Shown here: one piece after another, positions 1 through 64,000 of the stretch
Layout: each line of letters starts with the position of its first letter
Numbering within the stretch: position 1 is the first letter of the stretch
Assembly: GCA_027624855.1 (NCBI GenBank)
Contig: JAQBTQ010000008.1
Location: 1-64,000 of the forward strand
From: Bacteroidota bacterium
GTDB lineage: Bacteria; Bacteroidota; Bacteroidia; Flavobacteriales_D; Sanyastnellaceae
DNA length: 64,000 nucleotides
Reading direction: 5' to 3'
Program-made: the position numbers and the translations under genes
Notes under the pieces: model-generated
What the model was told of the DNA's origin: nothing
The model's database searches: none
What the model saw: the letters and a program-made list of their open reading frames with translations, nothing else

Positions 1-1328
1 CCAAACAATCGACCATTCTCTCCTAAATCAGTCGAAAATTGGGCGGATGGAAGCACGTTGGTGCCAAATCTAGAATTGGCGTTGACCCCAACGGTCGCAG
101 TCGCAGTGATTTGGTTTCCCCGAAAATGAGCAGAAGCATAACCGTCCAGGTTTTGCCTGACATCACCAAAATTGTAAATGGATTCTTCGCCTTCTACGGG
201 CTCCCCCAACCGATTGGAACGAATGCGCTCAGTTCGAGCGTCCGCAGCTGCAGAAAAGACCCAACGAGGTTTCGTCCAATTCACTTGAAAATTTGTGGCC
301 CCGACAAACGACCGATGTTGGTTAGCCCCAGCATACCACGAGCTGGATGTAGCATAGAGTCCAGCCGTGTCGGGAGCCGCAAGCTGGGCAACATAAAACC
401 CGTCATCCGTCAATTGATACCAGCCCACGCCCTCCCGAAACAATTCAAATCGATCCTGATGGAAACGAGTATGAATGCCGGCGCTCAACTCAAGCTCCTC
501 CTTTTGAAAGCGCCAACCCAACTGACCCACAGCTGCTCCAGTCTCCTCAAATTGATTTGGATAAACAGCTGTATAAAAATTCTGTGCGCCAAAAGATTTT
601 GTTTCTCCGGCCAGTAAACCTGTAAAAGCATGTGCATTATGCGCTAACTGCGTGCGATAAAAAAACCGTTTCACATCAACATCGGCATTCATGACATGAC
701 CAGAAGTTGTGAATTGTGAAGCACTGAATCGATGACTAAAAGCTCCCGTGTTCCACTCCGTTGAAGCTCGAAATCGCTGCCAATCAAAACTCCCGAGCTC
801 AGCAGAAACGGTCACGCGATTATGATTTGTTGCTTGCTGGGTTTGCAAGTTTATTGCCCCAGAAAAAGCCCCCACTCCAGCCCATGGACCACCGCCAGAT
901 TTGATGACCTCGACCCTTCCAAGATCCTCTGGGTCAATGGGAATATTCATCAGATGGTGACCTGTATGAGGGGCGCTCCAGCGCATTCCATCCACCAAAA
1001 GCGCCACTTGTTCGAACGTTCCACCACGAATGCTTACGTCGGTCTGAACCCCCCAAGCGCCCCGCGACTGAATGTCCACACCAGGAATAAACTCGAGGGC
1101 TTCGGTAATTGACGCGCTGGTCATCCATTCCTCCGCTTGAAGCGAAACGACCGACTTGGGAGAATTCAGTTGATTTGACTGAACAAAATCAACTCCTATC
1201 ACTGGAGCTGGGTTCAACGTTACCCAATTCAACAAGGAATCTTCCTCTTGTGCCACGGCTCCGTGAAGAAGCGCAAACGATAATGTTCCTAGCAATCCAA
1301 TCCTCCAAAAGTGCAATCTAATAATCAT
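1..1328 (-). CDS. TonB-dependent outer-membrane receptor, N-terminal 442 residues (runs off the window)
   Basis: The frame is open from the ATG at 1328 to the window edge, so the C-terminal barrel is missing. A signal peptide ending near residue 26 (HGAVAQ) comes first, followed by a plug domain: TEALEFIPGVDIQSRG, then VSIRGGTFEQVALLVDGMR, and a DLGRVEVIKSGGGPWAG stretch near residues 130-145. The remainder has the aromatic, alternating pattern of the beta-barrel. The family takes up siderophores, cobalamin or glycans across the outer membrane using TonB energy. The substrate cannot be told here. There is no long carboxypeptidase-like N-terminal extension, so it resembles the BtuB/FecA style rather than SusC. 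It is divergent from lysS, with its own TAGTTTTG promoter core 25 nt upstream of the start. Confidence 0.9.
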   Translation of the reverse strand, partial: MIIRLHFWRIGLLGTLSFALLHGAVAQEEDSLLNWVTLNPAPVIGVDFVQSNQLNSPKSVVSLQAEEWMTSASITEALEFIPGVDIQSRGAWGVQTDVSIRGGTFEQVALLVDGMRWSAPHTGHHLMNIPIDPEDLGRVEVIKSGGGPWAGVGAFSGAINLQTQQATNHNRVTVSAELGSFDWQRFRASTEWNTGAFSHRFSASQFTTSGHVMNADVDVKRFFYRTQLAHNAHAFTGLLAGETKSFGAQNFYTAVYPNQFEETGAAVGQLGWRFQKEELELSAGIHTRFHQDRFELFREGVGWYQLTDDGFYVAQLAAPDTAGLYATSSSWYAGANQHRSFVGATNFQVNWTKPRWVFSAAADARTERIRSNRLGEPVEGEESIYNFGDVRQNLDGYASAHFRGNQITATATVGVNANSRFGTNVLPSAQFSTDLGENGRLF

Positions 1329-1353
1329 GCGATGTGCCTGTTTTTATTCGCCC

Positions 1354-1361
1354 CAAAACTA
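1354..1361 (-). promoter_or_regulatory. promoter -7 element TAGTTTTG of the TonB receptor gene
   Basis: On the minus strand this matches the Bacteroidota -7 consensus TAnnTTTG exactly, 25 nt before the ATG at 1328. No clear TTG -33 element is visible at the usual distance. Confidence 0.55.
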
Positions 1362-1383
1362 CACCGCCATTGTGACATCCGCT

Positions 1384-1391
1384 TAACTTTG
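1384..1391 (+). promoter_or_regulatory. promoter -7 element TAACTTTG of lysS, probably leaderless
   Basis: This is an exact TAnnTTTG match ending only 4 nt (CACC) before the lysS ATG. Transcription normally begins a few bases after this element, so the mRNA would start at or next to the start codon, with no room for a ribosome binding site. Confidence 0.55.
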
Positions 1392-1395
1392 CACC

Positions 1396-3108
1396 ATGCA
1401 ACGATCGGAACAAGAACGCATTCGACGCGAATCATTGGCCACCATGCGCGCACTGGGCATTGAACCCTATCCAGCCGCATCCTTTCCAGTGAGTCACCGC
1501 TCTCTTTCTCTGTCAACTTCATTCCAAAATGAACTCGACGTGACCATGGCCGGTCGCATCATGAGTCGTCGCATCATGGGCAAAGCGTCATTCGTTGAGT
1601 TACAGGACAGCGAAGGGTCATTTCAATTGTATCTCAATCGTGACGAATTGTGTCCCGGTGAAGACAAGACGTTGTACAATGATGTGTTTAAGAAGTTGCT
1701 CGATCGCGGGGATTTTATTGGAATTTCAGGCGTGACGTTTACAACCCAAACGGGTGAACAAAGCGTCAAAGTAAAGTCGATGACTGTCCTGTCGAAGTCC
1801 CTCAAGCCCCTTCCTGCGGTCAAAGTAGATGAAGACGGGAAAGTCCATGACGCTTTCTCCGACCCTGAGTTGCGTTACCGCATGCGGTACGTAGACTTGG
1901 TAGTAAACCCAAGTGTCAAGGCCACCTTTGAAGCTCGATCAAAAGTCATTAAAACCATCCGTTCTTCGTTTGACCAAGCCGGATGGTTAGAGGTAGATAC
2001 TCCCGTCTTGCAGGCGATTCCCGGTGGTGCAGCTGCGCGCCCATTTACCACGCATCACAACGCACTTGACATTCCACTCTACTTGCGCATTGCAAATGAG
2101 TTGTACCTAAAACGACTGATCGTAGGCGGGTTCGAAGGTGTTTATGAATTTTCCAGGAACTTTCGCAACGAAGGAATGGATCGGACGCATAATCCAGAAT
2201 TTACGGTAATGGAATTGTATGTCGCATACAAAGATTACCACTGGATGATGGAGACAACAGAGCGGCTTTTGGCAGACATTTGCACCGCAGTCCATGGGCA
2301 GTCGAAGGCCACCCTTCAAGGTGTTAAAATTGATTTTACACCGCCTTATCGTCGGGTCACAATGAGGGAGGCTATTCTGGAACATACTGGAATCGATATA
2401 CACGGCAAAAGTGAAGACGAGCTCCGCACTGAATGCACGCGCATCGGCATTGAGACGGATGATTCGATGGGGAAGGGAAAATTGATTGATGAAATTTTCG
2501 GTGAACGATGCGAAGCTCATTTCATTCAGCCAACCTTCATCATGGACTACCCTGTGGAGATGTCTCCCTTGACGAAGGTTCACCGCGACGATGATGCATA
2601 CACAGAGCGGTTTGAACTCATGATCAATGGAACAGAAATAGCAAACGCATACAGCGAGCTGAATGACCCTGATGATCAACGGAAACGATTTGAAGATCAA
2701 TTGAAGTTGAGCGAGCGTGGAGATGATGAAGCCATGTTCATCGATCAAGACTTCTTGCGAGCCCTGGAATACGGGATGCCACCGACCAGCGGGATAGGCA
2801 TTGGAATCGACCGACTCGTCATGATGTTGACCAACCAAACCTCCATCCAAGAGGTACTGCTCTTCCCTCAAATGCGCCCTGAAGTTTTCGATGCGGGTCC
2901 AGATTTAAATGCATTGCGCACCTGGGGCGTTCCCGATACCTGGATCCAACATGTGGTCGACGCTGGTTTTTCCAGCGCCGAAGCATTGAATGAATTGACT
3001 CCCGCGGGCCTGCGTGAGCGGCTCAATGGATATCGAAAAAAGAACAAATTGGACATCCCGGCGCTTACCTTGGAAGAGGTGGAAACTTGGTACGCCACCA
3101 TCGCATAA
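1396..3108 (+). CDS. lysS: lysine--tRNA ligase (class II)
   Basis: This 570-residue cytosolic enzyme charges tRNA-Lys. An N-terminal OB-fold for anticodon binding (roughly residues 50-160, with GRIMSRRIMGKASFVEL) is followed by the class II catalytic core. Motif 2 is visible as FRNEGMDRTHNPEFTVMELY near residue 258, and motif 3 as GIGIGIDRLVMMLT near residue 470. About 65 residues continue past the usual end of the core (from about residue 505), a C-terminal extension that Bacteroidota LysS proteins commonly carry. The ATG at 1396 is the first in-frame start and sits 4 nt after a promoter core. The next gene follows after 3 bp, suggesting co-transcription with the Fe-S gene and dxr. Confidence 0.97.
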   Translation: MQRSEQERIRRESLATMRALGIEPYPAASFPVSHRSLSLSTSFQNELDVTMAGRIMSRRIMGKASFVELQDSEGSFQLYLNRDELCPGEDKTLYNDVFKKLLDRGDFIGISGVTFTTQTGEQSVKVKSMTVLSKSLKPLPAVKVDEDGKVHDAFSDPELRYRMRYVDLVVNPSVKATFEARSKVIKTIRSSFDQAGWLEVDTPVLQAIPGGAAARPFTTHHNALDIPLYLRIANELYLKRLIVGGFEGVYEFSRNFRNEGMDRTHNPEFTVMELYVAYKDYHWMMETTERLLADICTAVHGQSKATLQGVKIDFTPPYRRVTMREAILEHTGIDIHGKSEDELRTECTRIGIETDDSMGKGKLIDEIFGERCEAHFIQPTFIMDYPVEMSPLTKVHRDDDAYTERFELMINGTEIANAYSELNDPDDQRKRFEDQLKLSERGDDEAMFIDQDFLRALEYGMPPTSGIGIGIDRLVMMLTNQTSIQEVLLFPQMRPEVFDAGPDLNALRTWGVPDTWIQHVVDAGFSSAEALNELTPAGLRERLNGYRKKNKLDIPALTLEEVETWYATIA

Positions 3109-3111
3109 TCC

Positions 3112-3423
3112 ATGTCTGTTCCTTTCGATCAAAACACTGTCATCTCCGTCCTTAAGACGGTACACGACCCTGAAATCCCTGTCGATATCTACGAACTTGG
3201 ACTGATCTATGAGGTAAAAATCATGGACGATGGTTTTGTCCACATCGAGATGACGCTCACGTCTCCCAATTGTCCCGTAGCAGAAAGTCTACCAGCAGAA
3301 GTTGAAGAGAAGGTTGGCAACATCGTCGGTGCGACTGGAGCGAAAGTCAATATCGTTTTTGATCCTCCTTGGACGCAGGATATGATGAGTGAAGAGGCAA
3401 AACTAGAACTCGGGTTTTTATGA
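3112..3423 (+). CDS. MIP18/DUF59-family Fe-S cluster assembly protein
   Basis: This 103-residue protein is a single MIP18 (DUF59) domain of the kind found with the SUF machinery. The N-terminal DPEIPVDIYELGLIYEV, the central TSPNCPVAESLP with its conserved cysteine, and the DPPWTQDMMSEEAKLELG end are family signatures. Members help mature or carry Fe-S clusters in the cytosol. The exact carrier role here is inferred from the family. It lies 3 bp after lysS and overlaps dxr by 4 bp (ATGA), so the three are probably translated from one message. Dxr itself is not an Fe-S protein, but the last two steps of its pathway use Fe-S enzymes, which may explain the linkage (inference). No sufBCDS genes are in view. 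Confidence 0.9.
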   Translation: MSVPFDQNTVISVLKTVHDPEIPVDIYELGLIYEVKIMDDGFVHIEMTLTSPNCPVAESLPAEVEEKVGNIVGATGAKVNIVFDPPWTQDMMSEEAKLELGFL

Positions 3424-4589
3424 GTAGCGAAGAATCGGTCACGAGGGGAGTGGCCATCTTGGGGAGCACGGGTTCCATCGGGACCCAGGCGCTTCAAGTG
3501 GTTCGAGAACAAAAGGAGCGACTCCACGTCGAAGTGCTTTCGGCCCATCGCAATGCCACGTTGCTGATTGAACAGGCTCTGGAATTCAGACCCAATACCG
3601 TCGTCATTGGTGAACCGTCACTTCTTCCACTCGTCAAAGACGCCCTTTTTAATCATGGAATCAAGGTGTACGGCGGGCCCGAAGCACTGGAGCAAGTGGT
3701 TGAAATGGACGGCATCGATATCGTCTTGACAGCACTGGTTGGAGCCGCTGGCTTGAAGCCGACTTTGCGGGCCATTCGCGCAAAGAAATCGATTGCACTG
3801 GCCAATAAAGAAACCCTCGTAGTCGCTGGCCAAATCGTCATGGCAGAAGCCCGAAGGATGGGCATTGATATTCATCCGGTCGACTCTGAGCACAGCGCCA
3901 TCTACCAGTGCCTCGCTGGTGAAATATTGAACCCCATTGAAAAAATCATTCTGACCGCGTCCGGAGGGCCTTTCCGCGGGAAGAATCGAGAGGATTTGAT
4001 TCATGTCACCAAGGCTCAAGCGCTCAATCATCCCAATTGGGACATGGGGGCCAAAATTACCATTGACAGTGCTTCTATGATGAACAAGGGCCTCGAAGTG
4101 ATTGAAGCTAAATGGCTTTTCGACGTCAAGATGGATCAAATAGAAGTCGTGGTGCATCCGCAGAGCATTGTGCACAGCTGTGTCCAGTTCGAAGATGGTT
4201 CCATCAAAGCTCAGTTGGGCTTGCCAGACATGAAGTTGCCTATTCAATATGCATTGGGCTACCCGCAGCGTCTGGTAAATAATTTCGAACGGTTCAGCTT
4301 CTTTGACTACCCCAATTTGACTTTTGAGCAACCCGACTTAAACGCATTTAGAAACCTTCAACTGGCTTTTGATGCTGGAGAAAAAGGTGGCAATGCAGCC
4401 GCTATACTGAACGCTGCAAATGAAGTGGCTGTCGCCCGTTTTTTGAACGATGAGCTTTCATTCCTTCAAATGACCGACGCCATTGAACATGCCTTAAATC
4501 AAGTCGATTTTGAAAAGGCCCCTGATCTTGAGTCCCTCATTCAATCCGATGTAGAAGCCAGAAGCTACGCTGCGGAATTCAAGGCTTAA
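3420..4589 (+). CDS. dxr: 1-deoxy-D-xylulose 5-phosphate reductoisomerase
   Basis: This 389-residue protein is full length for the family. It converts 1-deoxy-D-xylulose 5-phosphate to 2-C-methylerythritol 4-phosphate with NADPH, the committed step of the MEP isoprenoid pathway. The NADPH-binding GSTGSIGTQALQVV is near residue 16. The metal/substrate region HPVDSEHSAIYQCL and the flexible-loop segment HPNWDMGAKITIDSASMMNKG are intact. The C-terminal helical domain starts around residue 290 and carries the conserved AANEVAVARFL. The start overlaps the preceding stop (ATGA). The stop overlaps the frr stop on the other strand by 4 bp (TTAA), with no terminator between the two convergent genes. 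Confidence 0.97.
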   Translation: MSSEESVTRGVAILGSTGSIGTQALQVVREQKERLHVEVLSAHRNATLLIEQALEFRPNTVVIGEPSLLPLVKDALFNHGIKVYGGPEALEQVVEMDGIDIVLTALVGAAGLKPTLRAIRAKKSIALANKETLVVAGQIVMAEARRMGIDIHPVDSEHSAIYQCLAGEILNPIEKIILTASGGPFRGKNREDLIHVTKAQALNHPNWDMGAKITIDSASMMNKGLEVIEAKWLFDVKMDQIEVVVHPQSIVHSCVQFEDGSIKAQLGLPDMKLPIQYALGYPQRLVNNFERFSFFDYPNLTFEQPDLNAFRNLQLAFDAGEKGGNAAAILNAANEVAVARFLNDELSFLQMTDAIEHALNQVDFEKAPDLESLIQSDVEARSYAAEFKA

Positions 4590-5149
4590 ACCGTCATGAT
4601 GTCCGATTCCTTTTTCGCAAGGATTTCATCAATTTTCTTAATGTAGGAATCGGTCAATTTCTGCACCTCATTCTCTCCGTCTTTTGCCAAATCTTCACTC
4701 AATCCATCGGATTTTGCCGCTTTTATGAAGTCGTTGGCATCCTTTCTGGCATTGCGGACCGAAACACGAGCATGCTCTCCCTCGGCGCGTGCACGTTTGG
4801 TCAAGTCCCTTCTTCTGTCTTCTGTTAAAGGCGGAATATTGATCAAAATCGATTCACCATTGTTCATCGGGTTCAGGCCCAAATTCGCGTTGATGATGGC
4901 GGTTGCAATGGGGTCGAGCATGGTCTTTTCCCATGCTTGAACGGTTAATGTGCGCGCATCGGTCGAATTGATATTCGAAACTTGACTCAATGGGGTCATG
5001 GTTCCATAATACTCCACCATGACGCTATCCAACATCGCCGGATGCGCTTTCCCGGCGCGGATCTTCATCAACTCGCTTTCCATGTGGGCAATGGACTTTT
5101 CCATTCCTGAACGCGCTGTATCAAGCGCCATTTGAATTTCTTCTGTCAT
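4586..5149 (-). CDS. frr: ribosome recycling factor
   Basis: This 187-residue protein has standard RRF length. With EF-G it splits post-termination ribosomes. The long helical bundle is evident: ESELMKIRAGKAHPAMLD (usually KIRTGRA), a beta domain with VEYYGTMTPLSQVSNI and NGESILINIPPLTEDRR, then the helix with AKSDGLSEDLAKDGENEVQKLTD. It is the last gene of the rplM-rpsI-rpsB-tsf-pyrH-frr block, 9 bp after pyrH, so the two are likely co-transcribed. The order tsf-pyrH-frr is widely conserved in bacteria. Its stop codon overlaps that of dxr. Confidence 0.97.
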   Translation of the reverse strand: MTEEIQMALDTARSGMEKSIAHMESELMKIRAGKAHPAMLDSVMVEYYGTMTPLSQVSNINSTDARTLTVQAWEKTMLDPIATAIINANLGLNPMNNGESILINIPPLTEDRRRDLTKRARAEGEHARVSVRNARKDANDFIKAAKSDGLSEDLAKDGENEVQKLTDSYIKKIDEILAKKESDIMTV

Positions 5150-5158
5150 TTGACTCCT

Positions 5159-5934
<776 letters not shown>

Positions 5935-5956
5935 ATAGTATTTCGTACAAGTGAGA

Positions 5957-6781
5957 TTAATCGAGGGCTTCTCGGCAGAATCCTGTAACCACCGCACTGC
6001 TGTCCAATGACTGAACATATTGAGCAATGCTCATTTTGTTGTCCTTGATAAACGCTTGGTTGACCAAAGTGGCTTCTTTGAACCACTTCTTCAATCGGCC
6101 CTCAGCAATTTTCTCTGCCATATCCGCTGGCTTTCCTTCTTGGATTGCCAACTCCTTTCCAATGGCGCGTTCTTTTTCAATCAAGTCCTCTGGAATGCTC
6201 GTTTCATCCAAAGCTACCGGAGCCATTGCCGCGGCTTGCATAGCAACATCACGGCCACCTTCACCAACTTCTGTGTTAAAGCCTACCAATGTGGCCAATC
6301 GGTTGCCAGGGTGGATGTAAGAGACAACCTGTTCAGAAGCCAAAGTGTGGAAGCTTCCAACTTCAATTTTCTCACCAATCTTTCCAATTTGCTCGGTGAT
6401 TTTCTCTTCGATGGTAATTCCTTCGCCTGGGTATTGAGAACCCAACAAAGCTGATTTATCTGTCAATCCACCAGTGAGAGCAACTTGCAAAATGTTATTC
6501 GCTACTCCAATGAACTCTTCGTTCTTCGCAACGAAATCCGTTTCGCAATTCAAAGACAATAGGACTCCGAAATTTCCACCGTCATTGGTAGAAGCCAAAA
6601 CCGCCCCTTCACCTGTTTCACGGTCACCGCGCTTCGCAGCGACTTTTTGACCCTTCAATCGCAAAATTTCAATGGCCTTGTCAAAATCACCGTTTGACTC
6701 CTGCAATGCTTTTTTGCAGTCCATCATGCCCGCTCCAGTTTGCTTTCGGAGCTTATTTACTTCTGCAGCTGTAATGCTCAT
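5957..6781 (-). CDS. tsf: translation elongation factor Ts
   Basis: This 274-residue cytosolic protein recycles EF-Tu from GDP to GTP. The N-terminal UBA-like module AAEVNKLRKQTGAGMMDCKKAL is followed by the TDFVAKNEEF motif that contacts EF-Tu (near residue 80). The two core subdomains carry HIPHPG-type sequence (VSYIHPGNRLATLVGF) and the C-terminal VNQAFIKDNKMSIAQYV. It lies 15 bp after rpsB, the classical rpsB-tsf pair, so the two are surely co-transcribed. A hairpin with a T-run follows the stop. Confidence 0.97.
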   Translation of the reverse strand: MSITAAEVNKLRKQTGAGMMDCKKALQESNGDFDKAIEILRLKGQKVAAKRGDRETGEGAVLASTNDGGNFGVLLSLNCETDFVAKNEEFIGVANNILQVALTGGLTDKSALLGSQYPGEGITIEEKITEQIGKIGEKIEVGSFHTLASEQVVSYIHPGNRLATLVGFNTEVGEGGRDVAMQAAAMAPVALDETSIPEDLIEKERAIGKELAIQEGKPADMAEKIAEGRLKKWFKEATLVNQAFIKDNKMSIAQYVQSLDSSAVVTGFCREALD

Positions 6782-6796
6782 TTCTATCAGTTGTTA

Positions 6797-7666
6797 TTAA
6801 GCTTCTTTCGCTTCTTCGTCACCTTCTGCAGCCTCAGCTTCTTCTTCGGCTGGCGCTTCTTCTTCAGCAGACTCAACTTCCGGAGTTTCTTCTACCTCTT
6901 CAACCACTTCGTCAATAACCTCTGTCTCCTCTGTGGCTTCTGCTTTTGTTGCTAGGGCCTCGGTTTGATCCTTGTCTGCTTTGCGCTCATTCAATCCTTC
7001 TGCTACTGCTTGCGCTAAGATGTCAACCACCAAAGCAATTGACCGTCCTGCGTCATCATTGGCTGGAATTGGAAAGTCTACTGGACGAGGATCTGAATTG
7101 GTATCTACCATAGCAAATACTGGAATACCCAAATTTTTCGCCTCCGCAAGGGCGATGTGTTCCTTCACCACGTCAACAATGAAAATTGCCGATGGAATTC
7201 GTGTCAAATCTGAAATAGAACCCAAGTTCTTTTCAAGTTTTGCCCGCTGACGACTTACCTGAAGGCGCTCACGCTTCGACAAGGTGTTCAATGTGCCGTC
7301 TTGTTCCATCTTGTCGATCTGAGACATCTTTCGGACCGCCTTGCGAATTGTTGCAAAATTGGTCAACATTCCTCCTGACCAACGCTCCGTAACGTATGGC
7401 ATACCGATGGCCTTCACTCGCTCAGACACGATACCCTTTGCTTGCTTCTTAGTAGCTACAAAGAGGATCTTTTTTCCGCTTTTCGCGATTTGCTTCATCG
7501 CCGCAGCCGCTTCGTCCAACTTGACCCCAGTTTTGTGGAGGTCGATGATGTGGATTCCCTTCTTTTCAGTGAAGATATAAGGCGCCATGTGAGGGTTCCA
7601 CTTGCGCTTGAGGTGGCCGAAATGAACGCCGGCCTGGAGCATTTGCTCGAATGTTGTTTTTTCCAT
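6797..7666 (-). CDS. rpsB: 30S ribosomal protein S2 with acidic C-terminal tail
   Basis: This protein has 289 residues; the S2 core ends near residue 230. The start FEQMLQAGVHFGHLKRKWNPHM, RWSGGMLTNFATIRKAV, and DTNSDPRPVDFPIPANDDA are hallmark S2 sequences. The last 55 or so residues are almost entirely Glu, Ala and Val, an acidic low-complexity tail seen in various Bacteroidota S2 proteins. Its role is unknown, and it produces a Phe/Cys-rich artefact on the opposite strand. The 118-bp leader between rpsI and rpsB holds an inverted repeat (7691-7730) that could be a regulatory leader, since S2 represses its own operon in E. coli. Confidence 0.97.
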   Translation of the reverse strand: MEKTTFEQMLQAGVHFGHLKRKWNPHMAPYIFTEKKGIHIIDLHKTGVKLDEAAAAMKQIAKSGKKILFVATKKQAKGIVSERVKAIGMPYVTERWSGGMLTNFATIRKAVRKMSQIDKMEQDGTLNTLSKRERLQVSRQRAKLEKNLGSISDLTRIPSAIFIVDVVKEHIALAEAKNLGIPVFAMVDTNSDPRPVDFPIPANDDAGRSIALVVDILAQAVAEGLNERKADKDQTEALATKAEATEETEVIDEVVEEVEETPEVESAEEEAPAEEEAEAAEGDEEAKEA

Positions 7667-7690
7667 GTTTACTTTCCTGGTTTAAGCAAC

Positions 7691-7730
7691 CTTTTGGTAG
7701 CCGTTTGCGCGAGGCTCACGAGTCCAAAAG
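7691..7730 (-). promoter_or_regulatory. structured leader candidate upstream of rpsB
   Basis: In the rpsB leader RNA, CUUUUGG pairs with CCAAAAG (7 bp, outer stem, 7724-7730 with 7691-7697). AGCC pairs with GGCU as an inner stem closing a 10-nt loop, with a 7-nt bulge on one side. It ends 24 bp before the start codon. An S2-binding autoregulatory leader is an inference. No covariation data are available here. Confidence 0.35.
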
Positions 7731-7784
7731 ATTTGGATGCTAAACAATATGTGATAAAATAAAAATCGTTTCGATGAAGGGCGA

Positions 7785-8171
7785 TTAACGCTTAGAGAAC
7801 TGCGTCTTCTTACGCGCTTTCTTTTGACCAAACTTTTTACGTTCGACCATTCGTGGGTCACGCGTGGTCAAGCCCAATTGCTTCAATGTAGGCTTCCAGT
7901 CTGGGTTCACCTCCACTAAAGCTTTTGAAATGGCCAATCTGACCGCCTCTGCTTGGCCGGTAATTCCTCCGCCGTCAACGTTCACTTGAACATCGTATTG
8001 ACCAATCGTCTCAGTCAACATAAAAGGTTGGTTGATTTTGTATTGGAGAACGGCAGTTGTGAAGTACGCGTTTGCTTCGCGCTTATTCACAGTAACGTTT
8101 CCTTTGCCAGGCTTCATGTACAACCGTGCTACGGCTGTTTTACGACGTCCAGATGTATTGATTACTTCCAT
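7785..8171 (-). CDS. rpsI: 30S ribosomal protein S9
   Basis: This 128-residue protein has full S9 length. NTSGRRKTAVARLYMKPGKGNVTVN is split across the N-terminal beta region, GGGITGQAEAVRLAISKALV is the conserved core, and the basic tail GQKKARKKTQFSKR ends with the SKR motif that reaches the P-site tRNA. It follows rplM by 23 bp, the near-universal rplM-rpsI pair. Downstream, only a weak 4-bp hairpin with a T-rich run is seen before the rpsB leader. Confidence 0.97.
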   Translation of the reverse strand: MEVINTSGRRKTAVARLYMKPGKGNVTVNKREANAYFTTAVLQYKINQPFMLTETIGQYDVQVNVDGGGITGQAEAVRLAISKALVEVNPDWKPTLKQLGLTTRDPRMVERKKFGQKKARKKTQFSKR

Positions 8172-8194
8172 GCGGTGTAATGATCAAGCTTAAA

Positions 8195-8644
8195 TCAAGC
8201 GTTCAATTTGAATTGCTCGGGTTGTTGAGCTTCGTGTTTGTGGTCAGGTCCTACATATACATGTAGGTTTCGGAAGATTTCTCGTCCAAGAGAATTCTTA
8301 GGAAGCATCCCTCGTACGGCATCCTCAACCAAGGCAAATGGCTTTCGCTTCAATTGCTCTTTGGCAGTACGCGTGCGCTGGCCTCCTGGATAGCCCGTAT
8401 AGCGGATGTACTCTTTGCTATCCCATTTGTTACCAGTCAAAACTACCTTCTCCGCGTTGACCACAATCACGTAGTCTCCACAATCAGCATGGGGAGTAAA
8501 GTTTGGCTTGTGCTTACCGCGCAGGCGCTTAGCAACTTCAGACGCCAATCGACCCAAAGTTTGGCCTTCAGCATCTACGAGCAACCACTTCTTTTCGGCG
8601 TTCTCCTTATTGATGGAGACAGTCTTGTAGCTCAAAGTATCCAC
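8195..8644 (-). CDS. rplM: 50S ribosomal protein L13
   Basis: This protein has 149 residues. The early-assembly 23S-binding protein is recognised from [38 protein letters not shown], and [22 protein letters not shown]. It heads the minus-strand ribosomal block. A TATCTTCG promoter core lies at 8690-8697, and the short leader begins with a perfect GGGG/CCCC hairpin (8673-8686). Confidence 0.97.
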
Positions 8645-8672
8645 AGCTCAGTGTTTTGAATGTTCAAATTAT

Positions 8673-8697
8673 CCCCAAAATTGGGGGTGCGAAGATA
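8673..8697 (-). promoter_or_regulatory. rplM promoter core and 5'-end hairpin
   Basis: On the minus strand TATCTTCG (8690-8697) resembles the -7 consensus TAnnTTTG with one change. It is followed at once by CCCCAATTTTGGGG (8673-8686), a perfect inverted repeat that would form the extreme 5' end of the message, about 30 nt before the start codon. It could stabilise the mRNA or act in L13 feedback. Both roles are inference. Confidence 0.4.
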
Positions 8698-8751
8698 GCA
8701 AATGGATGTTTACAACCCAAGCTATCCTGTGGACAAAAATTTATTCCCGTG

Positions 8752-9885
8752 TTATTTCGGTGTTTTTACCCAGCCTGGTGAGGGTTCAATATACCGGCAA
8801 ACCCCCGATTTATCAAAGCTCAACGACAGTCCTTCTCGCGCTGGAAGCAGCTGCAGTTCCAGCGTATTTAATTCATCTGGTGCGATCAAATACAGTGACT
8901 CACCGTCTGCAGACAATCCAAATTCAAACGAATTACGCCCTCCTTCGTACCCCAACCAGCATCCCGACTCAGGCAAAATCACCTCGTCAAATTGAAATCC
9001 TGCAGATGAAAGATTGTCCGCAATGCGCCAGTCCTTTAAGGTGCAAGCAGAAGGTCCTGTATTAAAAATTTCGATGTAATCGCCTGAATCATTCTTTGAG
9101 TTCACTTCCGAAACGCGCAGCATTTCTATTCGACAAGGTGGGCACTCAATTTTTGTGCTCTGACGCACGCGCTCACCACTTTTCCAAACGGCAGACGCGG
9201 TTGGACGCTTTCTGGGATTCCAGTCTTGAAGCGTCCAAGTCGTTTTTACTCTGAAGGTATGGCTACGCCAAGGGTCATTTTCATACCATTCATTACCGAA
9301 CAAATACCCCATTTCTATGTCCATACCAGAAGCGAGGGGTCTACCAATGGAGGTCGTCCATCGTTCGCTCCACGATCCCGTTGCCGTTCGGAACACTTCC
9401 CAACTTGCACGTGATTCCCAATGATCATTCCAATCCCAAGAATATCCACATCGCAGCCGAGTCGTTGGCTCCCAGACATTCTTATTAAAACTATCCACTG
9501 AAGTCCACGGCTCATATGCCTCTGTAAGCATCATTCGAACCAATAATTTGCCTGGACCCGCATTCCAATCGCCATTCATCCTGAGTGCCCACCTTCGCCT
9601 TGATAGATAGCCTCCGAACACCTCTTGTCGCTCAGAAAAACGCAACTGACCATTGACATTCCAGTGCTTATTCAAACGGCGTTCAATTGCAAAGTCAACG
9701 AGTCCTTGATCATGCCAACTGAGTCCTTGATTCCATCGGTTTTCCCACTGAACAGACCAAGACCAATCCTTTGCCACCCGCTGCTTTATACCCGTGCCCA
9801 ACCACATTTCGTAATCAGAAAACTGTGCACACGCCATTGCGCTTAGCAGCAATTGAATCCCAACTAAAAAGCCGAACCGATGCAT
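8752..9885 (-). CDS. outer-membrane barrel-like protein fused to a lamin-tail domain
   Basis: The protein has 377 residues with a signal peptide (cleavage likely after AMACA, residue 20). Residues 20-225 look like a DUF2490-type barrel: DYEMWLGTGIKQRVAKDWSW, repeated W/R/Y-rich strands such as WENRWNQGLSWHDQGLVDF and LRCGYSWDWNDHWESRASWEVF. After a linker with CPPCRIEMLRVSEVNS, residues 250-370 match a lamin-tail (LTD) fold: GDYIEIFNTGPSACTLKDWR, then FQFDEVILPESGCWL. Neither part shows catalytic residues. It lacks a clear T9SS sorting domain. It follows the lipoprotein gene by 3 bp and is probably co-transcribed with it. The family assignments are from sequence pattern only. The function is unknown. 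Confidence 0.75.
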   Translation of the reverse strand: MHRFGFLVGIQLLLSAMACAQFSDYEMWLGTGIKQRVAKDWSWSVQWENRWNQGLSWHDQGLVDFAIERRLNKHWNVNGQLRFSERQEVFGGYLSRRRWALRMNGDWNAGPGKLLVRMMLTEAYEPWTSVDSFNKNVWEPTTRLRCGYSWDWNDHWESRASWEVFRTATGSWSERWTTSIGRPLASGMDIEMGYLFGNEWYENDPWRSHTFRVKTTWTLQDWNPRKRPTASAVWKSGERVRQSTKIECPPCRIEMLRVSEVNSKNDSGDYIEIFNTGPSACTLKDWRIADNLSSAGFQFDEVILPESGCWLGYEGGRNSFEFGLSADGESLYLIAPDELNTLELQLLPAREGLSLSFDKSGVCRYIEPSPGWVKTPK

Positions 9886-9888
9886 GGA

Positions 9889-10293
9889 TTAAATGTCCTT
9901 GTAGACCCTCAATGGCTCCAACACCACTTCTTCAACTCCGGATTCAATGGTGAATTCTCTCACAATGGCGATATCTGGAGCGTTATTAAACGGTGGCAAC
10001 GTGTCTTCGCTGTAGACATAAACCGTGTAATCACCAGGGCGTAATCCATAGAATGCAAATTCACCATCGTAATTGGTTTGCACCCGATCATCCGGCCCTA
10101 CCCGGTCTCCATATGTGATGAATACATCTTCATCTGCCGCAGGTGTCACTACGGCACCTGCTGGATTCGTAATCACTACCCTGTGCTCCATCTCAACCAT
10201 GCCCCGAACGGCTGCAACACCTCCTTCACCTGCTGTTCGTGTGCACCCACAAAAGGCAACAATGGTTAAAACCATGAACATTCGCTTTTCCAT
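9889..10293 (-). CDS. small lipoprotein with carboxypeptidase-regulatory-like domain
   Basis: The protein has 134 residues from the ATG at 10293. Upstream in-frame codons give an unconvincing N-terminus, whereas MEKRMFMVLTIVAFCGC is a lipoprotein signal with the acylated cysteine probably at residue 17. The rest resembles a small Ig-like CarboxypepD_reg/transthyretin-like fold: RVQTNYDGEFAFYGLRPGDYTVYVYSED. Such domains are non-enzymatic and common in Bacteroidota envelope proteins. It lies directly upstream of the barrel/lamin-tail gene (3-bp gap) and divergent from tdk. A joint envelope role with the barrel protein is an inference. Confidence 0.8.
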   Translation of the reverse strand: MEKRMFMVLTIVAFCGCTRTAGEGGVAAVRGMVEMEHRVVITNPAGAVVTPAADEDVFITYGDRVGPDDRVQTNYDGEFAFYGLRPGDYTVYVYSEDTLPPFNNAPDIAIVREFTIESGVEEVVLEPLRVYKDI

Positions 10294-10350
10294 GAATGCG
10301 TTGTTTTTAAATTGATGATCGTTCTTGTGCCTGCAAAGTAGGGACTGAAT

Positions 10351-10358
10351 TAATTTCG
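10351..10358 (+). promoter_or_regulatory. promoter core TAATTTCG of tdk
   Basis: A TAnnTTCG variant of the Bacteroidota -7 element, 24 nt before the tdk ATG. The same TTCG variant occurs before rplM, the gene at 36148 and the gene at 41308. Confidence 0.4.
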
Positions 10359-10382
10359 AGCAGCAAAAAACTCCGCAATCCA

Positions 10383-11006
10383 ATGGTCCCTCACGAAGAA
10401 CATGCTCCCCTCCAACATACCGGACTCGGTGAAGGCCGCATTGAAGTCGTTTGCGGACCCATGTTTTCTGGTAAAACTGAAGAACTATTGAGGCGGGTAA
10501 GGCGGGCAAAAATTGCGCATCAACCTACCGTTATTTTCAAGCCTGCAACAGATACACGCTACAACAAAGACCAAGTCACTTCCCATGACGCGAATGCTCT
10601 TCCGTCAGTGACCGTCGACTCGAGTGAGGCCATTTTGAAACACCTTAGCTCATTACCACGACCGGTTACATTGGTTGCCATTGATGAGGCACAATTTTTC
10701 GACGCTGGATTACCAAATGTTTGTGAGACCCTTGCAAATCATGGCATTCGAGTAATCGCAGCAGGGTTGGATTTGGATTTTAAAGGGGTCCCTTTCGGAT
10801 GCATGCCTATGCTATTGGCTCTAGCAGAAGAGGTCACCAAACTTCATGCTGTGTGCATGGAAACCGGAAGACCTGCGCATTTCTCCCACCGCATCGCAGG
10901 GGGAGACAGCACCGTTGAAATTGGCGAAAAGGACTTGTACATCCCCTTGACTAGACAGGCCTTCGTGGAAGCGAGAAAACCAAAATCAGATCCAACCTCA
11001 TCATGA
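10383..11006 (+). CDS. tdk: thymidine kinase (type II)
   Basis: This 207-residue cytosolic enzyme phosphorylates thymidine with ATP in the salvage pathway. The P-loop GPMFSGKTEELLRR is near residue 27, VAIDEAQFF carries the catalytic Glu, and AAGLDLDFKGVPFG is the family core. The lasso region HAVCMETGRPAHFSHRIAGG replaces the usual CxxC with CxxT, and the usual second CxxC near the C-terminus reads LTRQ, so the structural zinc site of canonical type II kinases is absent. I believe this is shared by many Bacteroidota enzymes. The stop overlaps the murF-alr start by 4 bp. Confidence 0.95.
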   Translation: MVPHEEHAPLQHTGLGEGRIEVVCGPMFSGKTEELLRRVRRAKIAHQPTVIFKPATDTRYNKDQVTSHDANALPSVTVDSSEAILKHLSSLPRPVTLVAIDEAQFFDAGLPNVCETLANHGIRVIAAGLDLDFKGVPFGCMPMLLALAEEVTKLHAVCMETGRPAHFSHRIAGGDSTVEIGEKDLYIPLTRQAFVEARKPKSDPTSS

Positions 11007-13489
11007 ATGCTGGTGCCTGGAGAGATTGGATTATACGTTCGAGCGAAATGGCGTCGTATCAATGCGTTCGCCGCGCTAATGAGACTCCTGCGAATGAGCA
11101 CCTTTTTGTCACCCAAGATTCAAGGGAACTGGTCCACGCTGCTTCATCATTAAAAGCATTCATTGCCCTTCAAGGAAGTTGGCATAACGGGCATGACTTC
11201 ATCGAAGAGGCTTACGCCAATGGTGCACGGTACTTCATCATAGAGAGCGGAACAACCACTCCAGATTGGGAAGATGCTGATGTGCTCTGGTGCCCAAATA
11301 CGTTGGAGGCTTGGCAATCGCTTGCTCAACACTGGAGGCAAACGTGCGATGCATCCATACTTGCCATCACCGGAAGCAATGGAAAAACAACGGTCAAAGA
11401 ATGGTTGCTCCAGTTTTTTTCTGCAGAATCTGATGTTTTCGGAAGCCCCAGAAGTTACAACAGTCAAATAGGTGTTCCATTGGCTTTAGGTGAACTCCGG
11501 CCACATCACAAACTGGGCGTTTTTGAGGCGGGAATTTCGGAGCCTGGAGAAATGCAAAACCTTCAATCATGCCTCCTCCCCGAATTTGGAGTACTCACCC
11601 ATATTGGTGATGCTCATTTGGAAAATTTTGACACCCAAAATGATTTGATGGTCGAAAAGCTCACCCTTTTCCAATCTTGCCAATGGGTCGCTATGCCACA
11701 TGGATTGGAGGCAGCAAGAGTCCATCTTGAACAATCCGGTATCACCGTCTATTCATGGGGTGAAGAGCCAGATGCAACATTAAGGGTACAAAGCCGGCCT
11801 CATGCAAATGGAAGAAACATAGAGGCTCATTGGCAAGGCAAGACCCATGCGTGGAATTTGGGGATTTCTGGAGAAATCGCCTTCCGAAACGCAATGACCG
11901 CAGCGCTGACCGGACTATTACTGGATCGTTCTGCCGAGGACATCGCTGAGGGATTAACCCAATTCAATGACCTAGATCATCGCATGCAGCGGATTAGAAA
12001 ATCAGATGGCCGATGGATTCTTTCCGATGCCTATACCAATGATTGGGATGCGCTTCAACTGGCATTAATGGATTTAGGTCGCATCCCCGATGACGCTTCA
12101 AAAGCTGCAATCATTGGCCCCATTTCTGGCATGAGAGCTGGAGATGAACAACGATTGATTCCGTTGATAGAAAACGCGGAAATTGATGTGGTATGGCTCG
12201 TCGGTTCAACATGGGGAGAGATCAAACCATCCGCAAATTGGCGTCATTTTGATACGATTGAAAAGGCCCTTGAAACCCTCCATTCGAAACCCGGCTCATT
12301 TGCAGATTTCCATGTTTTGGTGAAAGGTCCACGAGCAGGTCGTTACAATCGGATCACGGACTTATTAAGTGAGCAGGGCAATGCGACCAATCTGGTGCTG
12401 GATCTTGAAGCTTACACCCACAATCTCCGATTGATTCGTGAATACACCCGTTCTCATTGCGCCTCCAAAACGGATGTTCTGGCCGTTATAAAAGCCTCGG
12501 GATATGGAACCAATGCTGCTGCTATGGCAAGGGTTCTGCAATTTCATCGGGTGCCATTGGTCGCTGTTGCTTGCGCTGAAGAAGGCATAGAACTCAGAAA
12601 ACACGGCATTTCGATGCGAATCCTAGTGTTGAACCCGACTTCTGTTACCCTTACCGCTTTGATCGCACATCGACTCGAACCCACCATCCACAACATTGAT
12701 CAATTCAATGATTTGGTTCAATCGTTGGAGTCGAATGACATCGCAAGCTCTTGGCCCATTCATCTCAAGGTGGATAGTGGTATGCATCGGCTTGGATTCG
12801 CGCCAGAAGATTGTGCAACGATGCTCGAAATCGTCCAGCACCCTCGGGTACAGGTCGAATCGGTTTTTAGTCATTTGGCGGGCGCCGAAGACCCACGGCT
12901 TGACGAGCGCACCAAAAATCAATTGCGCAAATTCAATGAGGCACTGGGTGTTCTCAGAGAGGTTCGTCCTCAACTCAAGTCCCATATTTTGAATACATCG
13001 GGATTGATTCGTTTCCCAGAAGAAGCTGGTGATTACGTGCGCGTTGGTATCGGATTGTTGGGGGTGCAGCCCACCCCCTCAGCGCCATTGCCTCTTGAAC
13101 CGGTTGTGCGGTTTTTGACCTCCATCTCTTCTCTCCATAAAATCCCCGCAAACGAAGGAGTGGGCTATGGATTGGAAGATGCCTCGGATCATGAGCGCAT
13201 TTTGGCCACTTTGCCTGTAGGATATGCCGATGGGTTCCCTAGAAACCTTTCAAACGGCAAAGGGAATGTTATCATCCATGGCCAAAAAGCGCGGGTGGTA
13301 GGAAAAGTTTGCATGGATATGGTCATGGTCGACGTGACCCATCTTTCACCTCTGAACATCGGAACACCGGTTGAGATTTTTGGGAAAACCCAGCGAATAG
13401 AAAGCTTCGCAAAGGATGCAGAAACCATCCCATATGAGATTCTCACCAGAATCCCGCATCGCGTGATTCGCACGCAATCCGGCAATTGA
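11003..13489 (+). CDS. murF-alr: bifunctional UDP-MurNAc-tripeptide:D-Ala-D-Ala ligase / alanine racemase
   Basis: An 828-residue fusion typical of Bacteroidota. Residues 1-450 are a Mur ligase: AITGSNGKTTVKEWL is the ATP P-loop near residue 123, followed by NSQIGVPLALGEL, FEAGISEPGEM, HIGDAHLENF and the C-terminal SDAYTNDW. It adds D-Ala-D-Ala to the peptidoglycan precursor. Residues 455-828 are a PLP-dependent alanine racemase. VIKASGYGTNAAAMA holds the PLP lysine near residue 497, with VDSGMHRLGF, then VGYGLEDASDHERILATLPVGYADG, and CMDMVMVDVTHL downstream. The fusion couples D-Ala supply to its use. The start overlaps tdk (ATGA). It converges on the RND gene with a 6-bp gap. Confidence 0.96.
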   Translation: MNAGAWRDWIIRSSEMASYQCVRRANETPANEHLFVTQDSRELVHAASSLKAFIALQGSWHNGHDFIEEAYANGARYFIIESGTTTPDWEDADVLWCPNTLEAWQSLAQHWRQTCDASILAITGSNGKTTVKEWLLQFFSAESDVFGSPRSYNSQIGVPLALGELRPHHKLGVFEAGISEPGEMQNLQSCLLPEFGVLTHIGDAHLENFDTQNDLMVEKLTLFQSCQWVAMPHGLEAARVHLEQSGITVYSWGEEPDATLRVQSRPHANGRNIEAHWQGKTHAWNLGISGEIAFRNAMTAALTGLLLDRSAEDIAEGLTQFNDLDHRMQRIRKSDGRWILSDAYTNDWDALQLALMDLGRIPDDASKAAIIGPISGMRAGDEQRLIPLIENAEIDVVWLVGSTWGEIKPSANWRHFDTIEKALETLHSKPGSFADFHVLVKGPRAGRYNRITDLLSEQGNATNLVLDLEAYTHNLRLIREYTRSHCASKTDVLAVIKASGYGTNAAAMARVLQFHRVPLVAVACAEEGIELRKHGISMRILVLNPTSVTLTALIAHRLEPTIHNIDQFNDLVQSLESNDIASSWPIHLKVDSGMHRLGFAPEDCATMLEIVQHPRVQVESVFSHLAGAEDPRLDERTKNQLRKFNEALGVLREVRPQLKSHILNTSGLIRFPEEAGDYVRVGIGLLGVQPTPSAPLPLEPVVRFLTSISSLHKIPANEGVGYGLEDASDHERILATLPVGYADGFPRNLSNGKGNVIIHGQKARVVGKVCMDMVMVDVTHLSPLNIGTPVEIFGKTQRIESFAKDAETIPYEILTRIPHRVIRTQSGN

Positions 13490-13495
13490 TCGGTA

Positions 13496-16400
13496 TTAAA
13501 CGGATTGTTTCAAGAAATACTTGTACTGCATTCTGGTTATCCACCAATACATGACCGGCACAATGATCAAGGTGAGGAATGTAGCAAAGGTCAAACCATA
13601 AATAATTGCCCAGCTCATGGGTTTCCAAAAGACGTTGTTGTCCCCTCCGATATAAATATGCGGATCGTATTCTGTGACCAGGGAAACAAAATCAATGTTC
13701 AGTCCAATGGCAAGTGGCAAAAGCCCAAGAACCGTGGTAATTGCCGTGAGCAAAACCGGTCGCAATCGTGTTCGACCACCCGCGACAATCGATTCAACCA
13801 CTTCACTAAAGCCCAGTCGTTCTTTTTCCCCAAGTTCTTTTCGCTTTCGCTCGCGAATTAAATCGGTGTAATCAATGAGTACGATGGCGTTATTCACCAC
13901 CACCCCGGCCAATGAAATGATCCCAATCATCGTCATGATGATCACAAAGTCCATTTGGAAAATGACCAATCCAAGCAAAACACCAATGAGGCTGAAGAAC
14001 ACACTAAAACCAATAATGAACGGCGTCGTGATGGAGTTGAATTGTGCAACTATGATGAGAATGATTAAGAAAAGCGCTAGGAGCAACGCTTGGGACAAGA
14101 AGGCCAATTCTTTTTCTTGCTCCTCTTGCTGCCCCGTGAATGCATACTTGACCCCCTGAGGCACCTCAAACGATTCGAGTGCCAACTTCATGTCTTGAAC
14201 AATCTCATTGGCATTCGCTCCTTCCAACACATTAGAGCTCAGTGTAATCAAACGATCCAAATCCTTACGTTTGACGCTACTAAATGTGGTACTCCGCTCA
14301 GCAGTCGCAACCGCACTAATGGGAACTTCTTTGATTTGACCATCCGATGCGCTTCGGAAAATCACCTTTTGATTCATCAATGCATCAACGTTGTTTCGAG
14401 CCGATTCCTCAAATCGAAGATTGATTGGGTAATCGTCCTCGCCGTCTTTAAACGAACTCACCTCACGGCCGAACAATGCCGTTCGAATGGTGTATCCGAT
14501 GTTTTGAGTTGATAACCCGTACCGCCTTGCTTTTTCTCGGTCGATGGTGATGGGCAGCTCCGGCTTTCGCTTATCGACATCAATTTTTAATTCTTCAACC
14601 CCTTCAAAATCCAATCCCCTCAGGTATTGACGCATCTCATTGGCTGCAACCAATAGTTCATCGTAGTCTTCCCCCCGCAACTCAATGTTGATTGGTGGAC
14701 CTTGTGGCGGCCCGTCTGAATTCTTTGTGACAATCACTTCAGCTTCCGGGTAACCACTTAAACGATCTCGAACTGCATTCAATACATCCCGCGTTGACTG
14801 CCCCCTGCGTTCCTGGAATTTGACAAAGTTCACGACGATCCGCGCTTTGTGCGGCGTGTTGCCCAAAGCCGGACCTTCCTGTGGATCCGTGGTTCCATTA
14901 CCAACTTGCCCAATCACCGAATTCACCATGTACGATTCAAGCTCTCCCGTGATCTGGTTGGGTCGCTTAAACTGATCGTCGTTTAAGACCTCTAACACCG
15001 ACAATTCAATCTCCTTCGTAATGCGATTGGTTTCTTCAATGTCTGTTCCGATGGGTTTCGAAATGAAGATGTTGAGGTACTGCGGTTCATTGCTCGGGAA
15101 AAACTCCACTTTCGGAGGAAAGAATCCCAAAAGCACAAAAGCCAGTACCATCAAACCGGCAGTACCAAAAAAGAAGAACCACGGGCGGCGTTTTGCTAAG
15201 GCAAACCTCAAAAACCGCTCGTAACCGCGCTCCAATCGGGGTAAAAAGCGATTTTGGAAGGCATTGCTTGCGGGATTCAAAACCAAACTATTCAGCAAAG
15301 TGAGCGCACCAGCAATGATGAAGATGTTGCCAATGGCCGTCATTCCAAGCATAAGAAACAACCCCCCAAAAATGCCAAAGCTCACAAAGACGCGAATGGA
15401 TCTTCGGCGATTGACCGCCTCTTCGCCTACCCGCATGAAAACCGATGTAAGCACAGGATTGATAACAAGGGCAACAAACAATGATGAACTCAATACAACG
15501 ATCAATGTGATGGGCAGGTACTTCATGAATTCACCAATGATCCCCGGCCAGATAGCCAAAGGCAAGAACGCCGCCAATGTTGTTGCGGTTGACGCGATGA
15601 TGGGCCATGCTACTTCGCCCACACCTTGCTTTGCTGCAACTAAAGCCGATTTGCCCTCATCCATCAGCCGATATATGTTCTCGACGACAACAATGCCGTT
15701 GTCTACCAACATCCCCAAGGCAAGAACCAAAGAGAAAAGGACCATCACGTTAAACGTGATTCCCAATGCACTTAAAATCATGAAGGACATGAACATAGAC
15801 AGTGGGATTGCCACCCCGACGAACAGCGCATTTCTCAAGCCTAGGAAAAACAACAATACCCCCACCACAAGCAGTACGCCGAAGATGATCGAGTTTTGGA
15901 GTTCCTCCACCTGCGTTCGGGTTTGATCCGATTGGTCATTTGTGATACTCACATTGAGATTCGTGGGCAAATAACTTTCACGGGCATCTGCAATAACCGC
16001 ATTGATTCCATCCGAGGCCGCAATTAGATTTTCGCCAGCTCGTTTAATGATGTCTAATGAAACAACCGGTTTGGTGTACTCCCGGGCGTAACTGGTTTTT
16101 TCTTGCTCTACAAAACGAACCGTCGCGACGTCCCTCAAATACACCGGCGCGTTCTTTTCGCTTTTGACAATAACATTTTCAATGTCCGCAACAGATTGAA
16201 AATCGCCCACGACCTGAACCGTTCTACGGAAATTATCGACCAGCAAATCACCGCCAGAGATGGTTACGTTTTCTTGTGCAATGGCGCCTGAGATGTCATT
16301 GAAACTCACCTGCATCGCTTCGGCTCGCAAGTGGTCCACTACGATTTCAACCTCCTTGTCCATGACCCCGCGGATATCCACTTTTGAAATTTCTGGAAGC

Positions 16401-16951
16401 TCCTCGATTTCTTCCTCCAATCGCTCCGCGTACCGTTTCAATTCGTCCAAACTGTAATCGCCAGATAAATTCACATTCATCACAGGCAACAACTCGGTAA
16501 AATTCAATTCAAATACGTTGGGGTCCGCTGGCAAATCATCCGGAAATTCCGGGTCTGCCTTGGCCTTATCCACCGCATCCTTCACTTTGCGCAATGCCTC
16601 ATCTGGGGTCACATCGAAGTTGAATTTTACATCAATTGAACTGTACCCTTGTATCGAAGTGGACGAGATTTCATCAATGCCCGTGATGGTATTGATCTCG
16701 CGTTCCAACGGCCGAGTGATCAGTTTTTCAATGTTGGTTGGGCTGTTGCCTGGGTACGGTGTTCCAACGAAAATTTCAGGAATCACAACTTCCGGAAAAC
16801 TCTCTTTCGGAACCGTGATGTAGCTGTACAGCCCGCTCATCGTGATGATGGCGATTAGCACAAACACCGTGGTTCGGTTCATGACGCTCCATGAACTCAA
16901 GCCAAACTCTCGATTTCCGCTATTCTCAATGTTACTTGACATGTTGTTCAA
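13496..16951 (-). CDS. RND-superfamily efflux pump, inner-membrane subunit
   Basis: The protein has 1151 residues and matches the AcrB/CusA-type layout: a first membrane helix (VFVLIAIITMSGLYSYITVP), a large periplasmic porter loop, a cluster of helices 2-6 near residues 350-540, a second periplasmic loop, then helices 8-12. The conserved helix-4 stretch FSLVLALGMLVDNGIVVVENIYRL carries the Asp of the proton relay. FPEVVIPEIFVGTPYPGNSP is the usual opening of the first porter domain. It exports drugs, metals or lipophilic compounds by proton antiport. The substrate is not readable. It overlaps the adaptor gene by 4 bp and is the last gene of the TetR-TolC-adaptor-pump operon. Confidence 0.95.
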   Translation of the reverse strand: MNNMSSNIENSGNREFGLSSWSVMNRTTVFVLIAIITMSGLYSYITVPKESFPEVVIPEIFVGTPYPGNSPTNIEKLITRPLEREINTITGIDEISSTSIQGYSSIDVKFNFDVTPDEALRKVKDAVDKAKADPEFPDDLPADPNVFELNFTELLPVMNVNLSGDYSLDELKRYAERLEEEIEELPEISKVDIRGVMDKEVEIVVDHLRAEAMQVSFNDISGAIAQENVTISGGDLLVDNFRRTVQVVGDFQSVADIENVIVKSEKNAPVYLRDVATVRFVEQEKTSYAREYTKPVVSLDIIKRAGENLIAASDGINAVIADARESYLPTNLNVSITNDQSDQTRTQVEELQNSIIFGVLLVVGVLLFFLGLRNALFVGVAIPLSMFMSFMILSALGITFNVMVLFSLVLALGMLVDNGIVVVENIYRLMDEGKSALVAAKQGVGEVAWPIIASTATTLAAFLPLAIWPGIIGEFMKYLPITLIVVLSSSLFVALVINPVLTSVFMRVGEEAVNRRRSIRVFVSFGIFGGLFLMLGMTAIGNIFIIAGALTLLNSLVLNPASNAFQNRFLPRLERGYERFLRFALAKRRPWFFFFGTAGLMVLAFVLLGFFPPKVEFFPSNEPQYLNIFISKPIGTDIEETNRITKEIELSVLEVLNDDQFKRPNQITGELESYMVNSVIGQVGNGTTDPQEGPALGNTPHKARIVVNFVKFQERRGQSTRDVLNAVRDRLSGYPEAEVIVTKNSDGPPQGPPINIELRGEDYDELLVAANEMRQYLRGLDFEGVEELKIDVDKRKPELPITIDREKARRYGLSTQNIGYTIRTALFGREVSSFKDGEDDYPINLRFEESARNNVDALMNQKVIFRSASDGQIKEVPISAVATAERSTTFSSVKRKDLDRLITLSSNVLEGANANEIVQDMKLALESFEVPQGVKYAFTGQQEEQEKELAFLSQALLLALFLIILIIVAQFNSITTPFIIGFSVFFSLIGVLLGLVIFQMDFVIIMTMIGIISLAGVVVNNAIVLIDYTDLIRERKRKELGEKERLGFSEVVESIVAGGRTRLRPVLLTAITTVLGLLPLAIGLNIDFVSLVTEYDPHIYIGGDNNVFWKPMSWAIIYGLTFATFLTLIIVPVMYWWITRMQYKYFLKQSV

Positions 16952-18024
16952 TTTGCCTGAATGCTCACCTCTTGACCAACGACGACTCGGGTTGCTCCTT
17001 TTGAAATCACCTCATCGCCGATGCGCAGTCCAGATTCAATTAATATCAAATCCCCAGAACCCACACCACTTTTCAGTATGCGCTTTTCGACCGTTCTCTC
17101 TGACCCTTTGCCCACAGCTACAAAAACGAAATCTTCACCATTCATGTCTTGTTGAATCAATGAGCTCGGGAGCGCGATTGCTCCCTTTAGATTCAAATCT
17201 TCCAACCATACACTGGTGTACATATTAGGCAGGAAACCTGTTCCATTTGGCAGCGGTAAAGTGATCTCAAGCGTCCGATTTGCAGGATTGATGTATTGAC
17301 CCACACGACCCACTTTGGTCTGAATGGTATCAACACCGCTAACCACTACTTCAGCTGGCATTCCTTCTTTGAGGCGACCGGCATAGTGATCGCTCACCAT
17401 AGCACGAACCTTCATGTCGCTGAGGTTTACAATGCGGACGAGCGGCATAGCAGGAGAGGCAAGTTCACCAACCTTGGCCATACACCGATCCACCACGCCT
17501 GAAAAGGGAGCCCGAACAACCGCCATATCCTTTTGCTCAAGCAACGTTGCCATGGATCGTTGCAATCCCTCATATTGGGTTTTTGCCTGAAGAAATTCAA
17601 TTTCAGAACCGATTTTTTGCTTCCATAACTCCTCTTGTCTTTCGAACACCACTTTTGCGAGATCCAACTGAAGCTGAATTTCGGCCATCGATTTATCGAT
17701 GACATCGGTGTCAATTTTTACAAGCGCCGCCCCTTTTCGCACTTCGTCCCCTTCTCGCACGAGCACCGATTCAATCGCACCAGCAAATTCAGCTGTAAGA
17801 AGCGCATTGCGGTCTGTTTCAATGTTCCCCTGAACAGAAAAGCGATGTGTAAATGGTTGCGGTTGGATAGGCAAAACCTCAACTGCAAACTTTGACTGTT
17901 CGGTTTCGACGGGTTCTTCCACGTCCGTTGCTTCTGGGGCTCCACACCCAAACAAACCCAAGGTTAAGAGATACGCGAATGGGATCAAGGCTGCTGATCT
18001 GCGCATGGTGTTGAATTTATTCAT
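16948..18024 (-). CDS. RND periplasmic adaptor (membrane fusion) lipoprotein
   Basis: The protein has 358 residues. A lipoprotein signal ends LLTLGLFGC (Cys about residue 27). Then come a lipoyl half-motif (AEFAGAIESVLVREGDEVRKGAALVKID), a coiled-coil hairpin (residues about 100-155), the second lipoyl half (VRAPFSGVVDRCMAKVGELA), a beta-barrel and a membrane-proximal domain. It bridges the inner-membrane pump and the TolC channel. It lies 22 bp after the TolC gene and overlaps the pump gene by 4 bp (ATGA), so stoichiometric expression is likely. Residues 29-45 are Glu/Val/Thr-rich, a typical linker after the lipid anchor. Confidence 0.95.
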   Translation of the reverse strand: MNKFNTMRRSAALIPFAYLLTLGLFGCGAPEATDVEEPVETEQSKFAVEVLPIQPQPFTHRFSVQGNIETDRNALLTAEFAGAIESVLVREGDEVRKGAALVKIDTDVIDKSMAEIQLQLDLAKVVFERQEELWKQKIGSEIEFLQAKTQYEGLQRSMATLLEQKDMAVVRAPFSGVVDRCMAKVGELASPAMPLVRIVNLSDMKVRAMVSDHYAGRLKEGMPAEVVVSGVDTIQTKVGRVGQYINPANRTLEITLPLPNGTGFLPNMYTSVWLEDLNLKGAIALPSSLIQQDMNGEDFVFVAVGKGSERTVEKRILKSGVGSGDLILIESGLRIGDEVISKGATRVVVGQEVSIQAN

Positions 18025-18046
18025 TGCTTTAGGCTACTATCTGTGT

Positions 18047-19492
18047 TTAAAAAGCTGACAACGCGACTTGCAGTGCAAGACGAGCATTCAGCCATTCCAT
18101 GGAAGCGTTTAATATTTTCCCTTTGGACTCCATCAAGGCGTTCCTGGATTCATTCCACTCGAATGATGTGATCACTCCAGCATCAAATCCGACTTGGGTT
18201 TGATCAAAAATTCGATTGGCCAATTCCTCCGAGCGTCGAGCATTATTCAATACTTCCGTGGCATTTGCAAAATTGGCTTGAGCGTTGACGAGCTGCATTT
18301 CAGCCACATAGGTCATCTGCTCTAATCCAATTCTCGCCCGTTCGTGCTCAATCTTTTTCTTCTCTACTTGTTGTTTTCCGCCGAAACTGGTCCACAATGG
18401 CATGGACATATTCAATCCCCACAACTGAATTGGATACCACTTGAGATCCCCATCAAAAAAGTTAAAGGCATCCCGCTGAGCGTTGGCTTGATTGGTATAA
18501 AACGCCGCAATTTGCGGCCAACCTTTCGCTTGTTGATTCAAGACATCGAGGCCGGCCAATTCGAAATAAATCTGTTGCTCTTGAATACCTGGAATCGCTG
18601 ATGGGTCAAATGCTCGACTCAACCAATCCAATTCTTCTCCAGTTGATAGCAACGCATCCATTGACTGGGTTAAAACAATCTCATCATGTAAGCCAATGCC
18701 AATCTGATAAGCCAAAAGGCCCTTTGCTAATTTGACCTGTCGCCCTGAGTTTACAATTTGCGTTTCTATCTCTGATAACGCTAAATCAAGGCGGTCAACG
18801 GCCAATGCATCAACAAATCCTGCTGCATTCAATTGGGCAATTTCCTCTCGATTTGATTCCAGTAGCTCCTTCGCCTCTTTGGCCATTTTGCTCGCCTCTT
18901 CTGCCCCCAAAACGAGGTAATACGCTTCAGCAACTTGTCTCAGAACTTCTTCAGCTGTGCGATCGATGGCCCGATCTTGCGCTTCTAGAAACAATTGGGA
19001 CGCTTTAAGTCCAACGAAATAGGAACCGCTGAATACCAACTGACTCGCCTGCACACCAACATTCGCAGTATGGGCTTGGCCAAATTGAAATTCAGATAAA
19101 GCATCCGGATCCGTAGGGGGAGCATCAAGTGTCACACCCGTTGCTTGCGAGACCCCTCCAAAGAAAGAAATTAGATAGTCTGGAAAACCAAACACATCGC
19201 CTGCCGCCACTTGGGTAGGAATGTCAATGTATTGGCTGTAGTCCGCTATCAAATTCACCTGTGGCAGCCCCGACGCCAAAACCTCCTTGACGTCGCGTTC
19301 TGACTTCTCCTTGTCCAGTTGTGCGTATTGAAGCGCAAAAGCGTTTTGCAGGGCTAGCGATTGGGCGTCTTTCAACGATAGCTGGTGCGTCGTTATCTGC
19401 GCTTGAAGAGCAGGGGCGGCGAAAGCCGTTGCAAAAATCAATGCGTGCAGCACTGTCAGCTTTGATCGATCAATTGATTCCATTCCCATCAT
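18047..19492 (-). CDS. TolC-family outer-membrane efflux channel
   Basis: The protein has 481 residues. A signal peptide (ALIFATAFAAPALQAQ) is followed by two OEP repeats of long amphipathic helices: LSLKDAQSLALQNAFALQYA at the first repeat and LNMSMPLWTSFGGKQQVEKK in the second. The family forms the trimeric exit duct of RND or ABC exporters. The ATG at 19492 overlaps the TetR stop (4 bp). A start at 19489 or slightly further in would also give a usable signal peptide, since the protein begins Met-Met-Gly-Met. Confidence 0.93.
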   Translation of the reverse strand: MMGMESIDRSKLTVLHALIFATAFAAPALQAQITTHQLSLKDAQSLALQNAFALQYAQLDKEKSERDVKEVLASGLPQVNLIADYSQYIDIPTQVAAGDVFGFPDYLISFFGGVSQATGVTLDAPPTDPDALSEFQFGQAHTANVGVQASQLVFSGSYFVGLKASQLFLEAQDRAIDRTAEEVLRQVAEAYYLVLGAEEASKMAKEAKELLESNREEIAQLNAAGFVDALAVDRLDLALSEIETQIVNSGRQVKLAKGLLAYQIGIGLHDEIVLTQSMDALLSTGEELDWLSRAFDPSAIPGIQEQQIYFELAGLDVLNQQAKGWPQIAAFYTNQANAQRDAFNFFDGDLKWYPIQLWGLNMSMPLWTSFGGKQQVEKKKIEHERARIGLEQMTYVAEMQLVNAQANFANATEVLNNARRSEELANRIFDQTQVGFDAGVITSFEWNESRNALMESKGKILNASMEWLNARLALQVALSAF

Positions 19493-20145
19493 GATTTTTT
19501 GGATTCTGCTGCGATTTTGGATTCGAGATAGGCAAGGCCCTTTGGTGTTGAAATCGCACGGATGTGATACAATGCAGACTGCATAAACAGCTCGTGCAGT
19601 GGCCGATCAATTGCCTGATCTTGTGACATGGTTTTCACCTCCGTTCCAACAGCTACGAGAAAACGAGCAGCCACTTCAGGTGCAATGTCTTTTCGATACA
19701 AGCCTTCCTTTTGTCCCCTTCGAATGTTCAACTCCATAGATGATAACATCATGGCATCGCGCTTCTGCGTTAACAACCGAAAGGCTTTTGGGTGATATTT
19801 CTGCAAATCAAAAAGCATGCTTGGATGCATTTGAGAAGCCGTTTGATGAACAAACCGAATCAAAGACCACTCCACATCAATTGCGTTTCCTTCTGCCGAT
19901 GAAGCTTCTGAAATCACCGCTTCCATATCCCCACAATGCTGGTCCATGCATTGAGCTATTAAATCACGCTTATCCTTGAAGTACTTGTAAAGGGTCTTCT
20001 TTGAAACGCCCAGTTCACCGGCCAAATCCGCCATGTTCACAGAGCGAATGCCGAGCCGTAAAAAGACGTCCATCGCGCGATGACGCAGCTGAATTCTCTT
20101 TGAATCATCTGCTAAAACGACGACGTATGCGGCTTTTTCCTCCAT
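19489..20145 (-). CDS. TetR-family transcriptional regulator of the efflux operon
   Basis: The protein has 218 residues. The N-terminal helix-turn-helix (residues 20-65) reads RAMDVFLRLGIRSVNMADLA then ELGVSKKTLYKYFKDKRDLI, the standard TetR DNA-binding signature. The C-terminal part is the variable helical ligand-binding and dimer domain. As the first gene of the operon, overlapping the TolC gene by 4 bp, it most likely represses its own promoter and so the whole pump, with release by a pump substrate. This is the usual logic for such genes and is inferred here. Its promoter core TACTTTTG lies 10 nt upstream. Confidence 0.92.
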   Translation of the reverse strand: MEEKAAYVVVLADDSKRIQLRHRAMDVFLRLGIRSVNMADLAGELGVSKKTLYKYFKDKRDLIAQCMDQHCGDMEAVISEASSAEGNAIDVEWSLIRFVHQTASQMHPSMLFDLQKYHPKAFRLLTQKRDAMMLSSMELNIRRGQKEGLYRKDIAPEVAARFLVAVGTEVKTMSQDQAIDRPLHELFMQSALYHIRAISTPKGLAYLESKIAAESKKS

Positions 20146-20155
20146 TTTGAGGACG

Positions 20156-20163
20156 CAAAAGTA
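20156..20163 (-). promoter_or_regulatory. promoter -7 element TACTTTTG of the TetR-efflux operon
   Basis: An exact TAnnTTTG match on the minus strand, 10 nt before the ATG at 20145. The 83-bp intergenic region would have to hold any TetR operator. I see no long perfect palindrome in it. Confidence 0.5.
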
Positions 20164-20228
20164 CTGGACTTCTCACCCAATGGAAACGAAATGAATGTTA
20201 AAACGTTTCCTATGACGACATGCTGAAA

Positions 20229-22262
20229 CTAGTCTAAAGCCTTTCGAATGATATCGTCATTTGCGTGCGAAGGCATGGTCACCTTCAATCGAGGCTCCCG
20301 GTCCATTGCCCTTCGAATAGCCCATTCTGCCCCTTCATTTCGAGCCCAACTTCTGCGAGCTATACCGTTGTTCACATCCCAATGCAACATGGAGGTTAAT
20401 CGACGTTCGGAATCGGCGCTCCCGTCAATCAGCATCCCAAACCCACCATTCATTACTTCACCCCAGCCTACTCCACCACCATTGTGCAATGACACCCAAG
20501 TTGCACCTCGAAAAGCATCCCCAGCAAAATTCTGCACAGCCATATCGGCCGTAAATGCTGAACCGTCATAGATGTTGGATGTTTCTCGGAAGGGTGAATC
20601 CGTACCGCTAACGTCATGGTGATCCCGCCCCAGGACAACCGGAGCCGATAAACTTCCGTCGGCGATTGCATCATTGAACGCCTTTGCGATTCGCATTCGA
20701 CCTTCCGCGTCAGCGTACAATATTCGCGCTTGCGACCCCACTACCAGTTGATTTTCCTTCGCACCTCGAATCCAGCGTATGTTGTCATCCATTTGTTGCA
20801 GTATGGCTTCTGGTGCATCTTTCATCATGGCCTCAAGCACTTCACACGCAATGGAATCCGTCAGCTCCAAATCCGATTCATTACCACTGGTACAAACCCA
20901 ACGAAACGGTCCAAAACCGTAATCAAAACACATCGGCCCCATGATATCTTGGACATAACTTGGATACCTAAATCCCGTATTTGAATCATTCATCACGTCC
21001 GCACCAGAACGCGATGCTTCTAATAAGAAGGCGTTGCCGTAATCAAAGAAGTAGGTGCCTTTGGCCGTATGCCGGTTGATTGCTTCAGCGTGACGGCGCA
21101 AAGAGGATTTCACTTCGGTGGCAAATGCCTCAGGATCTTTCGCCATCAAATCATTGGCCGCATCAAATTCAAGGCCCACCGGATAATATCCACCAGCCCA
21201 AGGGTTGTGCAGCGAAGTTTGATCAGAACCCAAATCGACGTACAATCCAGCTTGATCAAACGCTTCCCACACATCGACCACATTGCCTAAGTACGCATAA
21301 GAAACCACTTCCTTTGCGTTCACTGACGCGCGAACGCGATCCGTCAACTCCTCCACGCTTTCAATCACGTGATCGACCCAACCTTGTTCATGTCGTTTGT
21401 ATGCGGCGGCAGGATTTACCTCTGCCGTCACACTGACCACTCCAGCAATGTTGCCCGCTTTTGGTTGAGCACCACTCATGCCTCCCAACCCCGCTGTCAC
21501 AAACAATTTTCCCGCCGGTCCCGACCCTTCTTTATCATTCATTCGAATCGCGTTTAACACTGTAATGGTCGTGCCGTGCACAATTCCTTGCGGACCAATA
21601 TACATGTACGATCCAGCGGTCATTTGACCGTATTGCGACACCCCCAATGCATTCATTCGCTCCCAATCATCTGGTTTCGAATAATTCGGAACCACCATGC
21701 CATTGGTAACAACAACCCGAGGCGCGTCCGCATGAGAGGGAAACAATCCCATCGGATGACCGCTGTACATCACCAACGTTTGGTCCTCGGTCATCTCACT
21801 CAGGTACCGCATCGTCAATCGGTATTGCGCCCAGTTCTGAAAAACAGCACCATTACCTCCATAAGTAATCAGCTCCTCGGGATGTTGAGCAACTGCTGGA
21901 TCCAGGTTGTTTTGGATCATCAACATGATGGAAGCGGCCTGCGCATTTCGCGCCGGATATGCTTCAATCGGCCGAGCATGCATCGGGTAACTCGGTTTCA
22001 ATCGGTACATGTAGATTCGCCCGAATTCCTTTAATTCATTCGCAAATTCTGGAGCCAATTCTGCATGTTGATTCAAGGGGAAATAGCGCAAGGCATTGCG
22101 CAAAGCCAATTCCTTTTCCTCATTGGTTAAGCAGTCCTTTCGGACGGGAGCATGACTAACGGAAGATGAGCGGGCCTGAGGTGCAGGCAAAACGCTGGGA
22201 ATTCCTGCCCTAATTTCTGCTTCAAATCGCTGTTGCTCATTTGTAGAGTTTGCGCTGGTCAT
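20229..22262 (-). CDS. hutU: urocanate hydratase
   Basis: The protein has 677 residues, longer than the roughly 555-residue E. coli/Bacillus form but in line with the longer Bacteroidota type. It hydrates urocanate to imidazolone propionate in histidine breakdown, using tightly bound NAD. Visible core motifs are LITYGGNGAVFQNW, then YSGHPMGLFPS, GLGGMSGAQPKAGNIAG, the region with RWVCTSGNESDLELTDSIAC, and SLHNGGGVGWGEVMNGGFG near residue 590. It starts inside the stop of a tiny upstream gene (ATGA overlap). hutH, hutI and hutG are not in this window, so histidine degradation must be completed by genes elsewhere. Confidence 0.95.
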   Translation of the reverse strand: MTSANSTNEQQRFEAEIRAGIPSVLPAPQARSSSVSHAPVRKDCLTNEEKELALRNALRYFPLNQHAELAPEFANELKEFGRIYMYRLKPSYPMHARPIEAYPARNAQAASIMLMIQNNLDPAVAQHPEELITYGGNGAVFQNWAQYRLTMRYLSEMTEDQTLVMYSGHPMGLFPSHADAPRVVVTNGMVVPNYSKPDDWERMNALGVSQYGQMTAGSYMYIGPQGIVHGTTITVLNAIRMNDKEGSGPAGKLFVTAGLGGMSGAQPKAGNIAGVVSVTAEVNPAAAYKRHEQGWVDHVIESVEELTDRVRASVNAKEVVSYAYLGNVVDVWEAFDQAGLYVDLGSDQTSLHNPWAGGYYPVGLEFDAANDLMAKDPEAFATEVKSSLRRHAEAINRHTAKGTYFFDYGNAFLLEASRSGADVMNDSNTGFRYPSYVQDIMGPMCFDYGFGPFRWVCTSGNESDLELTDSIACEVLEAMMKDAPEAILQQMDDNIRWIRGAKENQLVVGSQARILYADAEGRMRIAKAFNDAIADGSLSAPVVLGRDHHDVSGTDSPFRETSNIYDGSAFTADMAVQNFAGDAFRGATWVSLHNGGGVGWGEVMNGGFGMLIDGSADSERRLTSMLHWDVNNGIARRSWARNEGAEWAIRRAMDREPRLKVTMPSHANDDIIRKALD

Positions 22263-22420
22263 GCTTTTCTAATTTTACCAGTGGAGGGATCATACCCATA
22301 CGGACAGTGTTTACAACCACTCTGACAACAATGACCTCGCTTTAAGTGATATTGTTCGGTAAAAACAATGTATCCCTCTGGGCTCAAGTAATAGTCTTCC
22401 GGGTCTAAATCGCTCCGCAT
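22259..22420 (-). CDS. small cysteine-rich protein (DUF5522-like)
   Basis: A 53-residue gene overlapping the hutU start by 4 bp. It reads YYLSPEGYIVFTEQYHLKRG, followed by HCCQSGCKHCPYGYDPSTGK. The CC-x3-C-x2-CPYG cluster and the preceding FTEQYHLKRG block match the small Bacteroidota DUF5522 proteins as I remember them. Four cysteines plus His could bind a metal or Fe-S cluster, but the function is not known. It starts 18 bp from the divergent desulfhydrase-like gene and has TAAATTTG 4 nt before its ATG, so it is probably leaderless and co-transcribed with hutU. Confidence 0.85.
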   Translation of the reverse strand: MRSDLDPEDYYLSPEGYIVFTEQYHLKRGHCCQSGCKHCPYGYDPSTGKIRKA

Positions 22421-22424
22421 GTTG

Positions 22425-22432
22425 CAAATTTA
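22425..22432 (-). promoter_or_regulatory. promoter -7 element TAAATTTG of the DUF5522-hutU unit
   Basis: An exact TAnnTTTG match on the minus strand with 4 nt (CAAC) to the ATG at 22420. It lies within the 18-bp gap between two divergent start codons. Confidence 0.5.
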
Positions 22433-22438
22433 CCAACT

Positions 22439-23359
22439 ATGATGCCCAAGCCTGAAATTCCCACAGAGCAAGTCGATTGGACTGAAGCCGCGAAGGTTGG
22501 AAGCGAACTGTGGATTCGCCGGTTGGACAAGATTGGCGGTCCAGCTCCTGGGAACAAGCTATTCAAGCTCACTTATCACCTCGAGAAAGCTGCTCGTCAG
22601 GCAAACCCAACGATCCTCACATTTGGTGGTGCGTGGTCAAACCACTTGCATGCAACAGCAGCCATCGGGAAATCTCAAGGCATTAGAACCATCGGCGTGG
22701 TTCGTTCGACTCAACAAGAGCTCGATTCTGGGTTGACGCCGACCCTCCAAGATTGTGTTAACTACGGCATGCAGTTATTCCCTGTTTCCCGGCAGGAGTA
22801 CAAAGAAAAAAACCTCCCCTTCTTCAAAGCTTGGTTGCGCGATCGATTCAATAATCCATGGATCGTTCCAGAGGGGGCGGCTGACGCATTGGGGGTGATG
22901 GGTTGTAAAAACATCATGATTCCATCCGACACTCAAGCATCATGGGATGCCGTCGTTTTGAGTGGTGGCACCGGGGCTACGGCAGCTGGAGTTGCGTTGG
23001 CTTTAGGAGGGCGATGTCCGTTGTATGTCAACAACGCACTGAAAGGCGCGCCATTGAAAAACTCCATTCTAAACTTGCTCGAAATGAGTTTGTATGAAAA
23101 GGAGTGGGCGCAAGAGCTCACAGAAAACATCCATGTCTGGGATGATGGACATTTCGGAGGTTTTGGGCTCATTCGAAAAGAGGTCCAGCAATTCGTTTTA
23201 GACTGGGAGCTGAGCGCCGGTGTTGAACTCGACGGTGTATATACCGCAAAAACTATCATGCGAATGGCTAGAGAATTTCAATTGTCCTCCGACTTGCACG
23301 ACAAAAAAATCCTCTTCATTCACACAGGTGGATTGCAAGGGAACCGCTCCTGGCGGTAA
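22439..23359 (+). CDS. PLP-dependent D-cysteine desulfhydrase / ACC deaminase-like enzyme
   Basis: A 306-residue fold-type II PLP enzyme. LDKIGGPAPGNKLFKLTYHL carries the PLP lysine near residue 42. LTFGGAWSNHLHATAAIGKS is the substrate-binding loop, and VVLSGGTGATAAGVALAL is the phosphate-binding glycine loop. Family members break down D-cysteine to pyruvate, H2S and ammonia, or deaminate aminocyclopropane carboxylate. The exact substrate cannot be set from sequence, though D-cysteine is the commoner activity. IHTGGLQGN near the end is typical of the family. A second ATG lies at 22442. It is divergent from the DUF5522-hutU unit with only 18 bp between starts. Confidence 0.88.
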   Translation: MMPKPEIPTEQVDWTEAAKVGSELWIRRLDKIGGPAPGNKLFKLTYHLEKAARQANPTILTFGGAWSNHLHATAAIGKSQGIRTIGVVRSTQQELDSGLTPTLQDCVNYGMQLFPVSRQEYKEKNLPFFKAWLRDRFNNPWIVPEGAADALGVMGCKNIMIPSDTQASWDAVVLSGGTGATAAGVALALGGRCPLYVNNALKGAPLKNSILNLLEMSLYEKEWAQELTENIHVWDDGHFGGFGLIRKEVQQFVLDWELSAGVELDGVYTAKTIMRMAREFQLSSDLHDKKILFIHTGGLQGNRSWR

Positions 23360-23406
23360 CCACAGATAATTTGCTTTTTGCTTGTTTTTCAAGTGGAATC
23401 GGCTTG

Positions 23407-23414
23407 TAAATTTG
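23407..23414 (+). promoter_or_regulatory. promoter -7 element TAAATTTG of purF
   Basis: An exact TAnnTTTG match 30 nt before the purF ATG at 23445, leaving a leader of about 25 nt. No well-spaced TTG -33 element was found. Confidence 0.5.
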
Positions 23415-23444
23415 CCGACACATTCGCCACCCCATGCGACCATA

Positions 23445-25337
23445 ATGAGCGATTTTCTTCAACATGAGTGTGGTATTGCAATGCTTCGATTGAAGCAACC
23501 GTTGCAATACTACATTGACAAGTACGGAAGTGCCTTTTACGGCCTCAACAAAATGTACTTGCTGATGGAAAAACAACACAACCGAGGGCAGGACGGGGCT
23601 GGGCTCGCGAATATAAAACTGGAGGTTCCACCTGGGCGGCGCTACATCTCGCGGATTCGCTCGGTAGACCCCCGTCCTATCCAAGACGTCTTCAGCCGAA
23701 TCATGCCGCGATTTGCACATTTAACAAATGAGCAGCTCAAAGACAGCCAGTTTTTGCAGGAAGAAATCGCCTTTACTGGCGAATTATTCTTAGCCCACCT
23801 GCGGTATGGGACCTATGGCAAGAATCAAGTCGAAAATTGTCACCCCTTCCTCCGTCAAAACAATTGGCGAACTCGAAACCTCGTTGTGGCTGGTAATTTC
23901 AATATGACCAACACGGATGAGTTATTCGATAAATTGGTGGGACTAGGCCAGCATCCAAAAGAGCAAGCAGACACCGTCACTTTATTGGAGCGCATCGGTC
24001 ATTTCTTGGATGTCGAAAATCAGCGGTTGTTCGATCAATTCAAGGAAGAAGGCCTGGAAAATGAAGTTATTTCCAACCGTATTGCGCAAGATTTGGATGT
24101 GCAAACCATCCTGCGTCACGCAGCAAACTCACTCGATGGAGGCTATGTGATGTGCGGATTGATTGGGCACGGTGATGCCTTTGTCATGCGCGACCCAAAT
24201 GGCATCCGCCCTTGTTTTTGGTATGAGGATGAAGAGGTGGTTGTCGTGACAAGCGAGCGCCCGGTTATTCAAACAGCCTTCAATGTCGAAACCGCAAAAG
24301 TCCAAGAGGTTGAACCTGGTCATGCATTGATCATTAAACGAAATGGCACCGTATCGATGACAGAGGTCAAACCTCCTGGCGAACGCAAGGCTTGTAGTTT
24401 CGAGCGGATCTATTTCAGCAGAGGTAACGATAGCGATATCTACCGAGAACGCAAAGAGCTTGGACGTCAACTGGTTCCAAAAATTCTCGAGGCTGTTGAA
24501 CACGATTTAGATAATACCGTAACGAGTTTCATACCCAATACAGCAGAGGTCTGTTTTTATGGGTTGGTGAAGGGCCTCGAAGACCATCTCAGTCAAGCAA
24601 AAATTGCACGCATTATCGGATTGGGATCCAACCCCGATCCCCTCGAAGTGAAAACCATTCTCGACGAACGAGCGCGCATTGAGAAAATCGCAATCAAAGA
24701 CGCAAAGCTTCGAACATTTATCACTGAAGATGCAAATCGAGATGATTTGGTGGCCCATGTTTATGACATTGCATACGGCACTGTCGAGCCTGGCCAAGAC
24801 AATTTGGTCGTGATCGACGATAGCATTGTTCGTGGAACCACCCTCAAAAAGTCCATTCTTCGCATTCTCGATCGCTTGGAACCAAAGCGAATTGTCGTCG
24901 CCTCGAGCGCTCCCCAAATTCGTTACCCCGACTGCTATGGCATTGACATGGCGCGCCTGGGTGATTTTGTCGCCTTCCAAGCCGCAATCAGCCTCATCAA
25001 AGAGCGGGGTATGGACAGTTTAATCGATGAGGTGTACGCACGATGCAAGGAACAAGTCAAGCTGCCAAAAGAGCAAAACGAAAACCAAGTGAAGGCCATC
25101 TATGCGCCATTTACTGCGGAAGAAATCAGTGATTGTATCTCCGAGTTGTTGACTCCCAAAGGCATGCAGGCCGAGGTGAAAATCGTCTTTCAATCAATAG
25201 AAGGGTTGCATGCTGCTTGCCCCAACAACCGAGGCGATTGGTACTTTACTGGAGACTTCCCGACGCCCGGTGGGCACAAGGTGGTCAACCGAGCATTCGT
25301 CTACTACGTGGAAGGCCGAAACGACCGAGCCTATTAA
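23445..25337 (+). CDS. purF: amidophosphoribosyltransferase, long form
   Basis: The protein has 630 residues, against about 475-505 in Bacillus or E. coli. It makes phosphoribosylamine from PRPP and glutamine, the first committed step of purine synthesis. The N-terminus MSDFLQHE-CGIAMLRL suggests that an eight-residue propeptide is removed to expose Cys9, the glutaminase nucleophile. EKQHNRGQDGAGL and LAHLRYGTYG belong to the class II glutaminase domain. The PRPP loop VVIDDSIVRGTTLKKS is near residue 460. The extra length lies in insertions and a C-terminal extension of about 80 residues, as in other long Bacteroidota PurF proteins. An upstream in-frame start at 23382 would add 21 unconserved residues. 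Its stop overlaps the convergent T9SS gene. Confidence 0.92.
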   Translation: MSDFLQHECGIAMLRLKQPLQYYIDKYGSAFYGLNKMYLLMEKQHNRGQDGAGLANIKLEVPPGRRYISRIRSVDPRPIQDVFSRIMPRFAHLTNEQLKDSQFLQEEIAFTGELFLAHLRYGTYGKNQVENCHPFLRQNNWRTRNLVVAGNFNMTNTDELFDKLVGLGQHPKEQADTVTLLERIGHFLDVENQRLFDQFKEEGLENEVISNRIAQDLDVQTILRHAANSLDGGYVMCGLIGHGDAFVMRDPNGIRPCFWYEDEEVVVVTSERPVIQTAFNVETAKVQEVEPGHALIIKRNGTVSMTEVKPPGERKACSFERIYFSRGNDSDIYRERKELGRQLVPKILEAVEHDLDNTVTSFIPNTAEVCFYGLVKGLEDHLSQAKIARIIGLGSNPDPLEVKTILDERARIEKIAIKDAKLRTFITEDANRDDLVAHVYDIAYGTVEPGQDNLVVIDDSIVRGTTLKKSILRILDRLEPKRIVVASSAPQIRYPDCYGIDMARLGDFVAFQAAISLIKERGMDSLIDEVYARCKEQVKLPKEQNENQVKAIYAPFTAEEISDCISELLTPKGMQAEVKIVFQSIEGLHAACPNNRGDWYFTGDFPTPGGHKVVNRAFVYYVEGRNDRAY

Positions 25338-26326
25338 CGATGAATCACCAGCTGCTGAGCGGCGCCTTCGCCACAGCGAACGACATACGTGCCTGCGGGT
25401 AAGTCACTCACATTCAAGAGCTCTGCACGCATTCCGAGCCGCACCATCTGCCGCTTGCACTCCCGGCCGTCCATGCCGTAAACCACGATTTCCGCGCCAG
25501 GCTGAAGTCCGACCAATGTGACCTGATCACCGGCGGGGTTCGGTAACATAACAAACGACGGTGCTTCCGTTTCAGGTGTATCCACCACATACTCATCCAA
25601 CCAAATTCCGACAGCCGACGTAGTGACAACCGGTTCCCCGGTAATGGGCGTGTCCACTGTAGAAATATTCAGCAAAGCTGCCAAAGTAATCGGGTAGTCA
25701 GCGGAAAAGAAATAGTCTCCGCTTACCAGCACCTCATATGTTCCTAAGAACGTTGAATCCACCAGCACTTCGGTCATCTGCACACGGTACACATCCTCGT
25801 AGTAGACCATTCCAGGTAGGCCAAGGGTTCCTGAAGAAATACACTCCGCCGTCACCGTTCCGGTGCGGTAAACCGTTATGCCAGCCGTTCCGTATTCACA
25901 GGCAAATGTATCTTCCGATGTGGCGCCGATGTCGAAAGGGAAAGGAAAATACACCTCGGTGTCATTGTACGCCACAATGAGGTTGTTTTGGACACCGCCA
26001 TGGTATTCGTACGAGTCCCCGTAGGAGTAGTAGGTATACATTCCGTCCGCTTGCACTGCGATATCTGATCCGGCAAACACCTTGCCATTGGGCGTTGAGG
26101 CCACGCTTACAAAAGAGCCATTCGATGAGACCGCTCCAAAATCCGGGTTGTACAAGTACGTCAAGTCATACGATTGACCCGGCCCCCCGGTGTCATTCAT
26201 AATGTCTGCAAATCCATCCACCACTTTCTGGACAAACGTTTCGCCGGCTTCAGGCACCGGTGATTGCAACTGAGCCGAAGCTAGAAAAGGAACTGCAAAA
26301 GCAAGAAGGATAAAAATGCGTTTCAT
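25334..26326 (-). CDS. secreted protein with T9SS type A sorting domain
   Basis: A 330-residue exported protein. MKRIFILLAFAVPFLASAQ is a clear signal peptide, which fixes the start at 26326; the longer open frame runs back through the tRNA gene and is not real. The last 75 or so residues form a type A C-terminal sorting domain: FVMLPNPAGDQVTLVGL, then EIVVYGMDGREC, and LPAGTYVVRCGEGAAQQLVI. The middle, residues 20-250, is a beta-rich region rich in Tyr, Thr and Val, with no enzyme motif I recognise. It would be delivered to the cell surface or medium by the type IX system. Its stop overlaps the purF stop (TTAA). Confidence 0.85.
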   Translation of the reverse strand: MKRIFILLAFAVPFLASAQLQSPVPEAGETFVQKVVDGFADIMNDTGGPGQSYDLTYLYNPDFGAVSSNGSFVSVASTPNGKVFAGSDIAVQADGMYTYYSYGDSYEYHGGVQNNLIVAYNDTEVYFPFPFDIGATSEDTFACEYGTAGITVYRTGTVTAECISSGTLGLPGMVYYEDVYRVQMTEVLVDSTFLGTYEVLVSGDYFFSADYPITLAALLNISTVDTPITGEPVVTTSAVGIWLDEYVVDTPETEAPSFVMLPNPAGDQVTLVGLQPGAEIVVYGMDGRECKRQMVRLGMRAELLNVSDLPAGTYVVRCGEGAAQQLVIHR

Positions 26327-26367
26327 GAAATCGGGATTGTCCGGTGTTTGATGGCTTAAAACTAAAT

Positions 26368-26394
26368 CAAAAACGCCTCCACGAAGGAGGCGTT
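26368..26394 (-). terminator. rho-independent terminator after tRNA-Leu
   Basis: On the minus strand AACGCCTCC-TTCGT-GGAGGCGTT forms a 9-bp stem with a UUCG-type loop, followed by T-rich sequence. It begins about 11 nt after the tRNA 3' end, so it should end the tRNA transcript before the T9SS gene. Confidence 0.85.
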
Positions 26395-26405
26395 CTTTCA
26401 CTTTG

Positions 26406-26487
26406 TACCCGGAGTGGGAATCGAACCCACACTCCTTGCGGAACACGAGTTTGAGTCGTGCGCGTCTACCAATTCCGCCATCCGGGC
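26406..26487 (-). tRNA. tRNA-Leu (anticodon CAA)
   Basis: An 82-nt leucine tRNA. The acceptor stem GCCCGGA pairs with TCCGGGT. The D-arm is GCGGAATTGGTAGACGC, the anticodon stem CACGA/TCGTG closes the loop CTCAAAC (anticodon CAA, decoding UUG), the long class II variable arm is TTCCGCAAGGAGT, and the T-arm is GTGGG-TTCGATT-CCCAC. The discriminator is A. The next bases are CAA, so the CCA end is not encoded and must be added. A TATTTTTG promoter core lies 11 nt upstream and a terminator follows. Confidence 0.97.
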
Positions 26488-26497
26488 AAGGGAAGCG

Positions 26498-26505
26498 CAA
26501 AAATA
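26498..26505 (-). promoter_or_regulatory. promoter -7 element TATTTTTG of tRNA-Leu
   Basis: An exact TAnnTTTG match on the minus strand, 10 nt before the mature 5' end of the tRNA. A start site about 6-7 nt after the element would leave only a very short 5' leader for RNase P to remove. Confidence 0.6.
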
Positions 26506-26581
26506 GCAAAGGATTTCTAGTATTCTGCAAAAGTCTGCACGTTCTTCGCGCCGCGAAAGAAAATTCCCTTCGCAACGACCC

Positions 26582-28345
26582 ATGAAAGGCATCCGAAACA
26601 TCGCCATTATTGCCCACGTTGACCACGGAAAAACGACCTTGGTTGACAACATCATTCACCAATGTCAAGCGGTTGACGCTCGAAAAGAAACCGGTGAATT
26701 GATCCTCGATAACAACGACCTTGAGCGAGAGCGTGGGATCACCATTCTCTCAAAAAACGTATCCGCCACATGGAAAGACGTGAAAATCAACATCCTTGAC
26801 ACCCCCGGCCACGCAGACTTCGGTGGTGAAGTGGAGCGCGTCTTGAAAATGGCTGATGCGGTCCTGCTCGTAGTAGATGCGTTTGAAGGCCCTATGCCAC
26901 AGACCCGTTTCGTCTTAGGAAAGGCCATTGAATTGGGCCTCAAGCCCATCGTGGTAGTAAACAAAGTCGACAAGGAAAACTGCACGCCTGAAATCGCACA
27001 GGAAAAAGTGTTCGACCTGATGTTCACCCTCGACGCCACAGAGGAACAACTCGACTTCCCAACCGTTTACGGTTCAGCCAAAATGGGTTGGATGGGGCCC
27101 GATTGGCAAAACCCGACCAGCGACGTTTCGCACCTCATGGACGTCATCCTCGAGCATGTGCCAGAAGCGCCGTACCGGTCGGGAACGCCGCAATTGCAAA
27201 TCACATCGTTGGACTATTCGAAATACACCGGCCGAATCGCAATCGGTCGTCTGTTTCGCGGAGACCTTCACGCCAACAAAGACTACGCCTTGTGCACCGC
27301 CGATGGTACAAGAAAGGTGCGTGCCAAGGAGCTTTTCGTCTTTGAAGGATTAGGGCGAACCAAGGTAGACCACGTTCGAAGTGGAGATTTGTGCGCTATC
27401 ACCGGCATGGAGGGATTTGAAATTGGCGATACGGTGAGCGACCTGGAATCGCCAGAGCCCATGGAGCGCATCGCCGTCGACGAGCCGACCATGAGTTTGT
27501 TGTTCACCATCAACACCTCGCCTTTCTTGGGCAAGGACGGAGAGTTCCTCACGAGCCGACATATTCGCGAGCGCCTCGACGCCGAACTCCAGCGCAACCT
27601 CGCGCTCCGCGTCGAACCCACCGATAGTGAAGACAAGTGGAACGTATTCGGCCGAGGCATCTTGCATTTGTCCGTCCTGATTGAAACCATGCGCCGAGAA
27701 GGCTACGAACTGCAAATCGGAAAGCCGCAGGTCCTCATGCGTGAGGTCGAAGGTGAAACCCACGAACCCTTCGAACACCTCGTAATCGACGTGCCTAACG
27801 AAGTGGCGAGCAAGGCCACCGAATTGGTAATGAAACGCAAGGGCATGCTCCAGGTCATGGAAGCCAAAGGCGACCTCCAGCACCTCGAGTTTAGGATTCC
27901 TTCCCGCGGCCTCATCGGCCTTCGGAACCAGGTTCTTACCGCTACCGCAGGTGAGGCCGTCATGACGCACCGTTTCGATGGTTATGAGCCGCACGCTGGT
28001 GAACTCGCAACGCGCTCATTGGGGTCGCTAGTCTGCATGGAAGCCGGCCAAGCCCGGGCGTATGAAATTGACCGGCTACAAGACCGCGGCACCTTCTTCA
28101 TCGATCCCGGCCAGGACATCTACGTGGGCCAGGTCATCGGCGAATGTGCACGTGAAAACGACATGGAACTCAACCTCGTACGTGGCAAGAAACTAACCAA
28201 TATGCGCGCCTCCGGCGCCGACAAAGGAATGCGCATTGCACCCGCTCGCAAACTTTCTTTGGAAGAATATATGGAGTGGATTGCCGATGATGAGTACCTT
28301 GAGGTCACACCGAAAGCCCTCCGCGTTAGAAAAGTGAATAAATGA
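26582..28345 (+). CDS. typA: ribosome-binding GTPase TypA/BipA
   Basis: A 587-residue translational GTPase related to EF-G and LepA, involved in ribosome assembly and stress adaptation. The G motifs are complete: [14 protein letters not shown] (G1, residue 11), ERERGITI (G2), [15 protein letters not shown] (G3), [11 protein letters not shown] (G4) and GSAKMGW (G5). Domain II, an EF-G-like domain with [20 protein letters not shown], and the TypA-specific C-terminal domain follow. The stop overlaps the next gene's ATG by 4 bp. The tRNA-Leu gene lies divergent upstream. I found no convincing promoter core in the 94-bp gap. Confidence 0.96.
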
Positions 28346-29109
28346 AGCCCTCCATCTCATTGGGGTATGCCATAGCTACTGTCGATTCCAAAATCCTGGA
28401 AAACCGCACGCTAATTGAACAATTAAAAAAAACTCATGATTCTGTGGTGATTGTGAACCAATTTGATTCAAGGCCACTTGATCAAAGCGCTCTTGGGGAA
28501 AAGGTGCTAATAATAAATAGCAAAACTCGAGGCTTGTCCAGGAGCCGAAACATCGCACTTGACAGATTAAAGACGGATTTCGCCATCATATGTGATGACG
28601 ATATAACATTAATTGAAGACGGAATCATTGAGTTGAAAAAATCGTTACAAGAACAGCCTAGTGTTGCCCTGTTCTATACACGTTTACTTCAAACCACCGG
28701 TTTGCCTTGGCGGAACAACTACGAATCAACCTCTTTTGACATGATTGGAAGCAGCTTTCGAAATAATCGCCGAATTCAAAGAATAAATAGCATGGAACAA
28801 GTTTACAATCTGAACTTTCTGCGTGAGTATAATTTGCTGTTCAATATAAATCATGGGGTTGGTTCGGGAAAAATTCCGCTTGGGGAAGAAACATTGATGG
28901 CGGCATCTATCCTAAAATCCGGGGGCAGAATACAATACCTTCCTGTCTTTACAAGATCTCATCCCCCGCACAGTTCTGGATCTAGCTTTAATTGGTCCAA
29001 TGCGTATAGCATTTTACGGATTCACCATAAAATATTCGGTTGGTTGTGCCCCCTAACCTTCACTGGATATTTGTCAAAATCTTTGATCCGCCTTATTTCG
29101 AAAAATTGA
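28342..29109 (+). CDS. GT2-like glycosyltransferase
   Basis: A 255-residue, probably soluble GT-A-type transferase. RGLSRSRNIALDRLKTDFAI followed by ICDDDITLIEDGI is the usual family 2 layout, where the DDD supplies the DxD metal and nucleotide-sugar site near residue 83. HGVGSGKIPLGEETLMAASI resembles the acceptor-side ED motif (GEE). The sugar and acceptor are unknown. It overlaps typA by 4 bp, yet its base composition is visibly more AT-rich than typA and its function is unrelated, so a later insertion behind typA is plausible. The convergent neighbour is a polysaccharide pyruvyl transferase, which hints at a shared surface-glycan role. Confidence 0.78.
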   Translation: MKPSISLGYAIATVDSKILENRTLIEQLKKTHDSVVIVNQFDSRPLDQSALGEKVLIINSKTRGLSRSRNIALDRLKTDFAIICDDDITLIEDGIIELKKSLQEQPSVALFYTRLLQTTGLPWRNNYESTSFDMIGSSFRNNRRIQRINSMEQVYNLNFLREYNLLFNINHGVGSGKIPLGEETLMAASILKSGGRIQYLPVFTRSHPPHSSGSSFNWSNAYSILRIHHKIFGWLCPLTFTGYLSKSLIRLISKN

Positions 29110-29122
29110 GCAAAAGATGATT

Positions 29123-30121
29123 TTAGGAGTCTAGTGTATTCTTCACAAATTCATTAACTCGAAGTTCAATCCTTTTACTCATAATCATCGCCTCGTCATT
29201 GATTCGAGGAGGGGTCTGTTTTCGAGCATTCATTAAAACATCTTGTTTCGGCCCGGAATAGAGTAGTTTGTGCAGCCCAAGGGCTCTGCAGATTTTAGCC
29301 CATCGTCGCCGACTCATTAGCTGAAAATGACTTAAGTCAATGACATTGAAAAGGTCTATAATTCCATCAAACCTGTCTCTATCCTCTCGGAGTCGGTCAT
29401 AACCTGCGTCAATAAAGAAAACAGGAGTGCCAATTGCAACTGCAGGAAGTGCCGCATGAATTCTCGAGGTGATGAGAAATTCCGCTTGTTGTATTTGAGA
29501 TAAATATTTCTCTGCTTTGTTCATTCGCTCAGCCGGAGAAAGCTTATGCAGATTTGCATCATCGTTCATAATAAATGTGCAACGAGCTAGCTCTTCATGG
29601 GTAAGCAAGCGAGATAGTTGCCACTTCTGGTAAGATTCGTTGTTTTCTACCTTGTAAAACGGGTCAATCGCCAGTATCCCGTTGCGTTTGTTCTCTCGTG
29701 ATAATGGCTTAATTGTCAGGGTGGCGCACCCGCTGAAGTACGAATCTATTCCCAGTTTTTGAAATCTCTCGAGCGTTCCAAGGTCACGACAACCAATTTC
29801 CGCATGTTGGCTGAAGTGACCTTTGTGAGAAGCAGACTGTAGGACCTTTGAGGCACCATTTGCGGTATTCACGTGGAATGAGATGTATAAGATATTCGTG
29901 TTATTAGGTGGCCAGTTATTCGGCTTGTCCATAAACCAACCACTGATAATTAATCCGTCGAGCTCCTTTACTGATTCGCTTTGAAGGTTTTCACGGTCAA
30001 CAAGGACAACGTTTATATTGTCTGAGCTGCGTTGAACAAGCTGCATCATTGCAAGTGTCTGCACGTCATCCCCCGCATTTATTGAGTCTGGATAGAAGAC
30101 AACGCCTATTCTCTTTTTCAT
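29123..30121 (-). CDS. polysaccharide pyruvyl transferase family protein
   Basis: The protein has 332 residues. The N-terminus IGVVFYPDSINAGDDVQTLAMM resembles the GNxGDD opening of the CsaB/WcaK-type family. ITSRIHAALPAVAIGTPVFFID, near residue 220, is the family's conserved SRIH motif before the second Rossmann half. Family members transfer pyruvate ketals onto glycans from phosphoenolpyruvate, but some act in other glycan steps, so the reaction is only inferred. It overlaps the histidine kinase stop by 4 bp, making it the last gene of the five-gene operon. It is more AT-rich than the genes ahead of it. Confidence 0.8.
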   Translation of the reverse strand: MKKRIGVVFYPDSINAGDDVQTLAMMQLVQRSSDNINVVLVDRENLQSESVKELDGLIISGWFMDKPNNWPPNNTNILYISFHVNTANGASKVLQSASHKGHFSQHAEIGCRDLGTLERFQKLGIDSYFSGCATLTIKPLSRENKRNGILAIDPFYKVENNESYQKWQLSRLLTHEELARCTFIMNDDANLHKLSPAERMNKAEKYLSQIQQAEFLITSRIHAALPAVAIGTPVFFIDAGYDRLREDRDRFDGIIDLFNVIDLSHFQLMSRRRWAKICRALGLHKLLYSGPKQDVLMNARKQTPPRINDEAMIMSKRIELRVNEFVKNTLDS

Positions 30122-31593
30122 CGTTTCAGCTTAATTATAAACACACTCTCCCCATCCCCAACCTCAATCTTACCCCCGTGGTATTCCTCAATGATGCGCT
30201 TGCAAAGGGAGAGGCCGAGGCCCCAGCCACGGGCTTTGGTGGTGTAGCCCGGTTGGAAGATTTCCTTGCGCTTGGATTTGGGAATGCCCGGGCCGGTATC
30301 GCTCACAGAGACCAAAATGCCTGACCCTTCATGCGAGGCGGTCAATGTGATTTTTCCCTCTCCATCCATGGCATCCACTGCATTTCGAATAAGGTTTTCG
30401 AGCACCCAACTGAATAGCGGTGGGCTCAGGGCCGTATTCATTGGTTCGAGAGGCGCATCAAATACCAACTCAACATTTTTAGAAACCCTGGGGCGCATGT
30501 ATTCAGCCGTATCGTTCACAACAGCTACTACATCGTGGTCCTTCAGCATTGGCTTGGAACCGATTTTACTAAACCGGTCAACCACCATGTTCAACCGAAC
30601 AATGTCCTTGTTCATTTCTCCAAGGTAATCTTGGCGCACCCCCTCGGACTCCAGCAAACCCACCCACGCCATCATCGAGCTGAGCGGTGTGCCCAATTGA
30701 TGAGCAGTTTCTTTGGCCATTCCCACCCAAACTTGATCCTGCTCAGCTCGGCGGAAACTGCTAAAAATCAAATAGGCTACCCAAGCAAACACCGCAATTA
30801 AAATCAGTTGTGCCAAAGGATAGTAGCGCAGTTGAGTCAGAATAACCGAGTCGGAATAATAAATATACTGGCGCCCTTCGCCCGGTAAATCAATGGAAAT
30901 CGGAGTATTTGTGGCGGCCATATCGGCAATTGTGGCCTTCAACAATTCTGGGTTGTGCACAATGGAAGAGTCAACCGTTTCTGAAAATCGTAGCACTTGG
31001 GTTTTTGTGCTATCCGTTATGACGACCGGTACAGAGGCGCTGTTGATAACCGTTTCGCTAATGAACGAGTCGATCAAGTCTTGAAGCACTGATCGCAATT
31101 CTCTGGATAGCAAGCTTTCGTCATACAAGACCTTCCACCCTACGTCTTCAATGCTAATCGGCGGATTCCGATCCTGCATGACCCGTTTCAGTGAATCAAA
31201 GTTTGTTTTCCGAGGGATATTGATCGGATACAACAACGAATCGCGGTTGTTGTAAATCAATACTGGAATGGTCGTATTGGAAAAAAGGAAATCGGTAATG
31301 AAGGACTGGTCCACACCCGGAGATGGAACCGACACGGCCTTATACGCTTCCGCTAGTCGATCCGCTTTATTGCGCTCTTCTACCCCAAGCTCTTCGAACA
31401 AGCGATCAGTGAAAACCACCAACGCATTTCGTTGAACAATAACCTGAGACCAAAGCTTTACCTTGTTTTGTTCTTCTTGCCGAATGCGGCGCGCAATGTC
31501 ATTTGAATACCACAGCGTAGCCAAGACTATGACCGCTGCTAGAACCAGCAGAATCCGTTTATAACGTTGTTTGCTAGTGTATACGCTCATCAA
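30118..31593 (-). CDS. membrane sensor histidine kinase
   Basis: The protein has 491 residues. An N-terminal membrane helix (ILLVLAAVIVLATLWYSNDI) leads to an extracytoplasmic region of about 210 residues without a recognised fold, then a second helix (LAQLILIAVFAWVAYLIF). The kinase core follows: H-box MAKETAHQLGTPLSSMMAWV near residue 290, N-box ENLIRNAVDAMDGEG, G1 VSDTGPGIPKSKRKEIF and G2 GYTTKARGWGLGLSL. No receiver domain is attached and no response regulator is adjacent, so its partner is elsewhere. It lies between the PorP/SprF gene and the pyruvyl transferase, with 4-bp overlaps on both sides, so it may sense the envelope or secretion state. That is inference. Confidence 0.92.
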   Translation of the reverse strand: MMSVYTSKQRYKRILLVLAAVIVLATLWYSNDIARRIRQEEQNKVKLWSQVIVQRNALVVFTDRLFEELGVEERNKADRLAEAYKAVSVPSPGVDQSFITDFLFSNTTIPVLIYNNRDSLLYPINIPRKTNFDSLKRVMQDRNPPISIEDVGWKVLYDESLLSRELRSVLQDLIDSFISETVINSASVPVVITDSTKTQVLRFSETVDSSIVHNPELLKATIADMAATNTPISIDLPGEGRQYIYYSDSVILTQLRYYPLAQLILIAVFAWVAYLIFSSFRRAEQDQVWVGMAKETAHQLGTPLSSMMAWVGLLESEGVRQDYLGEMNKDIVRLNMVVDRFSKIGSKPMLKDHDVVAVVNDTAEYMRPRVSKNVELVFDAPLEPMNTALSPPLFSWVLENLIRNAVDAMDGEGKITLTASHEGSGILVSVSDTGPGIPKSKRKEIFQPGYTTKARGWGLGLSLCKRIIEEYHGGKIEVGDGESVFIIKLKR

Positions 31594-32525
31594 TCATACG
31601 CTGGGCAAGGAATACCTCGGCCTCTCGGCTGTGCAGAGCAAGCGTTGATTCCAATAACCAATTCGTGAGACCCCGGTGCTCCCCCACTCAATGGTGAGAC
31701 ATTGAGCTCATAAGCATAACCCAAGCTCAGATAATCCAAAATTTTGGCTTGCGCAGCAAAGATGAGGGCGCTTTGAGATCGATATCCTAAACCAAATCCG
31801 ACCACCTCATCGTACCGAAACAAACCAAGAAATTCGGCAGAAGGCGGAACCGCTGAACCCAATCGGGCTTGAACCGAGGGACGAAACATCCAACGACCAT
31901 CCATTTCTACTTCCATTCCGCCCAAAACAACCAATTGACGCCTCAATTTTCCATATTGACTGATTTGTTCCATGGATGCCTGAGTCACGTTTTGAACCGT
32001 CATACCAGCATAACGGTCCCGTTCATAATACCAAAGGCTAGCATCAATCATGGGAACAATGAATTGCTGGCTGCCATAAACCGCCGGATCGTTGGCTACT
32101 TGCAGGTCGGGCATGATTAAATCGCTCATGTCCAGGCGCTGTTGGAAAAATCCGGCGCTCAACCCCGCGGCCAATCGGCCACCGCGCGACAACCTCAAGT
32201 TGTAGGCATACGAGAAATTAACCGCGTTATACCCCCATGCGCCTGCCTCATCTGATTCCACGCGCACTCCAAAACCATGAAAATCCTCTCCCATACCCTG
32301 GGATTGGCCGTGAAGATTGGCGTACTGCGTGCTCGGTGCTCCCTCGATTCCACTCCATTGGTTTCGAAAGCCCATGTGCAAATCCAGACATCCTGCAACG
32401 CCCGCTGCTGCCGGATGGTCTTGAAATGGGTTCATCAGCGAAAGGGCGCGATTTGGGAATTGCTGGGCGGTCGTCACAGAAGACACCGCCAAGAACGCCA
32501 GAAGGATTGCGTTGATCTTTTTCAT
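31590..32525 (-). CDS. type IX secretion PorP/SprF-family membrane protein
   Basis: The protein has 311 residues with a signal peptide (LLAFLAVSSVTTAQQ). The FPNRALSLMNPFQDHPAAAGVAGCLDLHMGFRNQW region near residues 22-60 is the classic PorP/SprF opening, where NPA-x-AG and RNQW recur. The rest is outer-membrane beta-barrel pattern ending in a Gly/Ser-rich strand. SprF-like proteins assist export or surface attachment of cargo with type B sorting domains, and the gene directly upstream encodes such a cargo, so the two are very probably a dedicated pair. It overlaps both neighbours by 4 bp. Confidence 0.92.
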   Translation of the reverse strand: MKKINAILLAFLAVSSVTTAQQFPNRALSLMNPFQDHPAAAGVAGCLDLHMGFRNQWSGIEGAPSTQYANLHGQSQGMGEDFHGFGVRVESDEAGAWGYNAVNFSYAYNLRLSRGGRLAAGLSAGFFQQRLDMSDLIMPDLQVANDPAVYGSQQFIVPMIDASLWYYERDRYAGMTVQNVTQASMEQISQYGKLRRQLVVLGGMEVEMDGRWMFRPSVQARLGSAVPPSAEFLGLFRYDEVVGFGLGYRSQSALIFAAQAKILDYLSLGYAYELNVSPLSGGAPGSHELVIGINACSAQPRGRGIPCPAYD

Positions 32526-33535
32526 CGGATTATGCTGATATACCCTGTTATTGTTTCAAGATCGGCTAGCTGAACATCGTTTAAATCGATGGCATAATAG
32601 TAGGTGCCTACCGGAACGTCATTGCCTCCGTTTTTACCGTTCCACGGTTGTGCATAGCCTACACTGCGGTATACCAATTGGCCCCAGCGATCGAAAATTC
32701 GGACGTCCGCTTGATTGTATTGAGCCAAGCCATCAATGGTCCAGAGGTCATTGATGAAATCTCCATTGGGGGTAAAACTTGTTGGTATACCCAAGGGGTT
32801 TCCAACGTTGATGGTCACGGCGTCTGTGTATTGGCATCCGCCAAAAAATCCTGAAACAGAATACGTGGTGGTCACGGTTGGTGAGGCGATCACTTCTGCT
32901 CCAGATGTTGATGACAACCCATAATTGGGAAACCAAGTATATCCCAAGCCCTCGTCTGCACCGGTCACACTCAAATTGACGCTTTGACCGGGGGCAATGT
33001 TTGTTGTGCAGCAAACGTCAATCGATACTGCTGGCCCGGATAGGTAAACAGTTAAACTACAAGGGGTTGTCATGGGGTCATGTGCCGTCCCAACAATGAT
33101 CAAGTATTTGGTGTTGGGCAAGAGGTCTGTCGTCTGGATGGCAAAAGACCCGGCTGCCTCTGTGCACATTCCCACCTCTTCATACTGGGACGCATCACAA
33201 AGGGCTTGAGGGTCCGGCTTCACAACCACACACTCAATGACATCATCGACGCCGTCGGTCTGACAGGAAACCCCAACAATTTCAATGGTTGCGGTACCCG
33301 TATTTACCACATTCGCGTTCGTCGTAAACTCAAGCACCGAAACAAATGGTGAATTCAGGCAGGCAAACTCAAGAGATTGCTCAAATCCCAATAAAAGTGG
33401 CTCAGGTATTTCACCGCAAACCGGAATGGGGTTATCACATGATTGCGACAACATAGGCTGTAGCGAGCCAACAATCAATGAAAGGATTGTTGCCATAATG
33501 GTTCGAAAAATCATGGTATTCAAACGGTTTTTCAT
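32522..33535 (-). CDS. secreted protein with T9SS type B (gliding-motility) sorting domain
   Basis: The protein has 337 residues. A signal peptide near residues 8-31 is followed by a cysteine-rich region (residues 30-175), a PKD/Ig-like region with [20 protein letters not shown], and the type B C-terminal domain. [20 protein letters not shown] then [14 protein letters not shown] and [15 protein letters not shown], ending GYISIIR, are diagnostic. It is short for a type B cargo. It should be exported by the type IX system and held on or released from the surface with the help of the adjacent SprF-like protein. The binding target is unknown. Confidence 0.92.
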
Positions 33536-34017
33536 TTCATTTCATATGTCACAAGAATCGCACCTTTGTCTACCGCTTCACCTACGGTTAGATTGACTTT
33601 ATCGATGAATCCATCACGAGGAGCTCGCAATACATTTTCCATTTTCATCGCCTCCAAAACGACAAGCGGATCCCCCGCAGCCACCTCATCTCCGGCAGAA
33701 ACCTTCACTTCGAGCACTTTACCCGGCATGGGTGCTTCCACATGATTTTCTACTGCTTCAGTTGAATCATTCATGCCGAGTGATTCTAGCAAAATCTGCT
33801 GACCATCCAAAACTTGGAGGCTTTGCTCCACCCCATTGATTCGAATTCGAACAAAACCTTTTGAATCAGGGCCATCCAGCTTTTCTACTCGAACATTCCT
33901 TGCGCCCATCCGAACGTCATAAACATTTCGTCCAACAGGCTTCCAATCCCATGGATCACCGCTTTCTGGTGTAATCTGCTCTACGCGGCCATCGGGCCAT
34001 CGAACTTCCCAATTCAT
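33532..34017 (-). CDS. biotin carboxyl carrier domain protein
   Basis: The protein has 161 residues. The C-terminal biotinyl domain has [20 protein letters not shown] and [15 protein letters not shown], where the Lys of AMKM (near residue 128) would be biotinylated. The N-terminal 80 residues ([18 protein letters not shown] and following) form the small domain seen in carriers of propionyl-/methylcrotonyl-type acyl-CoA carboxylases rather than AccB. It would serve a separate carboxylase whose other subunits are not in view. It heads a five-gene operon and overlaps the T9SS cargo gene by 4 bp, an odd partnership. It is divergent from hemW with 39 bp between starts. Confidence 0.9.
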
Positions 34018-34044
34018 AATGGCAAGTTAGGAGGAATTTCGAGC

Positions 34045-34052
34045 GAACTTTG
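34045..34052 (+). promoter_or_regulatory. weak promoter core GAACTTTG of hemW, possibly leaderless
   Basis: Seven of eight positions match TAnnTTTG (first base G). The spacing to the GTG start is 4 nt (ATGG), the same as at lysS and the gene at 63545. It lies in the 39-bp gap between hemW and the divergent biotin-carrier gene. Confidence 0.3.
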
Positions 34053-34056
34053 ATGG

Positions 34057-35193
34057 GTGACCGGGATTTACATTCACATTCCATTTTGCAGAACTGCTTG
34101 TCATTATTGTGACTTTCATTTCTCTACAAACCACAGCACGATGAATGCTATGGAAGATGCTCTTTTGAGAGAAATCGACCTTCATTTAAATGATGATTCT
34201 ACCGGGGATTTGGATGTGAGCAGTATTTATTTCGGAGGGGGTACACCCTCTGTCTTTCCTTCACTCGGTATCAAAAAAATAGTGGATCGATTCCAGCCCT
34301 ATCTCAGAAACTGCAAGGAAATCACGCTCGAGGCCAATCCCGAAGACATCACCACAGAAAAATTAAAGCAATGGCAAGATCTGGGCATCAGTCGTCTATC
34401 AATTGGGATTCAATCGTTTGATCAAAGTCGGCTGGACTGGATGAACCGAAAACATTCTGCAAGAGAGGCTGAACAAGCTGTCCTGCTCGCGGAAAAAGCC
34501 GGCTTTCAGCATCTTTCTGTGGATTTGATCTACGGAATTCCTGATCGAAGCAATCCATTTGAGTCCGAAGTATCTCGGTTGTTGTCTCTTCCTGTAGACC
34601 ATGTATCCGCATACATCTTAACCGTTGAGCAACAAACAGTGTATGGAAGCCGGGTTAAAAAAAATCTAGAACTAGCGCCTGATGAAGACGTGGTGCAGCG
34701 GGAGTACACCGTACTGTGTGAAGGGCTCCAAACCGCTGGATTCAATCATTATGAGGTTTCAAACTGGGCGAAGCCCGGTGGATACGCAATACACAATCAA
34801 CATTATTGGTCGGGACTGCCGTATTTGGGTATTGGTCCTGGGGCACACGGCTTCCTAGAAAAGACGCGCTTTGCGAACGTTTCCAATAACAGGCAGTACA
34901 TCCAGTCGGTGCTTTCAGCAACTGAGATAAACGAATTGCCCCGGGAAATCGAAAACCTCACGCGTGCTGATCGATACAACGAAACCATCATGACGGGCCT
35001 CAGAACAAAGCGAGGGATTTCGCTTGCACAGCTTTCTGCAGCGTTTCAAATGCGTCCTGACGTTGAAACAAAGAAAGAGTGGGGCCAAATCATCAGCCGG
35101 GGCCAGCTAGTGACTCAAGAGCTTGGGCGGTTCCGTATCCCAGAAGAGCACTGGCTATTGGCCGATGGCATAGCATCCGACCTGTTTGTCTAG
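34057..35193 (+). CDS. hemW: HemW-like radical SAM protein (heme chaperone)
   Basis: The protein has 378 residues. The start is GTG at 34057, because GIYIHIPFCRTACHYCDFHF is the canonical HemW N-terminus. The CxxxCxxC cluster binds the [4Fe-4S], and the following FxF replaces the extra Cys-Phe pattern. YFGGGTPSVFPS and LEANPEDITTEKL, then ISRLSIGIQSFDQSRL, are radical SAM core motifs. The HemW_C domain begins near residue 290. HemW binds heme and hands it to respiratory proteins; it is often mis-named coproporphyrinogen oxidase. GAACTTTG ends 4 nt before the GTG. The stop shares CTAG with the convergent transporter gene. Confidence 0.93.
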   Translation: MTGIYIHIPFCRTACHYCDFHFSTNHSTMNAMEDALLREIDLHLNDDSTGDLDVSSIYFGGGTPSVFPSLGIKKIVDRFQPYLRNCKEITLEANPEDITTEKLKQWQDLGISRLSIGIQSFDQSRLDWMNRKHSAREAEQAVLLAEKAGFQHLSVDLIYGIPDRSNPFESEVSRLLSLPVDHVSAYILTVEQQTVYGSRVKKNLELAPDEDVVQREYTVLCEGLQTAGFNHYEVSNWAKPGGYAIHNQHYWSGLPYLGIGPGAHGFLEKTRFANVSNNRQYIQSVLSATEINELPREIENLTRADRYNETIMTGLRTKRGISLAQLSAAFQMRPDVETKKEWGQIISRGQLVTQELGRFRIPEEHWLLADGIASDLFV

Positions 35194-36095
35194 CTCGTGG
35201 GCTTGGGGTTTTTAATGATTCCGTCAATAAATACTGCCCCGACGATGATGGCGGCGCCTAAGTAGAACCCTCCGCTCATTCGCTCCTCTTCACCGAATAT
35301 CAGGGCCGCAAGAACAATGGCATAAATGGGTTCCATGTTAATGGCTAAAGACGTGGTAAATGGACTGAGGTTTTTCATCACCTCAATGCTCATCAAGAAA
35401 GCAAACGACGTTGCAATTGATGCAAGCAGACCCAACCATATCCAGTCTTGATGGGGCACCACCCAATGATTCAGGTCAAATCCTTTTCCTTGAATAAAAA
35501 ACAACACCGCGAGGGCTAACGCTGCGCTCAGCAACTCCACCCGAGTTAAGTTGCCGCTATCGTGGGAGCGAATAAACACTGAATTCACCGTCGCAAAAAT
35601 GGCCGCTAAACCAGCAGATATCAACGCTAGCCCAATGCCCTTATAATAGCTGCTTGAGTCTAGGGTTTCGGTCCCTGTTGATGAATCCCACAACAACACC
35701 AACAACCCTACAATAATCACCAATCCAAGCAAAACCTCCCGCACATCCAAACGACGCCGGTGGATAACAGGCTCCAGAACACTGACAAATACAGGAGTTG
35801 TCGCAAGGGTGGCTAAAGCGACCGACACATTGCTCACCTTAATGCTCGCGAAAAACGCTATCCAATGCGCTGCAGCAACACACCCCACTGCCGCAACTTT
35901 GATCAAAACAGACGGTGAAAAGCGTTGGATTTTACGCTTCGTTAATAACCAAAGCCAAACCAGACCACCCCCTAAAAACACGCGCCAAAACACCAAGCGT
36001 TCTGCATCCAGCGTAATCAACTTGCCCAAAATTCCCGTGAAACCGAAAATCAAGACAATAAAATGCAGCATCCAGGTGCTTTGCCGTCGATTCAT
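35190..36095 (-). CDS. EamA/DMT-family transporter
   Basis: The protein has 301 residues. Ten hydrophobic helices in two EamA repeats are visible, for example FIVLIFGFTGILGKLITL (helix 1) and YAIVLAALIFGEEERMSGGF, where the second-repeat signature ends in the helix-9/10 turn. Members export amino acids, metabolites or drugs across the inner membrane. The substrate is not predictable. The start MNRRQSTWML at 36095 is preferred over an upstream GTG, because TAGATTTG lies 5 nt before it. The stop overlaps hemW's by 4 bp (CTAG), so two convergent genes meet without a terminator. Confidence 0.92.
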   Translation of the reverse strand: MNRRQSTWMLHFIVLIFGFTGILGKLITLDAERLVFWRVFLGGGLVWLWLLTKRKIQRFSPSVLIKVAAVGCVAAAHWIAFFASIKVSNVSVALATLATTPVFVSVLEPVIHRRRLDVREVLLGLVIIVGLLVLLWDSSTGTETLDSSSYYKGIGLALISAGLAAIFATVNSVFIRSHDSGNLTRVELLSAALALAVLFFIQGKGFDLNHWVVPHQDWIWLGLLASIATSFAFLMSIEVMKNLSPFTTSLAINMEPIYAIVLAALIFGEEERMSGGFYLGAAIIVGAVFIDGIIKNPKPTS

Positions 36096-36100
36096 TCTGG

Positions 36101-36108
36101 CAAATCTA
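36101..36108 (-). promoter_or_regulatory. promoter -7 element TAGATTTG of the EamA gene, near-leaderless
   Basis: An exact TAnnTTTG match on the minus strand, with 5 nt (CCAGA) to the ATG at 36095. Only 4 bp separate it from the opposite-strand core of the next gene. Confidence 0.5.
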
Positions 36109-36109
36109 C

Positions 36110-36124
36110 CCGTAACTTCGTTAT
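36110..36124 (+). promoter_or_regulatory. promoter region with CCGTAACTTCGTTAT
   Basis: The core TAACTTCG (36113-36120) is a TAnnTTCG variant, 27 nt before the ATG at 36148. The whole 15-mer recurs exactly at 41290-41304, again just ahead of a plus-strand gene. Confidence 0.45.
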
Positions 36125-36147
36125 CCCACACCTGCACAAACAAACAA

Positions 36148-37920
36148 ATGAAATCGTTTTATTCTCTTGCGATTGCCCTCCTTTTCTGCGCAAGCGGCGG
36201 TGCATTAAAAGCACAAATTCAATTGGATAATCAATTCAATGATTGGACCAATCAACCTCACGTTACGGACACCGAAGGCGGACCCTTTACCTCCGTGAGC
36301 ATCGCGAGCAATGTGGACTGGCTCTATTTGCATGTCGAGCTTCTCAATGAGGTTGCGCTTGACGAAAACATCCTTCCAAATGACTTGCACATTCTGCTCG
36401 ATTTAGATGATGATGTGTCTACAGGGGTGGATTACGCGAATCAAGGGTTGGGGGTCGATTTGCTGATCAACTTAGCCGATCGCCAAGCCATACGATACAC
36501 CAACGGCTCGGGAATAGAAACCTTCAATGAGGTTGGGATGCGGGTCTCACCTACCTACAGCTCAAAAGAGTTCGAAATTGCGTTCGACAGGGGCTTGACC
36601 CAAGTTGTCGGTCCCAATGTGCGCATAGCCTGGTATGATAGTGATTCACAATCCGGATTTCCTGAAGGAGGGGTGTCCCATACATTGAATGAAAACATTG
36701 CCCCATGGATTCCCATGTCGTTGGATCGTCCCTCAGGCACTTTGAATCGGGTCGCGTTTTGGAACATGAATGGGCGAATGGATCAGCCCAATGCTCAGGC
36801 AGCTATGGAACGAATTCTGCAAGCTGTAAGTCCTGATATCATCGGCTTCTCCGAAGTTTCTGATGTTTCTGCCAATGCGGTTGCTAACCTGCTCAATGAG
36901 TGGATTCCGGTCGAGAATGGTGGTGCATGGAACGTGGTTAAAGATGATTGGGATTTGATGGTGGCATCAAAGGGTGAAATCCTTTCTTCTTATCCCTACG
37001 TCAACCGACAATTCCCCACCCTGGTCGAAGGCAATGAAGAATGGGGGGTGCCCCTGTTGTTTACGAGTAGCCACCTGAAGTGCTGCGGAGGGGCTTCAAA
37101 TGAAGCCCAACGCCAGGCGGAAGCCGATGAATACATGGCTTTTGTCCGGAATGCAATTGATGGTGAAGGTGCATTGGAGCTCGCTCCCAACACTCCAATC
37201 ATCTACGGGGGTGATTTAAACATGGTTGGGCTCGACAATCCCATTTACACCTTGGTGACTGGCGATATCAGCAACGAATCTGCGCATGGCCCCGACTTCA
37301 ATCCTGATTGGGATGGAACAACTTTCACGGAATGGAACTTGCTCCAGACCGACGATCCATTTGACTTCACCTGGATGAGTTCATCCATGAATTCTGAATG
37401 GATGCCTGGCAAGTTGGATTACCTCATCACCTCTGACGCTTCAGCAGAATTAAAGGGTGGGTTCACGCTGCGAACAGAAGAAATGAGTGCGGACCGGCTT
37501 GCGGCGTTCGGTCTCGAGGCGAGCGATGCGTTGGACGCGTCCGACCATTTTATTGTGGTCGGCGATCTCGGCTTAGGCGACTTCATTGGTATGGCGCCTG
37601 ACACCGATGGCGATGGGGTGAATGACTACGAAGACAATTGTCTTTACGCAGCAAACCCCGATCAAAACGACTTCAACGTGGATGGGGTTGGAGATGCTTG
37701 CAGCGATTCTGACGGCGATGGATTAAGCGACAGTTTAGAAATTACCGTCTATGGTTCAGATCCTGAGTCATCCGACTCGGATGGTGATGGCGTAGTCGAT
37801 GGGCTCGAACTGTGCGTTTGCAGCGATAACAACCTTTGTCCTGGCGACCTCACAAATGATGCCGTCATTACAGTTGCTGATCTTTTGGTTCTCCTCGGGC
37901 TATTTGGCGCGATTTGTTGA
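36148..37920 (+). CDS. secreted endonuclease/exonuclease/phosphatase-fold protein with thrombospondin-3 repeats and dockerin-like end
   Basis: The protein has 590 residues. The signal peptide MKSFYSLAIALLFCASGGALKA fixes the start. Residues 25-185 form a beta-rich ligand-type domain with acidic LDLDDDVSTGVDYAN. Residues 195-480 carry the EEP fold: RVAFWNMNGR, IIGFSEVSD, the GGDLNMVG Asp-Asn pair, and the final SDHFIVVGDL His. The nucleophile-activating residues look intact, so phosphodiesterase or nuclease activity is plausible. Then come calcium-binding DTDGDGVNDYEDNC and SDSDGDGLSD repeats. The last 25 residues, CPGDLTNDAVITVADLLVLL, look like a single dockerin-type loop. There is no typical T9SS domain. 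It converges on the next gene with a 2-bp gap. Confidence 0.82.
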   Translation: MKSFYSLAIALLFCASGGALKAQIQLDNQFNDWTNQPHVTDTEGGPFTSVSIASNVDWLYLHVELLNEVALDENILPNDLHILLDLDDDVSTGVDYANQGLGVDLLINLADRQAIRYTNGSGIETFNEVGMRVSPTYSSKEFEIAFDRGLTQVVGPNVRIAWYDSDSQSGFPEGGVSHTLNENIAPWIPMSLDRPSGTLNRVAFWNMNGRMDQPNAQAAMERILQAVSPDIIGFSEVSDVSANAVANLLNEWIPVENGGAWNVVKDDWDLMVASKGEILSSYPYVNRQFPTLVEGNEEWGVPLLFTSSHLKCCGGASNEAQRQAEADEYMAFVRNAIDGEGALELAPNTPIIYGGDLNMVGLDNPIYTLVTGDISNESAHGPDFNPDWDGTTFTEWNLLQTDDPFDFTWMSSSMNSEWMPGKLDYLITSDASAELKGGFTLRTEEMSADRLAAFGLEASDALDASDHFIVVGDLGLGDFIGMAPDTDGDGVNDYEDNCLYAANPDQNDFNVDGVGDACSDSDGDGLSDSLEITVYGSDPESSDSDGDGVVDGLELCVCSDNNLCPGDLTNDAVITVADLLVLLGLFGAIC

Positions 37921-37922
37921 GA

Positions 37923-40900
37923 TCATTCGCCAAATGAGCGAATCAACTTAACCGCTTTCGATCCTTGGGTTGTAGTGATGTGTATCACGTAAACACCTGC
38001 GTGCCAATTCCTAGCGTCCAATTGAAACTGATTTTGACCCGGGCTCGTAGCCTCGATCAGCATTCCATTGGTGTTGTACACCTCAACGAAACTGATCGGA
38101 GTAGCAGATTCAAAAAAGACAAAATCCCTCGCCGGATTCGGCCAAACCTTGGCATCTATGGATAGTTCATCCACTGAAATCAAAAGGACATCTACCTGCA
38201 CCATCGTCTGATCGGAGCAATTCCCGTCTTCACTGAATGCCGTCAGAATCACATCGTATGTGCCTGGATCTGTATAGGTGTATTCCGGGTTTTCCTCATC
38301 GCTTGTGCCGCCATCACCAAACGTCCAGTAAAATCCTCCAGCCCCTTCGCTTAGGTTATCAATTTCTAGGGCTCCATCGTAAAAATTCCATGGTGTGGTC
38401 ACAGTAAACATCGCGGCTACCGGAGTAGAAATGTCTGATTGATAGCGGGGTGAAATGCGGTAACCACTAAAAAAAGGTTCATCAAAATCCCGCTGATCCC
38501 CAATGCCTGTTACTCCAAATACCCCTATCGGCGGTTCGGACAAAAACAAGTCTGTATTTGCATCGATTCGCATGGTATAAATCGTGCTTCCCGTAGTGAT
38601 ATCCACCTCGAAGCTTGGGGCGCTGTTTGTCCATTGTGCTGGATCAACCAATTCAACGCACTTCAATTTTATGATGTGCGATTCCGTTTCTTCGTTCAGT
38701 TCTTGAACCAACGTTGGCTGCTCAGTCAAAAAGCCTGAACCTTCGTAAATAACTGTATCTGCAATGAGTTGGGTAAGGCCCGCAAATTGACCTATCGAAC
38801 CTCGAACCCTCAGGCTGTCGCCGGGGACGACTTCTTCATAACCAAAGTCCGTAAGAGGACTAAACACGTTGATTCCATCTGTTGAATCAATCAATGTAAA
38901 CTGCAATCCCGAAGGATAATCGTTCCAGCCGTGAACGATTCCTCGCAATTCGCATGATACCCCCAAACTGTCCGAAACACCTGAGACAAAATCTACCGTT
39001 CGCACCGTCGCAATATCATATACGGGATAAGTGAGATCTGATGGTTGGATATGAATGGTGATGGTATCAATCAACAAAACAGCTTCTCCCGACATGATTT
39101 CCATAGCAAGCTCTACAGTCTCTTCTCCCTCTGGCTCCTCATCGTCAATGGCTGCAAACGTAAAGGTTTGATTGTTCAGCAACCCAATCGGAAAGGTGAA
39201 GTTTGGCAGCGGAAAAACCCCGGGGAAATCCATACCCGCTGTTGCCGAACCCCCCACTACATCGACCTGAACCGTAACATTCTGCAGTGGGTACGCAACC
39301 TGCATAACGACTTCTGTGCCCCCACCCTCATAAATGTAAAGGTCTGTAGCCGCAAAACCCAACTCCATGTCAGGGGTTCCAGTACATGTGGCGGTGTGAT
39401 AGCCAATGAAATCGAAGGTGTCTTGTGGGTAAGCGTCCCACTGGTATTGACCAACCGACCAATCGGTTGAGCCTTGCGAAACATTCGCCTTCCGGACCAA
39501 GGTGTATTCTGCCATTTCACCAGCCCCTCCATCAACCGTCCATGGCGCACCAGGATCGGGTCCAAATTCGCCCATTTGGTCAATGATGACTCCATCGTGA
39601 TACAAGACGATGACATCGTTTCCATTGAACCAAGTCACCTGGCTTACGAGATCACCCGCTTGAAATAGCTCTGGTGCGGCCAAGGCGTTCATGATGACAA
39701 AGACATCATTTGGCTCGATGACACCGGATAGCTCTTGCGTATTCGTTGGTTCGGAGGACCCGTTGTTCCAGGTTTCCATGTGATACCCTGTTAAGTCAAT
39801 CGCAACAGGGGAAGGGTTGTACAATTCAATTGCCTTGTTGTTGCTATTCCCCTCTACATACTCCGAAATGAAGATTTCTTCGCAAAACGAAGCGCTTTCG
39901 CAATCCAATATCTCCACCTCCAAAAATGTTGTGCTAAGGCTATCGCATTCAATTCCTGTGATTCCGGCCAAAGAAGCGCCCGGCGCCAATGACGTTGACT
40001 CAAATCCTCCCAACCCGCTTGTCCCCCACACCTGATACATCCCAACGCCTAGGTTTGTAAAATCATATTGGGGAAACCCGACGGTATCTATGATCTGCTG
40101 AGATTCATCGGTGATAACAAAAACGTATTCTGCTTCAACCGCTTCGGATGTATAACCAAAGGTCACGGTTGCATTTTCCATTCCAACACACCCCAACGCT
40201 GTCGGGGTGCCAGAGGCATCCGTAACCACCCCTCCATCACACGCTGGAGGATCGCATGTTTCACCTTGAATTTCAATGGAATTGTAAGCAAAAGCATGGC
40301 ACCCCTCCCCTGTGATTCCCGTCACAGGCTGCCCTGGTTCTAATGACGGTTCAAATAAAGGCAAATCATGTGATACACCGAAAACCTCCAGCAATCCATC
40401 GCCTAGGCCTGATAAATTCATCGCCGTTCCTTCGAACGTTGCAACAATTAAACCGGTCGAAGCAGAGGTAATTACAGACGTAAACAAAGCAGATGGCACA
40501 TCGTTGGTGTGGTTGAGTTGCACCAAAACCAACTCCCCTTGATCCGTACAAACAAACGCGTTTGATGCGTTTTGCAGTGCGATCGATCCCCCATCACAAA
40601 GCAAGACGTTGCTGTACCCTGGTGTTGGTGATTGAAGGGTAAATTCAAGGGGCGACAATGGAGTTCCACCATCCGGAAGCCGAGCAAAGCTTTGATAATC
40701 AGCTAATCCTTCGGCGCTTTCATTTAGTTGCACACTACCGGGAGTCAGCACATCCAACAAGGAGGCCAATGGAGGTTGGTTATTACCGTAAACAACCGCG
40801 TCCAAAAGGTCTTCTGAGGTGACTGGCGTACCGTTTGGGAAGTTCGAGCCTTGCGCGTCGTACAGTGCTATTCCCTCTTGGCCCACTTGCAACCAATTCG

Positions 40901-41204
40901 TTGATTCAATGACGACGTCCGCGTTTGGCAACCCCGGCCCGCCAATCAGAAAGAAACCTTCATCATTTAGGGTGTATCCCGAGAGGTCGATGGTCAGATT
41001 GGACTGCGCGTTCGAGCCGTTAAAAATCACCAAAGAAAAGCCCGATAAATTCTGGTTCGGGGAGCCAAATAACTCAACAAACTCTTCGGTGTCAATCCCT
41101 GGACCAGATGGGTCAAACTCGTTAATTAAGATCTGTGAGCCGCTGACACTACTGATTAACAGAGCACCAATTGCCCAGAGAAAACGTTTCGAAAATGCCA
41201 TCAT
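37923..41204 (-). CDS. large lamin-tail / Calx-beta / PKD surface protein with T9SS type A domain
   Basis: A 1093-residue exported protein with signal peptide (FLWAIGALLISSVSGSQ). Two lamin-tail domains are visible: ILINEFDPSGPGIDTEEFVE near residue 25, and IFISEYVEGNSNNKAIELYN near residue 445. A Calx-beta-like domain follows (residues about 620-710, YIYEGGGTEVVMQVAYPL), then an OB-like section, a PKD domain (FYWTFGDGGTSDEENPEYTY near residue 975), and a type A sorting end with VWPNPARDFVFFES, then NTNGMLIEATSP and AGVYVIHITTTQG. Lamin-tail proteins of this build often accompany secreted nucleases, and the neighbouring EEP protein fits that pattern. A binding or scaffold role is inferred. 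Confidence 0.85.
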   Translation of the reverse strand: MMAFSKRFLWAIGALLISSVSGSQILINEFDPSGPGIDTEEFVELFGSPNQNLSGFSLVIFNGSNAQSNLTIDLSGYTLNDEGFFLIGGPGLPNADVVIESTNWLQVGQEGIALYDAQGSNFPNGTPVTSEDLLDAVVYGNNQPPLASLLDVLTPGSVQLNESAEGLADYQSFARLPDGGTPLSPLEFTLQSPTPGYSNVLLCDGGSIALQNASNAFVCTDQGELVLVQLNHTNDVPSALFTSVITSASTGLIVATFEGTAMNLSGLGDGLLEVFGVSHDLPLFEPSLEPGQPVTGITGEGCHAFAYNSIEIQGETCDPPACDGGVVTDASGTPTALGCVGMENATVTFGYTSEAVEAEYVFVITDESQQIIDTVGFPQYDFTNLGVGMYQVWGTSGLGGFESTSLAPGASLAGITGIECDSLSTTFLEVEILDCESASFCEEIFISEYVEGNSNNKAIELYNPSPVAIDLTGYHMETWNNGSSEPTNTQELSGVIEPNDVFVIMNALAAPELFQAGDLVSQVTWFNGNDVIVLYHDGVIIDQMGEFGPDPGAPWTVDGGAGEMAEYTLVRKANVSQGSTDWSVGQYQWDAYPQDTFDFIGYHTATCTGTPDMELGFAATDLYIYEGGGTEVVMQVAYPLQNVTVQVDVVGGSATAGMDFPGVFPLPNFTFPIGLLNNQTFTFAAIDDEEPEGEETVELAMEIMSGEAVLLIDTITIHIQPSDLTYPVYDIATVRTVDFVSGVSDSLGVSCELRGIVHGWNDYPSGLQFTLIDSTDGINVFSPLTDFGYEEVVPGDSLRVRGSIGQFAGLTQLIADTVIYEGSGFLTEQPTLVQELNEETESHIIKLKCVELVDPAQWTNSAPSFEVDITTGSTIYTMRIDANTDLFLSEPPIGVFGVTGIGDQRDFDEPFFSGYRISPRYQSDISTPVAAMFTVTTPWNFYDGALEIDNLSEGAGGFYWTFGDGGTSDEENPEYTYTDPGTYDVILTAFSEDGNCSDQTMVQVDVLLISVDELSIDAKVWPNPARDFVFFESATPISFVEVYNTNGMLIEATSPGQNQFQLDARNWHAGVYVIHITTTQGSKAVKLIRSFGE

Positions 41205-41233
41205 CAGAGTCGTGAATTACAATTTGGGGGAGC

Positions 41234-41241
41234 CAAAAATA
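41234..41241 (-). promoter_or_regulatory. promoter -7 element TATTTTTG of the lamin-tail protein gene
   Basis: An exact TAnnTTTG match on the minus strand, 29 nt before the ATG at 41204, identical to the tRNA-Leu core. Confidence 0.5.
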
Positions 41242-41289
41242 CGCACATTCCAAAGGAAACCCTTCGATGTAACACGAATAGGCTTTGAA

Positions 41290-41304
41290 CCGTAACTTCG
41301 TTAT
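41290..41304 (+). promoter_or_regulatory. promoter region with CCGTAACTTCGTTAT upstream of the DUF4175 gene
   Basis: The core TAACTTCG (41293-41300) ends 7 nt before the ATG at 41308, so the message would have almost no leader. It is identical over 15 bp to 36110-36124. Confidence 0.45.
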
Positions 41305-41307
41305 ACC

Positions 41308-44300
41308 ATGAATGCTCCGGGAGGATTGATTAAAAAGCTGGACGGTTTTATCCGCGCTTATTACCTGAACAAGGTAGTAAACGGCCTTTTGATTTCAGCG
41401 GCAACCCTGATTGCATCACTCTTTTTTTTCGCCATCTTAGAACACTTTGGTCACTTTGGTACCATTGGCCGAAAGACCATTTTTTGGTTCTTCATCGCAG
41501 GTGGTGGGTTGGTCATTGCGAGGTGGATTTTTATACCTCTCGCACAATGGGTAAGAATTGGTCCCGGTCTCTCTCACGAAAATGCCAGCAAGATCATCGG
41601 CACACATTTCCCTGAAATCAGCGACCGATTGCTCAATGTTCTTCAACTTCAGCAACAACTCGGCGGAACGTTAATCGATCAGGACACCACATTATTACAG
41701 GCTTCGATTGACGAGCGAACCCGTGCATTAAAGCCCATCTCCTTTACACGAGCAATTGACTGGAACCGTAGCCGCAGACTACTCAAGTATGCCATCCCGG
41801 TTATTGCCGTTGCGCTAGCGATCATGGGTTGGAAACCTGAATTGGTCAAAGAGCCTACCAGCCGAATCATTGCCTACGAACAAGATTTTGTTCCGCCGCC
41901 GCCCTTTGTGTTTGAGCTCCTGAATGAGACCCTTCGGGTTCCTGCTGATCAACCCCTCACCATAGAGGTCAAAACAATCGGAGATACCCGACCAGACGTC
42001 GCTATGATTCACGTTGGTGAAAATCGCTATCGGATGGGGCGAACGCCACAAGGAAACTTTGAATACACTTTTCCATTGGTGCGTGAGAACACTCCATTCC
42101 AAATTTTTGGGGCTGGCGTTTCTTCTGAAGTATTCGAAGTTCAAGTGCTGCCTGTGCCCACCTTGATTGGCATCGAAATCATCGCCAATCCCCCGCGATA
42201 TACTGGATTGGAGCGGTTGGTACAATCAGACATGGGAGACCTGCGTGTGCCCGAAGGCGCTCAAGTGGAGTGGCGAATTAAAAGCGCCAATACCGATTCA
42301 TTGCGCTTGAATGTTTGCGGGAAACCGCTTCCTGTAGAACTCGGGGTTGCGCAAACCTTTTCTGCTTCGACTAAAGTAGACGAAGGCGGTTATTACTGGA
42401 TTGTCCCAAGCAACGCAGACGTCGGGGCAATGGATTCCATGCGCTATCAACTCACGGTGATTCCTGATCAATATCCCCGAATCAGCACTTCTGAAAAAAT
42501 TGATTCTTCATCCGTCAAACGGCGATTTTTCAACGGAGAGGTAAGTGACGATTATGGCATTAGTCGCATTTCATTCGTTTATCAATGGCTTGAGCTTGGT
42601 GGGGAAGAGGAGGTCTCCTCTCAAAAAGAGGGGTCTCGTGAATCCAACCAGCCCATTCGCGTGAATATTCCATCACCCAAAGACCGCATTGGCCGCTTTT
42701 TCTATGACTGGAACATGGCTGAAATGGTGGTAATGCCTGGTGATGTAATTGAGTATTGGTTCGAGGTTTACGACAATGATGGCCTGCACGGGGCTAAAAT
42801 GGCGCGGTCAACACCAAAAATTTTCTCTGCTCCAACTGAGGACGAAATCAAGGAGCAAAGGGATGAAACCAATGATGAAATAGAGGACCGCATGGCCTCC
42901 ATTCAAGAAGATGTCGAATCATTGATTGAAAACACTGAAGCCCTGAAGCGACAACTTGCCGAAGACAGTGAGTTAGATTGGAAAGATCAACGTGCCCTGG
43001 AGGAGCTGGTTGAAAAACAACAGGAACTCGAAAAAGAGCTGGAAGACTTGCAAAACATCAACCAAACAAAGGATGACCGCTCCAATGAATTCAGCCCAGA
43101 AGATGAGCGCCTCATGGAAAAGCAAGAGCAACTTCAAGAGCTCATGGAACAAGTAATGAGCGAGGAGCTTAAAGAAATGTATGAGGAAATGCAGCGCCTC
43201 ATGGGGCAGCTTGATCAAGAGTCGATCGACCAAATTCAAGAGCAGCTTCAAAACATGCAGGTCGACCAAGAGTCATTGGAAAAAGAGCTTGATCGGGCGC
43301 TGGAACAGTTCAAACAACTCGAATATGAGGTGAAAATGGAAGAGGCCATTGAAGCCTTAAAAGAGCTGGCTGAAAAGCAGGCCGAGCTCTCCGAAAAAAC
43401 GAAAAACAACGAGGGCAATCAGGAGCAGTTGATGGCTGAACAAGACTCCCTCAACAACGAATTTCAGCGAATACAAGATGAGCTCGATGAGCTCGATCAA
43501 GCAAATGAAGAGCTTCAAAACCCTAACCCAACGATGGATAGAGAGGAAGAGCGAGAATCCATTCTAGAGAAGTTGAACGACAGCTCCGATCAACTGAAGC
43601 AGGAAAAAAATAAAAAAGCATCCGACAGCCAAAAATCCGCTTCTGAAGAAATGCAACAAATGGCGGAGCAAATGGAAAATATGATGCAACAATCCAGCGA
43701 AGAGTCGATGGAGATGGACATGGATGCGCTGCGGGCATTGCTCGAAAACATCATTCAGCTGTCCTTCGACGAGGAGTCACTAATGGCCGACTTGAAAAAA
43801 ACATCATCCAACGACCCGGCTTATGTTTTGCATGGTCAAACTCAGCGCCGACTCAAAGACGACGCGAAAATGGTTGAGGACTCTTTATTTGAATTGAGCC
43901 TTCGGATCCCACAGATTGCACCCGCTGTCAATCGTGAAATCGGCCTCATCAACCATCACATGGAACAAGCATTAGGTGGTTTTGGAGACCGCGAAACCTC
44001 CATGATTACGAGCAACCAGCAATACGTGATGACCAGCTTCAATAACCTCGCGCTGATGCTGGATGACGCGCTCCAGCAGATGCAGCAGAGCATGGCAAAC
44101 CAACAGCCGGGTAGTGGAAATTGTGAAAATCCCGGTGGAAACGGCAAGCCCAAGCCTTCACCGAGTGCTGGTGATTTGAAAAAAATGCAACAAGCGCTAG
44201 GTGACCGGTTGCAAAAGATGAAAGAAATGATGGGAGAAGGGGCAAACGCGGGGAACAGTGGGAAAGAGAAAAAGCAACTTAGCAAAGAGCTTGCTCAGAT

Positions 44301-44736
44301 TGCTGCCAAACAGGCCGCGCTCAGACAAATGGCAGAACAAAAAGCGCAAGAAATGAATGCCGATGGCTCCGGCAATGGGAGTGAAATGAATGAAATCGCC
44401 AAGGAAATGGAGCAACTGGAGCGCGATTTGGTCAACAAAAATGTTACGCCCGAAACCCTTTTGCGTCAACAAGAACTCATGACCCGGTTATTAGAAGCTG
44501 AAAACGCTGAGCTCATGAGGGGTGAGGACGACCAAAGAAAAGCCAAAAAGGGAGACCAAAACCTTGCGGTCGAACCCCCACCGTTGCTCGAATATTTGCA
44601 ATTGAAAGATCAGGAGGCTGAATGGTTACGAACAATCCCCCTTGAATTGGATCCATATTATCGTGACCGAGTCAACGATTATTTCAATAATTTGGGCCTT
44701 AGTAAACCGGATTTTCAACCGGAACCTCAACGCTAG
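41308..44736 (+). CDS. DUF4175-family membrane protein with long coiled coil
   Basis: The protein has 1142 residues. Three hydrophobic segments lie near the N-terminus (LLISAATLIASLFFFAIL at about 30, IFWFFIAGGGLVIARWIF at about 60, AIPVIAVALAIMGW at about 160), then a beta-rich middle to residue 510. Residues 515-820 are strongly heptad-like and rich in Glu, Gln and Lys: EDVESLIENTEALKRQLAED, EELVEKQQELEKELEDLQN, and many EQLQ repeats. A Gln/Met/Gly-rich tail follows. This matches the Bacteroidota DUF4175 proteins, whose function is unknown. The layout suggests a membrane-anchored periplasmic rod. It is followed directly by an RsbW-like ATPase, ybeY and mnmG. Confidence 0.82.
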   Translation: MNAPGGLIKKLDGFIRAYYLNKVVNGLLISAATLIASLFFFAILEHFGHFGTIGRKTIFWFFIAGGGLVIARWIFIPLAQWVRIGPGLSHENASKIIGTHFPEISDRLLNVLQLQQQLGGTLIDQDTTLLQASIDERTRALKPISFTRAIDWNRSRRLLKYAIPVIAVALAIMGWKPELVKEPTSRIIAYEQDFVPPPPFVFELLNETLRVPADQPLTIEVKTIGDTRPDVAMIHVGENRYRMGRTPQGNFEYTFPLVRENTPFQIFGAGVSSEVFEVQVLPVPTLIGIEIIANPPRYTGLERLVQSDMGDLRVPEGAQVEWRIKSANTDSLRLNVCGKPLPVELGVAQTFSASTKVDEGGYYWIVPSNADVGAMDSMRYQLTVIPDQYPRISTSEKIDSSSVKRRFFNGEVSDDYGISRISFVYQWLELGGEEEVSSQKEGSRESNQPIRVNIPSPKDRIGRFFYDWNMAEMVVMPGDVIEYWFEVYDNDGLHGAKMARSTPKIFSAPTEDEIKEQRDETNDEIEDRMASIQEDVESLIENTEALKRQLAEDSELDWKDQRALEELVEKQQELEKELEDLQNINQTKDDRSNEFSPEDERLMEKQEQLQELMEQVMSEELKEMYEEMQRLMGQLDQESIDQIQEQLQNMQVDQESLEKELDRALEQFKQLEYEVKMEEAIEALKELAEKQAELSEKTKNNEGNQEQLMAEQDSLNNEFQRIQDELDELDQANEELQNPNPTMDREEERESILEKLNDSSDQLKQEKNKKASDSQKSASEEMQQMAEQMENMMQQSSEESMEMDMDALRALLENIIQLSFDEESLMADLKKTSSNDPAYVLHGQTQRRLKDDAKMVEDSLFELSLRIPQIAPAVNREIGLINHHMEQALGGFGDRETSMITSNQQYVMTSFNNLALMLDDALQQMQQSMANQQPGSGNCENPGGNGKPKPSPSAGDLKKMQQALGDRLQKMKEMMGEGANAGNSGKEKKQLSKELAQIAAKQAALRQMAEQKAQEMNADGSGNGSEMNEIAKEMEQLERDLVNKNVTPETLLRQQELMTRLLEAENAELMRGEDDQRKAKKGDQNLAVEPPPLLEYLQLKDQEAEWLRTIPLELDPYYRDRVNDYFNNLGLSKPDFQPEPQR

Positions 44737-44741
44737 TGATC

Positions 44742-45161
44742 ATGATTGAAACCATGCAAAAATTGGAATTCGCTTCAAAGCCCGAAAACATTGGCATCAT
44801 CGAACGATTAATCGACGAAATACGCGATGGTGAGGGATTCCAAGAAGATTGTTATGGCGATGTACTCATTGCCATGACCGAAGCCGTGAACAACGCCATT
44901 GTGCACGGCAACAAACTCGATGATCAAAAACTGGTGACAGTAGAGTATGAAATCCGAACGCAGGATCTCTATTTCAAAATTGCAGACTATGGCGCTGGAT
45001 TTGATTTTGAAAACGTTCCCGACCCCACCTCTCCTGAAAACCTAGAGAAGCCAAATGGACGAGGCGTCTTCTTGATGAGACAGCTTGCGGATGAATGCGA
45101 ATTCAGCGACCTGGGCCGTGTTGTTGAGCTCACGTTCAAGGGCGTGTTCCAGCCTGCATAA
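44742..45161 (+). CDS. RsbW/SpoIIAB-like ATP-binding protein
   Basis: A 139-residue single GHKL ATPase domain of the anti-sigma factor serine kinase type. MTEAVNNAIVHGNKLDDQKL is the N-box, FKIADYGAGFDFENVPDP the G1 region, and KPNGRGVFLMRQLADE the G2 loop. In Firmicutes such proteins phosphorylate an anti-anti-sigma partner and bind a sigma factor. No partner gene is beside it here, so the target is unknown. A GTG at 44736 overlaps the preceding stop, but the ATG at 44742 is the simpler start. Translation is likely coupled to the DUF4175 gene. ybeY follows after 6 bp. Confidence 0.85.
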   Translation: MIETMQKLEFASKPENIGIIERLIDEIRDGEGFQEDCYGDVLIAMTEAVNNAIVHGNKLDDQKLVTVEYEIRTQDLYFKIADYGAGFDFENVPDPTSPENLEKPNGRGVFLMRQLADECEFSDLGRVVELTFKGVFQPA

Positions 45162-45167
45162 TTTCCA

Positions 45168-45605
45168 TTGATCTTGGCATTCCACTTTCACAATGCCGAT
45201 CACCCCTTTCGGTGCCCTGAACGCAAAAACATTCGATCCTGGTTGTCGGATTTCGCGGTACATCATAAGCGCAACATTCACGAAGTCGCGGTCATTTTTT
45301 GCTCGGATGAATATCTACTGGAAATCAATCGCGCGCACCTGGACCATGATTACTATACCGACATCATCACTTTTGACTACGCCGAAAACGACTCGCTTCA
45401 TGCAGACCTATTCCTCTCTATCGACCGAATCAAAGAAAACGCTAAACTACATAAGCAGTTGTTTTTCAATGAGTTGCTTCGCGTGATTATCCATGGACAC
45501 TTGCATTTGGTCGGTTATAAAGACAAAACAGAAAATGAGGCAAGCATCATGAGAGAAAGAGAGGATTATTGGGTTCAGCGTTATTACCAAAATCACTGCA
45601 GATGA
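45168..45605 (+). CDS. ybeY: endoribonuclease YbeY (rRNA maturation)
   Basis: A 145-residue cytosolic metallo-RNase acting in 16S rRNA 3' processing and ribosome quality control. The start is probably TTG at 45168, giving ILAFHFHNADHPF, which aligns with the usual ISFHNED opening. No ATG lies nearby. DHDYYTDIITFDYAEND is the conserved core, and VIIHGHLHLVGYKDKTENE carries the zinc site. The first two His are in place, but the usual third ligand (GYDH) reads GYKDK, which I believe is common in Bacteroidota. The last bases overlap mnmG by 4 bp (ATGA). Confidence 0.93.
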   Translation: MILAFHFHNADHPFRCPERKNIRSWLSDFAVHHKRNIHEVAVIFCSDEYLLEINRAHLDHDYYTDIITFDYAENDSLHADLFLSIDRIKENAKLHKQLFFNELLRVIIHGHLHLVGYKDKTENEASIMREREDYWVQRYYQNHCR

Positions 45606-47470
45606 ATGAGGTCTATGACGTAATTGTCGTTGGTGCCGGTCATGCGGGAAACGAAGCAGCGGCAGCGGCGGCCAACTTGGGCGCAAGCACGCTGTTAATC
45701 ACCATGAACATGGGGGTCATAGGACAGATGTCCTGTAATCCCGCCATGGGGGGAATTGCTAAAGGGCAAATCGTTCGTGAAATCGACGCCCTTGGAGGGT
45801 ATTCTGGTATAGTAAGCGACCACAGTGCAATTCAATTTCGGATGCTTAACCGATCCAAAGGCCCTGCTATGTGGTCTCCTAGAACGCAAAACGATCGCAT
45901 GCGTTTCGCTGAAAAATGGCGGCTTCTTTTGGAAGAAACCGAAAATCTTGACTTCTGGCAGGACGCGGTTACTTCTCTCATAATAGAAAACGATCGGTGC
46001 TGCGGTGTGGTCACCCAGTTGGGGATGACTATAAAAGCAAAGGCGGTTGTCGTAACTGCCGGAACCTTCTTAAACGGCCTCATGCATATTGGAGAAAAGC
46101 AGTTTGGAGGTGGTAGAGCTGGAGAAAAGGCCATTCGCGGTATAACAGAACAATTGGTTGATCACGGATTTTCTGCCGATCGCATGAAAACAGGCACGCC
46201 CCCTAGGGTAGATGGTCGAAGCATTGATTACAGTGTTCTTGAAGAACAGTTGGGTGATGAAAAACCACAACGATTTTCGTTTACGCAAACCCCTGTCTTA
46301 ACAACGCAGAAGAGCTGTCACATCGCTTATACCAGCCAAACCGTTCACGACTTGTTGCGAGAAGGATTCGATCGATCTCCCATGTTCAATGGTCGTATTC
46401 AAGGGCTTGGTCCGCGCTACTGCCCGAGTATTGAAGACAAAATCGACCGATTTCATACCAAAGATTCTCATCAATTATTTGTTGAGCCCGAGGGGTGGAA
46501 CACCATTGAGGTGTATGTAAATGGATTCAGTACGAGCTTGCCCGAAGACGTACAAATCCGCGCGCTGCGTGCTGTAAAAGGGTTTGAACACGTTAAGTTC
46601 TTTAGGCCTGGTTATGCCGTTGAATATGATTTTTTTCACCCAACCCAACTTCACCACAGTTTGGAAACCCGTTTAATACAGGGGTTGTTTTTTGCCGGTC
46701 AAATCAATGGAACCACCGGTTATGAAGAGGCAGCGGCACAAGGAATTATGGCCGGTATCAACGCAGCTCGTTCCACGTGGAACAAAGAACCAATGGTTTT
46801 AAAGCGGAATCAGGCCTACATCGGTGTATTGATTGATGACCTCGTCACCAAAGGAACGAAAGAGCCCTATCGGATGTTTACATCAAGGGCAGAGTACCGA
46901 ATTCTCCTGAGACAAGACAACGCCGACCAGCGCCTAACACCGTTGTCACATTCCATTGGACTGGCTTCGGATGAACGAATGACGTCCTTGGAATCAAAAC
47001 TTGGCAGGATCCGAAAAATGAAAAAGGGCCTCGACAAAATCAGCGTTGACCCGAGTGAAATGAGTGCCGTCTTAAGCAACCGAGACAGCGCCCCGATGAA
47101 ACAAAAACAAAAAGCCATCTCCCTCGTCTCTCGGCCACAACTTGGATTAAACGACCTAATCCAACACGTGTCAAGCATACAAGTATTAGCAAGGGACCTT
47201 GAATTAGAAGACGGGGATTTGGAATGCCTCGAGGTCGAAATCAAATACTCGGGATACATTGAAAAAGAACAGGCGATAGCAGATAAGTTGCAACGTCTCG
47301 ACTACGTTCAAATTCCCGAAAACTTTCGATTTGAGAAACTAGAATCACTGAGCAGCGAAGCCAGAGAAAAGCTGGCGGAATCACAACCAAAGTCGTTAGC
47401 TGAAGCTTCTCGTATTTCTGGAGTGAGCGCCTCTGACCTTGCGGTCCTTCTTGTCCATTTAGGACGATAG
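45602..47470 (+). CDS. mnmG: tRNA uridine-5-carboxymethylaminomethyl modification enzyme MnmG
   Basis: A 622-residue FAD enzyme that with MnmE installs the cmnm5 group on wobble uridine 34. The FAD-binding VIVVGAGHAGNEAAAAAANL is near residue 7. GQMSCNPAMGGIAKGQIVRE carries the first conserved Cys. LKTGTPPRVDGRS appears here as MKTGTPPRVDGRS. RPGYAVEYDFFHPTQLHHSL and NGTTGYEEAAAQGIMAGINA are family motifs, and the last 70 residues form the helical MnmE/tRNA-binding end. The start MNEVYDVIVV at 45602 overlaps ybeY (ATGA); an in-frame TTG at 45569 would only add residues inside ybeY. A near-perfect parS sequence is embedded at 46769-46784 across the codons for ARSTWNK. Confidence 0.97.
   Translation: MNEVYDVIVVGAGHAGNEAAAAAANLGASTLLITMNMGVIGQMSCNPAMGGIAKGQIVREIDALGGYSGIVSDHSAIQFRMLNRSKGPAMWSPRTQNDRMRFAEKWRLLLEETENLDFWQDAVTSLIIENDRCCGVVTQLGMTIKAKAVVVTAGTFLNGLMHIGEKQFGGGRAGEKAIRGITEQLVDHGFSADRMKTGTPPRVDGRSIDYSVLEEQLGDEKPQRFSFTQTPVLTTQKSCHIAYTSQTVHDLLREGFDRSPMFNGRIQGLGPRYCPSIEDKIDRFHTKDSHQLFVEPEGWNTIEVYVNGFSTSLPEDVQIRALRAVKGFEHVKFFRPGYAVEYDFFHPTQLHHSLETRLIQGLFFAGQINGTTGYEEAAAQGIMAGINAARSTWNKEPMVLKRNQAYIGVLIDDLVTKGTKEPYRMFTSRAEYRILLRQDNADQRLTPLSHSIGLASDERMTSLESKLGRIRKMKKGLDKISVDPSEMSAVLSNRDSAPMKQKQKAISLVSRPQLGLNDLIQHVSSIQVLARDLELEDGDLECLEVEIKYSGYIEKEQAIADKLQRLDYVQIPENFRFEKLESLSSEAREKLAESQPKSLAEASRISGVSASDLAVLLVHLGR
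46769..46784. promoter_or_regulatory. parS-like ParB-binding site inside mnmG
   Basis: CGTTCCACGTGGAACA is a 14-bp perfect palindrome (GTTCCACGTGGAAC) matching the site at 47476-47491 at 15 of 16 positions. It lies within coding sequence. The similarity to the bacterial parS consensus TGTTNCACGTGNAACA supports ParB binding. Confidence 0.75.
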
Positions 47471-47474
47471 CACA

Positions 47475-47492
47475 ATGTTCCACGTGGAACAT
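47475..47492. promoter_or_regulatory. parS centromere-like site downstream of mnmG
   Basis: ATGTTCCACGTGGAACAT is an 18-bp perfect palindrome, 4 bp after the mnmG stop. Its inner 16 bp match the conserved bacterial parS pattern TGTTNCACGTGNAACA. parS sites bind ParB and cluster near oriC. The gidA (mnmG) neighbourhood is a classic origin-proximal location in many bacteria. Confidence 0.85.
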
Positions 47493-47634
47493 CCGTAAAA
47501 CAAGCGTTTTACAACCCAAGATGGCAATACAACGCCCCTAGAATACCATTGGCTAGCCCCATACGAGATATGCGGTTTTTCTAAATTATTGATAACCAGT
47601 GTTTTATGGGTAAATTCGTTCGTTCTTCGCTTCT

Positions 47635-47642
47635 TACATTTG
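47635..47642 (+). promoter_or_regulatory. promoter -7 element TACATTTG of the aldehyde dehydrogenase gene
   Basis: An exact TAnnTTTG match, 22 nt before the ATG at 47665. The rest of the 194-bp gap after mnmG holds the parS site and AT-rich sequence, with no clear terminator. Confidence 0.5.
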
Positions 47643-47664
47643 CGCAGCGCAAAACCTAAACGCC

Positions 47665-49197
47665 ATGGACATCCAAAGCATACTCAAGACACTAAAAATT
47701 GAAAGCCACAATCCCGGGGTAATGATCGGAACAGAATCTTTCGGTTCCGGACCAGTCATCAATTCCATTTCTCCTGTTGATGGTCAAAAGATTGCATCAT
47801 TGACAAGCGCCACCAAAGAAGATTATGAGCGCGCGGTGGCTGCAGCACAAAATGCTTTTGTATCGTGGCGCAACACACCGGCTCCCAAGCGAGGAGAAGT
47901 TGTCCGGCAATTTGGTGACGCCCTCAGACAAAAAAAGGATGCGCTTGGAGCCCTGGTCAGTTATGAGATGGGTAAATCCCTGCAAGAAGGGTTGGGTGAG
48001 GTCCAAGAAATGATCGACATCTGTGATTTTGCGGTAGGACTTAGCCGACAGCTCTATGGAATGACCACTCACTCAGAGCGCCCTGAACACCGCATGTTTG
48101 AACAGTATCACCCACTGGGTGTTGTGGGAATCATTTCTGCATTCAATTTCCCCGTCGCGGTTTGGGCGTGGAATACGGCACTCGCATGGATTTGCGGGGA
48201 TTCCTGTCTTTGGAAGCCTTCTGAAAAGAGTGCTTTGTGCTCCATTGCTTGCCAGCACATTTGGAATGAGGTAGCCACAGCCAATGGTGTGCCAGCTGAA
48301 CTTTCTTGCGTGGTGAACGGATACGCTGACATTGGAGAAATGATCAGCTCAGACGGCCGAATCCCATTGGTCAGCGCAACAGGTAGTACCCGAATGGGAA
48401 AGGCGGTAGGACAAACCGTTGGGGCTCGACTCGGTCGAGCGTTACTTGAGCTTGGGGGTAACAACGCAATCATCATTACCCCCGACGCTGACTTGGAAAT
48501 GGTGGTTCCTGCAGCGGTGTTTGGCGCGGTTGGCACGTGTGGGCAACGCTGTACTTCGACCCGTCGCTTGATCATCCATCGATCCATTTATGGCCAAGTA
48601 AAAGACGTTTTGGCCAAAGCTTATGGGCAACTTCGTATCGGCAGTCCTTTGGATGAAAGCAATCACATTGGCCCGCTCACCGATGAAGCTGCCGTCGACA
48701 TGTACCTCAACGCTTTACAAGCCGTAAAAGATGAGGGTGGAACCTTTGTTGTTGAAGGAACGAAGCTAACTGGTCCAGGATACGAAAGTGGGTGTTACGT
48801 TTCGCCCTCCATCGCGGAAGCGACCAATGACATGGCAATCGTACAACACGAAACATTTGCCCCATTGCTTTTTATCATGCCTTATGACACCCTAGAAGAG
48901 GCTATCGCAATGCAAAATGGTGTAGCACAAGGTTTGTCCTCAGCAATCATGACCAACAACATGCGCGAAGCCGAACGGTTTTTATCTGCCTCAGGATCCG
49001 ACTGTGGAATCGCCAATGTCAATATCGGCACATCGGGAGCAGAGATAGGGGGTGCGTTTGGTGGAGAAAAAGAGACAGGTGGTGGGCGTGAAAGCGGATC
49101 AGATGCATGGAAAGCCTACATGCGCCGTCAAACAAACACTGTCAATTATGGGACATCGCTTCCGCTTGCGCAAGGCATCAAATTCGATTTGGGTTAA
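47665..49197 (+). CDS. aldehyde dehydrogenase, ALDH7 (aminoadipate semialdehyde) type
   Basis: The protein has 510 residues and an NAD-dependent dehydrogenase fold. Catalytic motifs are GVVGIISAFNFPVAVWAWNT (cofactor/oxyanion Asn), LLELGGNNAIIITPDADLE (general-base Glu) and GTCGQRCTSTRRL, where the nucleophile is Cys296. The pattern PAPKRGEVVRQFGDALRQKK and the GQRCTSTRRL form point to ALDH7/antiquitin, which oxidises alpha-aminoadipate semialdehyde (piperideine-6-carboxylate) in lysine breakdown. Other semialdehydes remain possible. The lipoprotein gene follows after 7 bp and is probably co-transcribed. No other lysine-degradation gene is in view. Confidence 0.93.
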   Translation: MDIQSILKTLKIESHNPGVMIGTESFGSGPVINSISPVDGQKIASLTSATKEDYERAVAAAQNAFVSWRNTPAPKRGEVVRQFGDALRQKKDALGALVSYEMGKSLQEGLGEVQEMIDICDFAVGLSRQLYGMTTHSERPEHRMFEQYHPLGVVGIISAFNFPVAVWAWNTALAWICGDSCLWKPSEKSALCSIACQHIWNEVATANGVPAELSCVVNGYADIGEMISSDGRIPLVSATGSTRMGKAVGQTVGARLGRALLELGGNNAIIITPDADLEMVVPAAVFGAVGTCGQRCTSTRRLIIHRSIYGQVKDVLAKAYGQLRIGSPLDESNHIGPLTDEAAVDMYLNALQAVKDEGGTFVVEGTKLTGPGYESGCYVSPSIAEATNDMAIVQHETFAPLLFIMPYDTLEEAIAMQNGVAQGLSSAIMTNNMREAERFLSASGSDCGIANVNIGTSGAEIGGAFGGEKETGGGRESGSDAWKAYMRRQTNTVNYGTSLPLAQGIKFDLG

Positions 49198-49204
49198 ACG
49201 ACCC

Positions 49205-50374
49205 ATGAAAAACACCTTGTACCTCAGCTTCTTGCTCATGGCATGTCAAACCGCGCCATCTATAGAAGATAGGGGGCTTCTCTCTTTTGAACTCAACGAC
49301 AGTACGACTGCCGATTTCTTCGTGACCCAATTCCCGGATTATTGGGAAATCGAAAACGGTGAGGAGGTGTTGAAAATCGCCAAAATCAACGATGACGAAT
49401 GGAAGGTTCCTGTGTTCAATGGCTCCTTCAATGTTGAAACAAAAGGGCCTCGGCTTACTGGATTTTGGGTTGATTCGTTACGCAAAACAGCCGATGACCA
49501 GTATTATCGCGTTCCTTTTACTGTAACCAAGGATTCTGAACAACCTCAGCCTTCACAATCCATACAAGGAACCTGGGGTGTTTGGTTCGGGTCAAACCCT
49601 TCGGAGTCTGCTACAGCACAAATGGATCTGTGGACCAACGAGGAACGGGTACAAGGTACGATTCGAACACCGACAGGGGACTATCGGTTTTTAAGCGGGG
49701 ACTACCGGGGAGGCAAACTAAAGTTACAGACTTTTGATGGGGCACATTTATTTCTAGTTGAAGCCGATTTTGTAGATAGCACTTGGACCAATGGTGTTTT
49801 TCTGAGTGGAAATCATTATCAAACACCTTGGATCGGCAAGCCAGCTCGACCCTGGGAAGCCACTGTTTCTCCCGAAAAAATCAAGGCACCAATAGACTCG
49901 CTTTATGTTCGATACCTTGACGAACAGGGGGTAACCAAAACCCATTCTTTACAACCCGACTCCAACCGTGTTTTTGTCGTGGATATTTTAGGAACATGGT
50001 GCCCTAACTGCATGGATGAAATACGATTGCTTCAATCCTCAATTAACCAAGAGGAGCATGATGTATTATCTGTTGCTTTCGAGCGGCCCGCTGAGCCGAA
50101 TAAAGCCCTTTTGCGCATTGAACATTACAAGGCTGAAATGAACATTAAGTGGCCTGTGATTTGGGGGGGCAAGGCTGATAAGCAACACGCCGCCGACGCC
50201 TTTCCTTTCCTAGAAAAGGTCATCAGTTTTCCTACAACCCTTTTCATACACCACGACGGCACAGTCTATGTCCATAGTGGTTTTAATGGACCAGCAACCG
50301 GACATCACCATCAAGCAGAACAAGCTGTATTTGCAAGTCTCCTGCGTTCAACTACTTTTCCGGAAAGTCGTTAA
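49205..50374 (+). CDS. thioredoxin-like (TlpA/ResA-type) lipoprotein
   Basis: The protein has 389 residues. The start at 49205 is set by the lipoprotein signal MKNTLYLSFLLMAC (acylated Cys14). A longer in-frame reading runs through the preceding gene and is rejected. Residues 20-255 form a beta-rich N-terminal domain resembling the DUF4369-type regions found before thioredoxin folds. From about residue 258 comes a thioredoxin domain with VDILGTWCPNCMDEIRLL, an active CxxC (WCPNC). FPFLEKVISFPTTLFIHHDG provides the cis-Pro (FPTT). It should act as a periplasmic disulfide reductant. The 3' end overlaps the convergent RpiB-M28 frame by 23 bp. Confidence 0.87.
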   Translation: MKNTLYLSFLLMACQTAPSIEDRGLLSFELNDSTTADFFVTQFPDYWEIENGEEVLKIAKINDDEWKVPVFNGSFNVETKGPRLTGFWVDSLRKTADDQYYRVPFTVTKDSEQPQPSQSIQGTWGVWFGSNPSESATAQMDLWTNEERVQGTIRTPTGDYRFLSGDYRGGKLKLQTFDGAHLFLVEADFVDSTWTNGVFLSGNHYQTPWIGKPARPWEATVSPEKIKAPIDSLYVRYLDEQGVTKTHSLQPDSNRVFVVDILGTWCPNCMDEIRLLQSSINQEEHDVLSVAFERPAEPNKALLRIEHYKAEMNIKWPVIWGGKADKQHAADAFPFLEKVISFPTTLFIHHDGTVYVHSGFNGPATGHHHQAEQAVFASLLRSTTFPESR

Positions 50375-52304
50375 TTCGATCGACCACGATTCTTTCGTCT
50401 TGGTTCAATAATTGCCAGGCAGTGTGAAAAACGAGTTTTCCAATTTCAGCTGTTTTTGGATAATGAATTTTTTCAGGATCGTCTCCTGGTTGATGATAAT
50501 CCTCGTGCACTCCGCTGAAATAAAAAATCACTGGAATGTTGTTCTTGGCAAAATTGTAGTGATCTGAGCGGTAATAGAAACGATTGGGGTCATCAGGAGC
50601 ATTGAATGTATAGTCGAGCGCTAAGCCTGTATGGTTGTTGTTAGCCGCCTCACTGATTTCATGCAATTCTGATGATAATTTATCTGAGCCAATCAAGTAC
50701 ACATAACGATCATTCTCAGCATGCGCCTCATCCACTCGACCAATCATATCAATATTCAAATTCGCGATGGTCTGTTCAAGCGGCCAAACAGGATGATCCG
50801 CATACCATTCACTCCCAAGTAATCCTTTTTCCTCACCAACAACGGTCATCAATAACACGCTGCGACGTGGACCATTGCCTTCACCCACAGCTTTCATAAA
50901 CGCCTCTGACAACTCCAACACCGTCACTGTACCTGAACCATCATCGTCCGCTCCATTGTGAATCTCTCCATCGATGATTCCAACGTGATCATAATGTGCC
51001 GTAACCACGAGTAACTCCTCTTTCAAAATGGGATCACTTCCAGGTATGTATCCTAACACGTTGTTTGCTATTACTAAATCAGAAGTCCCATCCAACGTAA
51101 AATTCCAACGTATACCTTGCAATTCAATCGGGTCATACACTCGTCCTTTCTGCAAACTCTTCTCCCATTTTTTCCAAGATTTCATTGGTGTATTCACCCA
51201 CCATTCTTCCACAGATGAAGCTTGAATAAGAAATGTTGGAATCCGCGTTCCTTCTGTCACCTCTGGATCTTCGCGATTCAATGTCAGCGACTCCCTAGAT
51301 AACCAAGGTCTCATACGACTGCGAATCATTGATAAATCTTTACCAACTAAAATGATTCCAGCAGCACCTGATGTTGACGCTTTCATTCTCAAGTCATTTA
51401 AACCCAAGCGCCACATGGTTTCTCCATCCTCTTCATGGGCTTTTACTACGACCATCTTGTTTTTTACATCCGCTCCATCCAATTGATTTATGTCATGAAT
51501 TACAATCATTTCGATTTCATTCATTTTATCGACCTTCAATCCGGGATAAAAAATAAAGTCTTCTAAAAACTCCAAATCCACAGTTCCTGCGGTAGCAGAA
51601 CCGCCTTTGATTTGTGAGCGAATCAACTCGACTGGTTGATAATAAGAATCATCGGAGTAAGGTTGAATTCCAATGGATTTAAAGTGATTAGCTATGTATT
51701 CAGCAGCTTTTTCAGCGCCTGGTTTGCCTGTTTCGCGACCCTCAAATTCATCACTTGCTAAAACTTCCAAGTGTGTCCTTAAATCTTCTGGTGTAATTGA
51801 ATTCGCATAGGATGACGCATCTAGTAATTGAGCGTTTATCCCCGAAAAACAAGCAAATACAAATCCCACTGCCATGCACGCGATTTTATTGATGCGACGC
51901 TCGTGTCGACCACCTTCAAACTCCTCATTCATATACTCCTTTAATATTTCAAGCCCTTCATCTTTTGATACGAAACGTGCAGGAATACAAATCACATTTG
52001 CATTGTTATGTTGCTTTATTAAGGCCGCAACCTCTTTATTCCAAGCCAAACCAGCACGTACTTCCGCGTGTTTGTTAGCCGTCATAGCCACTCCATTCGC
52101 AGATCCACAAATCAGAATTCCAAAATCACATTTTCCTGAAGCAACATCTTCAGAAACTGCATGTGCCGGATCCGGGTAATCCATACTTTCATGATCGTTC
52201 GTACCTTGATTGGTCACTTCATATTCAAGACTTTTTAAATACCGAACCAAGTGATTTTTTAAATCCGTTCCCGCGTGGTCGTTGCCAATTGATACTCGCA
52301 TCAT
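50352..52304 (-). CDS. rpiB: RpiB (ribose-5-phosphate isomerase B) joined in frame to an M28 metallopeptidase
   Basis: A 650-residue open frame. Residues 1-143 are RpiB: VSIGNDHAGTDLKNHLV, the Cys-containing GILICGSANGVAMTANKH, RAGLAWNKEVAALIKQHN, and the usual family end FEGGRHERRINKI. With no stop the frame continues into ACMAVGFVFACFSGINAQ, which with the preceding RRINK looks like a signal peptide, then an M28 aminopeptidase (residues about 165-650). The M28 zinc ligands are present: AHYDHVG, NGADDDGSGT, VGEEKGLLGS, NLNIDMIGR and the late YHQPGDDP His. RpiB is cytosolic and M28 would be exported, so either the peptidase starts internally (ATG at about 51874), or a stop was lost, or the fusion is real. 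Base composition is AT-rich. Confidence 0.8.
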   Translation of the reverse strand: MMRVSIGNDHAGTDLKNHLVRYLKSLEYEVTNQGTNDHESMDYPDPAHAVSEDVASGKCDFGILICGSANGVAMTANKHAEVRAGLAWNKEVAALIKQHNNANVICIPARFVSKDEGLEILKEYMNEEFEGGRHERRINKIACMAVGFVFACFSGINAQLLDASSYANSITPEDLRTHLEVLASDEFEGRETGKPGAEKAAEYIANHFKSIGIQPYSDDSYYQPVELIRSQIKGGSATAGTVDLEFLEDFIFYPGLKVDKMNEIEMIVIHDINQLDGADVKNKMVVVKAHEEDGETMWRLGLNDLRMKASTSGAAGIILVGKDLSMIRSRMRPWLSRESLTLNREDPEVTEGTRIPTFLIQASSVEEWWVNTPMKSWKKWEKSLQKGRVYDPIELQGIRWNFTLDGTSDLVIANNVLGYIPGSDPILKEELLVVTAHYDHVGIIDGEIHNGADDDGSGTVTVLELSEAFMKAVGEGNGPRRSVLLMTVVGEEKGLLGSEWYADHPVWPLEQTIANLNIDMIGRVDEAHAENDRYVYLIGSDKLSSELHEISEAANNNHTGLALDYTFNAPDDPNRFYYRSDHYNFAKNNIPVIFYFSGVHEDYHQPGDDPEKIHYPKTAEIGKLVFHTAWQLLNQDERIVVDRINDFPEK

Positions 52305-52679
52305 TCAAATTTTGAGGCAAGTTAATTCACAATGAACCGGTGGATAGCACAATTTCTTGGTTGAAAATTCAGAATAAGTTCATTTCTCATTTTCACACTT
52401 ATAACGCAATTGAATTTGGGAAATGAAAATCCAAATTTCCACGACTCAATTTCTCCTTCAACTTATACCGATGAAAAGAATAATTATTGACCACTCACTT
52501 CATCATAAAATATGAGAACACCCCTTCATCCACACTTGGTTAATAACCATCTTTAAGGCTTGAAAATCAATATTCATTTATCAGAAACCCTGTTCAAAAT
52601 CATCCTATCAATTGTTCAGAACTGAAAAAATCACCCGGCATTGAAATACCTTTTCAACAGAATTAACAAGCCTATTACG
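52305..52679. other. AT-rich intergenic region
   Basis: 375 bp without a coding frame I can support. It is clearly more AT-rich than most of the window. On the minus side CAAAATTTG lies just before the RpiB start, with the second ATG 4 nt after TTTG. Towards the MORN gene I find no exact TAnnTTTG. There is no tRNA and no strong hairpin. Confidence 0.6.
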
Positions 52680-54215
52680 ATGTATTTATTTTCTAAGAAA
52701 AGAATATTATTTATGTATTGCTTGTTGATGACAATTTCTGGGTCTTCTCAGAAAAACGGTGTTGATTGTGATTGGACTGTGTATACTTTTCCGAATGGAT
52801 CAAAAGCAAGTGAAGGATGTTTAGTCAACGGAAAACCAGAAGGAATTTGGAAGGCGTACCATACGAACGGTCAAGTAAAAAGTGAAGGAGGGAGAATAAA
52901 CCATTTACTTGACGGAACTTGGTGTTTTTATGATAGCTCAGGAATAAAACTGAGAACCGTCGATTATGTAGCTGATAAGAAAACGGGCTGGGAAAGAACT
53001 TACCATAAGAATGGTATGGTCAAACTTGAATTGAGTTTCAATGAAGACGTTCAGGTCGATCGTACAAATTTTTACAACGAAAAAGGCCAAATCATCGAAA
53101 CGATACCAATTAAAAATGGATTAAAAGAGGGGAGGGGTAAACGTTTTGGAAGTGATGGACGTACGATAGCATTTCTAGAATATAAAGCTGGAATTCTAGA
53201 AAACGTTGAATCATTTAACGAACTCAATGATCAAGGACAAAAAACCGGGCTTTGGTTTTTTTGGAATGAATCTGACGTCGTTATTGAAAAAGGAGAATGG
53301 AAAGACGATGTCAGGCATGGACTTTTTGTTTTCTACAACAAATGGGGTCAGTTGGATCGTGTAGAATATTATCAGAACGGTGTACTTATTGAAGAGGAAG
53401 AAGAAAAAGTGAATGTCGATGTGCGAACGACAGAGCATGCGAATGGCACCATTGCAACTAGAGGGGTTTATGTAGATGATCTAAGAGAAGGTGTGTTTAC
53501 AGAATATGATGAAGATGGAAACATTATTAGTGGTGCAGTATATGAAGGGGGAACACAAATAGCCGAGGGAATTACCAATCTTGAAGGCAAGCGAATTGGA
53601 ATTTGGAAGGAGTTTTATCCTACTGGAGAAGTAAAGGTAATCGGCCAGTATGAGAATGGGATGAAATCCGGTCGTTGGGAATATTTTGCCGAATCAGGTG
53701 AACTCATTCAAGAGGGTAGTTTTTTAGAAGGTGAATTGCATGGTAATTGGAGATGGTATTACCTCGATGGGGATCTACACAGAGACGAGTCATATCGCAG
53801 GGGAAAAGAGAATGGATTATTTCAAGAATGGAGCGAATCTGGCGAATTACTCGTGAAAGGAGAATATGATAATGGATGGAAACAAGGGTTTTGGATATTG
53901 GATGTAAATGACCACCGAGAAGAAGGTGTGTACCTGGATAATGAACGCCACGGAGACTGGCTTCATATTTATCAAAATGACATTGAGTTGTTTTCGGGTA
54001 GTTATGAAATGGGAATTCCAACCGGAAAACACATTTATCGATCAATCCAAGGTAACTTAGAACGAGTCGAACGTTGGAACCTTGGACAAAAACATGGAAA
54101 GTGGATGTATTATGGACCCCAGCAAACGGTTGAACGAGTGCTGGAATACAAAAGAGATCAACTCATTCGCTTCAATGGTCAAAAAGTGCAATCCAACGAA
54201 AAAATCAGTGATTGA
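52680..54215 (+). CDS. MORN-repeat exported protein
   Basis: A 511-residue protein from the ATG at 52680. An upstream TTG at 52641 would lengthen an otherwise good signal peptide (KKRILFMYCLLMTISGSSQ). The body is about fifteen copies of a MORN-like repeat of roughly 23 residues with the pattern NGxxxGxWxxY: GKPEGIWKAYHTNGQVKSEG, GMKSGRWEYFAESGELIQEG, and GELHGNWRWYYLDGDLHRDE. Bacteroidota proteins of this type are often labelled YwqK-family antitoxin, but no toxin is near. The repeat makes an extended beta-sheet for protein or lipid contact. It ends one base before a possible TTG start of the PAS kinase. Confidence 0.85.
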   Translation: MYLFSKKRILFMYCLLMTISGSSQKNGVDCDWTVYTFPNGSKASEGCLVNGKPEGIWKAYHTNGQVKSEGGRINHLLDGTWCFYDSSGIKLRTVDYVADKKTGWERTYHKNGMVKLELSFNEDVQVDRTNFYNEKGQIIETIPIKNGLKEGRGKRFGSDGRTIAFLEYKAGILENVESFNELNDQGQKTGLWFFWNESDVVIEKGEWKDDVRHGLFVFYNKWGQLDRVEYYQNGVLIEEEEEKVNVDVRTTEHANGTIATRGVYVDDLREGVFTEYDEDGNIISGAVYEGGTQIAEGITNLEGKRIGIWKEFYPTGEVKVIGQYENGMKSGRWEYFAESGELIQEGSFLEGELHGNWRWYYLDGDLHRDESYRRGKENGLFQEWSESGELLVKGEYDNGWKQGFWILDVNDHREEGVYLDNERHGDWLHIYQNDIELFSGSYEMGIPTGKHIYRSIQGNLERVERWNLGQKHGKWMYYGPQQTVERVLEYKRDQLIRFNGQKVQSNEKISD

Positions 54216-54236
54216 TTGAAAAAGGTTGATGAACAT

Positions 54237-57110
54237 ATGGTTTCTTGGATCGATGTATGGTCCGATCCAACGGTGGTATTCAACCAAGAAGGAGGGGTGA
54301 TTTATTCAAATCCGCCTGCCGTTCATTTATTTACAAATGAAGGTGAGGCCGAGATAGAATCTTTGGGTAAGAAAATCATTCATTCTGGTGATTTCAAACC
54401 ATTTCATTGGACTCAAAAGGACAATCAAGTTGAATACAGTGTGCATTCAGGGGAGGTGAATGGGTGTATTTATGCAACACTAAAAGATGCCAGATCAGTT
54501 GATGAAATTCGGGCTGCGTTAAATTATAATCAACTATTGTACAGTGGTTTAGCGAACGGAACCATCGAAGGATTAGCATTGATAAACAACGAATCAACGC
54601 TGGATTGTAATGCACAGATGTTTGATGTGATGGGGGTGCACAGCTTGCAAGAGTTGAAATCAGTGAATTGGGAAAAACAACTAGGTAGTAGAAACTGGAG
54701 AAGGTTGCTTTTGAAATTGGAGGAACGTGTGGAGTTCGAATTTGTCAATTGCTCTGGTCGTACGATGGTGGTTGAAGGAAAACTATCGCAAATCAAAGAC
54801 GGAACGAAGCATTTTGCGCTGGCTTTGCTCGATATCACCAACAGTAAAAGAATCTCTAAAGACTTGCTTCAAACGAAAGAGCGGTTCAGGTTATTGGTAG
54901 AAACCAACCCTTTCGGGTTATTCTTGATTGTGCAAGGAAAGGTGAGGTATTCTAACCAGGCGGGACTGGAAATATTGGGATTGCAAGAAGAGGAAGAAGT
55001 GTTTGATCAGGCGATACTAGAGTTTTTTTCGGTATCGGATCGTCAACCACTCATGGAAGACATGGAGAAAATTCTCTCCGGAGAAAAAACATCCTACATG
55101 GAGGTGCAGCTTGAAAAAGCAGGGTTGGTCACCAAAGATGTAGGGGTTCAAATGGTGTTGTCTTTTTTCGATAACCAACCAGCTGTTCAGATGACAATCA
55201 ACGATTTGTCGACCCAAATGCAGTTGGTTCGCGAGCAGATGCGAAGGACGGCCGTGGAGGAGTCCAATGAATTATTGAAGGCAGAGATTACACAGCACCA
55301 ACGGACCCAAAAACAATTGGAGCGAGCAGAGCGATTTAATCGTTCGATCATTGAAAGCTCAATTGATATGATCATGGCGTTCGATGGTGAAGGCAGAATC
55401 ATTCAATTCAATCATGCCGCTTCAGTGGAATTTGGTTTGACCTCTGATGATGCGCTGAAATTGAATGCGCAAAACCTACTTCATGAACCAGACGATTTTA
55501 AGTCCATTCAAAAGGATTTAAGAGAAAAACGTTACTACGCAGGAGAGGTTCCGGGCATTCGATCAACTGGAGAGGTTTTTCAAATGCTTATTTCAATTGC
55601 AACCCTGCAGAATGAAGATGGTGAAGGAGCGGGTTTTGTGCTTGTGGGCCGAGATATCACAGACATCAGATTGGCAGAACAAGAGCTGAGAAGCAGCGAA
55701 GAACGTTACAGGGATATTCTGGAGAACGCAAGTGATTTAGTCTTTTTAGCCAATGCAGCAGGGGTAATTGAATATGCGAATCCCGCATTTTTTAAAACAC
55801 TTGGCCACTCAGGAAAAACACTGCGCACTACGACCATTCAAGACATTGTTCAACCCCCACCTGGAAAACAAAAAGAGCATTGGATGGAATGGTTGGCAGG
55901 TGATAACAACGAATTGGTCTTTAAGCACCAAAACGGTGAGCTATTAAAAATGTTGGGCGGAGGTTCAGTGCAGCGTAACCCGAAGGGCAAAGAGACAGGA
56001 CTTCGGTGCATTTACCTTAATATTTCTGAGGTTCGTGCCTACCAAAAAGACGCGAAGGAGAAATCAGCTAAGCTTCAGTCCATTTTTAACTCCACGCGAT
56101 ATTTATTGATGTTCACGATTGATAAGTCGTTCAAAGTCACATCGGTAAATCAAAACTTGACGCGGGTGCTGAATGATCAATTTGGCTTCGAAACAATTGT
56201 TGGGACCCCAATCATTGAAGTGCTTAAGGAATTCACTTCGGAAGAATTTTACAAGGGACAATTTCAGCTGTTCATTCGGGCAGCACAAGGGGTACAACAA
56301 CAATTTGAACTACCCCTGGTAAATCAATCAGGGGAGGTGGTGTGGTATCAGCTTTTTGTAAATCCCGTCCAATATGACGAAGGCACTGAGGAATTAAGCT
56401 GCATCGCTTATGACATCACCGAGCGCAAGGAGATTGACAATCAAATTCGGGAAGCGCTCAAGGAAAAAGAAATTTTGCTTCAAGAGGTTCATCACCGGGT
56501 GAAGAACAACCTGCAAGTCATCTCGAGCATGCTGAACCTGCAAAGACGCTTTGTAGACGATTCGAAAATGCTGGAAATTCTCGAAGAGAGTCAGAATCGT
56601 ATTTCAACCATGAGCTTCATTCATGAAAGCCTTTACCGAAATTCTGATTTTAGTTCGATTGGGTTCTCAGAGTATTTGGAACGACTCACCCAAAACCTGA
56701 TTCATAGTTATTCCAATGTGTCCGCTCGTGTTGAGCTAGTGAGCAACTTGGATGATGTACGGATCAACCTAAAACAAGCCATCCCATGCGGATTGATTGT
56801 TAACGAACTGGTTTCGAACTCTTTGAAATACGCTTTTAAAGGCAGGGAATCAGGAAAAATTTTCCTTCGTGTGGAGATGAAAGGGGACAAACTTGAAATA
56901 GAAGTGGCCGATAATGGGGTGGGATTGCCGGATAATTTTGATTTCTCTTCCAACGAAAGCCTAGGTGTTTACCTGGTGCAGGCGTTGACCGACCAATTGG
57001 ACGGAATCCTCGTTGTGGATAACAAACACAGCGATAATACGTTAGAAGTACACGATGGGGCATCATTTTTGGTTAGTTTTACCCCGTTGACCGAACTAGA
57101 AACCACTTGA
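54237..57110 (+). CDS. multi-PAS cytosolic histidine kinase, HisKA_2 family
   Basis: A 957-residue protein from the ATG at 54237; a TTG at 54216 directly after the MORN stop would add 7 residues. No membrane helix is seen. About six PAS-like units follow one another: DPTVVFNQEGGVIYSNPPAV, LFLIVQGKVRYSNQAGLEIL, DMIMAFDGEGRIIQFNHAAS, and LVFLANAAGVIEYANPAFFK are the clearest, each ending with ITD- or ITE-type motifs. The kinase core is HisKA_2: LLQEVHHRVKNNLQVISSML (phospho-His near residue 752), then VNELVSNSLKYAFKG and VADNGVGLPDNFD. The next gene, 1 bp on, is a LytTR regulator, so this is a two-component pair with many cytosolic inputs. Confidence 0.92.
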   Translation: MVSWIDVWSDPTVVFNQEGGVIYSNPPAVHLFTNEGEAEIESLGKKIIHSGDFKPFHWTQKDNQVEYSVHSGEVNGCIYATLKDARSVDEIRAALNYNQLLYSGLANGTIEGLALINNESTLDCNAQMFDVMGVHSLQELKSVNWEKQLGSRNWRRLLLKLEERVEFEFVNCSGRTMVVEGKLSQIKDGTKHFALALLDITNSKRISKDLLQTKERFRLLVETNPFGLFLIVQGKVRYSNQAGLEILGLQEEEEVFDQAILEFFSVSDRQPLMEDMEKILSGEKTSYMEVQLEKAGLVTKDVGVQMVLSFFDNQPAVQMTINDLSTQMQLVREQMRRTAVEESNELLKAEITQHQRTQKQLERAERFNRSIIESSIDMIMAFDGEGRIIQFNHAASVEFGLTSDDALKLNAQNLLHEPDDFKSIQKDLREKRYYAGEVPGIRSTGEVFQMLISIATLQNEDGEGAGFVLVGRDITDIRLAEQELRSSEERYRDILENASDLVFLANAAGVIEYANPAFFKTLGHSGKTLRTTTIQDIVQPPPGKQKEHWMEWLAGDNNELVFKHQNGELLKMLGGGSVQRNPKGKETGLRCIYLNISEVRAYQKDAKEKSAKLQSIFNSTRYLLMFTIDKSFKVTSVNQNLTRVLNDQFGFETIVGTPIIEVLKEFTSEEFYKGQFQLFIRAAQGVQQQFELPLVNQSGEVVWYQLFVNPVQYDEGTEELSCIAYDITERKEIDNQIREALKEKEILLQEVHHRVKNNLQVISSMLNLQRRFVDDSKMLEILEESQNRISTMSFIHESLYRNSDFSSIGFSEYLERLTQNLIHSYSNVSARVELVSNLDDVRINLKQAIPCGLIVNELVSNSLKYAFKGRESGKIFLRVEMKGDKLEIEVADNGVGLPDNFDFSSNESLGVYLVQALTDQLDGILVVDNKHSDNTLEVHDGASFLVSFTPLTELETT

Positions 57111-57111
57111 T

Positions 57112-57861
57112 ATGCCAATAAACATTTTAGTGACCGAAGACGAAAGCATCGTTAGAAAGGACATTGAGCGATGCTTGGGTAACCTTGGTTATAACGTTGT
57201 TGCTTCCGCTGACAATGGCGAAGACGCCATTTCGATGGCCATGAAACACAAGCCAGACCTTGCCTTGATGGACATCATGATCAAAGGTGATATGAACGGC
57301 ATTGCTGCTGCTGAAGAAATTAAGCGGAACATGGATATTCCGGTGGTTTTTTTAACCGCGTATGCCGACGAGTCCACATTGAATGAGGCAAAAATGGCGG
57401 AGCCTCACGGCTATATACTGAAGCCATTCAAAGACGTAGACATTCAAACCGCCATCGAAATGGCGTTGCATAAGCATGGCAAGGAACAAGAAATGCGTCA
57501 AGAGACCGATTTCTTGCGAAGCCTGGCAGAGCACAAAGAAGATTCTGACATCATTTTTGTTAAGAACCGAAGCCGTTTGATTCGGGTCAAAAACGAAGAC
57601 TTACTTTTTGTTGAAGCGCTCAAGGATTACGTGGTGGTGCACACAACGAACGAGAGCTACACCATCCACTCAACGATGAAAGACGTGGAAACTAAATTGA
57701 GCCACTCTGACTTCATGCGCGTACACCGTAGTTACATCGTAAATATTGAGGCGGTAGAAAGCATCAAGTATTCGGTGATTAGCATCAGGGGAATGGAAAA
57801 AGAAATCCCGGTTGGAGGAAGCTACAAAGACTCATTGGCACAGCGCATCAATCTTTTGTGA
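57112..57861 (+). CDS. LytTR-family response regulator
   Basis: The protein has 249 residues. A receiver domain (residues 1-125) shows TEDESIVRKDIERCL with the acidic pocket, phospho-acceptor Asp54 in LALMDIMIKGDMNG, the FLTAYAD switch Thr and YILKPFKD Lys. A linker leads to a LytTR DNA-binding domain (residues about 145-249): RLIRVKNEDLLFVEALKDYV, HTTNESYTIHSTMKDVE, and FMRVHRSYIVNIEAVESI. It is almost certainly phosphorylated by the PAS kinase 1 bp upstream. A terminator-like hairpin begins 34 bp after its stop, inside the next gene. Confidence 0.95.
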   Translation: MPINILVTEDESIVRKDIERCLGNLGYNVVASADNGEDAISMAMKHKPDLALMDIMIKGDMNGIAAAEEIKRNMDIPVVFLTAYADESTLNEAKMAEPHGYILKPFKDVDIQTAIEMALHKHGKEQEMRQETDFLRSLAEHKEDSDIIFVKNRSRLIRVKNEDLLFVEALKDYVVVHTTNESYTIHSTMKDVETKLSHSDFMRVHRSYIVNIEAVESIKYSVISIRGMEKEIPVGGSYKDSLAQRINLL

Positions 57862-57869
57862 TTGGGCTG

Positions 57870-59033
57870 ATGTTTAAGCTTTACCGATTTAAAAAAGGCG
57901 TCACATTGTGGCGCCTTCTTTTTTTGGTTGCCCTTTCCAACTGTTCCATAGACTTCGTTGTTGCGCAACCTCAAGAGATTGACGCTGAGGTGTTATTTTC
58001 TGCTGGGGAATCAGGCTACAGGTGTTTTCGCATTCCCGCAACTATAACCAGTCCCACCGGCGAAATTCTTGCATTTGCGGAGGGTCGTAAAACAAGTTGC
58101 GCGGATTTTGGGGATGTGGATATTGTTATGAAGCGAAGCGTTGATGAAGGGTTGACTTGGTCTCGTTTATTCGTTGTAGTGGACAACGGAACAGATCAAG
58201 CGGGTAATTCAGCACCTGTTTGGGATGTCTTTGATTCGCGATACCCTACAGGTAGGTTGTTTTTGTTTTACAATACCGGAAACGCTTCTGAGTGGGAGGT
58301 CAGGGAAGGTAAAGGAAGTCGTGACGGATGGTACATAACATCGGCTGATCAAGGACGGTCTTGGTCTGACCCAGTGAATATTACGAGTCAAATTCATCCG
58401 ACAACTGAGACGAGCAATGGGGTGAAGGATTTTCGCACGCTGGCTTTTACTCCGGGCCACGCCATCCAACTTACTTCTGAGCGTTTTAAGGGAAGAATTG
58501 TTGTTGCCGCTAACCATAGCCATGGACCCCCTATGCTGGATTTTGAAGACTACAGAAGTTTCGCAATTTTTTCGGATGATCACGGCAAAACATGGATGAT
58601 GAGCGATGATGTAAATCAACCCGCTTCGAACGAAGCGATGGCAGTAGAGCTTGAAGACGGTCAGGTTATGATGAACATCCGAATGCAAGACGGTAAAGTG
58701 AGAAGGAGGCTTGTGTGCTTGAGCGACGACGGAGGCAAGACGTGGCAAACCCCATACATTGATTACACATTGAAGAATCCGGTTTGTCAGGCGAGCATCT
58801 TGATGTTGGAATCTGGCGAGCTAGCCTTTGTTGGACCAAATGATGAAATAGACCGAAAAAACCTCTCATTATGGAAAATGAAGGACGGAGAATGGTTAAA
58901 CCCCTGGTTGATATACCGGGGTCCATCGGCTTACTCAGATATCACAGAGGTCGCTCCCGGTGAATTATTGATTTTGTTCGAAGCAGATGACTACAGCCGA
59001 ATATTAACCAAACGGCACCTAATTGAACCATGA
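57870..59033 (+). CDS. exo-sialidase (GH33, BNR repeats)
   Basis: The protein has 387 residues from the ATG at 57870; a GTG at 57858 overlapping the regulator's stop is the alternative. MFKLYRFKKGVTLWRLLFLVALSNC with later VVAQ is a signal sequence. The catalytic opening YRCFRIPATITSPTGEILAF contains the FRIP motif with the arginine of the substrate triad. Four Asp-boxes appear: SVDEGLTW, SADQGRSW, SDDHGKTW and SDDGGKTW. The family removes terminal sialic acid from glycans. No sialic-acid uptake or catabolic genes (nan) are in the window. A strong hairpin plus T-run (57895-57925) lies within the signal-peptide codons. No sorting domain for T9SS is visible. Confidence 0.9.
   Translation: MFKLYRFKKGVTLWRLLFLVALSNCSIDFVVAQPQEIDAEVLFSAGESGYRCFRIPATITSPTGEILAFAEGRKTSCADFGDVDIVMKRSVDEGLTWSRLFVVVDNGTDQAGNSAPVWDVFDSRYPTGRLFLFYNTGNASEWEVREGKGSRDGWYITSADQGRSWSDPVNITSQIHPTTETSNGVKDFRTLAFTPGHAIQLTSERFKGRIVVAANHSHGPPMLDFEDYRSFAIFSDDHGKTWMMSDDVNQPASNEAMAVELEDGQVMMNIRMQDGKVRRRLVCLSDDGGKTWQTPYIDYTLKNPVCQASILMLESGELAFVGPNDEIDRKNLSLWKMKDGEWLNPWLIYRGPSAYSDITEVAPGELLILFEADDYSRILTKRHLIEP
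57895..57925 (+). terminator. rho-independent terminator-like hairpin inside the sialidase 5' coding region
   Basis: AAGGCGTCAC-ATT-GTGGCGCCTT makes a 10-bp stem with one G-T pair, followed by C and seven T. It starts 34 bp after the response-regulator stop and 26 nt into the sialidase reading frame, and could end or attenuate the kinase-regulator transcript. Confidence 0.75.
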
Positions 59034-59082
59034 GCTAACGAAAGGGGTCTTCAATGCATTTCACCAATGCAAGAGTTGGTTG

Positions 59083-61356
<2,274 letters not shown>

Positions 61357-61378
61357 TCAATCGGAACTGTGTGATATG

Positions 61379-61405
61379 AAAAAGGGGGCGAAAGCCCCCT
61401 TTTTA
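61379..61405. terminator. bidirectional rho-independent terminator between katG and the T9SS gene
   Basis: AAAAAGGGGGC-GAAA-GCCCCCTTTTTA is a perfect inverted repeat with a GNRA-like loop, T-rich on the plus strand and, through the leading A-run, T-rich on the minus strand too. It lies 22 bp after the katG stop and 16 bp beyond the 3' end of the convergent gene. Confidence 0.92.
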
Positions 61406-61421
61406 ATTGGAACAATTGCCG

Positions 61422-62714
61422 CTATTGCGTAATGATGAATCGCTCGCTGTGAAGCAACCCTTTTGACTCCCATTGGGCCAAGTACATTCCCGGTTGAAGC
61501 CCAGCGCTTGAGATGGCGGTACCTCCCAGCACCCACTGGGTCCGAATCAAGGAACCCCCCGCATTGAAAATCTTCAATGCAGTCCAATCGCTTAACCCAT
61601 CAATGAAGAGGGGCTCGCTCGCTGATAAAAAAGTTGGATAAAGCTTACCACCTCGACCGCTGGTGAGCTCCGTGTTAGAAGCTGGGTTGCCATTGAAGAT
61701 GACGTTATCGTAGTAATAGGTTGTAGACCCACTGAGGTAGCCAGGGTTTCCAAAATCAAAAAATATAGACAAGATGGTGTAGTCGAAATTCGGGTTCAAA
61801 GATTGGGTCCCCGGCACAGGCTGAGAAAAATCGAAGGTGAGTGTCTCCCACTCATATGACGTGGTGGTCACTACCTGCGACTCCACACTATGGCTCATAT
61901 CGAGGTATTCTTCTGCTTTCAATCGAACGGCAATACCGGGTGTTGGAGAGTAAACATCTACGCTCATGGTGGTGAACCCCGGCTCGAAGGAGATGGGTGT
62001 TGCTAAACCGGCAGGCGTACTCATAGTAGTGCCTGAATAATCGAGCGCAAGCCAATGCTTCATGACCTTCATGACAGCATTCGAATCATCCACCGGATCA
62101 ACCGCAAGCCCTGAAAAATTTCCCGCAAATGATGTGGTCTGATAGTGCACACCCTCGTCTTCGTGGGTTATTGGAAGGTCTACTTGTATCAAATTTCCAG
62201 CGCCGTCAAAAAGTTCGACGTTGTCAAAATAGAAGGTCGAAAGCGCAGAGCCGTCTCCATACAAGCCAAAGTCGAGCATGAATGCAATCGCATTAAATGT
62301 TCCCGCGGGCACCCCGGTAAAATCCCATTCCAATACTTCCCAGTCATTAGCAACCGTTGTAATAGCGTCCAACTCGGATACCGCGAGGCCCTCAAGCTTT
62401 AATTTGATTACTGACCCAGATACGGGAGCGTGTACACTCATTTTGATGGCGCCAATTTCTGTAAAGTCAAAATACCCGTCAAATTGGACCAATGATCCGG
62501 CCCAAATTTGTCCACCGGTGTTTCTCACCATTTTCGCAACGGTGGCACTTGGGTTGTTATCGTTGACATTGGGATTGGGCACAACGGTAGTTGTAGCCTG
62601 CTCGAAATCATTGAAGACAGGGGTGGTTTCTGAAGTTTCGAAATCAAATGGAAAAGCGGTTTGAGTCAAACCCTGCACCGAATAAATACAGAAGACAAAC
62701 AAGAAAATACGCAT
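61422..62714 (-). CDS. secreted beta-rich protein with T9SS type A sorting domain
   Basis: The protein has 430 residues. The start MRIFLFVFCIYSVQGLTQ at 62714 gives a clean signal peptide; the upstream in-frame extension is unlikely. Two similar beta-sandwich halves (residues about 20-200 and 205-370) each carry a pattern like FDFSQPVPGTQSLNPNFDYT and TYYYDNVIFNG or TFYFDNVELFDG, resembling carbohydrate-binding modules found on Flavobacteria laminarinases and related enzymes. No catalytic domain is present. The last 65 residues form a type A sorting end: DWTALKIFNAGGSLIRTQWV, then LQPGMYLAQWESKGLLHSER. It may be a surface glycan-binding protein, but the ligand is unknown. Confidence 0.83.
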   Translation of the reverse strand: MRIFLFVFCIYSVQGLTQTAFPFDFETSETTPVFNDFEQATTTVVPNPNVNDNNPSATVAKMVRNTGGQIWAGSLVQFDGYFDFTEIGAIKMSVHAPVSGSVIKLKLEGLAVSELDAITTVANDWEVLEWDFTGVPAGTFNAIAFMLDFGLYGDGSALSTFYFDNVELFDGAGNLIQVDLPITHEDEGVHYQTTSFAGNFSGLAVDPVDDSNAVMKVMKHWLALDYSGTTMSTPAGLATPISFEPGFTTMSVDVYSPTPGIAVRLKAEEYLDMSHSVESQVVTTTSYEWETLTFDFSQPVPGTQSLNPNFDYTILSIFFDFGNPGYLSGSTTYYYDNVIFNGNPASNTELTSGRGGKLYPTFLSASEPLFIDGLSDWTALKIFNAGGSLIRTQWVLGGTAISSAGLQPGMYLAQWESKGLLHSERFIITQ

Positions 62715-62798
62715 GTGGTAGTGGATGTAAGAAAACCCACCAGGCATTTCAGGGGAGCTGTTCTTGGGAGAGCTGCAAGATAGTCCGAGAGCCTTTAA

Positions 62799-63458
62799 CT
62801 ATGGTTTTTTCATCCTGTAGTGATCATTTAAACCAAGCCCAGCAAGGATGTTATCACGGGATTTTTCAATGCGCGTTTGCCGTGTTTTAGATTGCTTGGG
62901 CTGCGAAAAATGCATCAGGTAAGCGCGGCGTCTACCCGGTGTAAGCGCCTCAAAAGCCTTTTGAAATTCGGGCTCACGGTTTAAAATCGCCGTGAATTCT
63001 TCCGGGACGCTGTAGTCTTGGATCTTTTTGAACTCAATCCTTTTCCCAGCGTCCTCCAACTCAACAACCTCTTTCAAGAATCCAATCAAAGCATTTTTTG
63101 ATTTGAGCACTTCTTCGCTAGATGTGAATCGCATTTGCCGAGTGGACTGGCTGTTGCTGCCCGGGGACTCTAGCACGTTGTTTGCGTCGTTCAGTAAGGC
63201 GCCTTTGAAAAAACTGATCACACAGTGATTACGAAAAGCACCGAGCGGGGCGATGTTTTTGTTGCTGGCGTTTACATACACAGGAACGGACCATTTTTTC
63301 ACCTCTTTCAACCCCGTCTCGAGAAGAATCTTTCGCAATTCAACCAGTACATCAGGCCAAAGCAAAACGCTGCACTCGGGGGTTCCGCCCCGCGGACATC
63401 TTCCACAACCTATTTGAAAATAAGGAGAAACATCTGGGTTTTGGGCGGATGAGGCCAT
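62799..63458 (-). CDS. YdeI/OmpD-associated family protein (DUF1801-type)
   Basis: The protein has 219 residues. Residues 35-140 form a DUF1801-like fold (KILLETGLKEVKKWSVPVYV, APLGAFRNHCVISFFKGALL), and residues 150-210 carry the YdeI end YSVPEEFTAILNREPEFQKA then LTPGRRRAYLMHFSQPKQ and the basic KTRQTRIEKS. The first 30 residues include CGRCPRGGTPEC, a cluster of three Cys not usual for the family. Members are small cytosolic proteins of unsettled function, sometimes linked to antimicrobial-peptide or stress tolerance. The TATCTTTG promoter core is 25 nt upstream. It is divergent from the hydrolase at the window end. Confidence 0.85.
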   Translation of the reverse strand: MASSAQNPDVSPYFQIGCGRCPRGGTPECSVLLWPDVLVELRKILLETGLKEVKKWSVPVYVNASNKNIAPLGAFRNHCVISFFKGALLNDANNVLESPGSNSQSTRQMRFTSSEEVLKSKNALIGFLKEVVELEDAGKRIEFKKIQDYSVPEEFTAILNREPEFQKAFEALTPGRRRAYLMHFSQPKQSKTRQTRIEKSRDNILAGLGLNDHYRMKKP

Positions 63459-63483
63459 GGGTTAGTTGTTTGAAAGCCTAAAT

Positions 63484-63491
63484 CAAAGATA
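63484..63491 (-). promoter_or_regulatory. promoter -7 element TATCTTTG of the YdeI-type gene
   Basis: An exact TAnnTTTG match on the minus strand, 25 nt before the ATG at 63458. Confidence 0.5.
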
Positions 63492-63510
63492 AAGGTGGTG
63501 GGACTTTAGG

Positions 63511-63540
63511 TTGCCACAACCCTGTGTTCCTGTAATTTTG
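63511..63540 (+). promoter_or_regulatory. promoter (TTG-N19-TAATTTTG) of the terminal hydrolase gene
   Basis: TTG at 63511-63513 and TAATTTTG at 63533-63540 are spaced 19 nt apart, a good fit to the Bacteroidota -33/-7 pair. The -7 element ends 4 nt (ATTC) before the ATG at 63545, so the mRNA is probably leaderless. Confidence 0.6.
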
Positions 63541-63544
63541 ATTC

Positions 63545-64000
63545 ATGAGAACGATTGCTTTGACTTGGTGTTGGTGCATGTTCACAGCCGGTGCTGTTAT
63601 CGGTCAGGTGGCCGTGGGTCATACAACATGGTTGCTTGTGGACGAGGGCCGGAACAATCGTGAGATATCGTGTGAGGTCTGGTATCCTGCATTAAGCGCT
63701 GGAGAAGAAGTTGATCCTGAGGGCTCTAATTTTAGTTCCGTAGTCTTCGCTCATGGTTTTGTTATGTCGCCTATGGACTATGAGTTGTTGGCGGCAGGTT
63801 GGGTGGAAGCTGGATTTGTTGTTGTGGGCATTGGAACAGAACAGGGTTTTGCCCCAAATCATGAATCGTTGGCACTGGACTTGAATTTTGTGTCCAATGA
63901 GATCGTTGAGGCACAAACTTCGGGCATTTTGGAGGGAACACTGAATGCGAGGGTCGCAATCGCTGGGCATAGCATGGGTGGTGGTACGGCATGGTTAGCT
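63545..64000 (+). CDS. secreted alpha/beta hydrolase, N-terminal 152 residues (runs off the window)
   Basis: The frame is open from the ATG at 63545 to the window end. A signal peptide (TWCWCMFTAGAVIGQ) is followed by an alpha/beta-hydrolase start: SCEVWYPALSAGEE, SSVVFAHGFVMSPMDYELLA (oxyanion region near residue 60) and the nucleophile elbow RVAIAGHSMGGGTAWL near residue 145, with the catalytic Ser. The opening resembles the chlorophyllase/dienelactone-hydrolase and PAF-acetylhydrolase-like groups. The remaining acid and His of the triad lie beyond the edge, so the substrate cannot be judged. Confidence 0.85.
   Translation, partial: MRTIALTWCWCMFTAGAVIGQVAVGHTTWLLVDEGRNNREISCEVWYPALSAGEEVDPEGSNFSSVVFAHGFVMSPMDYELLAAGWVEAGFVVVGIGTEQGFAPNHESLALDLNFVSNEIVEAQTSGILEGTLNARVAIAGHSMGGGTAWLA

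Follow-up and report, generated by a model that had tools for sequence, protein, structure and literature searches.

We found a single reading frame on the minus strand of the window (the whole stretch of DNA that was analysed, 64,000 nucleotides) in which ribose-5-phosphate isomerase B (RpiB) runs through a putative internal signal peptide into an M28 peptidase. This gene is likely to be a conserved natural fusion that supplies one precursor for two compartments, and we infer that the precursor is cut by signal peptidase I. The features referred to below are, in window coordinates:

50352..52304, minus strand: single fused ORF (RpiB, predicted internal signal peptide, M28 peptidase), 650 aa, stop-free
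51882..52304, minus strand: RpiB part, residues 1-141 (Pfam PF02502, NCBIfam NF004051/TIGR00689, solved relatives)
51882..51914, minus strand: basic C-terminal tail of RpiB, GGRHERRINKI, residues 131-141, predicted to stand in for the n-region of a signal peptide
51831..51881, minus strand: hydrophobic core and cleavage region, residues 142-158 (ACMAVGFVFACFSGINA), with a predicted cut before Gln159
51873..51875, minus strand: in-frame ATG, Met144; an ATG lies at this codon in 2 of 44 fused loci
50355..51830, minus strand: predicted mature M28 aminopeptidase, residues 159-650 (PF04389, solved relatives, fold matches)

The frame begins with an ATG at 52304, ends with a TAG at 50352-50354 and contains no internal stop; the uninterrupted passage from RpiB to M28 reported by the first-pass annotation is thus real (650 codons, minus strand, 52304-50352), and the Pfam domains of both enzymes are present. 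The RpiB part matches LacAB_rpiB (PF02502) over residues 4-141 (E 1.9e-51, 174.1 bits vs. a cut-off of 24.7, model positions 1-138 of 138) and scores above the cut-offs of NF004051 and TIGR00689, both ribose-5-phosphate isomerase B subfamily models, while the 'rpiB' equivalog TIGR01120 scores 125.1, below its cut-off of 138.65; the solved relatives are the RpiB enzymes 3he8, 1o1x, 1nn4 and 2vvr. It carries DHAG (residue 9), CGSAN (66), HNNAN (99) and GGRH (131), where DHA, CGS/T, HNxAN and GGRH are what we take to be the RpiB active-site motifs, and all five RpiB motifs tested are kept in 44/44 of the fused loci described below.

The peptidase part matches Peptidase_M28 (PF04389) over residues 415-627 (50424-51062; E 1.5e-37, 129.6 bits vs. 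a cut-off of 21.3). HYDH, ADDD, GEE, DM and YH, presumably the M28 metal-ligand motifs, stand at residues 437, 452, 490, 517 and 601 of the window protein. Across the 44 fused loci, four of the metal-ligand patterns were detected in every locus and two in 42; on inspection of the misses, L051 and L052 still have CHYDH, L051 still has DYHGAGD, and L050 ends at a contig end. The solved relatives of this part are the M28 aminopeptidases 2ek8 and 6hc6, and the best fold matches of the AlphaFold model are 2ek8, BSAP and PaAP. The peptidase part thus resembles in fold and sequence the M28 aminopeptidases with an inserted domain (2ek8, BSAP 6hc6, PaAP 8acr), although identity in the fold alignments is only 17-18% and the window peptidase, unlike them, is encoded behind RpiB. 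The AlphaFold model of the whole protein (mean pLDDT 90.3, pTM 0.72) consists of two confident domains joined by a linker of low confidence at residues 142-156 (pLDDT <50).

A plus-strand ORF (49052-50374) converges on the fused gene, with a 23-base overlap of the two ends at window 50352-50374; by eye it contains a CxxC-type stretch, GTWCPNC, and its part at 49202-50371 has no Pfam match. The divergent neighbours on the other side, both on the plus strand, are a MORN-repeat protein (52641-54215) followed by a PAS-domain histidine kinase (54216-57110).

We searched 114 genomes of the family; junctions were classified by script, some by tblastn, and then recounted, and we left out before counting L117 (the same locus as L024) and L055, L115, L118 and L119 (stretches without RpiB). 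The stop-free RpiB-M28 frame occurs at 44 loci in 43 of the 114 genomes: 19 in g1 (the genus of the window), 10 in g3, 9 in g14, 2 each in g9 and g10, one in g13, and a further one on a g1-like contig in a g14 bin. That bin, G136, is placed in g14 and has two fused genes, L032 (C23) and L042 (C130), one of which groups within g1 in the gene tree; the odd locus probably lies on a foreign contig in the bin. In 57 family genomes rpiB lies next to the peptidase gene as a gene of its own; 4 loci have no RpiB in the fetched stretch, and 10 genomes are unclassified. All 12 order-level outgroup loci examined likewise have the two genes side by side but separate.

We also considered whether the fusion occurs outside the family. 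In a scan of genome contigs, the best 80 loci from named genomes comprised 11 fused, 29 adjacent but separate and 40 without RpiB in the stretch, and the candidate was rejected because all 11 fused loci are from MAGs matching loci or clades of this family. Among named MAGs, the carriers of the fused gene are uncultured Flavobacteriales (one is labelled Crocinitomicaceae), and the fused examples listed all come from draft assemblies, those among named genomes being MAGs throughout. In a survey of 399 genomes of the order, 184 had a match at E 1e-60, and among the matches listed the full-length, stop-free ones all belong to the family of the window; four unusually long frames outside the family were discarded, since RpiB lies there in a different frame with a stop of its own. 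None of 614 matching plasmid records covers 80% of the query.

The natural fusion that the first-pass annotation had offered as one option is therefore borne out by the recurrence of the same open frame at these 44 loci, and for practical purposes this recurrence, in 43 genome assemblies, rules out its alternative of a sequence error. It had proposed to look in relatives for a stop between the two parts, and such a stop is present in the 57 genomes with separate genes; it reflects the ancestral two-gene state, in which the frames overlap or lie a short distance apart, and not an error. Selection points the same way: in 16 close pairs, dN/dS was 0-0.11 for RpiB, 0.03-0.09 for M28 and 0-0.78 for the join. 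Because the ratio is low in both halves, RpiB and M28 are both under strong purifying selection and both enzymes are maintained. An error or a decaying pseudogene, for which the stop at the join of separate relatives could be adduced, retains a negligible probability against an open frame in 43 genomes and dN/dS of 0-0.11 in both halves.

Within g1, the gene is fused in all 19 genomes that have it. RpiB is single-copy in these 19 of 22 genomes and lies every time within the fused frame; in the remaining three (G005, G009 and G019) no RpiB was found and the M28 part is missing too, so that they are uninformative. RpiA (PF06026) was found in 0/22 g1 genomes vs. 8/14 control genomes. A second RpiB copy or an RpiA that would relieve the fused RpiB of its job was thus considered, and none was found in the genus. 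As no other ribose-5-phosphate isomerase was detected in g1, the fused RpiB should act in the cytosol, its isomerase activity being predicted from sequence. We agree with the earlier remark that a sugar isomerase and an exported peptidase need different compartments, and propose that a cut at the internal signal peptide resolves the conflict.

The signal-like hydrophobic stretch noted behind the end of RpiB was recovered at residues 142-158, directly followed by Gln159; its assignment as a signal peptide is based on motif, hydrophobicity and comparison with the separate genes. A Gln preceded by a small residue lies 12-20 residues past the RpiB KI in 44/44 fused loci (the preceding residue is A in 32, G in 8, S in 3 and T in 1; in L033 the assignment is ambiguous between two candidates), whereas such a pair occurs in 8.7% of 20,725 downstream 12-residue windows of the same fused proteins. 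The mean peak hydrophobicity of the fused stretch is 2.40, vs. 2.45 for the signal peptides of separate genes. Those signal peptides have 1-3 Lys/Arg in their first 8 residues (69/69). The 11-residue tail of RpiB has 3-4 Arg/Lys in all 44 fused loci, and because Lys/Arg is absent between KI and Gln in 43/44, this tail is the sole basic n-region of the fused forms. In sequence, the stretch thus has the pattern of a substrate of signal peptidase I under the Q-rule, i.e. a basic n-region, then a hydrophobic core, then a small residue and Gln, although it is short (17 residues in the window protein). In the available parts of two papers, substrates of Bacteroidetes signal peptidase I have Gln directly after the cut, the so-called Q-rule (PMC5837995; PMC10653852). 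The fused loci share with these substrates the order of small residue, cut and Gln after a Sec signal peptide; the substrates described in those parts have N-terminal signal peptides, whereas in the fused gene the signal starts about 130-140 residues into the chain. The genome of the window has a gene for signal peptidase I and one for an M50 site-2 protease; a search for glutaminyl cyclase, a later step of the Q-rule pathway, covered the plant type (PF05096) and did not find it there.

The same stretch could instead be a permanent anchor, in which case the product would be a type II membrane protein that stays uncut, with RpiB facing inward and M28 outward. The orientation of charges, with the basic RpiB tail inside, and the hydrophobicity both fit an anchor, and AlphaFold draws a helix (132-148) from RpiB into the stretch, albeit with pLDDT <50 at 142-156. 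An anchor would, however, not need the small residue-Gln pair, which is kept in 44/44 loci while the stretch around it drifts, and in spacing as well as hydrophobicity the stretch agrees with the signal peptides of separate genes. We therefore regard the uncut form as unlikely.

Under the reading that we prefer, that of a precursor cut by signal peptidase I, one chain would be translated and RpiB would fold in the cytosol, its basic C-terminal tail (GGRHxRRVxKI) serving as the n-region of the internal signal peptide. The hydrophobic stretch would then be inserted into the Sec translocon, the basic tail remaining inside, and a cut by signal peptidase I before the conserved Gln would release the M28 aminopeptidase beyond the membrane. 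RpiB would retain about 17 hydrophobic C-terminal residues and would thus be tethered to the membrane unless an intramembrane protease, e.g. M50, trimmed it.

A signal peptide placed inside a frame was also seen elsewhere in the window: in the longest open frame at 35842-37920 (plus strand), a signal peptide (MKSFYSLAIALLFCASGGALKAQ) lies some 104 residues from the start. We considered a second fusion there and rejected it, as the signal peptide begins with an ATG-Lys of its own and what precedes it in the frame runs antisense to the ORF 35190-36143 (minus strand); the inner ATG is probably the true start.

Two further explanations concern translation at the join. The peptidase might also, or only, be made from an internal start near the join, the RpiB-M28 chain being a by-product. 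The window does have an ATG at codon 144, the one near 51874 which had been suggested as an internal start, many relatives begin the peptidase at an overlapping ATG, and some ATG lies within the stretch in 28/44 fused loci, at the fourth codon past KI in ten of the 44 (mostly genus g3). The suggested start is nevertheless not conserved (ATG at that codon in 2/44). There is no ATG at all between KI and Gln in 16/44, ten of the 44 also lack one from 30 codons upstream, and in three (L021, L034 and L035) ATG, GTG and TTG are all missing between KI and Gln. The resulting product would have no basic n-region in 43/44, and RpiB would stay unreleased because no stop exists. Synonymous divergence at the join is, moreover, not reduced (mean pS 0.337 vs. 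0.324 in RpiB, 16 pairs), for which reason a hidden element at the join was rejected as well. An internal start thus appears decidedly improbable as a general mechanism, although individual species with an ATG in the stretch, that of the window among them, might use one. Within g3, in the region of loci L125-L130, the fourth codon after KI is commonly ATG (KIACAM...).

Programmed frameshifting, finally, could let translation end at an off-frame stop close to the join and so free RpiB. The TAA which, according to the first-pass annotation, a one-base shift would expose is real in the window, and off-frame stops near the join exist in 39/44 loci in frame +1 and in 24/44 in frame +2. None of them is conserved, however: a stop at the codon and frame of that TAA is seen in 19/44, no position is shared by more loci than this, and by eye no slippery motif recurs among the junctions listed. 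Frameshifting is in our opinion very improbable.

The separate rpiB-M28 pairs of Bacteroidota relatives, which resemble the fused gene in the genes involved, their order and their strand, suggest how the fusion may have come about. They keep the rpiB stop and a start of the peptidase's own, and most have their own signal peptide with a basic n-region, whereas in the fused forms this start and the basic n-region are gone. An ATGA common to the stop of rpiB and the start of the peptidase gene is seen in 28 of the 57 separate family genomes, 41 of the 57 have an in-frame peptidase ATG within the last 15 bases of rpiB, and the commonest RpiB end is Cys-Ser (20/57). In the fused loci the Cys after KI is kept in 41/44 and the hydrophobic core follows directly, which identifies the fusion point as the old overlap. 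The ancestral state would accordingly have been two neighbouring genes, often with the four-base overlap ATGA, where a frame-changing event would have eliminated the stop of rpiB and, with it, the peptidase's start codon and basic n-region. Some order-level separate peptidases resemble lipoproteins by eye.

A gene tree of 111 rows (L026 and L114 were omitted as too short) needs two changes between the separate and the fused state. A clade of 42 rows from g1, g3, g9, g13 and g14 is entirely fused (SH-aLRT 97), and the fused g10 pair (G115/G118) is sister to the 12 separate g10 rows. Based on these sequences the fusion probably arose twice, and two fusions seem likelier than one fusion with a re-split in g10, because all separate g10 loci (14, each with the ATGA overlap) share this overlap with deeper relatives. 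A constraint to a single fused clade was not clearly rejected (AU p 0.056), and the tree contains long branches, including that of the window itself (0.48).

A more far-reaching reading, which we put forward tentatively and with rather less than even confidence, is that of an obligate two-compartment polyprotein in free-living bacteria. The catalytic tail of RpiB would double as the n-region, signal peptidase I would control the release of both the aminopeptidase and the only detected, membrane-tethered ribose-5-phosphate isomerase, and the arrangement would have had two independent origins from an overlapping pair. If cleavage is confirmed, the gene would offer a clean natural case of an overlapping gene pair turning into a polyprotein. 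It would then also follow that the n-region of a signal peptide can be taken over from the C-terminus of an enzyme unrelated to it, and that synthesis of a secreted peptidase is tied 1:1 to that of an essential metabolic enzyme. Such genes would, in addition, lend themselves to the study of bacterial internal signal peptides and of what becomes of signal-peptide remnants left on cytosolic proteins. Annotation pipelines would label genes of this kind cytosolic, as they have no N-terminal signal peptide, and the exported enzyme would be missed.

No report of an RpiB-M28 fusion was found in the open-licence literature, and two known systems invite comparison. FbcH of Bradyrhizobium is a cytochrome b/c1 polyprotein from which two proteins arise when signal peptidase cuts at an internal signal peptide. 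It resembles the fused gene in being a single bacterial gene whose chain has an internal signal peptide, and in sequence the fused gene displays the features of this type: a single frame, two complete mature proteins, an internal signal peptide and no conserved separate start. The products of FbcH, however, share one membrane complex, whereas in the fused gene the exported peptidase comes after a soluble housekeeping enzyme of the cytosol, and the two have no known shared function. The second system is core-E1 of hepatitis C virus, where, in the available part of the source, signal peptidase separates the two proteins and the first remains anchored until signal-peptide peptidase frees it (PMC5402940). 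As described there, the end of a protein on the cytosolic side acts as signal peptide for the protein after it, as is predicted for the fused gene; core-E1 is viral and eukaryotic, unlike the bacterial RpiB-M28, and the tail of core is trimmed, whereas trimming of RpiB is only possible. Two points are new relative to both FbcH and core-E1: a soluble housekeeping enzyme comes first and is unrelated to the product that follows, and the n-region is supplied by the catalytic tail of this enzyme.
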